Position numbers and translations under genes: made by a program
DNA from: Loxodes magnus
Lineage: Eukaryota > Ciliophora > Karyorelictea > Loxodida > Loxodidae
Direction of reading: 5' to 3'
NCBI GenBank assembly: GCA_946699065.1
Contig: CAMPDV010001328.1
Span: 61,378 to 125,377 of the forward strand
DNA length: 64,000 nucleotides
The notes under the pieces: generated by a model
Databases searched by the model: none
Told to the model about the DNA's origin: nothing
The model's input: the letters and a program-made list of their open reading frames with translations, nothing else
Shown here: piece after piece, positions 1-64,000 of the stretch
Layout: every line of letters starts with the position of its first letter
How positions within the stretch are numbered: the stretch's first letter is position 1

Positions 1-2413
1 ATAATATGGAATGCAGGGTACTGAGGTAATAGTAGAGCATGGTTAAGGAGAGATGCTAGTTGAGTTCTTAGTTTAAGTGTTAAGTTTGGCTTGTTATGTA
101 ATTAATTGAATCAACTGGTTTTTCATTTATTTTTATATTAGGCATTTCTTGAAGCTTAAACTTAAAATTAAAAGCTAAAATTAGTATAAAATAAATAATA
201 GAAAGCATTTATTTATAGACAGAGCTTATTAAATCAGAGTGACAAAGAAGTAAATCTTGAGAAATAAGAAAAGGAAATATTATTAGAGGAGCTAGTAGCC
301 TTTTAGAGAAAATGGCTTAGAATATAAAAGACTCAGTGGAAAAATAAATGGCTATTGCTAAACTAAATAATCTTAAAGAATAGAAAACATAAATAAGATA
401 AAAAGGATTTTACTTAAGATTAAGAAAGGAAATATGTAAACTGATGAAGAAGTAACTTATAACAGAAGACTTCATAAGTTATTTTAATAATGAGAGGACA
501 ATTAATAAGTTAAAAGCCATTTAGAAAAAAACAGATTTAAAGGAATAAAAGATATTTAAATAGAGAAAACCCTTAAGAACAAGATACAATTGGAGCTAGT
601 TTTGATATTTTTATTATAGCTTGCTAAAATGTATAGAATATGGAAAATAGAAAATAGTTTAATTAATCTGCTCTCTTTAGACATTAAGAGGAAAAGAATC
701 TAAAAGAATAGTTAACAGAATTTTAAATATTGCTTGAAGCTAAAAGATAAAGCTATCAAGTTTTTAGATTTTTATTTATAAAGAACAAAATTAAGAGGGA
801 TCTGTAAAACCTTAGTAACTACTGGCTAGTTAAGTTTAAGATAGATTTATCTAATAATTTGACTAACTTAAAGATGTTATAACTACATTCAAGATTAAAG
901 CTCAAAAGCTAATTAAAGACCTGAAGATTAGGCATAGAGAGTAATATTAGCTTAATTTCTTATTTACTTTTGATCCAAATGAAGTAAAAATTATAAAATG
1001 AGACATATAAATTTGAAGAATTTTTGTTAGTTTAAAAATAGTATTTCTAGCTTTCATTCTAATAGAAGACTAAAAATTCTAAGTTTAAATAATCAACTAA
1101 GAGGACTCTAAAACTACATAAAAGAGAATTAACCGAATAAATGTTCTATTATGTTAACCTAAAGAATAACTAAGACAGCAAATTTTTTAAAAGAAGTTCT
1201 GCTTGATACTAATAAGAAACTTAATCTACTCTTTTTTAGTACATTTTAGAACGAAAAATTACAACTCATAGAGTTCAAGTAGGAAAGGTTTGACAAATAG
1301 GTGATTTTCTTATAGACAATTTATAAAAAATCAGTCTTTAATAATTAATAAAGTAAATCAGGGTAAAATCAAGCTCTTGGAAAAAAGAAGCATCTTAAAA
1401 GTTGCCTTAAGAAATTAGTAAGAGATTAAAATATATAAAAAATAATTGCTAAAAGTACTCTGTTAAGACAGTATACTAGAAAATTAAGAAGGTTAGTTAA
1501 ATATATTTTTAGGATGGTAAACAATTAAAAATATAGTTTAGAAAAAAAAGTTGTTATTGGTGCGATTTCGGGCTCGGGTGATTGCAGAAGAAAGAAAAAT
1601 TACAGCTTAAAAATCTCATTAAGATAAGATAACTTAGTTGTTAAAAAAGAAAAGATTTAAACCTTAAACATAAGCAAACAATAAAAATCCCAATAGAACA
1701 GCTTTAATATGAATTGGCTCAAAAGATAAACTCATTAATTAAAAAGAGAATTGCTTTGTAATAAACTTAAGAAAATCATGCTAGTATATTAAATTTTATA
1801 TAAATAAACTTTAGGTATACCAGGAATACTTTAAAGTAGCTAAGAATCAATTATTAAATTTAGTTTGTTGCTTGAGACACACAAAACATTACTAGTATTT
1901 ATAAAAGAAAAATATTAGCGAGCTATATAAGTGAAGAGTAGAATAGATTCAAAAAATAATAAATCGTAATAGGCGAAAAGGAATGCTAAAACTGAATAGA
2001 AAAAAGAAAGAGCAAAGAGAAAAAATAAATTCCTTAAAGAAGAAAATTTAAAATGATAAGAAAAAACTGGAAACTTTTCTTTGCATATCTAAAAAGGCAA
2101 GTCAATCTAAAGTTACTTTGCAGATTTTTTTTTAATCTTAAGTTATTATATAAGAATTTCTGTGAATATAAATAGTCATCATAAAGAATAAACATCAAAC
2201 GCAAAATGAATCTCATAGAAAAGACTTGGTGGGCTGAAATTACGAGTAAAAACCTACTGTATGCAGAAAGATTTTTATAATTATACAAAAAACAAAGAAT
2301 ATGAAAGATTTAATCATTTAATAAAACTAAAAATAACTGAATAAGGCCATGAAATAAGGAAACAATTGGCTAAGAGCTAGTTATTGAGATGGATTAAGAA
2401 AATAACGATATGA
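1..2413 (+). CDS. Unrecognised basic, Lys/Gln-rich protein, 5' end outside window
   Basis: With TAA/TAG as Gln and TGA as Trp, a protein-like frame (codons starting at positions congruent to 2 mod 3) runs from about 760 to a candidate TGA stop at 2411-2413. It is rich in Lys, Gln, Leu and Ile and looks partly coiled-coil; several in-frame TGA codons fall where Trp is plausible. Upstream of 760 the best-looking text moves between frames, which may mean short introns, a decayed gene or assembly indels. No domain was recognised and the true start is not in the window. Every frame is open in this code, so support is codon texture only. Confidence 0.3.
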
Positions 2414-2760
2414 TATGTTAGCATGCTTTAACAATTTAAAATAAACTTAATAAGAATCAAGATACAGAATAAAAATAACATTTTTGGAAGTCTTATGTGT
2501 ATTCATTTTAATATTATATAAATATATAAATAGTATAAAAAACTAGCAATTTCTTTATATATATTAATTAGCATTAAAGATATAAACTTAGTGTTTTGGA
2601 GTTTATTTTAAATGATAAGTTTAAAAATAAATTTAAAATTTGGCGCTCTTTATTGCATATAAAATAAGTATAAAGGGGGATAATAAGAAGTGAATTGTTA
2701 TAATAGTTTGCATATAAAAAGAATTAGATACATATAATGAAATTACAAATAAGATAATAA

Positions 2761-4653
2761 ATGAAGAAATTATTATGATTCTTAGTATATTATATATATC
2801 TGACAAGTTATACTTCTATGCCTTTTATTTGTTATTATGCTTTTACTCTATTTGCATCTTATTCAATAAACCTTTAACTTTCTATTCCTTTACTCACAAA
2901 TGCCTTATTTTATCCATTTACTAACTTTAATTAAAACTAACTTTTCTCAGACGAAAGTTCTAAATCTTCAGCTTAAAGTAGCCTTGATCTTGTATGCTTT
3001 TTCTAAAAATTCTGAATAAATAGCTAAAGGGTATTATAAATGATTAAATTCAGCTTTTTGTAAAGTTAATGTACATATTAAAGCCCTTGCTAAATCTGCA
3101 AGATTGATAATTATAAATTTAATTCCAAAGACAGGAAATTTGAATAGCCATTACTTAGGAAACAGTATAAAATAGTACAAAGTAGAAAAATAAAAGTCAG
3201 AGAAGTAAACATAACAAATATTCTAGAATAAAACCCTTAAGAAAGCGAAAGAATTGTAAATAAAAGCAAAGCAAGGAGCCTTTACCAATAAACTTTAAGT
3301 AAGAATAAATAATTTAATACTGAAGAGATTTTTAAAGAAGCTTAGAAAAAGTAAAGAAAACTAAAGATATTAAAGAAAGAAAGACTCTAAAAGATTATAG
3401 GATTTATTTGGAGATATAGTTTTTTCCTGGTTAAATCCTTAAATAGAGCTTTAATTTCGAGAAAATATAATCTATACTGACCTATTTAAGATACTTTATA
3501 AAAGTGTAATAAGAAGTCATTAAATAGAATGAATACTAACCCACTCATTTTAAATGATAATAAAAGAATACTAGATAGTCCATAAAAAACTAACTTCATA
3601 ATGATAATTATTTAATAAATCTCTCTCTTATTCTTAAGATCTAGCTTAACTTTAATAACTTAGTATATTTTAAAATAGCTTAATAATGGTTATTATTAGC
3701 ATTGTCTTAATATTGAAATTTGCTTATTTTAGTTAATTACTTAGTATCTAAAGATTTTATTTTTGTTTTTATAGAAAATTAATAATTATAATAATAATTA
3801 CTTGATCCTCACCATATCTAATTACAATCTTGCTCATAACTTAATTCATAATATTTAAGTTTTCCTTTACATATTAAACTTTAACATATCTTAAGTTAAT
3901 GAGAAGACTGACAAGATATAATATAAATATTAGATTAGTTTTCTTTAATTTTAATAAATATAACTAAGTTCCTTTATTTAGATTTAAAATATTAACTTTA
4001 TCCAATTTAGATTTTAATCATGCATCATTTAGTATTTAATTAATAGCTAGAGATTGAAAAGGTTCCTTTATCCTAGCGAATTAACTATTATTTAAATAAT
4101 ACTTTTGCTTCTATTTATTTATTTTACTTATAAAGAGTTTATTTAAACCAATATCTTCAATTTTACTTATTTTCTTTAATAATATTTCTTAGTACTAGGA
4201 CACTTTCATTTTATATTCAATTAAAAAATACATGTCGGCCATGGTCAGGAAAAATAGTAGGCAATCAGTCAGGTTATATTATATTGCGAGTAATCTCGCG
4301 CAGATACCACAGCGGGAAGGATAGACTAGCAAAGAAGAGACAAATCTAACTTGCTCGAGGGTTCTCGCTAGCAGTATGAAAGTTTGATTGACGGGCATGC
4401 TAATAACAAATTACTAATTCTTATTTGGACTTTATTCAAAAAGACTGGATCAATTGATTCAGGGTTTAAGAATAATTTTTAATAAGAAGATTCCCCATTT
4501 GAGAAGCTGAAGTGAATTATTGAACAAATAGAATGAAAACAAGAAGCATGAGAACTATTTTTTTAATATTTAATAATAATACTGAAAGAGCTATGCCCTA
4601 ACGTGGTGCTACATGTTCAATAATCATCTTAATTTATTTTATTTATGTCATGA
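2761..4653 (+). CDS. Putative secreted or membrane protein with N-terminal signal peptide
   Basis: One frame runs from ATG 2761 to TGA 4651-4653, 631 codons. The N-terminus is MKKLLWFLVYYIYL, a typical signal peptide or anchor, whose Trp is a TGA codon. A second hydrophobic stretch follows, then a charged Gln/Asn/Lys-rich body, and a C-terminal third with several TGA-coded Trp residues, for example in LKWIIEQIEWKQEAW. The segment 4231-4400 is much richer in GC than its surroundings although it stays in frame. The gene ends exactly where the truncated kinase-MORN copy begins, overlapping it by ATGA, so the 3' end may have been set by that rearrangement. No family was recognised. Confidence 0.4.
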
Positions 4654-6080
4654 AATCCTTGAGTACTAAAAAATAGGTTGGAACAATAAGATGGATGGCG
4701 CCTGAGTTATTTGGAATGAGGCCGAGGTATAGTATCTATTCTGACATATATGCTTATGGAGTTGTTTTATGGGAGATAATGTCTAGAAAAATACCTTTTG
4801 AGGAAGTAGAGGAAGGAGAGTTGCGAGAAGGGATAAAGAGAGGTGAAAGAGAGGAATTACCTGAGAATTGTGTGATAGAGGAGATAATAAGGGAGAGTTG
4901 AAAATAAGAGGCGGACCAAAGAATGAGTTTAGAAACGTCATTGTAGAAGTTAGAGAAGATAAAGCAAGAAATGAGAGAGTTCGAGATAATAAAGAGTAAT
5001 GTGGAGAAATTTGAAGGAGAAGAGCAAAAGGAAGAAGGAACAAATAAGAAAGCGAAAGTACAAGAAAACGAGGTAGGATATGTTGGAGAGAAGAGAAATG
5101 GAAAGATGCATGGTTATGGGGTTTATAAGTATAACGATGGAGATCGATATGAAGGTTAATTTGTAGAAGATCTTAGTTAAGGAAAAGGAACTTACTACTA
5201 TGCAAATGGAGAAATATATGAGGGTGCGTTTTTCAAAGGGAAGATGCATGGCTATGGAATTTATAAGTATAAGGATGGAGATCGATATGAAGGTTAATTT
5301 GTAGAAGGTCTTTAGTAAGGAAAAGGAACTTACTACTATGCAAGTGGAGAAATATATGAGGGTGAGTACTTCAAAGACAAGAAGCATGGTTATGGAGTTT
5401 ATAAGTATAAGGATGGAGATCGATATGAAGGTTAATTTGTAGAAGGTCTTAGTTAAGGAAAAGGAACTTGCTACTATGCAAATGGAGAAATATATGAGGG
5501 CGAGTTTTTCAAAGGGAAGATTCATGGTTATGGAATTTATAAGTATAAGGATGGATCTCGATATGAAGGTCAATTTGTAGAAGGTCTTAGTTAAGGAAAA
5601 GGAACTTACTACTATGCAAGTGGAGCAATATATGAGGGTGAGTACTTCAAAGGGAAGATGCATGGCTATGGAGTTGAAAAGTATAACGATGGATCTCGAT
5701 ATGAAGGTCAATGAGTAGAAGATCTTAAGTAAGGAAAAGGAACTTACTACTATGCAGATGGAGAAATATATGAGGGTGAGTTTTTCAAAGGAAAGAAGCA
5801 TGGGTATGGGGTTTATAAGTATAAGAGTGGAGATCGATATGAAGGTTAATTTGTAGAAGGTCTTTAGTAAGGAAAAGGAACTTACTACTATGCAAGTGGA
5901 GAAATATATGAGGGTGAGTACTTCAAAGACAAGAAGCATGGTTATGGAGTTTATAAGTATAAGGATGGAGATCGATATGAAGGTTAATTTGTAGAAGATC
6001 TTAGTTAAGGAAAAGGAACTTACTACTATGTTGATGGAAGAAAAGAAGTGCAAAATTGTAATAATTGGATAAAATTATGA
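4650..6080 (+). CDS. Truncated kinase-MORN protein (C-lobe end of kinase plus MORN repeats)
   Basis: ATG 4650 opens a 477-codon frame ending at TGA 6078-6080. It starts inside the kinase activation segment ([18 protein letters not shown]) and so lacks the ATP-binding lobe, the HRD loop and DFG: it cannot be an active kinase. After the C-lobe come about seven copies of a 46-residue double MORN unit (core Y-E-G-x-F ... G-K-G-T-Y-Y-Y ... H-G-Y-G). It is a partial, inverted duplicate of the full gene at 10583-13354; similarity begins abruptly near 4654. Both copies carry TGA in place of the conserved Trp of kinase subdomain XI (4897-4899 here). One MORN unit (about 5710) has TGA where other units have Phe. 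The frame is intact, so it may still be expressed as a MORN-only protein. Confidence 0.8.
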
Positions 6081-7396
6081 TAACTTAATATTTTAATTTA
6101 TTTTGATTTATTACATTACTAAATGTTTTATATATATAAATTATCACCTTAGTAATATTTTACTTAAAGATATTTTTCTAAATAGCAATATATTAGATTG
6201 ATTGATATTTACTCGCTACATGCTAAGATAGACTAGCTAATTTAAATTTTAATCAAATAAAAAATTTAAGTTAATTAATCAAATAATCAAAAGAGAATCA
6301 ATTATGTGATGATTCCATAGAGGATAGGGTGCACAAAAAAGATTTTTTTGCTAACCAAAAATTAAAAATAAATTTTAATTTTAATGTTTTGATAAAATCT
6401 TCCAAATTTTTAATATATGATTGAGGGTGATTTCTACGGAAAAAATGTTTAGGGAAAATTAATTAATGTAATATAATTAATTTGCTTCAAAAAGAATCAA
6501 ATAAAGATTTGGAAGGGGCTTATATAAAAAGCAATACCAAAGGTAAAAATAGAATAAGCAAGCATCGATGTTTATTCCAAAATCTGTACCAAAAGAAAGA
6601 ATTGAGCGATTTCAATGATTTTTACGATACTTCAAGAGACTTTGTATAAACTAACACGCGACATGACAAGTAATTAAAATAAAGGAGATTTCATATTAAT
6701 AAAAAAGTTATAAATTAATTATATTTAAAGATGTTATGCTTATGAATTAATTATTAAATAAATTTTAAGTTTAAGAAGCTACTTATAAATATTGATATAA
6801 ACTAATTAAAATTAAAATCTATTTTTCTTATATATTTTTATTTAATTTTATTTATAAGATTTTATACTTTAAAAGTTACTAAAAGTATTTATCTCTATTA
6901 TTTAAAATATGTCTAATATAGTTATTTTATATATAGTAATTTAAAATAATTTGCAAAAATTAAACTTTATTACTAGCAATTAATTGAATTTGCTTATACT
7001 TTGCTAGTAGAAAATATATATTAATGCCAATGCTAATTTTTCTATATTAAAGATAGGTAAAATATTGAATTAAAAAATTATTGTTTGATATTAAATAACT
7101 TATAAAATAGTTTAGTTTAAAAACGCTAAGAAATAAAATTGCTAAAATACAAAAATTTAAAGCTAGAAATTATTTAGAAAAATAAAAAATTAAATATCTT
7201 GAAAAAAAGTAAATTTGAACACTCAGTTAAGACATAATATGCATGTAGTTATATAATTATATATTTTTATTTTATAGCTTACTGATTAGCTAATATATAT
7301 GCTTTTTTATCAGTAGCAAGAAATTTTGATTTCATACAAAAAAAAGGATATTTTTTATATTTTATTTTATATCTTTTTTTAAGAATTAAATATTAA
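6081..7396. other. AT-rich intergenic stretch with a possible short coding fragment
   Basis: The stretch is mostly low-complexity AT DNA. Between about 6182 and 6700 the plus strand has less biased text whose frame 2 translation is Lys/Asn/Asp-rich and protein-like, for example K-E-S-N-K-D-L-E-G-A-Y. No start, stop or domain is convincing. I see no RNA gene here. Confidence 0.3.
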
Positions 7397-8209
7397 ATGA
7401 TACATAGGAAATAAAAATCATTTCTAATAAAGTCTAATAAGTTTTAGCAGGATGTAGCCAACGATTTTTATCGTATATTGATGGAAAAAAATGCTAATAA
7501 GACAATTAGTGAGCTTTATTAAAGAACTTATGATTTTAATAACACTATGGAATTTTAATATCTGATCATATAATTTTAAGATAGGAGTTATACTAAACCT
7601 GTTGTTATAGCAAATTTAAGGAAAAATTTCATAAAATGACTAAAAATTAAGGTAAATTTAAAATTCTAGAAACCTTAAGCCAGAACAATCCTATGAAAAA
7701 GTAATTTAAATAGAAAATAAATCTCCAACATAAGAGATTAAAATATGATAGCGATATAATATTAAGAAAAGTGGTCAATTTTTAGTCTTATTCTATTGAT
7801 ACTGGCAGATAAAAAAAGGCATTCATTTAGCAATCATATTTGTATATTCGAAAATAGACTTCCTAATTTTTTTTCTTCGATATTTAGCATTAAATTGTCT
7901 GTCAAACACTTCAAATTAAATTTTTTTCTTCTAAAGGTTCCCTTCCATTATGTAAGTTATTTACATTAAATTGATACGAGTTAAAGTAAAGAATCGTACC
8001 TAATAATGTAATATGATCTCTTACTGCTTATGAAAACTATCTACCGTGTTTGTGGCTTAATGAGTTTGTTTCAGCTGTTTTCTCGGGATTGAAAGTTGCT
8101 AAGTCTAAGATTTTAAGATAAAGTTCAGAAGTTTGAACTTTTTTAACTGTTTTAACAAAAAATAAGTTTTTTGGAAAAATAGAAACTCAAATAATTGCTT
8201 ATTTTTTGA
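7397..8209 (+). CDS. Unrecognised protein, about 270 residues
   Basis: ATG 7397 opens a 271-codon frame to TGA 8207-8209. The N-terminal half is charged (F-Q-Q-D-V-A-N-D-F-Y-R-I-L-M-E-K-N); the C-terminal half has two hydrophobic stretches. Several internal TGA codons would be Trp. A GT...AG stretch beginning near 7652 (18 nt, in phase) could be an intron without changing the frame. No family was recognised, and frame choice rests on codon texture plus the start and stop. Confidence 0.35.
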
Positions 8210-8360
8210 AAAAAATTATATAAAAGAAGCCATTTAAAATAGGCTACATTTTTTTGGTTAATGCGCGATTTAAATTAAAAGTGAAAAAGCAGGTTTATTT
8301 GAGAAGAAAAATTATTCAAAAAACTCATTATTTTAAAGCATAAATGTTTTTAATAAAAAA

Positions 8361-8420
8361 ATACAGCTTGAAAATACAGCTTGAAAATACAGCTTGAAAA
8401 TACAGCTTGAAAATACAGCG
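8361..8420. repeat. 13-bp minisatellite, four full copies plus one partial
   Basis: The unit atacagcttgaaa repeats without change from 8361; the fifth copy diverges after seven bases and leads into the next array. Confidence 0.95.
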
Positions 8421-8422
8421 TG

Positions 8423-8478
8423 GGATTATACCCGCCGGATTATACCCGCCGGATTATACCCGCCGGATTATACCCGCC
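8423..8478. repeat. 14-bp GC-rich minisatellite, four perfect copies
   Basis: The unit ggattatacccgcc is repeated four times without mismatch at 8423, 8437, 8451 and 8465. Its GC content is far above the local background. It abuts the 13-bp array at 8361-8420 and is followed by a poly-C run near 8500. An apparent standard-code ORF here is only the repeat read through. Confidence 0.95.
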
Positions 8479-8479
8479 T

Positions 8480-10582
8480 TTTTAAATAATAGCTCTCCAC
8501 CCCCCCCCGCTCGCAAGTTAACAAAAAATTCTAAAACAATACTATTGCCAAAAAAAATTAAAAATTTGTTTTGTATATGCTTTATTGTTAAAATCTTATT
8601 TTGCTTTTTCCTCAAATATACATTTTTTTTTTCTAAGCTTCTAATTAAGTTGAAGATATTTTGAATATGATATCTCTGATACGTGAATTACATAATAGGA
8701 CTTTCTTTTTTTTTTTAATATTTAAATTCAAAATAGAAACATGCTTAGAACTTACTGCTTATATTTAAAATTATATAATTATGAATTATACTTCCGAAAT
8801 GTTGTTTTTACGCTGTCAAGATATACTTTTTTTAAATACCTTTAAACAATAAATATTAAATAATAAAACATATATTTAAAATAACGAAATAATATTATTT
8901 TCCCCGAATAAAGTATAAAGGTTTAACATTATATTTAAATTACTAAATTCTGTACACTTTATACTTTTATGGAAATTATATTAAAAAAACAATTTTTTTT
9001 ATTAACATTATTTATTGCTTTGTAATTGAAATTTTGTTCATTAATATTGATTTATTAAATTAACATTAGTTTTTAATAATTTATGTCTATGATTAAACTT
9101 TAAAATATACTCTATTTTGAAGTGTTAAGCTTTTTAAGCTTTAATTTTATCACAATAAGAATATTTTTTCATAATTTTACCAACTTTAAAATTAATTTAA
9201 ATATTAAATTTAAATATTAAAATTAAGTTAAGTTAAAAAAAATTATAAGTAAATATATTGGAGAGAAATGTCTAGCACTTTAGTTGGTGTGCTAAACTTT
9301 AAATTAATTTTATTTAAATTCAAAAAAATTAAGCGTTTCTATCTTTTTTTTCTGTATTACGCCCCTGTAAGTTTTTCTTCATAATCAGATGCTGTAATAT
9401 GAAAATACTGGTACATTTCCCATACCTATGATGAATACAGTTTCCTCCTGTTAAATATAACTCTCAAGTTTGTCACATCTTTTTCTTTATCTCCGATTTA
9501 TCCTCAGTCTGTTCCTATTTAATAATCGCTTTGTGGCCTCCAAGTAACATATACTGTAACTGTTTCTCTTTTATTTAAAAATAATTTTTAAAATAATTTA
9601 AAATTAAAATTAATTATTTTAAAAAAAATAATTTTAGTAAAAATAAAATGTAATTTAAGTAATCTTTAACGTTTACAATTAATAACTTTGAAATAAATTG
9701 CATAATTAATTATTTAAATAATTATAACTTATTTTAAACTTATAATAGATTGTGATTTAGATATTTATTTACTTTTGTAAATGTATATAAAATACATTAA
9801 ACTATTTTTGATATTTTTTTAACTATATAATATTATATATTGCTAAAATTTTACCAAATATTATTAAAAAAAATATATTTTTATTTCCATTAAAATATTT
9901 TTAATACTTTAAATTAGTTATATATTTAATATAATTTAATTATATTTTATTTTTTTTATAATTCATTAAATTTTTAAAGTAAACTAAGTTTTTAATAAAC
10001 TAAATTTTTTTTTATCGTATTTAACTTAACAAACTACAATACTGATTTTACTAATAAATATTAAAAAAAATTATAAAGTATAATATTATTTTTAAAAATC
10101 TATATACTTTAATAATTATAATACTACATGAAAATTTTATATATTTTTGTATATATAAATTTATTTAGCTACTTTTAATAAATACTAATATTTGAAAATA
10201 TAACATTCACTTCAATTATATATTTAAAATATATTTTAATATTTTGATATTTTAATCTGCCTTAAGTAACTAATTTAAAATATTTTTTTAATTACAATAC
10301 AAAGTTTTTTAGTTGAATAAATATAAATTAAAATCATTAAATATATAAAATCTATGAAAACTACTATAATGATAAAATTAATAAATTTACTATCTATTTG
10401 ACTAAACTAAAATCAATTAAATTCTTAATTAATATAACTTTTAGAATTTACTTTAATATATATAATTAAAAACTAGTAATAAATATTTATATTATTTGCT
10501 TTATAAATATTTTTTTAAATCACTTAAATATATAATAAATATTATATAAAAAAAGTAGAAATTAAATTAATATGTTAAGTTA
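8480..10582. other. Very AT-rich gene-poor stretch
   Basis: Apart from the fragment at 9240-9572 this region is low-complexity A/T sequence with no recognisable gene, RNA or array. Confidence 0.6.
9240..9572 (-). pseudogene. Isolated protein-coding fragment, family unknown
   Basis: On the minus strand an island of balanced composition reads R-E-T-V-T-V-Y-V-T-W-R-P-Q-S-D-Y-Q-I-G and continues for about 100 residues with alternating hydrophobic residues, as in a beta-rich domain. It is surrounded by featureless AT DNA, with no start codon or terminal TGA, so I take it for a gene remnant or a single exon. No domain was identified. Confidence 0.35.
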
Positions 10583-13354
<2,772 letters not shown>

Positions 13355-13925
13355 TCTAGTTATAATTAAAAATTTTATTTAATCTACATAAAAATAAATT
13401 ATATTAAAAATAAAATTGACAAATAAAATTTAATATTGTAAAATAAAATAACCATTAAATTAAAAAAGCAATATTCTATACAAATAATAATAAATTATAA
13501 ACTAATTTTATATTTTTTAAATATATTCAAAATTACCTTTAGAATATTTTTTTAACTATTTTCATATTTAAAATATAAAGATATTTATTTTTTTATTAAC
13601 AATTATTTTTTAAAAGTTCAATTCTAATTATATTAAAATTTAGAAAAAAGTTTATAAATAAAAAGTATATATGCTAAGTTTAAAACAATAAATAAAAACA
13701 TATGTAAAATAGTTAAATTATTAAATTAAACAAAATATATATATCAAATTAACTTGTAAATTAGTATTTTAAAAAATTAAAACAATTATTTGCAAAAAAA
13801 TTGAAAAATCTAGTTATAAACATTCGATAACAAATATAATAATATTATATTGAAATAAAATTAATTTTACTTGATTAATCATTTATGTGAGCTTGTAAAC
13901 GATTTGATCTTAAAATGTATCATAA
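13355..13925. other. AT-rich intergenic DNA
   Basis: It contains homopolymer-rich A/T sequence upstream of the kinase-MORN gene. I see no gene, tRNA or array. The kinase promoter must lie here, but no element is distinguishable. Confidence 0.5.
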
Positions 13926-14465
13926 TCAAATCATCTTCTTTCTCAATAAAAAATTTTTTTTAGCACATTTATTTTTTCCTCTCGTTAATGAATAAAACTC
14001 AAATAAATATTATTATTTCTCAAATAATTTTTCCTTTTATAATTAATTATCTTCTAAATGCATTTTAAATCTTTTTTATAACGAAATCTTCAGTTTTGCC
14101 TTCAATAAATCTTTAATAGGATGAATATCCTTTTTCTGTTGCTAATCTAATTTTAATTAAAGTTTGTAGCAATTTATTATCTTATAATCATATTTTTTGC
14201 AATATTAGCTTTTAATTTTCATTTTAATAAGCGAAGCCTGGGGATGAAATATTTCCTCTTTTGATTCTGTATCGAATCGTTATTTGATATAGATGTATTA
14301 AAACTTATTAATTTTTATGATCCTATATTCATAAAATCCTTTCTACTGTGTTAAATTGCATTTCCAACCATAAGGAGAGAGTCTATAAGTTAGTTTCTTT
14401 TTTAAAGTTCTATTAATCGATCAATTTGTTAAAAATAATAAAAGAGATAAAGATATTTATTTTGT
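13926..14465 (-). pseudogene. Decayed copy 1 of an unnamed dispersed protein family
   Basis: Minus-strand sequence matches 25918-26300. Shared protein text includes E-S-K-E-E-x-F-H-P-Q-A-S, E-T-N-L-Q-x-L-S-L-W-L-E-M-Q-F-N and L-D-Q-Q-Q-K-K-D-I-H-P. The matches occur in different frames of this copy, with a net 2-nt length change near 14300 relative to the other copy, so the reading frame is broken. A terminal TGA lies at 13926-13928 after R-K-K-M-I. Protein-level conservation in both copies shows it was coding. The family is not recognised; a transposon protein is possible given the surroundings. Confidence 0.6.
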
Positions 14466-15099
14466 TTTTTAATTGTCAATGAATATCATGCAATGATTAT
14501 TTCTTAGGTCTGGATAATTATTTAATTTTTTGTATATGTCTATTATTTCTAAGGATTTATTTTATTATATATAATATTAATAAATGAAATCTATTGATGA
14601 TATCTAGTAAGCAAACGTAACTATATTTAATAAAATTAATAAAAATTAAGTGAGCAAGAGATATATATTTAAATAACCTTTTTATACAGTAAACAATTTA
14701 ATAAATTAGATTATTTTTATTTTGGATATATTTGGCATTTAAAGATGGATGCCAATAAAACTACTGAATACTATCAATTTTATTGTCAAATTTGTTTGAA
14801 ATTCCAATTAAGCATTTTTTATACGAAAATAGAATCCAAAATGTAAGTACAAGTCTTTCCACTATTTAATTAATTTTACCTTTTAAGCAGAAATCTTCAA
14901 TTAAGATTTGTTCTAAGTAGATATCATTTGCTATTTAAGTATATTACTTTATCTTCTCTAAGTTTTTAAATATCTCAACAATCTTTGCTTAGTTAAATAG
15001 AAAAATATATAAAAGTCTATTTTTTTTAATTTCCTTAATATAATTTTAAATAAAACTTCAAGCACTTCATAGTTATATATATATAGTAAACTAAAAGTA

Positions 15100-15896
15100 A
15101 TTAAAGTTTAGCATTCCCTGGATTTTCAACCAGGTTTTTGCTACCATTTTTTTAGCGTGGATGGATACCACGCCATTTTTTTTTGTGGATGGAACCACTG
15201 AGAATCTTCTGTCTTTTATAAGAATATCTTCTTCTTGTAAATTCCCGTTTCGGTGATTCAGAGTCTGCTAAGCATTCTTAACGTTCTTTGTTGTTCTTTC
15301 ATCTAAATTTATCTCCACTGATCGCAATTTTGTAATAGGTGTCACTTTGATTTGCAATAATAGCAATTTTTGATTGGTCTTTTCTTGAATCTCTTCAGAA
15401 ATACTTTTTTTTCAAGTTAATCGATTCTTTGGAGTAATTCTATATTAATCTTTTCGTCATTCTATTTTTCTTGGATGTTTGTTTATGTAGAAACTTTTTC
15501 AATAATCATATTTTGTTCTTGCTTAAAATTCGATTGAGATTATTCATATAGTTACTATTCCGTGACTAAATTATTTTAAATCAATTGTCGTCTTATTATT
15601 AGTAGCTCGTTGTTTTAATCTTCGATAGTATTCATTAGTTCTCTTATTTTTTCCCCTTGATTGTAAATTGTTTCCTAATAATTTTGTATTATTGTTTTCA
15701 TTTAGTCAATTTATATTTAGATTTCTGATTATTTTTGTACTTTTACTGGATTCGTCTCTATTGTTCCAATTATAACTTTTCCTTCAGATGAGGAACTTGA
15801 TTTATCTTCTTCTTGTTATTGTTTCTGCGTTAGTTTCGCAGCTTTCCTTTTTGCGTTCTTAATTTGGTTTTTGGAAAGGCGAATAGATTATTCCAT
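15100..15896 (-). CDS. Gag-like ORF1, copy A, intact CCHC zinc knuckle
   Basis: ATG at 15896 opens a frame of at least 265 codons. The N-terminal third is basic, followed by a Ser/Glu-rich segment and a long coiled-coil-like region rich in Gln, Glu, Asn and Ile. At 15324-15365 lies C-Y-Y-C-K-S-K-W-H-L-L-Q-N-C, a perfect CX2CX4HX4C zinc knuckle in which Trp is TGA. Such knuckles bind nucleic acid in Gag proteins and in retrotransposon ORF1 products. The tail after the knuckle contains W-F-H-P-Q and W-Y-P motifs encoded over small DNA palindromes. The end is unclear because the frame stays open toward the decayed family copy at 13926-14465. Confidence 0.65.
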
Positions 15897-15959
15897 TTTT
15901 TTTCCACTTCATAGTTATTTATTACTTAAAAGGTATTCATTTCAAGTCTAAAAATAATT

Positions 15960-16440
15960 AAAGGAGCAAAAGGAACTAATCAGCAAAATAAAGGACATAA
16001 TAGAAAATTAATGTAAAATACAACATTAAAATGATCATAAAGAACAACCATATGATGATATTAAAGGAAAATAAGATCCAAAAAGAATAAATAAGAAAAA
16101 CTATTATTTTAAAATTATGAAGAAGATGTAAGTAATTTGATAACTTTAAATATGAATGTTGGAAATTACAAAGATAGAAACAAGAAAAAAAGAAGACATA
16201 ATAGATAATTAAATTAAGAAGATAGAAAAATAATTATGTGCTGTTCTAAATAAATTACAGGAAAAAATAAGTAAAGATAGAAAAACGGGAGATTTCAAGA
16301 TTTATATGCAAGGAGTGAAAGCATAGAAGCATTTAAGCTTATTTTTTATATCAAAAGCAACATGGGAGATATCAGAAAAGAAAATTTTCCAAGAATACCA
16401 AACGTTTAAATATCAATTTAAATTAGATTAACTTAATATG
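15960..16440 (+). other. Possible coding fragment, Lys/Asn/Arg-rich
   Basis: The plus strand is purine-rich and gives protein-like text, for example D-L-Y-A-R-S-E-S-I-E-A-F-K-L. There is no convincing start, stop or domain. It sits just upstream of the divergent structured repeat at 16448 and could be remnant transposon sequence. Confidence 0.25.
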
Positions 16441-16447
16441 TTTCTAG

Positions 16448-16680
16448 TGACTGGAAACTTCTTTCCAGATCAACAATACATAGAACTCTCTTTAAGCACA
16501 TGATATGGATATCCTTTTGCTTAATTCAATAAACTTTGGTAGGGAGTTCCCTAACTATGAATCCACAGACTTCAAGTCTTCGCAAGGGTGGATAGCCAAA
16601 AATATTTTAATCGCTTGAAGGAATCGACTCTAACCAAAGACCTTCTTATTGGTTGGATCGGTGCTTGGCCTTATTCAAAA
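16448..16680 (+). repeat. Divergent relative of the 312-bp SINE
   Basis: Segments in the same order as the SINE copies are recognisable: ggatatcc, tagggag followed by ctatga, a hairpin with a ttcaa core, gtggata, and gactct-accaaagac. The small palindrome ggcttcaagcc of the SINE is gacttcaagtc here (16568-16578), a paired change that keeps the helix. Overall identity is low. No target duplication was found by eye. It may be an old SINE or the RNA gene from which the SINE arose. Confidence 0.55.
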
Positions 16681-16872
16681 AGCTAAAAATTTTGATCAGA
16701 CGATTAGCCTAAACCATTTTTTAATCATTAATTCTATTTTCAATTTATTTATTTTCTAAATAAAATTTGTCAAGTATTTCTTTTTTCCTCATTTTTATTT
16801 ATTTTATATAATTTAATTTGGAAGTTATACTAAATTTGAGGGTGAAGAGGAAAGGGACATCTTCATCGGAGA

Positions 16873-17097
16873 ATGGATAAAGGTAGTATACATAATCTAC
16901 TGTTATCATCCTCTGATTTGGTTAGACTTTGGACACATGCTTATTTAGTTACCGGTAATGGTGCTACTCCTTTTAATAACTTGACTCAAGGTGTTTTTTA
17001 TTATATTTTTCATCAGAGGTTGAGGAAATATAATACCTATAATAGATTTTTGTCTCCCTCTACTTTTGTTTTACAATACGATGCAATATGTAATTGA
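16873..17097 (+). CDS. Short unrecognised protein, 74 residues
   Basis: ATG 16873 to TGA 17095-17097. Codon third positions are mostly T or A and composition is balanced (L-W-T-H-A-Y-L-V-T-G-N-G-A-T-P-F). A second frame through the same DNA would encode a hydrophobic protein but has poorer codon bias. It lies between SINE-related sequences and is followed 45 bp later by hairpin repeat H1, so it may be a transposon fragment. Confidence 0.4.
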   Translation: MDKGSIHNLLLSSSDLVRLWTHAYLVTGNGATPFNNLTQGVFYYIFHQRLRKYNTYNRFLSPSTFVLQYDAICN

Positions 17098-17142
17098 CCT
17101 GAAGATCTCAAGTAATATTTATTTATATCAATGTTGAATAGT

Positions 17143-17183
17143 AAAAGAGCTGCGCACTATCGAAGTGTTCCGCGCTCTCTAAA
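17143..17183. repeat. Hairpin repeat H1
   Basis: A 41-nt near-palindrome with arms aaaagagctgcg and cgcgctct and an inner cac/gtg pairing. It is one of four related copies (others at 23644, 25616, 26434). It directly precedes the left target duplication of SINE copy R1. Confidence 0.75.
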
Positions 17184-17196
17184 CTAATTTTTAATT

Positions 17197-17508
17197 AATT
17201 AATTTCAACTAAAAAAGTTTTTGGACCGGGAACTCCTTTCCGATTGCACGACCCGACGCTCTCTTTTTATGGAATAACGGGGATATCCTGTTGTGCTCCA
17301 GGCACAGCTGCTAGGGAGCTCCATCGCTATGAGCTGCCAGGCTTCAAGCCCCTAACAAGAGCGGATAATCTCAAAGACAGTGTTCCCTTCAGAAAATGAC
17401 TCTGACCAGGGACTTTCTCAGCGACAGGAAAGGAACTTGTTCCTAGCCATAAAACCAGAAAGTGTTGCTACGAAGGTCATTCTCAGCTCCCACCATCTTT
17501 TCAATTAT
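17197..17508 (+). mobile_element. SINE copy R1 with 17-bp target-site duplication
   Basis: A GC-richer 312-bp unit is flanked by the perfect 17-bp direct repeat taaactaatttttaatt (17180-17196 and 17509-17525). It matches R2 (18569) and, reversed, R3 (27276) almost end to end. It has no conserved reading frame: indels between copies are not multiples of three. A hairpin tgtgc-tccag-gcaca (17292-17306) is replaced in R2 by gcttt-cga-aaagc, so pairing rather than sequence is kept. The transcription direction is uncertain; a TTCAA/TTGAA-cored palindrome at 17340-17350 loosely resembles a Pol III B box. Confidence 0.85.
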
Positions 17509-17559
17509 TAAACTAATTTTTAATTTAAAATTGTCCGAAAGCAGTAAATCACTGCCTTT

Positions 17560-18298
17560 TAAAATAAGTTTGAAAGTTTAAAATTTCTTGATTGCAAAGG
17601 TCAATTTGTCTTCTCTTTGGTCCAATTACTTTTGGAATCTTTTAATCGTAGGTTTTCTGTAAATCTATTCATTCTTGCTACAATAAAGTTGTTCCCTCTT
17701 CTTTTATTATTAGATTCAATATTGTCTTTAAAAATTTTGGAATTTCAGACAGTTCAGATGCAAGTACCTTTCGCTATTGCAATAATATCATTTTTTCTTT
17801 ATTCTTTTTCCTCAGGGCTTTCTGTGGCTCTTTTCTTCAATTTCCATAATATATATCTTAATTTTCGCTGACTGGATTCGCTTTTTTAACTTTAGAATCT
17901 CTTTTAACTTTGTAAATAGTTTTAAATCTATTCATTTTAGTCCTAAATCTTTTTTACTTGGAAGTTCATTTAGCTAAACTGTTCTTGCTAGTATTTCAAT
18001 AATGTATCGAGCTACTCCTGATTATTAGTTCTGAGGTCTAAAGAGTCTTGAAGTCCATGCTGAATCAGTTCTGACAACTTTGAGTTCTCCATCCGTACTT
18101 CCTGGAGGTTTAGCGCTACTTTAATAAACTGCTATATCTGACCGAAGGATTAAACTCTGAAACCTCTTAGAGCAGTACGGACTTTCTAGACTTCTCTTCC
18201 GATGTTGGTGTTTGAGTCACCTTCTGGATTTTTATTTACCTTGTATTTTTGATACGTACCAGGCTCCTAGGAAAAAATCCCTTTCTGAAATCCGCCAT
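17560..18298 (-). pseudogene. Gag-like ORF1, copy B, decayed CCHC
   Basis: It starts like copy C (ATGGCGGA, M-A-D-F) at 18298. The later part reads best in another frame, indicating at least one frameshift. At 17749-17790 the zinc-knuckle segment is W-Y-Y-C-N-S-E-R-Y-L-H-L-N-C: by comparison with copy A the first Cys has become TGA and the His has become Tyr, so two metal ligands are lost. The 3' end abuts SINE R1 in tail-to-tail orientation. Confidence 0.6.
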
Positions 18299-18568
18299 TA
18301 TTTTCTGATTTTTATAAATAATTATTTTACTAATTTTATTTTTAATAGAAGCAATTTAATCCACTATAAACTTAATTTTTATTTATTTTTTTGATTTTAA
18401 TTATTTTTCTTTTTATAATATTTTTAGTAATTCTAATTATTTATGTTTATTTCATCTTATAGTTTATTTCTGAGTCATATTTTTTACATTGGGTGTGTTT
18501 TTTTAATTTTGAAGTAGATTAAATTTTTGAATAAACTTAATATTTTAATTAAATATTTAGCATATTTT

Positions 18569-18879
18569 TTTTTAAATTTCAGCTTAAAGAGTTTTGGACT
18601 ACAACTCCTTGCAGTTTAACGTCCCCAACACTCCCTTCATAGGATAACGGGGATATCCTGTTGCTTTCGAAAAGCAGCTGCCAGGGAGCTCCATCGCTAT
18701 GGGCAGCCAGGCTTCAAGCCCCTACCAGGAGTGGATAATCAAGAGGAAGGCATTCCCTTGCAAAGGTTGACTTTGACCAGGGACTTTCTCAGCGACAGGA
18801 AAGGAACTTGTTCCTAGCCATAAAACCAGAAAGTATGATTCAGAAGGTCAATCTCAGCTCCCACCATCTTTTTAATTAT
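18569..18879 (+). mobile_element. SINE copy R2 with 16-bp target-site duplication
   Basis: It is flanked by the perfect direct repeat atatttagcatatttt (18553-18568 and 18880-18895). The internal sequence matches R1 and R3 but differs at paired positions: the hairpin at 18663-18675 is gcttt-cga-aaagc, and ccctt-gc-aaagg appears where R1 has an unrelated sequence. The R2-specific changes and 1-nt indels rule out a conserved protein frame. Confidence 0.85.
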
Positions 18880-18996
18880 ATATTTAGCATATTTTAATTT
18901 AGTTAAAATATAATAATTAATTTTACTTTTATTTTTCAATTTTATTATTAAAAATTTTATTTTAATATTTTATTATTTTAAATAATTCTAAAACTC

Positions 18997-19295
18997 TTAA
19001 ACATATCTTAAACATATCTTAAACATATCTTAAACATATCTTAAACATATCTTAAACATATCTTAAACATATCTTAAACATATCTTAAACATATCTTAAA
19101 CATATCTTAAACATATCTTAAACATATCTTAAACATATCTTAAACATATCTTAAACATATCTTAAACATATCTTAAACATATCTTAAACATATCTTAAAC
19201 ATATCTTAAACATAATTTAAGCATACCTTAAATATACTCTTTAAATATCTTAAACATACCTTAAATATATCTTAAACATATCCTAAACACTTAAT
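18997..19295. repeat. 11-bp minisatellite, 19 perfect copies plus degenerate tail
   Basis: The unit ttaaacatatc repeats exactly 19 times from 18997 to 19205, then continues in about eight imperfect copies to 19295. It does not match known ciliate telomere repeats (G4T2, G4T4 or G3T3 types). Perfect copies on one side and decayed ones on the other suggest recent expansion from the left. Confidence 0.95.
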
Positions 19296-19560
19296 CTAGC
19301 AAAAAAGCAACTTAAAACGTAAAGCTTTTTAGATTAAATTACTTTGTAATTTATTTAAGTCTTATTCTTCTATAACTTAAATTTAATTTATTTTAGTTTA
19401 CATTTTTATTCTTAGTTTTCTGTCTTTTTAAGATAAAAAATTTAAAAATAAAGAAATAATTAGCAAAATATGGATTATTAAAAATAAGATAATTAGAATC
19501 AATATCATTTTTTATTTAGATCAAAAGTTTAATTCTAATTATGCAAGTATAAGGGATCTT

Positions 19561-21600
19561 ATTTCAGTCTAAATATAGGCATCATTCTAACTATAAATAT
19601 CAAAATCATTCCAAATATCAGTAGAGTTTAAGTCCCAGGGAAAAAGCTACGCTTTTAGTAGTAATAGAAACAACTATCTTGTATCCAAAATTCCATAATT
19701 TAAGAATACTAATTCGTCATAAAATCCGAGCATTAACTACAAAATAAGAAAAACTAATCATGTAAAAATTAACATTACACAGCAAGAACTTGTGGGTCGT
19801 AATGATTATAATTCAGATGGTAAATTACCAAGATAAGTAATTAATTCTATTTAACTTTAGCAGAGTTTACTTAAAGCAAGTATATCTAAAGAAAACAACT
19901 TCAATAAATCAAGCTTTGTGCTAACAGCTAAGCAAGAGGAATGTGATACTTTAAAAACTAATCTGATGGTGAAATAGATAACAGAAAATAAAACATTAAA
20001 CTAATCCAAATCTAACTATCTAATTATATAAAAACCAGCTAAATAAGAACGTATAAAGTTATTTTTTAATAGTGAATTTCGTCTTTGCTAAAGACTAATA
20101 TAGCTATAAGTAAGATATAAGCAATTTTTAGATTAGAAGGAAGAATATAATCGTGAAAAAGAAGCCTGATATTTTAAGAACTATTCAGTATTTTCATATA
20201 AATGGTGATAATATAACATTTTAAGTCTCAGTACTAAGAAAAAAGAAGAATATGAAGCTTTAGAGAAGTTATATAAATAAAATGTAAAATACTAGTCAAT
20301 AGCAGTAGTTTGAAAGCAGAGACAAAGAAATATATAGAGCTTAATGTAGACAAGCAAATGATATTAGTCCACTATAATTAATTGACCTTATTCAGATTAC
20401 TATTTAATATACAGGCAGGAGAAAGAAATTAATATGAAGTCTTATTACATAAATGTAACTAAGAAATACCAAATTAGCTAGAGGATAAGCAAATAAAGCA
20501 TATAAATAGAAATGATTCCTATAACCAAATGCACTTGCTATAGGTTTTAAATATAATTTAACGATTATAATGGCTATAAAAACTCCTTGAATAAGCATTA
20601 TTTAAAGAGATTTTTGAAAGTTTCTTTTCCTTCCCTGAAGTTGGCTTTAGAAACTTTTGTATTTTTTCAATTGTTAATAGTAATAAGACTAATCAGGTCT
20701 TACTTATGAATGTAGGCAAGACAATTCTGTGCAAGAGAATAACTTATCAGTGATAGAGTAAATGACTTTAGAAAAGATTTAAGAACTTAATTCTGAAGTC
20801 TCTTTCTCAATAATAAAATATCTCAAATAAGCTACTCTCTAATTATTTTTTAGAAGATACAAGTAAATTTCAATCTGAAACCTTTGTAGATGAATTATTG
20901 ACTAATTTCTTAATAAAAATTTAATATTTATAGATAAATTATTTAGAGTGCTTTATGAAGGATAGCACTTTAAAATTTTGAATAATAGAGTACTTAAAGC
21001 AGCAAAGCAAAAAATTATTAAAAATTCAGAGACTACTGTTATAATGAGTATCACAAGGGCATAAAGGAGGATAATAAGAATAGACAACACAAAAAAGTTA
21101 AAATTTTATAAGAAAATAGCTTATATATCTGTCATTTGGCAAATCAAATACATTTACATAATATAAGAGGCAGAGGATGCCGAAACATTTTAAAGTTATA
21201 GGAAAGCCAAAAATACAGTAAAAGAATTAAATATAAGAAAACTTAAGCAAAATCTAGAAATTTAATTTTGGAAAAGTTAAGGATGAAAATAAATTTAAGA
21301 ACCAATTAATATGAATAGAGAAGATAAAAGCATTTTATATGAAACCCATGTATTTGAAGACGCGAATTCATTTTAGCTTAATCAAATAATAAATCATAAA
21401 TTAAGTAAAAACAATACTAGAAAATATTAAGCCTAGATCTTTGTAAGTAAAATAAACAAAGCTGAAAAAGAGAAAAATAAAGAAGGAATAAGATAGTTAA
21501 TATATTATATATCTATCTTTTAGAATAATAATTTTAAAGATTTATCTCTAACTAAAGACAAAAATAAATAATAATAATATAGATAAATATACACAAGAGA
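19561..21600 (+). CDS. Large unrecognised Lys/Asn/Gln-rich protein, boundaries uncertain
   Basis: The plus strand reads as protein in frame 1 from about 19561 to 20220 (for example I-T-Q-Q-E-L-V-G-R-N-D-Y-N-S-D-G-K) and in frame 2 from about 20280 to 21600 (for example L-Y-E-T-H-V-F-E-D-A-N-S-F). The frame change would need an intron or frameshift between 20200 and 20290, which I could not place. No domain was recognised, and neither end is defined. Confidence 0.35.
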
Positions 21601-21689
21601 GGATAAATTACTTAATTAAAAATCCAAACTGATATTTTAGAAATTACGAAACTTTTTTAAAATTTTACGATATAAATAATATTTATTTT

Positions 21690-22600
21690 CCTTGCTTATT
21701 TACATAATATAAAAGTATTTTATGATTTAATATCTTAATCAAGATTTTTTTTTGGTATAAAATAAAACAATTTTATATTAATAAAATTTTATTTTTAGTC
21801 TTTTTTCTAGTTAAGAAATATTAATTTTCAATCTTAAATATAATGCATTTATTTATTTTTAAATACTTATATTCTGCTAAAAAAATTTCAAATTTAAATA
21901 AACATAAAACAATAATTAAAAAATAAGCTAAACCTTTATGTTCAAAATAAACTCTTAGTTTTAAAATTTTAGCATTTTATTTTTTCTTAAAATTTAATCT
22001 GATTTTTATATTATTTTTTCTAATATTTTTACTTTATTAGCCATATAATATTTTTTTAATATTTAGAAAATAATTTTTAATAAATAAAGTTTTTAATCTC
22101 ATAATTAAAAAATTACATTGTATTAAATCAGCTTAAAAAGAATGTAAATATTTTTAATTTATAAGTTTAATTTATTTCTAATAGATTGTTATTTTTAATT
22201 AATACATTACTTTATTTTTTTCATATTTACTCTAATTATTTATTATTTAAAAATTAAATCTTTCAAAGCTATGTGGGATTTAAAAAAATATAAAATTTCA
22301 ATTACTACATATATTTCTTAACTTTATCTATATTTTAAAATGTTTTAATTTTTGCTGTTTGAACTAGAAAAACTTTATTTAGATAAAAAAAGCAAATAGT
22401 TATAAAGTAACATCTTACTAAGATGTTATGTTATTATTTATGATACAGAGAGTTAGATAGTTCGCTATAGAGTACTTTTCACTCATTATCAATTTTGGCA
22501 GGTTTCTCTTCTTCTGACTTCTTTCAGTCCTGCACTCATTCTTGTTAGCTTACAGTTCATGTATAAGTTCTTGATATAAAAAGGGCAGTTTATTCCCGTA
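21690..22600. other. AT-rich stretch
   Basis: It is low-complexity A/T DNA with no recognisable gene up to about 22440, then more balanced sequence that is probably the leader of the following ORF. Confidence 0.5.
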
Positions 22601-23644
22601 ATGGATTCTGTCATAGAGAACGATCAGATTCCTCTCTGTTAGCTCAATTAACATCAAATTTCTCTCGATTTATCTAATATTTACACATGAACGTCAGTGT
22701 CATCCCCTAACCTCAGTTCTAATTTGAGAGATGTGATCAGGTTGGCTAGTGAAAAGAAGGTGTTGAAGAGCAGAAAGAATACAATGACTTAAAAAAAATA
22801 ATTCGTTCTGGTTTTAGTTGAAGAGCTCGGTTTTGCTAAGACCTGGATATTTTATTTCCAATCTTATGATATGTTTCCCTTAATTGGGGCGTACTGAGAC
22901 TGTGACCCAGCACACATATCAGTTCTTTCTCTAGCTCTGTCTATAGCTCTTATAGTGTTAATATAGGAGGACAGATTTGGCTAGATTTAATTTCGTCTGA
23001 AATGGAAGGCGAAACTTCGCTTTCAGGTGTTAGGAGAAGATTTAGATTTATCTTCGTTCTAAGTTTATTTAGTTCCCAAACTCTTTCATTTGTTTAAATT
23101 TGTTACTGATAAGATCCTTCTTCAACATCTTTCAACAAACTTATTAAGTTTTTATATTAACAAATATTTTTCGTATAGATAGTAGTAGAGAAAGTAAAAG
23201 ACGTCAATTCTTCAGCCTATATCTACACTTTGATAATAAATATCTTTGCAGTTCAGTGTAAATAAATTTAGAACATAAAGATCAATCTTTGAAAGAGAAA
23301 CAGATAAAGATTAGGAAAACATTTTCTTTCACGACAAATATATCGTATTTATTGAGAATTCTAGTAGAAGCAACGTAGCTATTGTATTCAAGATTAAAAG
23401 AAGAAGAAATGCTAAGCATCCCGATTAAATAAAATATATTACAGTTTGAACGTCTCAATATATAAGATTTAAAGAGATGCAACAAGTCCAAGGATGGAAA
23501 CCAATGGATGTTCAACCTGGGCAATTTAAGTTTCCAATCTTACTAAAATTGGAAGCCCCAAAGTCTTTATTAAATAACAGGAGGCAAGAATTAATGTCTT
23601 CTGAGTGGAATTGAGATTTCCTATAAATAAATAAATAAATTTGA
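22601..23644 (+). CDS. Unrecognised protein, about 347 residues, codon texture unlike neighbours
   Basis: ATG 22601 to TGA 23642-23644 is 348 codons in one frame. Composition is balanced throughout and clearly less AT-biased than neighbouring genes. The C-terminal half has Asp/Glu/Lys/Arg-rich text with alternating hydrophobics (K-Y-I-V-F-I-E-N-S-S-R-S-N-V-A-I-V-F-K) and G-W-K-P-M-D-V-Q-P-G-Q-F. At least five internal TGA codons read as Trp, often beside aromatic residues. The stop codon lies at the edge of hairpin repeat H2. Location in a transposon-rich island makes a mobile-element protein possible, but I recognise no family. Confidence 0.5.
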
Positions 23645-23688
23645 TTATAAAGCGCGTAGCCCCTCGTTGGTGCGCAGCTCTTTATAAT
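23644..23688. repeat. Hairpin repeat H2
   Basis: attataaag and ctttataat form a perfect 9-bp inverted repeat around cgcgtagcccctcgttggtgcgc. The sequence ttgattatarag...tcgttggtgcgca is shared, reversed, with H3. It overlaps the stop codon of the preceding ORF. Confidence 0.8.
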
Positions 23689-24367
23689 AAAAAACTATAA
23701 TTAATCTTATCTTAGATATTAATACTTATTTGAAGACTTTATAGGATATTTTAGACATAAGTTTAATAAATCATTTAAAATAGCAGAAAATTTTTGCGGT
23801 GAAAGAAAAACTTTTTATCATTAATTAATTGCTTTAATAATTTTTAATTTTGCATCAAGATAATTTTATGTTCCTTGACAATAATTTTCTGGTAATTTTT
23901 TAAGTTTATATTTTTCTTTTTATTATTTAGAAAATAAACCATAATTTTCTAAAAATCTTAAATAATTTATATTAAATTTTAAATTAATTTTGATTAAATA
24001 GATTCTATACACTTATTAACTACTTTTAAGTTAACTTTCTTTTTAAAATTCAGGTATAGTTACTTTAAAAATCTCAATTAACTTACTTAGTTTTTTATTT
24101 AGCAATTTTATTTTTTATTTTTTAAGATAAAAAGTAATTTTAGATACTAAATTAAAGCAAAAAATATTAATAAATTTTAAACTTATTTAAGCTTTTTTCG
24201 CTATATTATTTAGATAATTCTTAAATTAATATAATAATTATAGAGTTAACTCTTTATTAAATTTAACTATTTTATAATTAAATTTTAGTATTATTATAAG
24301 TAAATAGTGTATGTTATAAACTTTAGTAAATATTTTTATTATTTTTTAAATATAATCTTGATTTCAT

Positions 24368-25612
24368 TCAATTTTCAATTACTATTGCTATAGTCTCATC
24401 TTTTACTTCTTCCTCTTTGGTTTTTTATTTTCTAACAATTAAAATCTTCGTGACTTAAGCTTCTTAAGAAATATTTTTAGTTATAAATCTAAATTTCTGG
24501 AATATATATTATTTGTTTCTACCTAGTATAAGTAGTTTGTGGCGATTGTTGATGATTACATAATTACTCAGTATATATTTTATCTGTTTTCATTCTCTTA
24601 AGCTCTGAATAGCTGCATTATAGAAATAATATTGCTTTTTGTCTCTTATATATTTAGGAAAAATTTTTAAACTAATATTATTTTTGGAATTTTGCAGGTC
24701 AATGCAATAAATATCTGATAATGGTTAACTTGACATAATATTGAAATCCTTTTTCAAGTTGGTAATGAAAAGAGAGCCTATTGTCGATCTTGGAAAATAA
24801 GTAGTTTCTTATTTTATTTTATAATAGAATTAAAAAAACTTGATTTCCATAATTTGCTTGTAAAGTAGCCAGTTTAAATCTATAAAAAAATACTCCTTAA
24901 AAGTTGAAATTGATGCTTAAAATGTTATCTTTAAATAATTTTCATGCTTGATTCAAATATATTAAAACTCCAGTTATTCCTTTATGAATACTTCATATTA
25001 CTATTTCTTATCCATATTCTGCTTTAAGTAGTGTAAGAAGTCTGCATAGAGTTTTAAAGTGTCAAGGAGTAACATTTTTTTAATGGCAGTGAATATAGAA
25101 AAAGTTTATAAATTTCCATATTTTTAAATCTTCTACTAATAATGATAAATTAAATTTCCTTTTTCATGCAGACAATTCCAAGGTATGTCCCATAGTTCCT
25201 TTGTTTGATATAGTAACCTTCTATTTTCAATTTTAATTCTATATTTAAGCTTTCTTTTTAATAAATTAGATGTATCATACTTATTAGTGCTTATTTACAC
25301 TAATCTACTAAAACACTTTGTTGTATTCATCTTTTTACTATTCAATTCTATGTAGATTAGAGAGAAATATTGAATCATATCAGCATAATCACTAACAAAT
25401 TTCATATTTTGTAAATTGATACCTAATTGAATGCTTCTTTTCTATGTACACAAATTATTATAAGCTTGTGATAAAGATCTAATAAAGTGTAGATAGGTAG
25501 AAGAAAAAACCACAGATAATGTAGTGGAAAATGATAAAGATATGTAATTAATAAGAAAAGCATTTCTATTGCCTGAAGATTTACTTTAAGTAACGGAAAT
25601 ATTTTGAAGTAT
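24368..25612 (-). CDS. Unrecognised protein, about 410 residues, 5' end uncertain
   Basis: A minus-strand frame runs from about 25612 to TGA 24368-24370 with consistent phase at all points checked. Text is protein-like and aromatic-rich, for example L-L-Y-Q-T-K-E-L-W-D-I-P-W-N-C-L-H-E-K-G, ending K-D-E-T-I-A-I-V-I-E-N before the stop. No in-frame ATG is evident before 25378, so the start may lie in a further exon or the gene may be truncated at hairpin H3. The upstream half of the interval 23690-24367 is AT-rich and empty. Confidence 0.45.
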
Positions 25613-25615
25613 GGA

Positions 25616-25658
25616 AAGAATTGCGCACCAACGAGATGCTACGCACTCTATAATCAAA
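25616..25658. repeat. Hairpin repeat H3
   Basis: Reversed relative to H2; the shared sequence is ttgattata-agtgcgtagc..tcgttggtgcgca. Its outer arms pair less well than in H2. With H4 it brackets the decayed family copy 2. Confidence 0.75.
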
Positions 25659-25917
25659 TTAATTTATTAATTTAATATTTATTTATATATTAACATAGCA
25701 TATTATATTATATTAAGAAAAATTAGCCTTTATTTGGCTATATTTGTTATAAATTTTTTATCATCAATAGGTTTCAAAATTGTAATGTTCTGGTTTCTTT
25801 AATAGTAAATTCTTATAACTTTCTCCTCTTGTTAGTGATTGAAAATCAAAGCAGCACTATCATTTCTTGAATTGTCTCATAATCTTTGGTCTTCTAAATA
25901 TGGGTAAAAAAATTTTA

Positions 25918-26340
25918 TAATGAAATATTCAGCTTGCATTTAACAAATCTTTACTAGGATGAATATCCTTTTTCTGTTGCTAATCTAATTTTAATCAATT
26001 TATTATCTTATAATCATATTTTTTGCAATATAAGCTTTTATCTTTCTTTTATAGTAAACGAAGCCTGGGGATGAAATCTTTCCTCTTTTGATTCTGGATC
26101 AATTTATTATTTGATATAGATACAATCCAATTTATTAATTTTTATTATCCTGAATTGTTTAAAAATCATTTCTATTTTGTTAAATTGCATTTCCAACCAT
26201 AAGGAGAGAGACTATAAGTTAGTTTCTTATTTAAAGTACTATTAATCGATCGATTTGTTGAAAACAATCAAAGAGAGTAAGATATTTATTTTAGATAGTT
26301 TAAATTGCTTTGCTAGCTTCTAGTTATAAAATCATTAATA
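25918..26340 (-). pseudogene. Decayed copy 2 of the unnamed dispersed protein family
   Basis: Homologous to 13926-14465. It reads F-Y-N-Q-K-L-A-K-Q-F-K-L ... E-T-N-L-Q-S-L-S-L-W-L-E-M-Q-F-N ... P-E-S-K-E-E-R-F-H-P-Q-A-S in one frame. A 1-nt insertion near 26040 then throws L-D-Q-Q-Q-K-K-D-I-H-P into another frame, followed by TGA. The lesion differs from that in copy 1, so the copies decayed independently. Confidence 0.6.
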
Positions 26341-26433
26341 TAAAAGTTGTTATTAATTCTTGCTAATTTTTAAATTTTTTCGCAGGAGATATTTATTTCT
26401 TCGAAGTCACATCTTTTTTAAAAAGGGAACTGA

Positions 26434-26478
26434 GATTATAGAGAGCGTAGCCCTATGATAGCGAGCTGCTCTTTAATT
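26434..26478. repeat. Hairpin repeat H4
   Basis: gattatagagagcgtagcc...gagctgctctttaatta has the same arms as H2 and the same orientation, opposite to H3. Confidence 0.7.
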
Positions 26479-26499
26479 AAAGTCTTTTAAAGTTTAAAA

Positions 26500-26735
26500 G
26501 CGTATTACGATAAATTCTTCCTTGTGTTAGCATCCCTTGGAAATTCTTTTCTCCTATATGGTTAGTGTCGGAGCGCTTTCCTAAAGAGACCTTAATCTCA
26601 GGTATCGATCAACATATTATTACTTGATGCATTGGTCATGACATACTTGGCTTCAGCCAAGATTCTTGTTCATGTCTTCACACAGAGTACTTCCTAGTTA
26701 CTGAGTTTCTTTCAATCATAGCGAGTTCTTAACAA
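26500..26735. other. Balanced-composition segment with a strong small hairpin
   Basis: GC content rises here and cttggct-tc-agccaag forms a perfect 7-bp stem near 26650. It lies directly upstream of gag-like ORF copy D and could be its leader or another structured RNA. I could not align it confidently with the SINE. Confidence 0.3.
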
Positions 26736-26739
26736 ATAT

Positions 26740-27240
26740 AGTAAATAAAATTGGATTCATAACCATAATAAATTAAAAAAACAGAACGTGCATAATAATC
26801 AAAGTAAATTGGGAAGTTGTAGCAAAATAAGATATAATGACAGTCTTAAAACAATTAGCAAGGTTGTCAAATGGAAATTGAAAAAAGAACGCAAATTTAT
26901 AAGAATACAATGAAGAGTAGAAAGTACTTCTTCTGAAGAAAAAAGGAAACTAATATAAATAGTATAAGAATTTCTTTGTATTAAAGAATTAATTTAATTG
27001 GAGGGTTAAAGACTGACTGAAAGAATTTATATTACTTAGAGAGAATCTACTTATCAAATTAAAGAGACAAGCGCTAAAGAATAGTAGCAAGGCAGATGGA
27101 CGAAAGATGGAGAGAGAAGAAAAAAACAAGAGCTATGACAAGATAAAATAGAAATGAAGCTATAAACTTTTCTTTTTATGTGCCAGATTATCCTAGTTGG
27201 AAAGAGGGAAATTGGTGAAAATCAAAGATGATCTTTAAAC
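26740..27240 (+). pseudogene. Gag-like ORF1, copy D, fragment without zinc knuckle
   Basis: The plus strand reads E-S-T-S-S-E-E-K-R-K-L and I-K-E-T-S-A-K-E-Q-Q-Q-G-R-W-T-K-D-G-E-R in one frame, resembling the basic, Ser/Glu-rich and coiled-coil parts of copy A. No CCHC box is present before the sequence meets SINE R3. The assignment rests on composition and order and is weaker than for A-C. Confidence 0.35.
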
Positions 27241-27275
27241 AATTTTATCTATTATTATTAATAGTTAAAAAGTAA

Positions 27276-27586
27276 TAATTGAAAAGATGGTGGGAGCTGA
27301 GAATGACCTTCGTGACTAAACTTTCTGGTTTTATGGGTAGGAACAAGCTCCTTTCCTGTCGCTGAGAAAGTCCTTGGTCAGAATCATTTTCTGAAGGGAA
27401 CACTGTCTTTGAGATTATCCACTCTTGGTAGGGTCTTGAAGCCTGGCTGCTCATAGCGATGGAGCCCCTAGCACCTGTGCCTGGAGCACAACAGGATATC
27501 CTCGTTATTCCATAAAAAGAGAGCGTCGGGTCGTGTAATCGGAAAGGAGCTTCCGGTCCAAAAACTTTTTTAGTTGAAATTAATTA
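27276..27586 (-). mobile_element. SINE copy R3 with 19-bp target-site duplication
   Basis: The reverse complement of R1 over its full length. Flanks are attaatagttaaaaagtaa (27257-27275) and attaatagttaacaagtaa (27587-27605), a 19-bp duplication with one mismatch. A short standard-code ORF inside the element is not conserved in frame in R1 and R2. Confidence 0.85.
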
Positions 27587-28129
27587 ATTAATAGTTAACA
27601 AGTAACTTCAAGATTTTTACATGAAAAGTCATTTTTTTGCTTTATTTAAATTTAGAATCTTTTATTTATTTATTTCTATTTTAAATATTTATGTATCCAA
27701 TTAATTTTTGATTACTTCTATTTCTAGTTATTTAATTTTTTATAAATTCTGTTTTTAGATAATAAATTTGGTTTATTTTACAACCATTAAGTAAATTAAG
27801 ATTAACATAGTTAGCACTCATTTTGATTCAGTTAATTAAACTTTTTACCTTTATTAGATAAATTAATTTTTTAGTTTTATTTGCAAGTCTTCATTATTTA
27901 TTTCCCTTTTTTCATTTTTTATGCTATCATAAACATATTCACTTGAAAAAGTTATAATAATAATTTATTAAAATGACTTCACCTTTATTTAGTTTACCAC
28001 TTGTTTGCTAGTTTATTGGTTAATAATAAGTCTTTACTTCAAATTTGCTTGGATCTTCACTGTCAGGTTACTTGATAATTTTAAGATTATTTTCCTTGAT
28101 TTTTTCAGATTAAATTAAATTAAACATTT

Positions 28130-28927
28130 TATGGATAATGGAATGTTTCCTTAATAGGTTCATAACCCCCTGCATTACCTTTTACAGGGTCTCGGACTCG
28201 CCGGTGTCTCCACCCAAGTTCACTTCCGAGCTTTCCGAATGGTCTTGGAGTTATCTTTTATCTTCAAAGCTAACCATCCGAGGAAGGATAAAAATTTGTA
28301 AGTTCCTTCCAAATATTTTTTCTTATTAACCAATTCCTCCTACATTTTTTTCATAAGTGGAATAAACTGCCGCATATATAACATTTTTTCTTGAAAAAAT
28401 TTTCTGTCATCATAGGTTATTCTTCTATTACCATTGGATCATTATTTCTTTTTAGGTCTTATTCTTCTAATTTTCCTAGTCTCTTTTTTATGTCCGTTAT
28501 TTATTAAAATGCGTTTTCATACTTTAAGAAATCTGTTCCCATTTATTCATTAATTCTTACTATATCGCATTCTATTTCTTAATATCTGTTGCTAATGTCC
28601 TCTTTGGTCACAAATTCATTATGCGGTCTCTTGTCCTCGACATGGTCTTATAAATCTTATTGTAAACTCATGACGTAATTTTCGAGGTTCTCTACCTTAT
28701 CAATGTAATCAAAAATGATTTAAACAAGAGACTTTTTATCTTAGTTCATAAGTTGTTCGAAGGTTTAACTTTTTTTTTGAAATCTTGGAAGGAAATTATT
28801 TTTCTTCTGAGATTCTACAATATTATTTCTTTTTTGTCTTTTTTGGAGTTTGTTAGAGCTGGAAAGATTGATCTAAGGAGTTACGAGAAGCCTTTTAGTC
28901 GAGAAAGCTTTTGTTCCATTCCGCCAT
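28130..28927 (-). CDS. Gag-like ORF1, copy C, intact CCHC zinc knuckle
   Basis: Starts ATGGCGGAATGG (M-A-E-W) at 28927, matching the start of copy B. A coiled-coil region (D-Y-I-D-K-V-E-N-L-E-N-Y) is followed at 28342-28383 by C-Y-I-C-G-S-L-F-H-L-W-K-K-C, a perfect CX2CX4HX4C knuckle whose Trp is TGA. The N-terminal 55 residues and the coiled coil lie in different frames, so either a short intron or a frameshift is present near 28770-28790, close to a 9-A run. SINE R3 lies 540 bp downstream on the same strand. Confidence 0.6.
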
Positions 28928-28982
28928 CTTTTTTTTAATTTGATTTTTTCCAATAGGTTGAATCCCAATCATTTACTATTGA

Positions 28983-29429
28983 AATCATTTTCTGGCATTT
29001 AGATATAGGAAGCTTTTTTGCTAAGATGGAATATTTTTTTCCTGTAAATTTTACCAAGAATCACATATAAAAACAGTACATAAGAAAGTTATTTGTGAGT
29101 ATTCCAAATGTTGTAATAAATGATTTACTCATAGACACTATTTGAGAAAGCATTTGCAAAAAGGATAACAAAACTTTATATGTAAACTCACTGAATGTAC
29201 TAAAATATTTGTAAGTAAACAGTCAATGAAATGTCATTTCAAGAGCATACAAAATCAACGAGAACAAGTCTACTAAATTTACGAAGTTATTTATAAATTA
29301 AAGCTGGGCATAATAATTTATATCTATTTAAGCTTATTTAACTAGTTCTTTTAAGCATTCTTGATACACTTATAATAGGCATATATAAAATATTAACAAT
29401 TTCTTCTTTTTATAATATCTCTAAGATGA
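28983..29429 (+). CDS. C2H2-like zinc-finger protein
   Basis: Frame 3 encodes I-C-E-Y-S-K-C-C-N-K-W-F-T-H-R-H-Y-L-R-K-H (from 29094) and I-C-K-L-T-E-C-T-K-I-F-V-S-K-Q-S-M-K-C-H (to 29237). Both follow the TFIIIA-type pattern C-X4-C-X-K-X-F-X5-L/M-X2-H. Trp of finger 1 is TGA. The second His of each finger is not at the usual distance. An earlier H-I-K-T-V-H may end a preceding degenerate finger. A candidate stop TGA is at 29427-29429; the start is unclear, since an upstream ATG at about 29025 would need an intron. Probably nucleic-acid binding. Confidence 0.55.
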
Positions 29430-30179
29430 TAAACTACTATAGCTTAAAATTATCTAAGTATTTGTAAATTTATAAATGAATGTATAGTAATATTGAAATG
29501 ATTAATGAATCTAAATTGTTATTTTAACTAAAAGAAATATAATAAATATTAAATTTTATAATGATGTCTTCAAATATCAATCTTCTATAATGTAAGTTTA
29601 CTCTTATTATATTTTCCCTTTATCTCATATTTTAATTAGATTTAAATGCTAGCTTTCATATTTTTTGCGATAAAGCAATAAGAAAATTTAAGTTGAAAAG
29701 TATTAATTTAGCTTTTAAAGTTATGAAATACTTTAAGTAGACTTAGTTATCAGTATATAAAGAAACTATTTCGGATATCGTTATTCTCTATTCTTAAACA
29801 AGAAAGAAGCAAAACAGATTCTATAGACTGAGGCTTAACTTTTCTTTAACATTATTAGTTTATGCAAATTTTTAACTAGTTAGTAAACAAATCATCTTAT
29901 AAGCAATAAAATAATGAAGATTATTTATATCCAGACGGATAATTAAAAAGATAAGCATTTTAAATTAGATAAAAATGTAAAATAAGCATCTATTATAGCT
30001 TATAATTATTAACTAAGATAGAATTTAATTTAATTTATAAAGGCATAAATAAAAACCCAAATCATAAATAAAGATACTTCAATCATATTGTAAGCTTTAG
30101 AAGTTTAAATGTGGTTAAGAAATTAAATATTCTATAACTAAGTTTAATTTAGATAGTTGGTTAATCAATATATCTAAGA
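29430..30179. other. Mostly AT-rich, with possible coding text to the tRNA
   Basis: Plus-strand frame 1 from about 29560 gives protein-like sequence, but it reaches the tRNA without any TGA, so I do not call a gene. Confidence 0.3.
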
Positions 30180-30252
30180 TCCACATTAGTCTAGCAGGTT
30201 AGGATATTCGGCTTTCACCCGAAAGACCCGGGTTCGAGTCCCGGATGTGGAA
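30180..30252 (+). tRNA. tRNA-Glu (anticodon TTC)
   Basis: Acceptor tccacat pairs with atgtgga. The anticodon stem ttcgg/ccgaa holds loop ctttcac with anticodon TTC. The T arm is cccgg-gttcgagt-ccggg type and the D arm agtctagcaggttaggat is typical of eukaryotic tRNA-Glu. It is followed by a TTTTT Pol III terminator at 30253-30257. No intron. Confidence 0.97.
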
Positions 30253-30400
30253 TTTTTAATATTTTCTAATTAAAATAGAAATAAAAGTTACTTTTATAAG
30301 TAAATAATAAGTTATCATTATTAGGTAAAGCAAACAATTACAAATAAGCAAATTATGCTCCAATCATCTTATTAATTTTTATCAGTTTAAAATCATAAGT

Positions 30401-31100
30401 ATGAAAGTTTTAACTAGAACTAGCAAATTTAATAAAGTTTATTTAAAATCAAAGAAGATGTGATCAAGGTCAAATGAATAAGCATTTGATTTAGAAATAA
30501 TAAACTAGTAAATATTAGATAAAAATAATCCTCTTGAAGATTAATTTTTTAATTTAAAATATAGAAATTAAAAGAGGATTAAGATGCATAAATTAAGAAA
30601 AACAACAAAAGGAAAAAAAAATCTTGCTATGTAAATATATTAAAAATTAGATATTTTGAAATAAAATAAAATATATAATTGCTTTCTTAAAACTTTTGGA
30701 GAAATAAATTCTAACTAATAAATAAATTTAAGTAATTAATTTTTAAAGCAAAAATATATTAATGTATCAGTTCAAACTGAGATGTAGAGATAAGGACTTA
30801 ATGTAAAGTTTTTAAGTAAAACAGTGTAAAAATAAAATCAGGCGAACTCAATTAGACAAAGATTTTAAACTAATTCTTAAAAATCCTGTTTAATAGAAAA
30901 AATTCTTTAATTAATTAGATTTGATTTTATCAAATCATTAGGTTTATTATATATATCATATTCAATATACTTGTTCCCAATTTATTTATTAAGGATATAC
31001 ACGATATGCCCTTTTTTAATGTACTTATGTTACATATGCATACATTTCATATAATAAATTCTTTTTATTATACTATTTTTAAGTAACTATTTTTCCTTAA
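30401..31100 (+). CDS. Putative unrecognised protein, 3' end undefined
   Basis: ATG 30401 opens a Lys/Asn/Gln-rich frame (N-E-Q-A-F-D-L-E-I-I-N-Q-Q-I-L-D) that remains protein-like to about 30930 and then turns hydrophobic. A TGA near the start would be Trp. No domain or certain stop. The remaining DNA to 31501 holds nothing recognisable. Confidence 0.3.
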
Positions 31101-31501
31101 AATTTATAAATTTAGGTTTAAGGAATTCAAAGTAGCCATAAAAGGGATATCGATAAGATTCTATTTCCTCTTATCTAAGTTTATTCCTCTAATTTTATAT
31201 ATTATTTAATAAGTCCTCTTTAGACTTCTCTTACAATAATAAAGTTTATAGATCTCATTTATTCTTAGTAATTTAACTATATAAAAAAGAGTATTCTTAA
31301 TTATTTATAAAAATAAAAGTTCTTAAGGATTAGTAAATCCTTCCTTTAAAGATAAATTTTAGTTGAAAATTAATTTCTTACAATATCTTTTTAACTAAAT
31401 ATACAGGAATTAAAAGAGTTAAAATAATAACTTTAGATAAGTTTAAAATTTATAAGATGCTTAGAAATGCTTAATTTTATGATATTATATTTGTTTATTT
31501 C

Positions 31502-32852
31502 TCATTTACATCCTATTTTACTTTTTTTATTTTTAGTTATCAACTCGGGATTTATTTATGCTGGTCTTTGACAAAGTTAACCTTCTTTGCTACATTCTGA
31601 ACATTTTATGGGATCATAATTATCTATTCCTTAATAGTTTGTATAAAAAGGACATCCTTAAGCATGATAATGATTTCCGTGAGCAAAAATAGGCTTATAT
31701 AAATTAACTTACATTTTGATTTACACAACATGCAAAACACCATTCTCCTTTGCATTATTAGCAAACTACATGATTACAGTTAATTGGTCTACCTCACTGT
31801 TTTTTACAAAATGGACAGTTTCTTATATCTATTCCTGCTTTTTCAACTTCTTTTTTCGCCTAAAAATAAAAAATCACCTCTTCAGCAGCAAAATTAGAGC
31901 AAGGTCCTAAATGTTTATTTTTATCGCACAAGATGCAGATTTATTTTTTGCAATTAGGACATTTATAAGACCTATCAACATTTCTTAAGTCAAAAATTTC
32001 ACCACAATTTGGACAAGATCTAAATTTAAAAAATTACTTAAATCCTTTTATCGATTTTGCTCTCCACAGGCAGATATTATTTCATTATTTCTCAGTCATA
32101 TTAGCTCTTAAAAGTTCATGATTGAGCTATTTGAAACCTTCAACAGGCATTTCTAGTGGTTAATTGCATTCACAGCATTTATAGTCAGTATTTTTAAAAA
32201 GAAATTAATCATAAGCTGTTTTTATAAGTTTCTTTAAGCAATTTTTATCAATTTTATGATTACATGTTAAAATTACCAAGTCATTAATTTCATAAGTACC
32301 TAAGCATCATTTGCAATCAAATGTAAATTTCTTTTCTTACGTTTACGAAAATTAATATGGTTTCCGTTTTTAATTTTAAAATTTAAGAGTACTATGAAAC
32401 TATTTTAAGTTTTAATCTTGAATGGAAGATGAAAAAATAGAGTTTTCTAAATTTTTCTTTTATTTTTAATGCTTTTCCTCTTCTTTTTCATTTTCCTATA
32501 TTTTAAATAAAGAAAATTTTGCTTAAATATTGCTATTCTTTTTATCTGATTAATTAAGTGCTATCGAAGTAAAAGTTTTATTTAACTACTCTAGATTATC
32601 GCTTCTTTTATTTTTAATTTTCTTATTTTTAATTTTTAATTTCTAGTTTTAGCTTTCTAATTAATTATTTCTGGCTGATTAAACTTATCTATATGAAATA
32701 TTCAAATCAGGTTAAATCTTTAAAGGTAAAAGATTAATTTATTTCTTATTGACTATTAAACTTCTTTCTGATTCTTAAGTATTACAGGTTTAAGGTCTTA
32801 CTTTGATAGAACTATTTTTTTAGCTTTATTGAGCAAACTAGGCTTAGAGCAT
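31502..32852 (-). CDS. RBR-type E3 ubiquitin ligase (RING1-IBR-Rcat), one 19-nt intron
   Basis: Exons 32852-31713 (380 codons) and 31693-31502 (64 codons, TGA included) flank a 19-nt intron at 31694-31712 (gtaagttaatttatataag). A Gln/Lys-rich N-terminus precedes RING1 (first Cys about residue 180), an IBR with C-P-N-C-G-E-I-F-D-L and Y-K-C-P-N-C at about 280-310, and an Rcat (RING2) domain from Cys346: C-P-F-C-x9-C359-N-H-V-V-C-Q-Q-C-x4-C-F-A-C, the spacing of parkin RING2. Cys359 is the expected catalytic Cys that carries ubiquitin as a thioester. After the intron, H-G-N-H-Y-H and further Cys residues follow. Three internal TGA codons (32307, 32082, 31794) read as Trp. E2-dependent ubiquitin transfer in the cytosol is inferred from the family. 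Confidence 0.93.
31694..31712 (-). other. 19-nt GT-AG intron in the RBR ligase gene
   Basis: gtaagttaatttatataag on the minus strand. Only its removal restores the His/Cys-rich C-terminus (P-I-F-A-H-G-N-H-Y-H) and leads to the terminal TGA. Confidence 0.85.
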
Positions 32853-33164
32853 GATTTTATTTATTATGAAAAAAGAAAGTTTACATATATAATAATTTAT
32901 GATGATATTTATTTTATAACTTAAGCTTTCTATAATAAATAAAGATATAGAGTAATTTACTTTGCTATTTATTTTGTAGTTTATATTTAATTTAAATAAA
33001 TTCATACTTTTATTATTTCACTATAACTTAAGCTTTCTCTAAATGACTTTTTAACTTGTAATTTTAATTTCTATTATTTCATTAATTACCTTAATTTAAT
33101 GAAAATTTAAATAATGAAAATTTAGATTGGATTTGAGATTGAAAACACTTATCAAAATTCTCAT

Positions 33165-33667
33165 TCAAAAGTTGGTAAATTAAGAATAAATTTATTCAAA
33201 TAATTCAAGAGAATTACAGTCTTCATTTTTTGTGATGTCAATATAACCATTTCCTCACTAATCTAATTTTGGTTGAATTCTAATGCTGGCAGCAGTTTTA
33301 TCCATGCTATTATCAATAGCAAGTCTGTTGCTTCCTTTATTTTTAAGATTTTGCTATAAGATTTATTTTTAAAGTCTTTTTGATAAAAATACAATCGGAT
33401 CCTTGCTATTCATAAAAAAAACTTTTTTCCACATTTGGTTTAATAAGCAGAGTCCGCAAATTTATTTCCATAAAATGCTCATAAAATTTTCCTACCTTTA
33501 AATCTATAATCTGAACTATCAATCTCTTTATAACCCAATTTAATGATTGAAAATGTTTCTTTATTTTTACTTAGTTTAAACTTTATCTTTCTTAAATTTA
33601 TTAATTTATAAATAGAAGAAACGTTTATCAAACTAAAAAGATACTAATTTCATATAATTTCTAGCAT
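33165..33667 (-). CDS. Possible TLDc-like protein, one 17-nt intron
   Basis: Two phase-consistent exons, 33667-33423 and 33405-33165, join across a 17-nt intron (33406-33422, gttttttttatgaatag) to give 162 codons ending in TGA 33165-33167. The intron restores K-C-G-K-N-K-D-P-I-V-F-L-S-K. The pattern L-W-A-F-Y-G-N-K-F-x5-Y-Q-T-K-C followed by W-G-N-G-Y-I-D-I-T-K-N-E-D-C resembles the TLDc pattern of F-H-x-K-C and G-G-G-x-D-I, but loosely. The frame continues upstream of the chosen ATG as protein-like text (N-N-F-A-D-F-D-K-W), so the N-terminus may be longer. It lies upstream of the RBR gene on the same strand. Confidence 0.5.
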
Positions 33668-33669
33668 TC

Positions 33670-35218
33670 ACTTATCAAAGTCAGCAAAATTATTTGACTT
33701 GGTAGTTGAAATGTTTATATAATTTTGAATTATAGCTATAGTTAAAATGTAGCTAATTTAAAAATTCTTAATTTTGTGCTTTTATCTAAAGCTTCATTTT
33801 TAATTTGTATTTTACCTTAAAAAATGAAAAGTTATTTTAACTTCGACTTAGATATAGAAGGTTGGTTTAGTTAGTTTTTAAAAGTAAAAATAGCATAAAA
33901 TAAAAATAGAGAAGATTAAGATAAGCATTCTTTTATTCTATTATAGTTTTAATTGACAAGCATATGAATATTCAAAATAAAACTTTAATATTAAAATACA
34001 ATTTTAGTATAGAGAAGAATGTTGTGGCTTTTCTAATTTTTAAATCTTTTATAAATCAAAAATACATTGCCTTTATATAATTTTTATTTAGCCATCTAAA
34101 TTAAGTTAAAAAGGTAAGCTATATTTAATTTATTATCTAATTATTATCTTTTAAAAGGCTTTTTTGATGAGAAATATGAAGATAATTAATAGTTAAATTA
34201 AAAAAATTGAAGAGCTCTTAAGAAAGATGATCTCCTATAAGCTGGTAACTATTTCTTTAATTAAGCATTTAAGTTCTGAACTTTTCTTTTTTTATTTTCT
34301 AAATAATCTTATGCAACTTTAACCTTTAAAATATATTAAATTTTATAAATGTATAGTTGGTTAAGTGTATAATGAAATATAAGTAATTTTAAGCATAATA
34401 ATGTTATATTGTCATTATTTGATTATGAAATGATTATTTTTCTATTGATTAAGAAATAATTGATAGCATTCAATCATTTGAAATGTTTACTAAATATTAA
34501 AATTCTGTGTTAGCTTAATTCCATTGCATCACTTATTTTTAGGAAATAGTTTGATTCTATTTATTTATTCCTTTTAATTATATCTTTATCTTATTAATAT
34601 ATTTATATTTATTAACTGCTGCTATCTTTATATTTATTTATCTTCAGATATAAATATAATTATATATAAAGCTTCCAAAGCTTTTAATTTTAAGTTCCTA
34701 TCTTTAATTTAGAAATAATCTTGTTATTTTTTATAATATAGAAGGATGAGATTTGAATTGTGTGTCTCAATTGTTATTTAAGTATATAACTCTAATTATA
34801 CCTAAGATTCTTTACTAAATGATATAGATTTGAATTCTAATTTCTTCATAATATTAAATAGATATTAATAAAGATTTAATATATAAGAGTCATTTATATG
34901 GTTGCTTAGCACTTATAATTATAGATGATATATGAGATTTAGCTATAATCATAAAATTATTTATAATTAGTTCATTATAACGGTATTGAGGAGCTAAGTT
35001 CCTCTTCATTTTGCTTATATAAAATAAATGTATTTTCTTATTATAGTTATATATATTTCTATACCTCCTAGCATATAAGTCTTATTAATACATTAGTGAT
35101 AATTTAATTTTCTAGCTTAAATAAAATAGTTTATATGGAAGTTCCACCCATTATTTTATTAATTATATTATGAGGGTTTTTTCCTTATTTTATAATTAAG
35201 ATGTTGAAATATTCTAGT
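33670..35218. other. Intergenic, AT-rich
   Basis: Beyond the possible N-terminal extension of the preceding gene to about 33800, I recognise no gene, tRNA or array. Confidence 0.4.
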
Positions 35219-38200
35219 TCATATGATTTTTATAATAAAACGTTATACCTTATAATCTTATATAGTTGAAAACTCTAGTAACTATATTATCGCTAAACAT
35301 TATTTCTGGCTATATCTCAAAAATTCTTTAATTATCTACAATTACTCATTTTATCCTTTATATCTAATCATCTTCTAGAAATATTAACTTTTAATATTCA
35401 ACTCTCTTTGTATTTTTTCAGCTAGTATTTCATAGTCCTGTTTAACTATTATCTTTATGCATGTAGTTTTAACTTATTTCAAAAGTGTTAAAGCATGTAC
35501 TTTCAACTCTGATTTCTTTAATTTACTCACTAAGCTGATATAATGACTATAATTAATAAAGGCATGTTTCCTTTAATTTTTAAGGTTATAATTAAAAGAT
35601 TTAAAAGAAGTCTTAATTATATTTAAATTTAAGAATCTAGTTATAAATCCTAAATAAAGTTTTCCTATTCTTAGTTTAAGTTCTAGTAGCTTATATACAA
35701 ATATTTAACTTAGATTTTATTATTTAGACTACCTATCAATTTTTTACTTCTACCAGCTTTATTATACATTTAAATTAATTCTTTTGATAACCTTCTATGA
35801 TTTCTATAACCATAAAACTTAATAAATTCATTAGGGATATTAACTTGCTCTTCTATAACATTTTTTAACTATTTTTCCTTAGTTTATCTCCATTCTGATG
35901 ATTAAAGTCTTGCTAAGAGTACCTTATAAGATGCTTTATTTTAAAGCTATATTATTAATCCTCATTGATAAATCCGCTAAATAGTAAGTAAGTTACTAAG
36001 CTTATCTATTTATAGTAATACTTTTTAGTTGTGAACCAGATGGCAAATAAAAATTGTTCAAGCACACTTTTTAAATCCTTACTTCATTCCTTAATTATTA
36101 TACGATAATCTTCTTACGATTTTAGCTCTACTATACTAAGACTCACTCCCCTCTCTTCTTTTAGTTATGAATATAAATTTATTGCTTATTGTCCTAAACT
36201 TTATTAAGCTGTATAGTTACTCATTTAATCAAAAAATATAAAATCGATAACCTATTTAAATTTTAGTGATTGCTTATTAGTTTAAGTTCATTTAGATAAT
36301 TAAAATTATAAGATAATTAAAATGAAAGAGAAAGAGAAATCAATAGCATTAAGTAAAATACTAGATAAACATAGTAAATGAAGAGTTTTCCATTTAAGAA
36401 GATGTAAATTTAAATAATTGAGGCTTATCAAGCAAATAACTCTTAATAGTAGTTACCTAGAATTTAAAAATCAGTCTATTTATCATTTATATCTCAATAA
36501 TTTTCTTCCTTCAAATTACTAGATAAAGTTTCTTTTCATTCTTCAACTTTTATATAATCATTTAGTTTTAGTAATATCCAAAATTAGTCCCTCATTTTTA
36601 AACTAAATTGACTAAATACATTTCTTTTTGATTTAAGATTAATAAGGATGCTTAACTTATTATAATAGCTTAGAGTCTCTAACTGTCTAGATAATTAGAA
36701 TTGCCTAATTATTATTCAGTATATTTGATGATACTAGTATATTATATTATTAGTTTATTCAATAAGCTTTAATCTTATCATTATAATAAGTATAAATATC
36801 ATTATAATTACTTTTTTTTATTCTCTTTAAAGAGTTAACTCTAACATAAGTTGAGGAAGCTTTTAGAGAATTGCTCACGTTTATAAGAACTTTAATACAA
36901 ATAAAATTCATTTATTTAACCATCTACATTATCTATTTTTCTATCATTTACCAACTCATAAAAGACTTTATAAAATTAAAAATTAGATACAGTTTTTATT
37001 TTTTCTAGCTAGTAATTTAAAGATCCTAAATCATTTTAATAGTTCTATTACTTTCTTGTTACTAGTGTCATATCATTAATAATACTCTTTTCAAAGCTAA
37101 ATTTTTCTTACCTATTTATATCTTATTTTATTTCTATTTATAATTGAAATAAATTTTAGCTATTTCTTCATTTGAACTAGTGTTTAGGAATTTAAATTTT
37201 CTAATTCCTCATTATTTTTGCTTCCGTTCTTTCGATTACTTTAAAGATGTGTTTTTAAAATAAAAATTTAGCCTTAAAAATCTTATGTTCATGAGCTTTT
37301 TTGCTTCTAATATAACAACTAAAATGATGGAATTCCGTCTATAAAGAATAAATATGTTAAACTTCGACTATGATAATAATATTAACTAGAGGACTAATAT
37401 AAATTTTCTCTTAGTTTGTATCATAGGTTATCATATTCTTATCCTTTATTGTATTGTCTAGAATATAATAGCATGGACTTAAGCAATTAGATCTATCTCT
37501 TATTAATAGTATTGGCACTATCTTCAATTATTCTATCTTTATTCTTAATTTTTAACTACATTTGGATTTCTATAAAATAATTAAATACAATTATTAAGAA
37601 TAGATTGTAAATTTTTTATTATTAATGTCTCAGCTACCTGATATCAATAGAGCATCTTCAGAAAATTACTAATTTTTAAAGTTGCCTTTAGTTGGATCAA
37701 TTTTAGGATTTTATGATTATATTTTGTTTTTTTCTTAAGAGTATTTGATTCTTTTAAGATTGCTTTTAAGGAACTAACTTTGGTTTATCAGCAAAGGAAA
37801 TATTTGATATTTAGGTTGCATCTTTGCTGTTTTATAGGTATTATTAAGAACCCAAAATTATAAGATAATGGTATCTTAAATAGTTGAAGTTGACTTTTTT
37901 AATATACACCTAACTATGAAGTTAGTTCCCAAATATTTAGTTACAGGAAGAATTTTGCTGATCCAATGATACTAATTTATTTTAATTTACATAAGTTATT
38001 CTACTTTTTTCTTGCTAGATGCAAATCTTCTGTATACTCAGCTTTTGGTTTAATTTAAATTTAATATTTTGCTTTATCTTATTTATAAGCCAGTCTTAAT
38101 AAGCTAGTCAATCTAATAATTGACTTAAACTATGAAATACGTATTTAGTGCATATAAGATGGCTAGAAGGAAGTATCCTGGATAAATGCTGTGATCTGTT

Positions 38201-38487
38201 GGGCTTAAATAATGTAATTTGATGAAATAAAGTATTATTTAGAATTTGGTTGAATTTTAAGGATTTGTAATAAATCCGATTTCTATTGTTTTAGCTAAAA
38301 ATATTAAATTATTATTGTTACGTTCTACAAATAATTGATGCTCTTAAGTCTTAAATTTAAGTTAATTAAATAGAATAATCTTAAAGAAATATTAAGATTC
38401 TTAACTTATTTGTTTGTCTTTATCAAATATATTTTATTATTTTCAATCTTTATTTTAATCATATTAACTCTCTTTTGTGAGTTTCAT
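35219..38487 (-). CDS. Large unrecognised protein, about 1080 residues, one 20-nt intron
   Basis: ATG at 38487 opens a frame that stays in one phase to 35710 (926 codons). A 20-nt intron (35690-35709, gttaaatatttgtatataag) then leads to 157 codons ending with TGA 35219-35221. Both exon lengths are multiples of three. The N-terminal part has hydrophobic helices (for example Y-P-G-Y-F-L-L-A-I-L-Y-A-L-N-T-Y-F-I-V), another lies near 36320 (W-F-L-F-L-F-H-F-N-Y-L-I-I-L), and the C-terminal part is charged. A TGA at 37168-37170 could instead be a stop with a second gene starting at ATG 36291; the text on both sides reads equally well in the same frame. No domain was identified. Confidence 0.45.
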
Positions 38488-38684
38488 TATTTTACCACTA
38501 TTTTGCTTTAAGCTTCAAAGCTAACATATAGCTAAATTATTTCTAATAGAAAGCTGAACCTAAAAAGTTGATGGAGCTATTAAAAAATATAAATGTGATA
38601 TCTTTAATAAAACAAAGTCTATTTATATCAATTAATTAGTATAAAAGAAAAATTTACTAAAACTAGGTAAAAGTTAAGAATATC

Positions 38685-39542
38685 ATGTCATCAAAAAGGA
38701 GTTTTAGTCAAACTCAAATTTAAACATCAAATTGTACCATTCAATTTAGAATTACAAAGCTTTATCTCAAATCATAACCAGTTATATCAATCAAACAATC
38801 AGTAAATATCCTTAAAAAACCAATTGCCATACTATTTTTATAACTAAGTAGTCAATTTATAGACAACTCAAATTTTTAATAAATTAATCAAAAGAATAAA
38901 TTAAAAAGCGAATATATTAGATAGTTTAGTTTTTGATTATGCTGTATATTTTACATATACTGAGAAATTTATACATTATTATCAAAAAATTAATTAAAAA
39001 AAGTAAGGAAGATTATTTTAAATAAAGATATAACAGAAGAATCAAATAGAATATTATTTAACTTGCCTTTTAGAACTAGAAACCATTCTTATTTTCTCAA
39101 CTATTATCAAGTCAGATTTAAGCTATATACTAATTATTTTCCTTCAACCAAGTATATCCTAGTAAACATTAAGTTAAAACAGAATTTTACTCTAAATTAC
39201 CTGAGAAATACATTTCAAATCAATACTTAAATTATACCTAAATATCATAATCTTAGAGAGATATTCAAACCACAATATTATATAACTCTTTAATTAATAA
39301 AATCAAAACCTAGATTTTATTCTTAATACCTTTAATAGTAATTCATCTTGCTCTTAAGCTATATAAACTTTATTCTTTAATCAAGAAAATTAAAACTTAA
39401 AGTTACTTTTATACAAATAATTTCCCTTTTAATTCATCTTTAAAGACTTAAAATTGCTTAATCTTGTAACTATTTTTATTATTTCGCATAAATCAAGTTT
39501 TTAAAAATCTAAATCTAGCAAGCTAAATGTTAAAATTAATGA
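38685..39542 (+). CDS. Unrecognised protein, about 285 residues
   Basis: ATG 38685 (M-S-S-K-R-S-F-S-Q-T-Q) to TGA 39540-39542, 286 codons. Ser/Lys/Gln-rich N-terminus, one aromatic hydrophobic segment (F-W-L-C-C-I-F-Y-I-Y-W) with two TGA-coded Trp, then a basic C-terminal half. It is divergent from the large minus-strand gene, with start codons 198 bp apart. No family recognised. Confidence 0.4.
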
Positions 39543-41363
39543 GAAGCTATTTCAAGTTTTCATAACTTGCTAATCTTATTATTTTTACTATTTTTAATTA
39601 ACATAATTTAATTCTTTAAGTTCGAAATAGAGATCTTTAGTATTATATACACTTTTAACTATGAATTTATGTATTTTTTATGAGAATGATAATAAAAATT
39701 AATAAGCTTTAATTATTTGGTATCAAAGGAAATAAATAAATGACTTCGTTTTAAGTTATTTATTAAATGAGATTTTCATCTTTAATAAGAAGTTTCCTTA
39801 AATTCTACCAGAGTTTCAATTGCATGTTTTAAACTATATTAGTTTCCTTTATATCATTACAAGACCCAGAAAAATTGAATCCTATCTCTTCTCTTCTAAT
39901 TCATTATATAGAACGTAAAATTAAAACTCTTTATATCTTGGGCATTTGCTCCATTATTTGCTTATGCATCTAATAAATTATAAAATCTAATTTTAAATCT
40001 AGATTCACATAAATCTATTATTGTTCTCTAAAATAAAAAAGTTTCTCATCTAGCAAACCTAACATTTATTCCTTTGATTCTTATTAGTCTAAGTTCTTAA
40101 ATAATAAATTCTAGACAACTGTTTTATTTTTTATTAATTGAGGTAATTATGGTTTTTATGTGGATTTATATGAGAATTTGATATCTTAATTTTTGGTTGG
40201 AAAAAGAGGAAATGATAATGGAAGTTTATAGTGGCAGATATGTAGACAAGTTACTCTTAACTAGGAATTGATAAATTTATATCTATAAATAATGTTAGTT
40301 TGAAATAATTTTGAAAAGAGAAAGATCTTTAAATTACATGATACCATCAATAAGAATTTAAAAGTAGAAATTTAATTCTTACATAAGTTATAAATACAAT
40401 TAAGTTTTTAGCTTTTAGTATTTATAATAAAATAATTACTTAAAGACTTATTCTGTTATGAATCTTTGTATAGAGTCTGACAATATTATAAAAAGAAATG
40501 GCTATTTTTTTAATTATTTTAGTGACTATACAATTGTTACACTATTTTAAATTTGTCTTTATTTAATTTCTACCAATCTTATCTTTTTCTTATTTACTTT
40601 AACTTTTTTTATTTACCTTCATATAAAATTATTAGCAACATTATTCTAAAAATGTTTATTTTTAGGTAGAAACTAAACTAAATGTTCATTATTTTTAATA
40701 TTTTATAATACTCTTAAGAAATCAGAGAAAGTCATTAGATTAACCTTTACGAAGTATAAACTTCAACATCAATTCTTAAAATAGCTGATTTACTAAACCT
40801 CCTTGCTTTCTATTTATTCTATCTATAATAAAAAGAAGTGAAAATATTAATAGATATAATCTTAAGATATGTGTCTTCTAGATTTTAGATTAAATTATAT
40901 TATTTTAACCTTAAATGATGAACATTTATATTCTACGAAGTTAAGAAAAATCATATATCAGTATAATTTAAAATAGATTCTATTTAATAGCTTTCTCAAA
41001 TTTATTTTTACCAATTAACATATCTTTAAGGGATCAAATCAAACTCATTTCCAACTATATTTAGGATACAAAAATTTTAAATGCAATAAGAGATATTTTC
41101 CTTTATGAACTATATACTCTTAATCAATCTATTTTTATGACTTACTCTCTAGAAAAACATTTCTAAATTATAAAAAGATAAATGAATCTGAAAATAATAA
41201 ATTAAAAGTTAAAAACTAATTTTAATATCACTAAATTTAATAATTATCTTACAAGATATTTCAATTACAATCAAACTTTTTCATTTACAACTTAGACATT
41301 TTCAAATTAGATTCTATTATAAATTCTCTAGTTACTAAGAAAAAATTTACTTTTTCCTAAAAA
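39543..41363 (+). other. Possible coding region, membrane-protein-like, no defined stop
   Basis: From about 39770 frame 1 gives continuous hydrophobic and Lys/Asn-rich text, for example W-F-L-C-G-F-I-W-E-F-D-I-L. It stays free of a convincing TGA stop up to tRNA-Leu on the opposite strand. It may be a second gene or the continuation of 38685-39542 after an intron. Confidence 0.25.
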
Positions 41364-41447
41364 TGCATGCGGTGAGATTTTAACTCACGCGGGATTTCTC
41401 CCACTAGAACTTGAGTCTAGCGCCTTGGACCGCTCGGCCACACATGC
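41364..41447 (-). tRNA. tRNA-Leu (anticodon CAA)
   Basis: An 84-nt class II tRNA. Acceptor gcatgtg pairs with cgcatgc, anticodon stem ctaga/tctag encloses loop ctcaagt with anticodon CAA. A variable arm (gtgggagaaatcccgc) is present and discriminator A is at 41364. A TTTTT terminator follows on the minus strand (41363-41359). It decodes UUG. Confidence 0.96.
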
Positions 41448-41529
41448 TTATATATTTTATATTTAAAAACTATTTAAAGCTTTCCAATTTTTTTAAGTCA
41501 AAATGTTCAAAACATTGTTGTTGGTTTTA

Positions 41530-44500
41530 ATGAACACTTTCTTCAGATTTAAAGGCCTAACTTTTACTAAAAAGATTGCCTCATTTTATTAGCCTGATTT
41601 AAATTGCTTTATAGGTGACTGATCTTTATTTATATTTCAGTTTAAAATTATTTAACCTAAAAAATATCTCAGAAGTTATGTTCCTTTAACTAAAAAATGT
41701 TTCTTATTTATGAATTTTATTTAATTAAAATTCTAAAGTAAAGGCTTATGACAAATTAAAAAGTAGCTTCTTACTTCTTTGCTAAATAGATAAAACTTAA
41801 TTTATTATGAAGGTATCTAAATATAATTTCTAGCTAAGTTGTTCATTTAAGCCTAACTATCTTAAACTATTTAATATAAAAAAGAAAATAACTATATAAG
41901 ACCTTTTAAGAATGACTACCTTTGTTTAGATTTAATAAAATATAGCGAAATAAGAAAAGAATTGCTTTCTTAGTGGACTTTGATTGGTTGATGTTTATTA
42001 ATAATTAGATAGAAAAGGGCTGCATTCTTGGAAAAGTTATTTTTATAGTTAAATATCTTATGGTTATTCCCTTTAAAAATAATAGCTATAATAGTTAAAT
42101 TGGACTAGAAAAAGATAATGATAAAAGTGTTAGATTGAATATATATTTCTAATGTCTAAACTTAATAAAGATATAAGGTTTATTTATTAATCCATCAAAT
42201 AAAGACTAATTTTTAAAGGACTTGCTGAAGTTAATAATTTTAAAGAGATTATATACTTTTAGTGATCTCTTTCACTAGTTACAATCAATATATTTTCAGA
42301 TTATAATGAATATATAATTATATATGTAATAATTGAAGCTAATTATCTTATAATTCTATAATCTATTTTGTAAGCAAAATATTAAAATTTTAATATTTAT
42401 CAGTATTCCTTTCTTTGTTTTTAGTTAATCAATATACTTAGATATAACAGAGAAAATTAATCTTTTAAGATATTAAAAAATAAATAGTTAGTATTAATTA
42501 TATCTTCTCTAATTTTCATTCTGCTTCTTTGATTGCTTTTATTCAAAGACTTTCAAATAACTTTTCTAGCAGCTGCAAATAATCATAATTTTCATTTTAA
42601 TCTTTAAATTTAGTGCTTTTGACCCATTTATAATTATATTTTTTTCTAACTTAAAGCCTTTACATCATTTATTTGCATTTATTAAAAAAGAATCCAAATC
42701 TAACTAGAAGTATTTGAGAGTTAATAATCTCAATAATATACAAATATTTATTATTAGCTTTAGTTTTCTTTTATACCTTATTAGCTTTATTTAATAGTTT
42801 GAAGTAACAAAATTCTTTTAACATTTATTATTTATTTCCTACTTTCTTCTTACTAAGTGTTAGGCTATGAGCTATATTTAACCTTTCAAATTCTTCATTA
42901 CCAGACCTACTGCTAAACACTTATGCTTAAGTAGATTACTGTCTAAGTTTAGAGATTCATATCCTAAAAGTATAAATACTTATAATAGTAAATATTATTA
43001 TTTAATCACTAATTGTTTGAGAATTTCCTAACAAAGAATGAAAGGAAACTAGAGATTAAAAGAAGTTGATATTAAGCAAGCATAGAAAGATATTTTAACC
43101 ATGCTTATTTAATTTAATTCTAGCTAAAAAATACATCATTTTTGGATTATTTTTAATTCTAACATTTTTAAAATAGGCAATCGAATATAAATCTTAGACT
43201 ATAACTATATTAAAGATTAAAATATATGAGTATAGCTAAATAAAATATAAATATAAAAGTCTATTTAGTTTAATATTTTAGAAATATTTTATTATTACCT
43301 TATTAAGAATTGAGGCTATCAATACTCACTCGCCTTATCCAAGACGTTTTTCTTAAGTCGTTACTTAATAGTATATCATATGAACTAAATTAATAGAGGA
43401 TATTGAAAGCTTAGGTTGGCTGTGTGACATTATAGAATCATGTTGGATATTTTTGTCCAATATGAGGATTTACATATCTTATACATTTGTATATATAAAA
43501 ATGATTTTTATTATGGAAAGTAAATGGTTTAAGTAGTGTCTCAATTAGTTAAAGTTTACTCGCAAATAATTTACTCTTCATTTTTACTGTTATACTGCTA
43601 TATGTATTTAGAACTTTTTTAAATTCTAATTTCATCCCTCCAAACACATAAATATCAGAATTAGCTCAGTCGTTCTCGAAAAATTCTTTTCAGAATTTAA
43701 ATATGCCTCATACCACTGAAATTATTTTAATTTACATTAGAAATTTCACATTCGAATAAATTATTTCAGTGTTAGTTCTGGATATTAGCATCTGAAATTA
43801 TGAAAATAGTAGTTCTATTATCAAATACTGTTCTATGCTAAACTCTTTTGGTAAGCATTTACATTTCTAAAGTTTACCTTGGGGAAGAAGCATAAACCTA
43901 TACTTATTTGTCCATCCACCTGATACTACTTAACTGTCTTTTTTAATTTAATAAATCTGTTTATAATTTTCTTCAACAGAGTCTGAATTTATATTTCTTC
44001 TGTATTTACTTAAAGATGCATAGAGAATGTAATTTTAGTATTCGAATTTTTTATAGTAGAGACTATGATAAATTTTTCAGTTCCTTTAAGGTTTGGGTAG
44101 ATTTTTACTTCATAACTCCAATATAAAATTTCTAAAAATATGATTGAACTGCTAACTAGCTTGTCTCCTAAGCAGCTTTCTAAGAAATAGGAGTTTTACC
44201 AGAAAGTTACATGAATCTCTCTACATTTATTAATAAAATAATTTGAATAAACTCCTTTAATTTATTAATAACGATAGTTTAAACTTTATTATACACATCC
44301 TATTTAATAATTAGCTTCTTAATTTCACTATCTTTTTACTTATATCATACCTTTTTGCTTAGAACACTTGCTTATAGCCAATTTTTAGTTATTTAGTTTT
44401 CTTGGGTTTTAAAATAATTGCTGGTATTTTTAACTTCTGATAGCTTTATTTATAAGTACTTATGCCTTTTTCATAACTAAGGCTTGATAATTTGAAAGTT

Positions 44501-46215
44501 AAGTATTGAAGCAAAGAAGTTTACTTGTATTCTAAAAATACCCCATGATTCTGTCTGATGCTATGAATCGATATCCTTGTTTAATCCTTTGATATCTAAA
44601 TTGTATTGAATTTTTAGTAATAGTGTACTTATTTAAGCTAAGCTACTATGAAAGGTATTTGCCTTAAAGATATAAAAATATAGATTTGTTCTTCTCTTTT
44701 AAGCAATCCGATTAAATTTTAGATTGAATGGTAATTGATTGGCTAATAATTAGTAGATAAAGGGTTTACTTTATAACTTCCATTAGGTTAGCTATAGAAT
44801 ACTTATGAATTGATTAATGAGGATTGTATTGATTAAAAGATGAATCTGGATATAGAGATTTAGAATAAACTGTATAAAATATTAAAGAGATTAAAAGTAA
44901 AAATCTAGTTAAGGAAGAGTAGATATGTAAGTGCAGCTTCTATAAATAAGATTACAGCGGAATTTCATTAAATGTAGTGTTATATTAATAGATAAGTCAT
45001 ATATCTTAATAAGTAATAGGAGCTTATTAAATTGGTTTTACTAATAACAATTGATTCTGATTATTTAAAGTAAAAATAATCCAATTTTAAATTAAAAGAT
45101 TGTACTAATATTTATCTAATAAGCTTATTAAAATAGACATTATGAATAAATTAATATTTAAAATAAAAGAAAAAATCAAGATAAATATAAAAGCTATATT
45201 AGATTGTGAAGCTATCCTATAGTCTAGATAAAGCATGCTATCAATAAATCAGTGTATTGTAATTGTAAACTTTAGCAGACTAACTTTAGTAATTTTAATT
45301 AATTTCAAAATATTTTGTAAGAGAAGAAAGATTTTTCTTACATTTCATTTAAATTATAATTATGAAGATTTCTTAGAAAGACATCAAAAGGATATATATA
45401 AAGGCTTATTTATAGAAGCTAGATTAAATTATCATAATTTAAATACCATATAATTAAGTATTGTCTCTAAGCTAAATAACCATATAAAAAGATTTAGGGA
45501 GGTACTAAGATAAAATAAGCAATAATAAATTTATCCATGAATAAGGAAGCAAATTCTTATTTTAGGTTGATGTAAAGATAAAAATTCTTAAACTGCTTTA
45601 CAATATATTAGTAATTAAAGGTATTTAATCTTCGTAATGAATAGAGATTTATAGTAGAAACATAATTAAAGTTTGATAGCAATTGATTTGTCTTAGTTGA
45701 TAAAATATTTGAAATAGGATTGTATTTGTTGCACTAAAAGAGTGGTTAAATAATTATAATTAGACTTCTCTAAGTTTAGATTGAATTAAAAAATGTAATT
45801 TTAAGTTTACTCTGAAAGAGAAAAAAGTTTGATAAATGATAATTTTAATTAAGTTGAGCATGCGTAAGTTGATTTTATAAAAATGTTAAATTACAGTGGA
45901 TAGAGCAAATACAAGTTATTTTAAACTAAATAAATAAAAGCCTAAATCTTTATCAAATAAAGAAAAACATAATAAAATTATATTATATCCTATTTTAAAT
46001 AAGTTCTCATTTTATTGCTCCTTTAATTATTACAAAATGAAAGATTCTAATATAGAAAGAACCAGAAAAAATAGGAGAAATAAATAATAAATATTGGTAA
46101 AATAGTGTAAAATATAAAGTTATCATAGCTTAAAATTAATTGCAACTATGTTTTTAAATATAAAATACTCTATTAATATTTAAAAGAGGAAGGATTAACT
46201 CTATTCAGTTAATGA
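41530..46215 (+). CDS. Giant multi-pass membrane protein, about 1561 residues
   Basis: ATG 41530 (M-N-T-F-F-R-F-K-G-L-T-F) opens one frame to TGA 46213-46215, 1562 codons, phase unchanged over 4.7 kb. Many hydrophobic helices occur, for example L-L-I-A-L-F-I-S-T-Y-A-F-F-I-T-K-A-W and C-L-I-L-W-Y-L-N-C-I-E-F-L-V-I-V-Y-L. A charged cytosolic-looking C-terminal third follows (E-D-F-L-E-R-H-Q-K-D-I-Y-K-G-L). Numerous internal TGA codons fall in aromatic contexts as Trp. The architecture recalls large ciliate transmembrane proteins of unknown function. It begins 82 bp beyond tRNA-Leu. A second gene boundary (for example at ATG 43501, same frame) cannot be excluded. Confidence 0.45.
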
Positions 46216-49214
46216 CATTCTAGTTATCATTTTAATTATATGAGTCACTTTATTTTTAGTAATCAAATATTGTGGAGCATGCTTTGTAATATTCCATGTA
46301 TTAAGTTCTTATTATAACTTTCTTACTTATTTAAAACAATAAGTCCTATAAATTATTTACTCTGCTAGAGTTTATAATCAAGCTTCAGGTTTAATTAAGT
46401 TTATAAGGTAGACTAAGTGATTATTTAAGGTAGATAGATTTAAAGAGGAAATATATATAATAATTAATTTAATAGTTACTTAGATCTAATTAAAGGCTTT
46501 TGAACAAACTAACTAATTTGCCTTACTATTATTATGATCTAGACATTTTTAACATATCATTAACTTTCCTAATAGCAACAAGATAAAAGCCATCAGTTAA
46601 GTGCATTCCAAATATAATGCTAATCCTTATATTATCCACATAAGAAATTATTATACAACTCTTATTTCTAGCCAATCCTCATTATTTACCTTTAAAACTA
46701 TAACTGTTTAACTATTGCTAAATAACTTTAATATTCTACCTTAGATACCAGCAAGTTAATACCAATGCTGAATAAATAAAACATTCATTAGAATAAATAG
46801 ATTTATACACATTTAGTTGTAAGATTTAAATAACACTCTCAAATTAAAGCTTTAAGACTAAATCAAAATTGGAATAGGTATAAGTTCAGTTTTAGTTGAA
46901 TATCATATAATTATATCCTTTTATTTTTAGATTTAGCTAGAAAATCAATTGCTATTTACTTATGAATAAATTACCAAAGATAAAAATTTAATTATTTGCT
47001 AAGTAAAAATAACTTTACCTATTATTCAGATTTAGAAGTCAAGATCATATATGATTTAACTAAATATTAAGATATTTTAGTACCTGATTTACTAATTTCA
47101 ATTTACTACAATGCTTTACTAAATATCGCCTAGTCAGTATGAGCTATTACATTTCAACTATTTTTATCTAATCTTTTTCCTTTTTCATGTTTTGTAACTA
47201 CAAATAGGTGCCACAATTTAGCAATTCTTATACAATCAATGAATATAACATTCTGTGAGAATTCTACTAGAAGCAGACTAAGATTTATTGGAAAAAGTAA
47301 GAAAATAAATCTTTAGTCAACTATAAAACCTAAAAAACGATATGTTTCTTGTCTATTTCTAGTAAGATATTTCTCTATAAAGGTATCTTATTTAAGGGCA
47401 GCTAATAAGCAAGTTAAAGATATAAAGCTAAATATCTAACTTTGATAACTAAAACACAGTACTTCATTGATCTATCTTGGAGATACTAAAATAAGAATTG
47501 TATGGCAGTAATTGAAGTTTCTTTATCATTTGATACTCATTTACAAGAATAAAGACATTTAATATCTAAAAGCTTGTATTTACAAAATTATAATAGAGGA
47601 ATAGCGAAGAAGTCTAATATCACTTGGATAATTATTAATTACAGATAAAGTATTATATTTCTAAGTATAGCAACCCTTATTTTAGTTTTGATGCAGTTAA
47701 TATTAAAAAAGAAATTAGATAAAGTGGAAAAAACAACACAGATAAGATAAATCTACATATCCATTTTCTGCTATAAAATACTACCTCTTTGAAATTAGGG
47801 TAGAAATATAAAGTTATACAGAATAGTTATTCCCTAGTTAAAAGGTATAAAAGCAGTATATAAAATAAGTTTGCCTATGGATTATCTAGATTTAATTTAT
47901 TTATAACAGAAAATATATTATAATTTAGCATTTATAGCTACTGCTTCCTATAATATGATATCTATCATATTTCAGATTTGATCCTCTCAAATTAACTTAT
48001 ATCACTCATTCAATGTTTGATACTTTGTTTTATAAGTTTTGAGTAATTCTTACTTTAAAATAATCATTAAGTTGCATAAATTTTAAGAGCTAAAAGCAAA
48101 TATTTACTCATTTTTAATGGAAGTTAAGATTACTTTCTCTCATTTTCATAGTCCTAATAGCGGTTATATACATTCTAATATAAGATTATATATTATCCAC
48201 TGTTCTATCAGTTACTTTTAAAGCTATTCCTTGCTATTTTAGTTTCACTTACGATATCCTTTTATTATTAAAATCTCTTATGTATCATAATTAATCTATA
48301 TCTTTATCTTTAACTAAATTGAATACTCTAAAGTTTTAGGTATGAAGTTAGTTATTTTAATTAAAGACAGTTAAGCACTTACTATAATATAGTAGTATGA
48401 AGTTTATAAATGAGAATTCAAATTTGAAATGTCAGTATCTTCGTATTAATCTTTACATTTCTTAATATTTTTGCTTTAAATCAGTTACCTCTTGATACTT
48501 ATATTTTCAAAGTTGCTCTTAGTTTTATAAACATTTAGTAATACATTTCATAATTTTATCGATTTTGATTTATAATAGAAACAAATTTTATTTTTATTCT
48601 AGTTTAAGGTATATTTAAGCCAATATTTTTCGCATCTTTAATTTACTATATTTTTCCTCTTAAGGAATAACTTTGTCTAGTTGAAATTCTTCTTGTTGGA
48701 ACTTAAATTTTCAGTTTAATGGTTCTAATTTGCTCCTGATACTTAAAATATAGATATTTAATGTATTTAGTATATCTAAAGAAGATTCAGATAAATAATT
48801 CCAAGAATTTCTTTTTATAATTCTAAATAAAGGGTATAAATGTTTTCTACAACACAAACCTTAATCTTTCATAATCTATTTATACATTAATAATGAATAG
48901 AGAATTGCATTTCCTTTATTATTTCCATAATAAAATTCTATTTTGCTACTACTACCAGTTAAAGGATAAATCCATACTTTTATTCTTTACTTATATCATA
49001 AAATACTTCTCTGCTTACTCTTTTTATCTATGGTTAGTCATGTAAATTCATTCTTCTTTTATACATAAAACGCCAGTCATTTTAGGTCTGTCATAGACTA
49101 TTTCCTAGGATTACATATAAATCTGTTACAGTAGAATCTATCTTGGTATATTGGGAATATGAGTTGCAAAATAAAGACTTGAGAACTAGTTTAAATCACA
49201 GTAAAACGTAGAAA

Positions 49215-50165
49215 AAATGGAAGGTTTCAAAAAGGATTTCTGTACCACCTCTTCGAAGAAGAGAGGAAACCAGAAACAAATCTCGGCAATCTTCTTACAC
49301 TTAACCTTAACCCTTTTCTTAATAATCTTTACAACCTGGAATATAATAAAGCTATCAAGAACGGAAGTAAATTCAGAAAAGCACTCATATGGTTACTCCA
49401 ATGTTGGAGAAGAAGCCTAGAAAACAGGCGAAGTCTGTTTTACACAGGAGCTCTCAGAGTTTAACTCTTCTGACCTGATGAGCATGGTACAAATCATTAA
49501 AGTTGTAATAAACCTCTAAAAGAGGTCAAAAAGCTAAGAAAGAACAAATGAGAAGCTAACGCAACTTTTTAACCAAGCAGAAGGAATAGAGTCAAGACTC
49601 AAGTCCTAGGAAAGAGAGCTAAGAGCCTTTTGAAACATATCATATAATTAAGCTAATCCTAAAATTATCTTCAGAAGCAGACTTAACTAGATAGCAGACT
49701 TGGAAAAATAGAAGAAATTGTAAAAATTTAAGAAAGAGCAAAGCAAAACTGGAGCTTTATAAATGGGAATCGAAGCCTAAAAAGAATAAATCCATCAAGG
49801 AAAATAATCAAAAATCAAAAAGAAATTTTCTGCTGTGGAAGCGTATGACATCTTTATTGGAAGTGTTGGAAATTTTAATAGAAATAAAGAAACTATTGGA
49901 TAAAAGAGTAACAAAAGAAGAAAAAAGTAGACGCCAGAATGAAAAAATGTATTGTAACCCGGATGGTTTAATATGCAAAATCAAGATGGAGCCAAGGCAA
50001 GTAAAAGGAGAGAAAACCTTGAGAAATACGATTTCCCAATCTCGCAAAAATTGGGTGACCCAAACTTTTATATTTAACAGTAGAAAGCATGAACTACTGT
50101 ACTCCTGACGAGGTTGAAAATTCCTAAAACGGAAAACATAAATACATAGTATTATTATTATTAAT
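49215..50165 (+). mobile_element. Recently inserted retroelement-like unit with 21-bp target duplication
   Basis: The perfect 21-bp direct repeat aatcacagtaaaacgtagaaa stands at 49194-49214 and 50166-50186. Between them lies one ORF and a short tail tagtattattattattaata, which resembles the simple-repeat tails of some LINE-type elements. There are no terminal inverted repeats. A perfect long duplication implies a recent, target-primed type of insertion. Confidence 0.8.
49217..50092 (+). CDS. ORF of the inserted element, unrecognised, 291 residues
   Basis: ATG lies two bases inside the element; the frame runs to TGA 50090-50092 (292 codons). A hydrophobic segment at about residues 23-42 (I-F-L-H-L-T-L-T-L-F-L-I-I-F-T-T-W) is followed by a Glu/Lys/Gln-rich coiled-coil region (L-T-Q-L-F-N-Q-A-E-G-I-E-S-R-L-K) and a C-terminal region with P-G-W-F-N-M-Q-N-Q-D-G-A-K-A. 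Trp residues are partly TGA. No zinc knuckle or reverse transcriptase motif is visible, so the element is probably non-autonomous or 5'-truncated. Confidence 0.6.
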
Positions 50166-50483
50166 AATCACAGTAAAACGTAGAAATAGAGATAGTAAGA
50201 TAAAAAAATTTGCTATTATGGATTAAAATTTAATATCAACTAGAGATAAACATATGCTTATAAATTGCATTATATGAATACTTTACATTATATAATTAAG
50301 ATAGTTTATTATACATTTTTGGTGAACATAAAAAGAAATTTTTTTGGTATAAGATTGAGTTTCATAATTCCCATACATATATAGAAATTGTTTTTTTCTA
50401 TGAACTCTGATGCCAGAAGGGAATATCCAAATGAAGTTAGTAAATAAAGGTTAAATAGATGTTAGATTTAAATGAAAATTTGA

Positions 50484-52067
50484 GATTTAAATTTTTTGTA
50501 AGGCTAAAGGCTATGTAAAGTATTATATATTTAAATAGTTTTATAATTTCAATAATCATTATGAGTAAGTTTTTTATATAAAATTCATAAAATTTAATTT
50601 AAATTAGATCAAGTATTTGAATAGAGTTTCTTCTATAATCAAAACTAAAATAGTAAAAGAAAAAATTAGGATTAGCTATTAAGTTAGTGGTTTGCTAACT
50701 TCATAAATAAATCTATTTTTATAAATTTGCTTATATTTTGGATTTTACAGTAGTAGTTTATAATCTTCGCAGTTTTAAAGATTTAAATTTTAAGATTAAT
50801 ATAAAGAATAGCAATAACCTTTAAGAATAGAATACCCCATTTTAGATATAAATTAGATTAAATTAAAATCATCAGGTTGAAACAATTAAAGCTATTTTTC
50901 ATGATCAAAACTTTTTATATTATTCTTATAATTTATTTCTAGAGAATTACTCCCATCTCTTCGATATTTTAACGTTTCAACGAATGCTTGTAGTAACTAT
51001 TAAATAGATTAGATTTATTACAACATTTCTAACTTTTATTAAATATCCTAGAAAGTAAAAAATGTTTCATCATTTGAAATACATTTGCAAGTTTTTTCAG
51101 TCTTTCTATCTTATTTAGATTTTATGTTTTTTATTTTATTCTAATGCAGCCAAATGATATCGAAGCATTTTAATTTAATGTTTTATTATAAACTTTTAAT
51201 TATTTAAAATTTTATCTTTTTTACTCTATTAATAAACAAAATAAACTGATATTATAAATGTAGCCTAACTAAGATTATATTTATTTATAGTCCTTAAATT
51301 TATAAGCATCCCTTAATATATCTTAAATTGAAGCCATTTTGAACTAAATTTAGATCTTAAATCTTTATAAATCAGATCAGCATTAAAAATAGCCTGATTA
51401 ATTCTCTTTTAACTATGCTTTATTCAAGATTGCTTAACTTTTATCTCTAATTTATTTATAAATATAAATTTTACGACTCACTTAAGACATTTATATTGAT
51501 TATTCTAAGATTAGATTAAATCATCTAATTGGCATTCAATTTTATTTTCTTTTAATTAAATCAAGATTTAAAAAAGTAAACACTTTTGATAATTCTCCAA
51601 AGAAAAAAGTTAGCTAATTTGAATCTAATTTGGATTTAAAGTAAGTGATTTATTAAGAAGGATATGATTAAGTTTAAAATTTTCTTTATAGTTATTTTTG
51701 GTTAGTAGTAAGCAGAATAATTTAGCTTTGGAGACATTTTGATATATAAAGGTTTAATATATCTGCTATTAAGAATTTATTATATCATATACAAATGTTC
51801 TAAATTCCTTTCTAGGAAATTTGTTTATAAGATTCCTATATACTTTATATTAATTTAAGCGGTTAGTTAACTCTCAAGCTTTAATATTTTTACAATGCTA
51901 CTTAGAGGATTTTAAACTAGTCTTTTTTATTAACTGGATAATTATTATAGATGATGCTTAAGAGATTTTTATAAGAATCTGATTAAAGGGATTTAATTTT
52001 AGATTTAACAAGCAACTATTAAATAACTTTCTAGTTAAATTCTTCTTTTTTAAATGCTAGGCAAAAA
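50484..52067. other. Gene-poor AT-rich stretch
   Basis: I found no recognisable protein domain, tRNA or array on either strand. Weakly coding-like text occurs but nothing that can be bounded. Confidence 0.4.
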
Positions 52068-52140
52068 TGGAGAACTTGGGTATCGATCCCAATGCCTCTC
52101 GCATGCTAAGCGAGCGCTCTACCATTTGAGCTAGATCCCC
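52068..52140 (-). tRNA. tRNA-Ala (anticodon AGC)
   Basis: The minus strand reads ggggatctagctcaaatgg..., anticodon loop ttagcat with AGC, T arm ttggg-atcgata-cccaa. The acceptor contains the G3:U70 pair that identifies tRNA-Ala, plus one U-U mismatch at 6:67. Discriminator A at 52068 is followed by a TTTTT terminator. Confidence 0.96.
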
Positions 52141-55100
52141 TTATAATATAATATATTAAACTTACTTAAATAGCCTTTATCCTAAATTAGAAGTAGACTA
52201 TTCTATCTTATTATAACTTCTACTTAAAAAATTCATAAATGCATATTGAAGAACGTAAATCTTAGGATTCTTGCTTATTTTTCTTTTTCAAAAATAAGAT
52301 TTTAGGCTTTCAATTTATAAAGTTAGTAATAGAAATTAAACCTTCTGTAAATTACCTAAGGAATATAGAAAGAAATGCTTAAGATAAACAAATTTAAATT
52401 ATCTTATTATTATCTAACTCAAATTACTTAAAGAAGGTAAATTTTATAGATATGATAGATTAGTTGTAAACTAACTACAATTAATGTTATGAAATAATTA
52501 TCTATCTGGATTTATTTTAGTCTAAGCTTACTTGTAAATGATTATTATAATCTCAAAATAATTTTAGATTTAAACTATAAAAATAAACTATTTATCCAAA
52601 AATTAAAAATAGTTCTATTTCTTAAAGTCTTCACTACTTTTTCTAATTTTTTTTAATTATACTCTAAGAATAAAAAAGACATGCTAAGAATATTTTCTCT
52701 TATATACCTAATTTTTATTTGGCTATAAATATAAAAAGATCATTGTGTGCAAAATAAAAATTTAGTCCTTTTAATATTTTTTAAAATATTTAAAAACTCA
52801 AAATATTTTATTTAAGAAATTATTTCAAATTAGAACTGACATTCTATAAATAGGGCTTTTTAATACTTTTTTATTAGCTAGAAAATTGTGAACTAAAGTC
52901 ATTAATCTTTCAATCAAAAAGCATAAAATCTAATTCCGCTTAAACTTAGTTAAGTATTGAATAAAATAAATGAATGGTTAATTAGGATGATAATAGTAAT
53001 TTTCCTAGTACTATTAAACTTTATTATTTAAAAGATTTGATGATATGATGTGTCCTTCTAGATTATCCTCTATCTTAATTTTATTAAAGTTACTAAAGTA
53101 AAATAATAAGAATAAATAATAGAAAATAAATCCTTTAGCTTATCTTTTAAAATTTTATATTTCTTATTAACTTTAATGTAAGTTTATTCTATCTTTATGG
53201 TATTGTTGAAACCTGAAATTATATAGAAGATGTGCTAGAGAATTTATAAATTTAAAAAAAGCTTTGGCTGATCAAAAGATATTTGGCTTCATCTATTAAG
53301 AAGGTCTTTCCAAAAAAATGTTTCCTTTTTTTATGTTTTTAGTTGTTTCTAAGGTTTGATCTTTTTAATTTAGCAAAGAGATATTTAAACGTACTAAAAT
53401 AAAAAAGGATAAATAATTTATTTATCAAAACTAATTAGATAAAAACTGAAAGACATAGTTAAATTTAAAAAATAAGAACTTAGCAATGAATAACGCTAGA
53501 AAATAATTTTAATAGCTATAATTAATTCTATTAAGGATAAAAATGCTTTGAATGTCTTAAAAATTAGGTATGATTATATCATTAAACTAATTTAATAAAA
53601 AAACTTGAAAGCAATAATTAAGAACTATATTAAGATAAAAAGAAAGGAGCAAGAAACTGTAAATTATGATATAAACATCTGTTTAATAGACAAGTTGAAA
53701 TTATAAAGCTACACAAATTAAATAATTTTACAACTATTTAAATAAAATTACCATATCTTAAATTAATAATAGCTAACTAATTTTAATTATTAACTCTCCT
53801 TGAAATATTCATTAATTATTTCTATATCCTTAAGCATTTATAATAAATATAAAAAAGAATCATATCAAAAAAATTAAAAAATCTCTCTTATTTCAAAAGT
53901 ATTTTTATATTAAAAGTCTTAAACTAAACTTTATTTCTTAAAAGATCAAATTTTTACAGAGAAGTTATTGGTTTCTCTTTATAAAATAGATACAAATTTA
54001 TTAGGTTTATTCGAATGCTAGCAACACTTATTTATACTTAGAGTTGCAAGTTGAATATTGATATGACTAAGAATAAATAAATTAGCAATAGGAATATAAT
54101 TTTTAAACATTGTCTTAAATCTAAACTTTTAGGTAAATTATTCTTAACTAAATACCTACTTTTAATTGAATATTATATCTACAATAAAAAACTAAATCTA
54201 AATTAAATAAGCATTCTTTCATAATATGCTTATTTTAACTTATAAACCTAAGAGTTATTAATTAAATAATTTCTAAACTTATAAAATAAAATACTTTAGA
54301 TGGTATCAACCATTAAGTTATAAAAGCTTTTAAATAGATTTTTTCGTTATTTTTTAGGGATCTTTTTATAAGAAAAATAGAATTTTAGATTTAAAAATAA
54401 ATAAAAACTGAAGATAGTTTTAATACCTGTATTTAAATATCTATCTAAAGAAAATAAATAAATTTGTCTTATTTCAAAAGAAAAGGAGGCATCGAAATAT
54501 CCTTTTGCATTATTTAAATAATAGTAAATTTTATATAAATTATTTAAACTTAATAATAGTAAAATTATATAACAAATAAGCTTTATTCCTTAACCTAAAG
54601 TTTTAATTAATAAGATAAAAATAAATATATAGAATTATTAAGAGAGAATTGTGACGTATAAAAATTACAAATTAAAACTAAATAAAACTAAAATATTAAA
54701 ACTTATAACAAGAAAATTAAAAAAACATTTTGTTAATAAAAGTTAAAATTTATTAGATATAATATTCAACTTGTTAGAAAATCAAGATAAAATGGAAATA
54801 GGATTGTTTATCTTAGTTAGAAATATACTAAATTAATTAAAATTAAAATTTTTTATTTATATTTATTTATCAATTATTTTTCAATCAAACCTCTTTTTTT
54901 ATACTTTAGCAATAATCCTCGAAGGCTTTAATAAAATCTTTAAAATCCCGCTTAAATCTAATTTATTTTAGATAGATCCATTTTTTATGTAGGATTTAAG
55001 TTAAAAAAGCTTTATACATAATTTAGAATTTTAAAATATGAGAACGTTTATAATTTTAAAACCTAAAATTTAATTAAAACTTAAGAGTAATTATAAAGAA

Positions 55101-56864
55101 AGATTATAATTAAATATTAATATACAAAAAATAAAATCCAAGGCTTTATAATGTGACCGCAATAATCACCATTATTTTAATTTTAAATCACTTTTAAAGA
55201 ATCAAAGGGAATCATTTAACTTTGTATAGCAAGATTTTAGTCCTCAAAGATTCTAATAAATCTTTAGTAAAAAACATTCAGAAAGATAAATTTTTAAAGT
55301 TTAAATAGACTAGATGTTCAAATTCTGATTCTAGTTATTTTTAAATTTAATAAAAGAGCTCAAAAATGAATATTAAGAAAAATAAATAATCAATAAGAAA
55401 TAGTTTACTTATTAAACCTAAAATTCTATAAAATAATTTTGCAACAACGATATGCATACAAATAAAGAATATAGAGATTTGAAATTATATTACTCTTTAT
55501 AATCTTTATTTATTAGCATATATTCTCTGTTTTATTAATAATAAAAGTAGAATAAACTTAGATTATTCCTTTAAGAAAACAATTTTTTATTTTAAAAATA
55601 TTCGTTTTAAATAGCCTTAATAACAAAATTTGCGATTTTCTTAAATAAAATTTAATGTTCTTAAAGTTTAGTTCTTTTGTAATAGATAAATATATAAAAT
55701 TAAGCAATGAATATTATCATAAAGTTTACTCAGTAATTATTTTTTAATTTATCAATACCTACATCAATTTCTTTTAAATTGTAAATCTTCCTAATAAAAA
55801 ATTTTATAATATAATAAAAATAAAATATTAAAGAAATTGTATGTGACATATCAAAATTTATATACAGCAATATAATAATTTTCAATTATTCAATTTAAAC
55901 TTCTACTTTACTTTTATTTTGCTTATTTTAAAGTCTATTTTATAATTTTTTTCTTTAAACTTTTAATATATTTTTTGATTTTTTTTAAGTAAATTAAAGA
56001 ATTTTGTATTCCTTTTTAAAATATTTTTATTTTTTAGTTCTTTTTAAGCAGGATAAAAACAAATTAAGCAAAAATGAATTTAAGTATAAATTTTTTCTAA
56101 GGTTAATAATTAAAGAGCATTGTAATCTTTTTAGTTAACCTAGCAATTAATTATTGTTCAAAGTAAAATAATCAAATTTACTATATTTTAGACTTGTTCT
56201 GATTTTTTATTTCGATTTAATTCTTTTTGCTTTGATTTTGTATATTACATTATTTTACTCTTTAGTTCGAGCAAATTACTATCAACTGTATGCTTGAATT
56301 AAAATTCTTTTAGGTTATTACCAAATCAGCTTTCTATGTTAAATAGCTAAAAAGTTTGGATTTTTTCTTAAGATACATTCCAAAGGAAAAAATTAAAAGA
56401 GTAATAAAAAATATTATATCTTAGATATTATTACTTCCATCTAAATAAATTAGAAGAAGCTAATTAATTCCTCAACTTCTCTCGTAGATATGCTTATAAT
56501 TCCTTAAAAAGTATCTATCTAATTTATCTAATAATTTATTATTTCGTTATTATTAAGTCTAGAAATAAAATGTTTGGGTTTTAATATTATGAGATATTGA
56601 AAACAATGAAAACATTTATAAAATAATTTTTTTGCTTTAACTAATAAAATTTATTTGGATATAAATTTATTTTCGTGATATCTAAAATTATTTATAAATG
56701 TGCTAGAATTCTACAATCACATAATCAAATTAGAATAATATTGATTCTTACGAGACTTAGACATTTAAAAGTTAGGCCAACTAATATGGATATAATAGCA
56801 ATGTTAAAGAGCAAAGCGTAGAAGAACAAATATTAAAGAAAATTCCAGTTTTCAGTTTCAAGAT
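52141..56864. other. Long gene-poor AT-rich stretch
   Basis: This 4.7 kb is the emptiest part of the right half. Homopolymer-rich A/T sequence predominates and no domain, RNA gene or repeat array was recognised. The last few hundred bases are purine-rich and lead into the kinase gene. Confidence 0.45.
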
Positions 56865-59558
56865 ATGAGTTATATAAACTCAGAAAGTCAGATAAAAGAG
56901 ATTTTAATCAATATATCCTAGCAAATATTATAGGCTCATTCTTTCATTCAGAACGAAGTGGCCTAAATTTTAGAAGGTTCTTTATTTAGCAACAGCTTAG
57001 AAATTTGGTAAACCATTTCTCAATCTATTCCTACTCTCGCTTCTCAGGCGAATTCCATCTAGTATTTACCTGATCTAACTATAAATTAAAACCAGGATTA
57101 ATAAATGAATGAAAACAATTATGATTTACAATATCTGAATTAAATAATCTTAAAAGGAAGACAAGAAATACTCACGCTTCAAGAGAAATCTTTGCAATTT
57201 CTAGACTTCATAAAACATATTGTTTAAAATTCATCGAACTAAACTTTATAATAGACATAACTCGACAACTAAAGAATTAGTGAAGAGGCTTATAATCAAG
57301 CTTTTAAGTAGTATGATCTCATATTTAAATTAGATAGCATATAATCTTTTAACTCTCAAACGAGTACGGAAAATTAAGTTAACAATTCTAATTACTAAGA
57401 AAAATAAAAATAATCATTTTCTTAGTATAGCTAAATGATTTTGGAATAAGCTGAGTAAATAATCAATAGCTAACGTATAATAAACTAATAATAGCCATAA
57501 AATTACTTAGCGCGATAATTTAAAAGTCCTTTTTAGTAAATTTCTCTAGTAAATTAAGAAGTATAATGTGAAATTTTAAATTCTTAAATAGATAAGTTAA
57601 AACAGTAAAATGAAGAACTAAATAGTGAATTAAGCTAAGTACTTAGTTAGATAAGTAGTTAAACTTAATAAATAAATGATCTAAATTAAAAAATTTAAGA
57701 CTAAGAAAAATCTATTAATCAAAGGTAAGAAAAGATATTACAACTAGAAGAGCAAAACTAGAATTTAATTAGATAATTAAAAGAAAATTAAGATTAATAA
57801 TCTTAATAATTTTCACAGTAAAGCAAGGAAATTTAAGAACTAAAAGGAAAAAATAAAAATTTAGACTCATAAATTAATAATTTAGAATCATAAAATAAGT
57901 AATATCTTTAATAAATAAATGATTTTGACTAAATTAAGAATTAAGAAAAATAAGTATTACAAAAATAGTTAAACTAAGCAGAAGATAATAATAACTAATT
58001 AAACTAATAATTATAAAGTTTGTCCTAATAGTTAAAAGAAGTGGAGACATAATAAACAAAAATGAAATCTGATCTTAAATCTAAAGAAGAATAATTAAGA
58101 TAATATATCTTATAATATTAAAAAAACTAATAAACAAATTAGTCTCAAGAGACTTAGTTTAAATAGTTGAACTAGCAAATAAATAAATTAAATTTAATAA
58201 TTTAAAAAAACTAACAAAATAGTCAGAATCAAGAAAACTAGATACTATAATAATAATAAAGCATTTCATAGTTAAAAAACTAAATAAATGATTTAAATGG
58301 TAAACTAAAAGATTCTGATTTAAAAATTTCAGCTTTTAACTAAATTATTAATAAAAAGGAATAAGAAATTAATTAATAGAATAATAGAAAATATTAACTT
58401 TAATAGTAGTAAAACTTTAATTATAATTAAATCAACTAAATAAATATTCAACCATAATTAAGATTAAAGGGTATTTAAAGTTAAAAATATACTCTAGAAG
58501 ATGTGATGAAGTTATTAGAGAAATATGGAGCTAATTTTTTACCTTAAGCTTATATAAGAATATGGTAATATAAAGATCTTATTCCTAATAATAAAGAGTT
58601 AAACTAACTTTAAGTAATTGGAAGAGGAGGATAAGCTATTGTCTATAAAATAGAAATAGAAAATATAGAATATGCTTTAAAAGTAATAATCCAAAAGAAA
58701 GGAACTGATGAGCAATAATTGCTAATCGACTTTTATCAAGAATGTTAATCACTTCTTAGTGTTAATGATACAAGAGTACTTAGACTTATAGGAGTAGTAG
58801 TAGAAAAACATGAATAAGAACTTATTTTATGTATCATTACTAATTTCTAATAGAAAGGAAATTTATACAATATCATATAAAGTAAAAAACTTTTTCAAGA
58901 GGCTAAAGATAAAAAATAAAAATTTGAAAAGAAATTAAGACTTTTATAATAAATTACAGAAGGAGTGAGTGCCATTCATAATGCTATCTTAATACACAGA
59001 GATTTAAAATCTTATAACATTCTTCTAAATGATAATGATAGTCCTAAAATAGCTGACTTAGGTTTAACAAGAAAGGATGAAATTGAATTTACAGAGCAAG
59101 GTAGAGGAACAGTTCAGTGAATGGCTCCTGAATAGTTTTAATTTAAGCTTTATAAATAAAGCGATATTTGATCATTAGCTTGTATTGCTATAGAAATATT
59201 TAATGAATCTCTTCTATGACCCTAAAATTGCACACCTGAATAAATAAGAAATTTGATAGTAAATTAGAGATAAACTCCATAATTTTCAGATGAAATAAAA
59301 GAAAATAAAAATTTAGAAGAGTTATTAAGGAAATGCTTAAGTTACAATTATAAAGAAAGACCTAATATTTAAGAAATACCTAATATTTAAGAAATTCTAT
59401 AATCTTTATAGCAAATAAAATTAGATTAAAGCAAACTAAAAAGAAAAAGAATATAAAAACTAAGAATAAATCATAAGTTAAGATATCTAAATTTAATAAT
59501 CTTAAAATTAATAAGAAAATAATAAAGAAGCACAGATAGATTATTAAATTAATTATGA
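56865..59558 (+). CDS. Coiled-coil protein kinase (TKL-like), about 897 residues
   Basis: ATG 56865 to TGA 59556-59558, 898 codons. Residues 1-130 are mixed. About 200-520 form a long Gln/Asn/Leu-rich coiled coil (Q-I-D-K-L-K-Q-Q-N-E-E-L-N-S-E-L). The kinase domain starts near 583: V-I-G-R-G-G-Q-A-I-V-Y-K, Lys606 in A-L-K, H-R-D-L-K-S-Y-N from 711, D-L-G at 731 in place of D-F-G, and G-T-V-Q-W-M-A-P-E with Trp752 as TGA. S-D-I-W has Trp769 as TGA and a further TGA-coded Trp follows at 785. E-R-P-N-I ends the domain, where an 18-bp segment is tandemly duplicated. All catalytic residues are present. Self-assembly through the coiled coil is likely. The last 30-50 residues are uncertain because another frame looks better after about 59410. 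Confidence 0.87.
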
Positions 59559-59694
59559 AAATGTTACTGAAGCATTTAATTTTTCCTTCATTGGTTTATT
59601 TATTTATATAATCATTCAAAATTTAAATAGAAACTTACCAATTTAATTCTTTAAAAATACATTATCAAGAAATTCTTTCTTACTGAGTAACTTG

Positions 59695-61984
59695 ATGTTA
59701 ATCTCCTTCGTATACTCAAGATTAAAGGCAAAATATTAACATTTTTTTGTAGACGCTTCCAAAGTAGTAATCGCATGTGGATTCTTTATTTGATATCTAG
59801 CAGTTACATTTATGACTCAGGCTACTGCTATTACATCTACTGTTTTTAATTTGCCTTTTGTTCTACTTATTTTAGGAAATTGTTTCTTTAGTTTTATTTG
59901 ATTCTAAATTAGTCTAATCTTTTAAATTTTGCAGAGAGAAGCTGCAAGATGAGGATTTTATAGTAATATTAAGCTAAATATGCGAGTTGAAGGTTTTTTT
60001 ATTATTAAAATGGCTCTGCATATTTAATAGATTGATTGTAAATCTGTACAAGCTAAAGTATAATTCTTATCTCTAGCGAATAATAGTTGTAGCTATTCTT
60101 TGTTCTATGCTACTCTTTCTTCAGCTAACCAATTACATAAAAACGAAAGGTGATAATACTTTCTGCTGATATTATTTAAACTTCTAGCAACTACTTAATC
60201 GTAGTTGAAAATTAGGTAACTAAGTGATAGAAACTTACTTGAGTTGAGTAATCTTAAGTCTTAACAATTCTTTGTCTACGATTATTCCACTCTGAGTATC
60301 TTCTTTGAAAGAAGATTGAGTTTAATAAAGAGAAGTCTTAAAAGGTTGATTCTGAGATACACTTAAAGGTAATAAAGTGATGGTAAATCTCAAGATTAAG
60401 CTTATAAGTTGATTATGTCAGTCATTTTAAAATATAATGAATATATGAATATGAATTTAATAGAATCAAACAACTAGAGAGATTAAATAGTCTCATAGTA
60501 TAATTACTAATTAGTTTAAAGGTATGAAGGCTTATTAATTAGCTTTAGTTTAAATCAAATTTAAAGCTATTTAGCTATTTATTATTTATACAGAGACATA
60601 AGTTTATCAATAAAATGAATGATGGAATTTTGATTATTTTATTAATTACGTATGAGAAACCTTTGGTGTTCATTTGATAACAACTGTAGACACTAATTAG
60701 ATAAAATTTACTCATTAGATACTTGACTAGATTAGTTTATTGAAAGTTTTCTGTTATATTTTGATCTTAAAGTCTTAAACTCTGGCGATAGTAGGTTCTG
60801 GATTTGATTGGTTTATATCTGTTATGATTAGATATATGAAACTAAATCTTCTGTTAATAGATTTTCTAAACTCTTAAATAGGAGACAGCAATATAGCAGT
60901 TGAAAAGGTTGGCACATTCTCTAATCTTTTCTCTTTATTCTTGATTCTTACTTTTTGTTTGTATAATATTGTGTTATTTAGGTATTAAGCATATTAATAG
61001 GTTAATAATTTGAACTAAGATATAGCTATGTTATTTAAGTTAAAAGGTAGATTAGATATAAAGAGAAAGGTTGAATTGAATAATAAAGAGAAGTAGATTG
61101 AACTATTGAAGTAAATAAATATGCTTAGCACTAGTAATAAATAGAAAGAAATAAGCAAAGAAACTAATTATTAAAATAGTAAAGATTAAATAAGCTTTTA
61201 ATATAATAAGCATCTAGTTATATCCATTCATATTTAAGAACTGCTTATTTAACTTATTATATTTATAATCAAAGATACTTCCTCAATTAATACAATCAAG
61301 CTACTTCAAACCAATATTTCAATTTACAAATCAGAACCATAATAGATTAAGATAGAGGACAAAAGAATCAGCAAATTCATCTACAACAAGATACTCAATA
61401 AACATAAATTGTATAATAGATCTGCCCATTGTAGATAGCTTAGTAATTGCAACTTACAAATTTAAATATCTTGCATAATCTACCAGCAAAATTGATATTT
61501 AATTTAGCTAAATTCATACAAATTTTAAAGCTTACATTATGTGAGGAACTCAGAATACTGGAAAATAAATTAATAATTGAAGACTAAATTCATTTAAACT
61601 CTATGAATAAAACTTAAATAGATTTGCATCATTAATATTGGCAGAGCATTATGGAAAATTCAAGTAATCAACTATGATAGTAGAAGATTTCACAACAATG
61701 ATCATCAAGTTTGTAATAGTAAAAATGAAAAACATTCTAATAATAAAAGTGTCTGAAGAGACTTAGTTTAGGAATTTAATTAATTTCAGTCATATCACAA
61801 TTACCTTAGCTTTATTTTTCAAATCCAATACGAATAAAATTAGTGGAACATACAAAGAAGAATTCTCTCTTTAAGAAAGTTGTATAAGATAATCTAGTCT
61901 ATATCTATCATTTTGTTAGCTTAAATCTAAAAATAATGGAAAGTTGTTACTCTAAAAGCGAAAATCTATGAAATAATAAATTGA
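59695..61984 (+). CDS. Membrane protein with cytosolic coiled-coil tail, one 19-nt intron
   Basis: Exons 59695-60981 (429 codons) and 61001-61984 (328 codons with TGA) join across a 19-nt intron (gtattaagcatattaatag). The N-terminal part has several helices (V-V-I-A-C-G-F-F-I-W-Y-L-A-V-T-F and L-P-F-V-L-L-I-L-G-N-C-F-F-S-F-I-W-F), then a soluble region. Beyond the intron is a Lys/Glu/Gln-rich segment (K-R-K-V-E-L-N-N-K-E-K-Q-I-E-L-L-K). Many Trp residues are TGA. In the same frame, Gln/Asn-rich text and a further hydrophobic helix extend upstream to about 59410, so the true start may be earlier or the protein may be fused to the kinase. Family not recognised. Confidence 0.5.
60982..61000 (+). 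other. 19-nt GT-AG intron
   Basis: gtattaagcatattaatag; its removal joins two long frames that are otherwise one base out of phase. Confidence 0.65.
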
Positions 61985-64000
61985 AAAATAAAAGGATATG
62001 AAGACAAGGACTGCATGATTAGAGTATTACAAATGGTAGTGATTATTAATTAATAGAATGATATCACATTAATATTGGTAATTCTGTTTTCATAAATTTA
62101 ATTAGCATAAATACTTCAAATCTTTTAATTTTAAATGGTTTATTCTTTTATTTATTTTGCATAGAAGCACTTTATTAATATTAGCAGCTAGTAGGAATTT
62201 AATAGATTTAATATGAAGAATAAAGAATTTAAAGATATAGACAATAAAATAAGCAAAATTAAGTATATTTAACTATAGAGCTTAGAGCAATTATACTTAC
62301 ATAGGTAATTGAATCATGAGTTCATTTAAGATGATATATAAAGTTCATAATACAAGTGTATAAAGTCTAATAGTATAAAAGATAACTACGCAAATGAATA
62401 GAAATAGCTAATTTAAATAATTAAAGTAGAGTTATTAAGATGCTATATAAGTAATAAAGAAAAAGAATAATTATAAATTATTTCAAGGGATTTAAAAACT
62501 TAAAATTAAGTGTATGCTTAATTATTAAAAGTACTTATATGAATAAAAGCTTTCTCATTTTAAATATTTATTTTAAATGCTTATTTCAATAAACTTTTAC
62601 TCATAAAGTATTCCTTAAAAAACCTTCTGAATATAATTTAAAAGCTTATGCTTCATTAAAATAATCTATGATAGATCTTATAAAAATATTAAAGGTATCA
62701 AAGCTATTATAACAGATGCAAATATAGAATAGAACTACATAGCAATTTTTTAGGATTTAGCTGTTTTAGATTTAATTAAAATTAGTAAAACATTTATATC
62801 CACTTTAATATATTCCATTGCACTAAGATTTCATTAAGCAATCTAAGATAAAATGTGTTAGTAAAGTTGTAAATTTGAATAGAATAATCTTATTTAATGT
62901 TTGAATGATTTCATTTAAAACATTTTAGTTTCTATAGATTCTTGCTTATAAGTATAATTGTTGACTTTAAGATATTATTACTCTAATATCTTAAAGATTT
63001 TAACTTAAAATGTTTGATTATTATATAATCTTGCTAGATAGCTATTATTCTTCTGATTTTGCAAAATTTAATTTAGAGTAGAACATAAAGTTAAAGCATG
63101 CAACATGCTGCTTACTATTGTATAAATATCTATCTATAATTTCATAAACTTATATATATAGTTATTTAATAATTAAAGACTCTTAAGATTTATACCTAAA
63201 TCAATTATTAATCTGTTTGCACTATCTAAAATGTTTGCTTAAGTAAAAGTATTCCATGTCCCTTAATAGCTTAATATTTTAGAATATAGCTTCCATTATT
63301 TTAATTACCTTCATTTCTTACATACTAATTATTCAATTCTTAGCAATGATGATACAACCATAAAAGTCTTTAATATTCTAAATATATCCAAATACACTTT
63401 ACACTCTTCTTTATACTATCTCCCATTTATTTATGCATTCAATACATTAACTCATTCAGTCAGCTTTAAGCTAATCAAACTAAGCAAATCAATATTCAAT
63501 TTCAATTCTTTTTAGCAAGACATTGGAGAGACTCATATCACCTTTTGCATCATTCCCTTAAGAACCATAGGATGCTAAGCTAACCCTAGCAAATATATTT
63601 TAATTATCAATTATTATAAAGCAAAGTCTATTCTTTATCAAGGCTCCTCAACTATAATCATTACCTTTTATATTATTACAATGCTAAAGATTGCCAGATC
63701 CTTTTTCCTATTTCTCAAAATTATTGTTTATAGCAACTAATTATAATTAATTAAGAACAACCTTCATAACATGGAAGATAGAGATAGGGAAAGTTCTATC
63801 ACGCTTCTTAAAGCTATAAGTAAATGTAACCAATATACCATTATAAGGGGAATTAGATTATATAGCATCACTATTTTCTTCCAAACTTGTTCTTAGAATG
63901 AAATTACCTATTTATTTTCATTCTAATTGAGATTAAATTAAACTAAAATTAGAACTTAATAGATGTAGTTTTATCACTTTAGAACTACTATGCTTAGAAC
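61985..64000. other. Weakly coding-like DNA at the window end
   Basis: Most of it is AT-rich. Between about 63380 and 63935 two plus-strand frames give protein-like text, one ending at a TGA near 63933 and the other running off the window (E-D-R-D-R-E-S-S-I-T-L-L-K-A-I). I cannot choose between them. Confidence 0.3.

Follow-up and report, generated by a model that had tools for sequence, protein, structure and literature searches.

Can TGA be both a Trp codon and a gene end in one genome, with TAA and TAG also read as sense? This question is raised by a gene at 56865..59558 (plus strand) of the window, by which we mean the whole 64,000-nucleotide stretch of DNA analysed (C1328:61378-125377). 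The gene joins a Gln-rich region to a TKL/TK-like kinase domain (about 58605-59381 by Pfam; Pkinase, E=1.4e-39; PK_Tyr_Ser-Thr, 2.4e-39). Its 3' end as originally given is doubtful, and its best matches among PDB sequences were tyrosine kinases and B-Raf (including EGFR, LCK and ITK). Under NCBI code 27, the frame has 898 open codons and carries TGA at 59118, 59169, 59217 and 59556; under code 6, the first three of these become internal stops in the kinase domain. An earlier note on this DNA had held that all three stop codons are used as sense and that TGA is in addition a stop, as in NCBI codes 27 and 28, and this was borne out by the kinase alignment and the histone gene ends described below.

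Stop codons at sense positions

The kinase domain was compared with its relatives in its own genome (705,730,643 bases in 7843 contigs), where PF00069 gave at least 136 matches among the best candidates scored. The 88 best, with the window kinase, made up an alignment of 89 domains, which are paralogues of one genome, some of them near-identical, and so not independent. Stop codons were left as X, and the residue of the other sequences in each column was scored. The aligned residues pointed to Trp for TGA (68 scored codons; Trp 212, Phe 35, Tyr 8), in a pattern like that of the TGG control (109 codons; Trp 390, Phe 69). For TAA (438 codons) the best residue was Gln (287), then Lys (92), and the same order was obtained for TAG (205 codons; Gln 130, Lys 51); Gln was also best for the controls CAA (230 codons) and CAG (77 codons). 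In most kinase columns holding TAA or TAG it is Lys or Glu that abounds, and the same is true of the CAA and CAG columns, so that Gln wins by likelihood and not by consensus. The proposal that conserved sites have TAA and TAG for Gln holds for the residue, with Gln codons found at the same place in H3 genes and MORN repeats, but not for the conservation of most kinase columns. At the H3 position concerned, L009-L011 carry a Gln codon and L012-L013 carry TAG.

The three internal TGA codons of the window kinase fall in columns of different character. The TGA at 59169..59171 occupies the Trp of S-D-I-W in subdomain IX, a column that holds W in 45, TGA in 32, F in 6 and Y in 5 of the 88 other kinases. 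The TGA at 59118..59120 corresponds to the Trp of W-M-A-P-E; this column is Y in 88 of 88 other Loxodes kinases of the PF00069 set. A set of 12 TKL-type kinases (10 of 147 PF07714 matches, hand-picked for variety and not blind, plus two window kinases) has TGG there in 8 and TGA in 4. This Trp is therefore conserved only among TKL/TK-like kinases. The earlier note had called 59118 and 59169 two of the most conserved Trp positions in kinases: both TGAs are indeed in frame and the claim suits 59169, but for 59118 it has to be narrowed to the TKL/TK-like group. The column of the third TGA, at 59217..59219, is aromatic without being a Trp position: the 88 other kinases have F in 87 cases and Y in 1. 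Across the 89 domains, TGA accounted for 93 of 220 TGA and TGG codons (93 TGA, 127 TGG), and 45 of the 93 fell in the two Trp-consensus columns, against a mean of 0.57 and a maximum of 5 in 1000 permutations.

Two kinase-MORN genes of the window use TGA in the same manner. The larger one (10583..13306, minus strand, 5' limit provisional; MORN, E=1.6e-157; PK_Tyr_Ser-Thr, 3.4e-61) runs from its kinase domain to a TGA stop at 10583-10585 and has sense TGA at 12620, the Trp of subdomain XI, and at 12329, 11639, 11363 and 10673, an aromatic position of the MORN repeats. The assignment of 12620 to the subdomain XI Trp was upheld, since the 12 TKL-type sequences have TGG in 6, TGA in 5 (12620 included) and Leu in 1, the last being the 56865 kinase. 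In the paralogue (4665..6080, plus strand, 5' limit approximate; MORN, E=2.5e-90; PK_Tyr_Ser-Thr, 3.3e-17), the kinase domain is represented by its C-terminal portion alone; sense TGA occurs at 4899 and 5712, and a TGA stop at 6078-6080. Among the 13 RYEG repeats of the larger gene, the same place is filled by CAA-TGA in 4 and by TAA-TTT in 9; at the level of sequence, these pairs serve as an internal control for TAA as Gln and TGA as an aromatic residue. Taking both paralogues together, RYEG repeats with TGA have CAA before it in 5 of 5 cases and those with TTT have TAA in 14 of 15, a pairing that suggests two repeat lineages.

An RBR-like (RING1-IBR-RING2) gene at 31502..32699 (minus strand, 5' limit provisional; IBR, E=1.3e-5), whose RING parts were recognised solely by the arrangement of Cys and His and whose frame matched no PDB sequence up to E=0.1, has sense TGA at 32307, 32082 and 31794. 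Removal of a putative 19-nt GT-AG intron (GTAAGT...AG; 31694..31712, minus strand) leaves a Cys/His-rich frame that runs to a TGA stop at 31502-31504. In the available text of PMC11441545, Loxodes introns have a mean of 19.3 and a mode of 17 nt and are mostly 16-25 nt long, and the 3'-UTR median is 41 bp; the putative intron would fit these lengths better than those of heterotrich introns (15-16 nt). The TGA at 32307 lies inside the C-x2-C of the RING1-like stretch, and TGA likewise lies in frame within two CCHC-like motifs (28342..28383 and 15324..15365, both on the minus strand), which are motif matches only; none of the frames scanned with Pfam returned a CCHC family. In all three cases, for which the same sense use had been proposed, the cysteine spacing supports a sense reading of TGA, but Trp is not diagnostic at these sites.

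Gene ends and rival explanations

Histone-fold genes were used to locate gene ends, 30 of 31 PF00125 matches having been fetched. In 29 of the 30 loci, an in-frame TGA followed the Pfam match within at most 53 codons, and the ends agreed between relatives; two of the loci, L026 and L027, are apparently one duplicated gene. All five H3 genes examined (L009-L013) end in RGERT-TGA. L030 and L031 each have one TGA within the histone fold, presumably at the NF-YC Trp position, and another TGA at the end. TAA and TAG are present within histone and eRF1 genes.

Two sister loci depart from this pattern. In the H3 variant L017 (C327:221690-222034), three successive TAA codons stand at the place of the TGA in its relative L015, and the frame continues for 176 codons without an in-frame TGA. 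L014 (C34:504328-504675), which is among the 29, has TAA at the same place and TGA four codons later. No other locus of the 30 has TAA at the stop site of its relatives, and TAG was seen there in none. UGA may thus not be the sole stop, and the end of L017 is a candidate UAA stop.

L017, and possibly L014, would also speak for a Condylostoma-type code (NCBI code 28), in which the three codons are sense internally and each is able to terminate. NCBI table 28 (Condylostoma magnum) shares with the window a sense use of all three codons, and the reading of UAA and UAG as Gln and of UGA as Trp is common to codes 27 and 28. However, UAA and UAG also terminate in Condylostoma, according to the portion of PMC4967479 at hand, whereas here TGA comes soon after the match in 29 of 30 histone-fold loci, and regular UAA or UAG stops were not found in this set. 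The 19-nt length of the putative intron also differs from the 15-16 nt given for heterotrichs in the passages of PMC11441545 available. On balance the evidence favours code 27, and we consider code 28 very improbable.

Both eRF1 genes (L147 and L148, on C196) end in TGA, with a second in-frame TGA within a few codons. The best PF03463 match, L146, was rejected as eRF1; its sequence resembles pelota/Dom34, which is presumably what it is. Stop recognition is governed by the NIKS and YxCxxxF sites of eRF1. Alignment of L147 (the one copy aligned) with the eRF1 of PDB 4d5n showed that this factor is altered at both, TASNIKS being replaced by RAQNIKS and YLCDNKF by FLCENTF, and that Glu is replaced by Ala three places upstream of the TASNIKS motif.

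In the window itself, TGA ends the kinase-MORN genes at 10583 and 6078, and the RBR-like gene at 31502-31504 once the intron is removed, so that single genes carry UGA in both meanings. In the larger kinase-MORN gene, the one case measured, the last sense TGA (10673) stands 30 codons from the stop at 10583; the accessible part of PMC11441545 reports a depletion of coding UGA in about 20 codons ahead of stop UGA.

The TGA proposed as the stop of the 56865 kinase (59556..59558, plus strand) behaves differently. A DNA search with the kinase locus listed 40 places, and the 12 highest-ranking were retrieved. They comprise the window's own locus (L120), an identical one (L119) and ten (L121-L130) with 96-97% identity across the query. 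These ten near-identical copies lack one base of an upstream A run and an 18-nt duplication, and their frame continues beyond 59556. With a shared codon as the starting point, the first TGA comes after 44 codons in the window copy and in L119, 72 in L130, 90 in L122-L128 and 248 in L121 and L129. The TGA at 59556 is in frame only in the window copy and L119, while all ten of the other copies run on through this point in a different frame, so that it is doubtful as the gene end of the kinase family and is probably not that end. The claim that TGA also ends the genes in which it is sense is not confirmed for this kinase at 59556 and stands for the histone-fold genes, the eRF1 genes and the three other window genes.

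The kinase locus forms part of a repeat: window 57026-61155 recurs on ten further contigs (L119 and L121-L129), with an identity of 96-100%. The match to L130 is shorter, and copies that have diverged more are grouped on C483, C10, C1050 and C1182.

The 1-nt indel and the 18-nt duplication that set the window kinase apart from its ten copies, together with the little coding signal across much of the window, might suggest that the frames are pseudogenes, decayed copies holding ordinary stops; but decay, unlikely already as a genome-wide condition, would not place 45 of 93 TGA codons in two Trp columns where chance gives 0.57, nor put TAA and TAG in histone and eRF1 genes, and even the retention of the three kinase TGAs in 10 of 10 near-identical copies, a weak argument since the copies are recent, points the same way, which leaves this explanation with a negligible probability.

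Equally improbable is that very short introns or editing take out the TGA codons. According to PMC11441545, most Loxodes introns do not exceed 25 nt, and of the 11 TGAs tested, 7 (59118, 12620, 12329, 11639, 11363, 10673 and 31794) do fall within GT-AG strings of 14-26 nt. Such strings are plentiful in AT-rich DNA, however, and none covers 59169, 59217, 32307 or 32082; those at 59118 would remove the APE motif. Moreover, homologous MORN repeats that carry TTT instead of TGA align without gaps, and one aligned Trp column is filled by TGA in other kinases too. With four of the 11 TGAs unspanned, the MORN repeats gap-free and the Trp column shared, splicing cannot explain the whole set, although single sites could be affected. 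The gene sequences support the reading of TAA and TAG as Gln and of TGA as both Trp and stop in the window genes.

Transfer RNA genes for Trp

The search for a tRNA-Trp that might read UGA used a core pattern of 22 places, with either C or T accepted at the first anticodon position; it would miss any UCA gene whose core differs. The genome contained 73 matches, 72 on C148 and one C110 gene, and every one had the anticodon CCA. A tRNA-Trp with anticodon UCA, which the earlier note had suggested looking for, was thus absent from the 73 core-pattern matches; the genes found have CCA instead, many with a 4-bp anticodon stem. One earlier pattern had matched nothing, and the next had turned up two 5-bp-stem genes on C110, a result contrary to the 4-bp mechanism until the C148 form was found. 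For tRNA-Gln (UUA/CUA), one query, a Tetrahymena sequence, gave no match and was uninformative. Rfam at gathering thresholds returned three tRNAs only and no rRNA.

The 72 tRNA-Trp(CCA) cores of C148 lie at 155458-209566 (L153-L160). Sixty-six of them form a minus-strand tandem array from 157309 to 173043, spaced at 241-242 bp with one step of 285, and six more lie elsewhere on the contig. The 16 copies read of the 72 were identical over 73 nt, as were the eight complete units of L155 at 241 bp; an array of identical units could be a misassembly. In the ARAGORN drawing, the C148 tRNA has a 4-bp anticodon stem with the top pair (T, C) unpaired, in contrast to the 5-bp stem of the three C110 tRNA-Trp(CCA) genes read. 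Control tRNA-Glu(UUC) had 203 exact cores, and the 100 listed were spread over many contigs (34 on C58) in no regular tandem array. High tRNA copy number therefore appears usual in this genome, and only the tandem arrangement is special.

The 4-bp-stem tRNA-Trp(CCA) has been reported for Loxodes and Blepharisma, as seen in parts of PMC13092985 and PMC12005148. The C148 form resembles the one known from Blastocrithidia and Condylostoma in having CCA and an open top pair of the anticodon stem. It differs in that a single contig carries 72 cores, of which 66 are arrayed in tandem at about 241 bp, and in the presence of C110 forms with a 5-bp stem as well. No mention of the array was found in the literature covered, which was incomplete, and the word tRNA is absent from the main text of PMC11441545 as far as it was available.

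On C110 (361709-473962; L141, L142, L149 and L152), the Trp, Met and Arg(CCT) tRNA genes have almost the same body, with an unusual T-stem, such as might result from a swap of anticodon arms inside a single family.

The Loxodes code and UGA supply

We are highly confident that the window is macronuclear Loxodes DNA, most likely of L. magnus, and that it follows NCBI code 27 with UAA and UAG as Gln. The code and the length of the putative intron agree with this attribution. The Loxodes code, with UAR as Gln and UGA as Trp or stop, is already known and in print. The sections of PMC11441545 available place Loxodes among the karyorelicts with NCBI table 27, in which context sets whether UGA is Trp or stop. 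UAR as Gln with UGA as Trp or stop is given for Condylostoma and Parduczia in the available part of PMC4967479, and the same code is described or cited for karyorelicts generally in the portions seen of PMC10553269, PMC12005148 and PMC11687900. Like NCBI table 27 (Parduczia sp., Loxodes magnus), the window genes have TAA and TAG as Gln, TGA as Trp internally and as stop terminally, and a short putative intron; there is no clear break between that table and the genome of the window, with possible UAA ends in one or two H3-variant loci. Seah et al. (2022) is reportedly the source of the karyorelict-wide code and is said to remark on rare stop-UAA as well.

In a mechanism that combines inference with the literature, the 4-bp-stem tRNA-Trp(CCA) would decode UGA in vivo, the altered eRF1 would be UGA-selective, and UGA near the poly(A) tail would act as a stop. 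It is conceivable, though in our judgement unlikely, that the heavy use of UGA for Trp is sustained by the dedicated array of about 66 genes against an altered eRF1 and rare UAA ends, the array being a selected dosage mechanism.

One codon that means both Trp and stop in a single gene breaks the rule of one codon, one meaning. Dual UGA shows that termination can hinge on position in the mRNA, a point in print for Condylostoma, karyorelicts and Loxodes. What is added here is a check of the code from raw DNA and, in the large tandem array of the tRNA type credited with reading UGA, a possible supply-side explanation; if it is true, the array would tilt the balance at UGA between this tRNA and the release factor.
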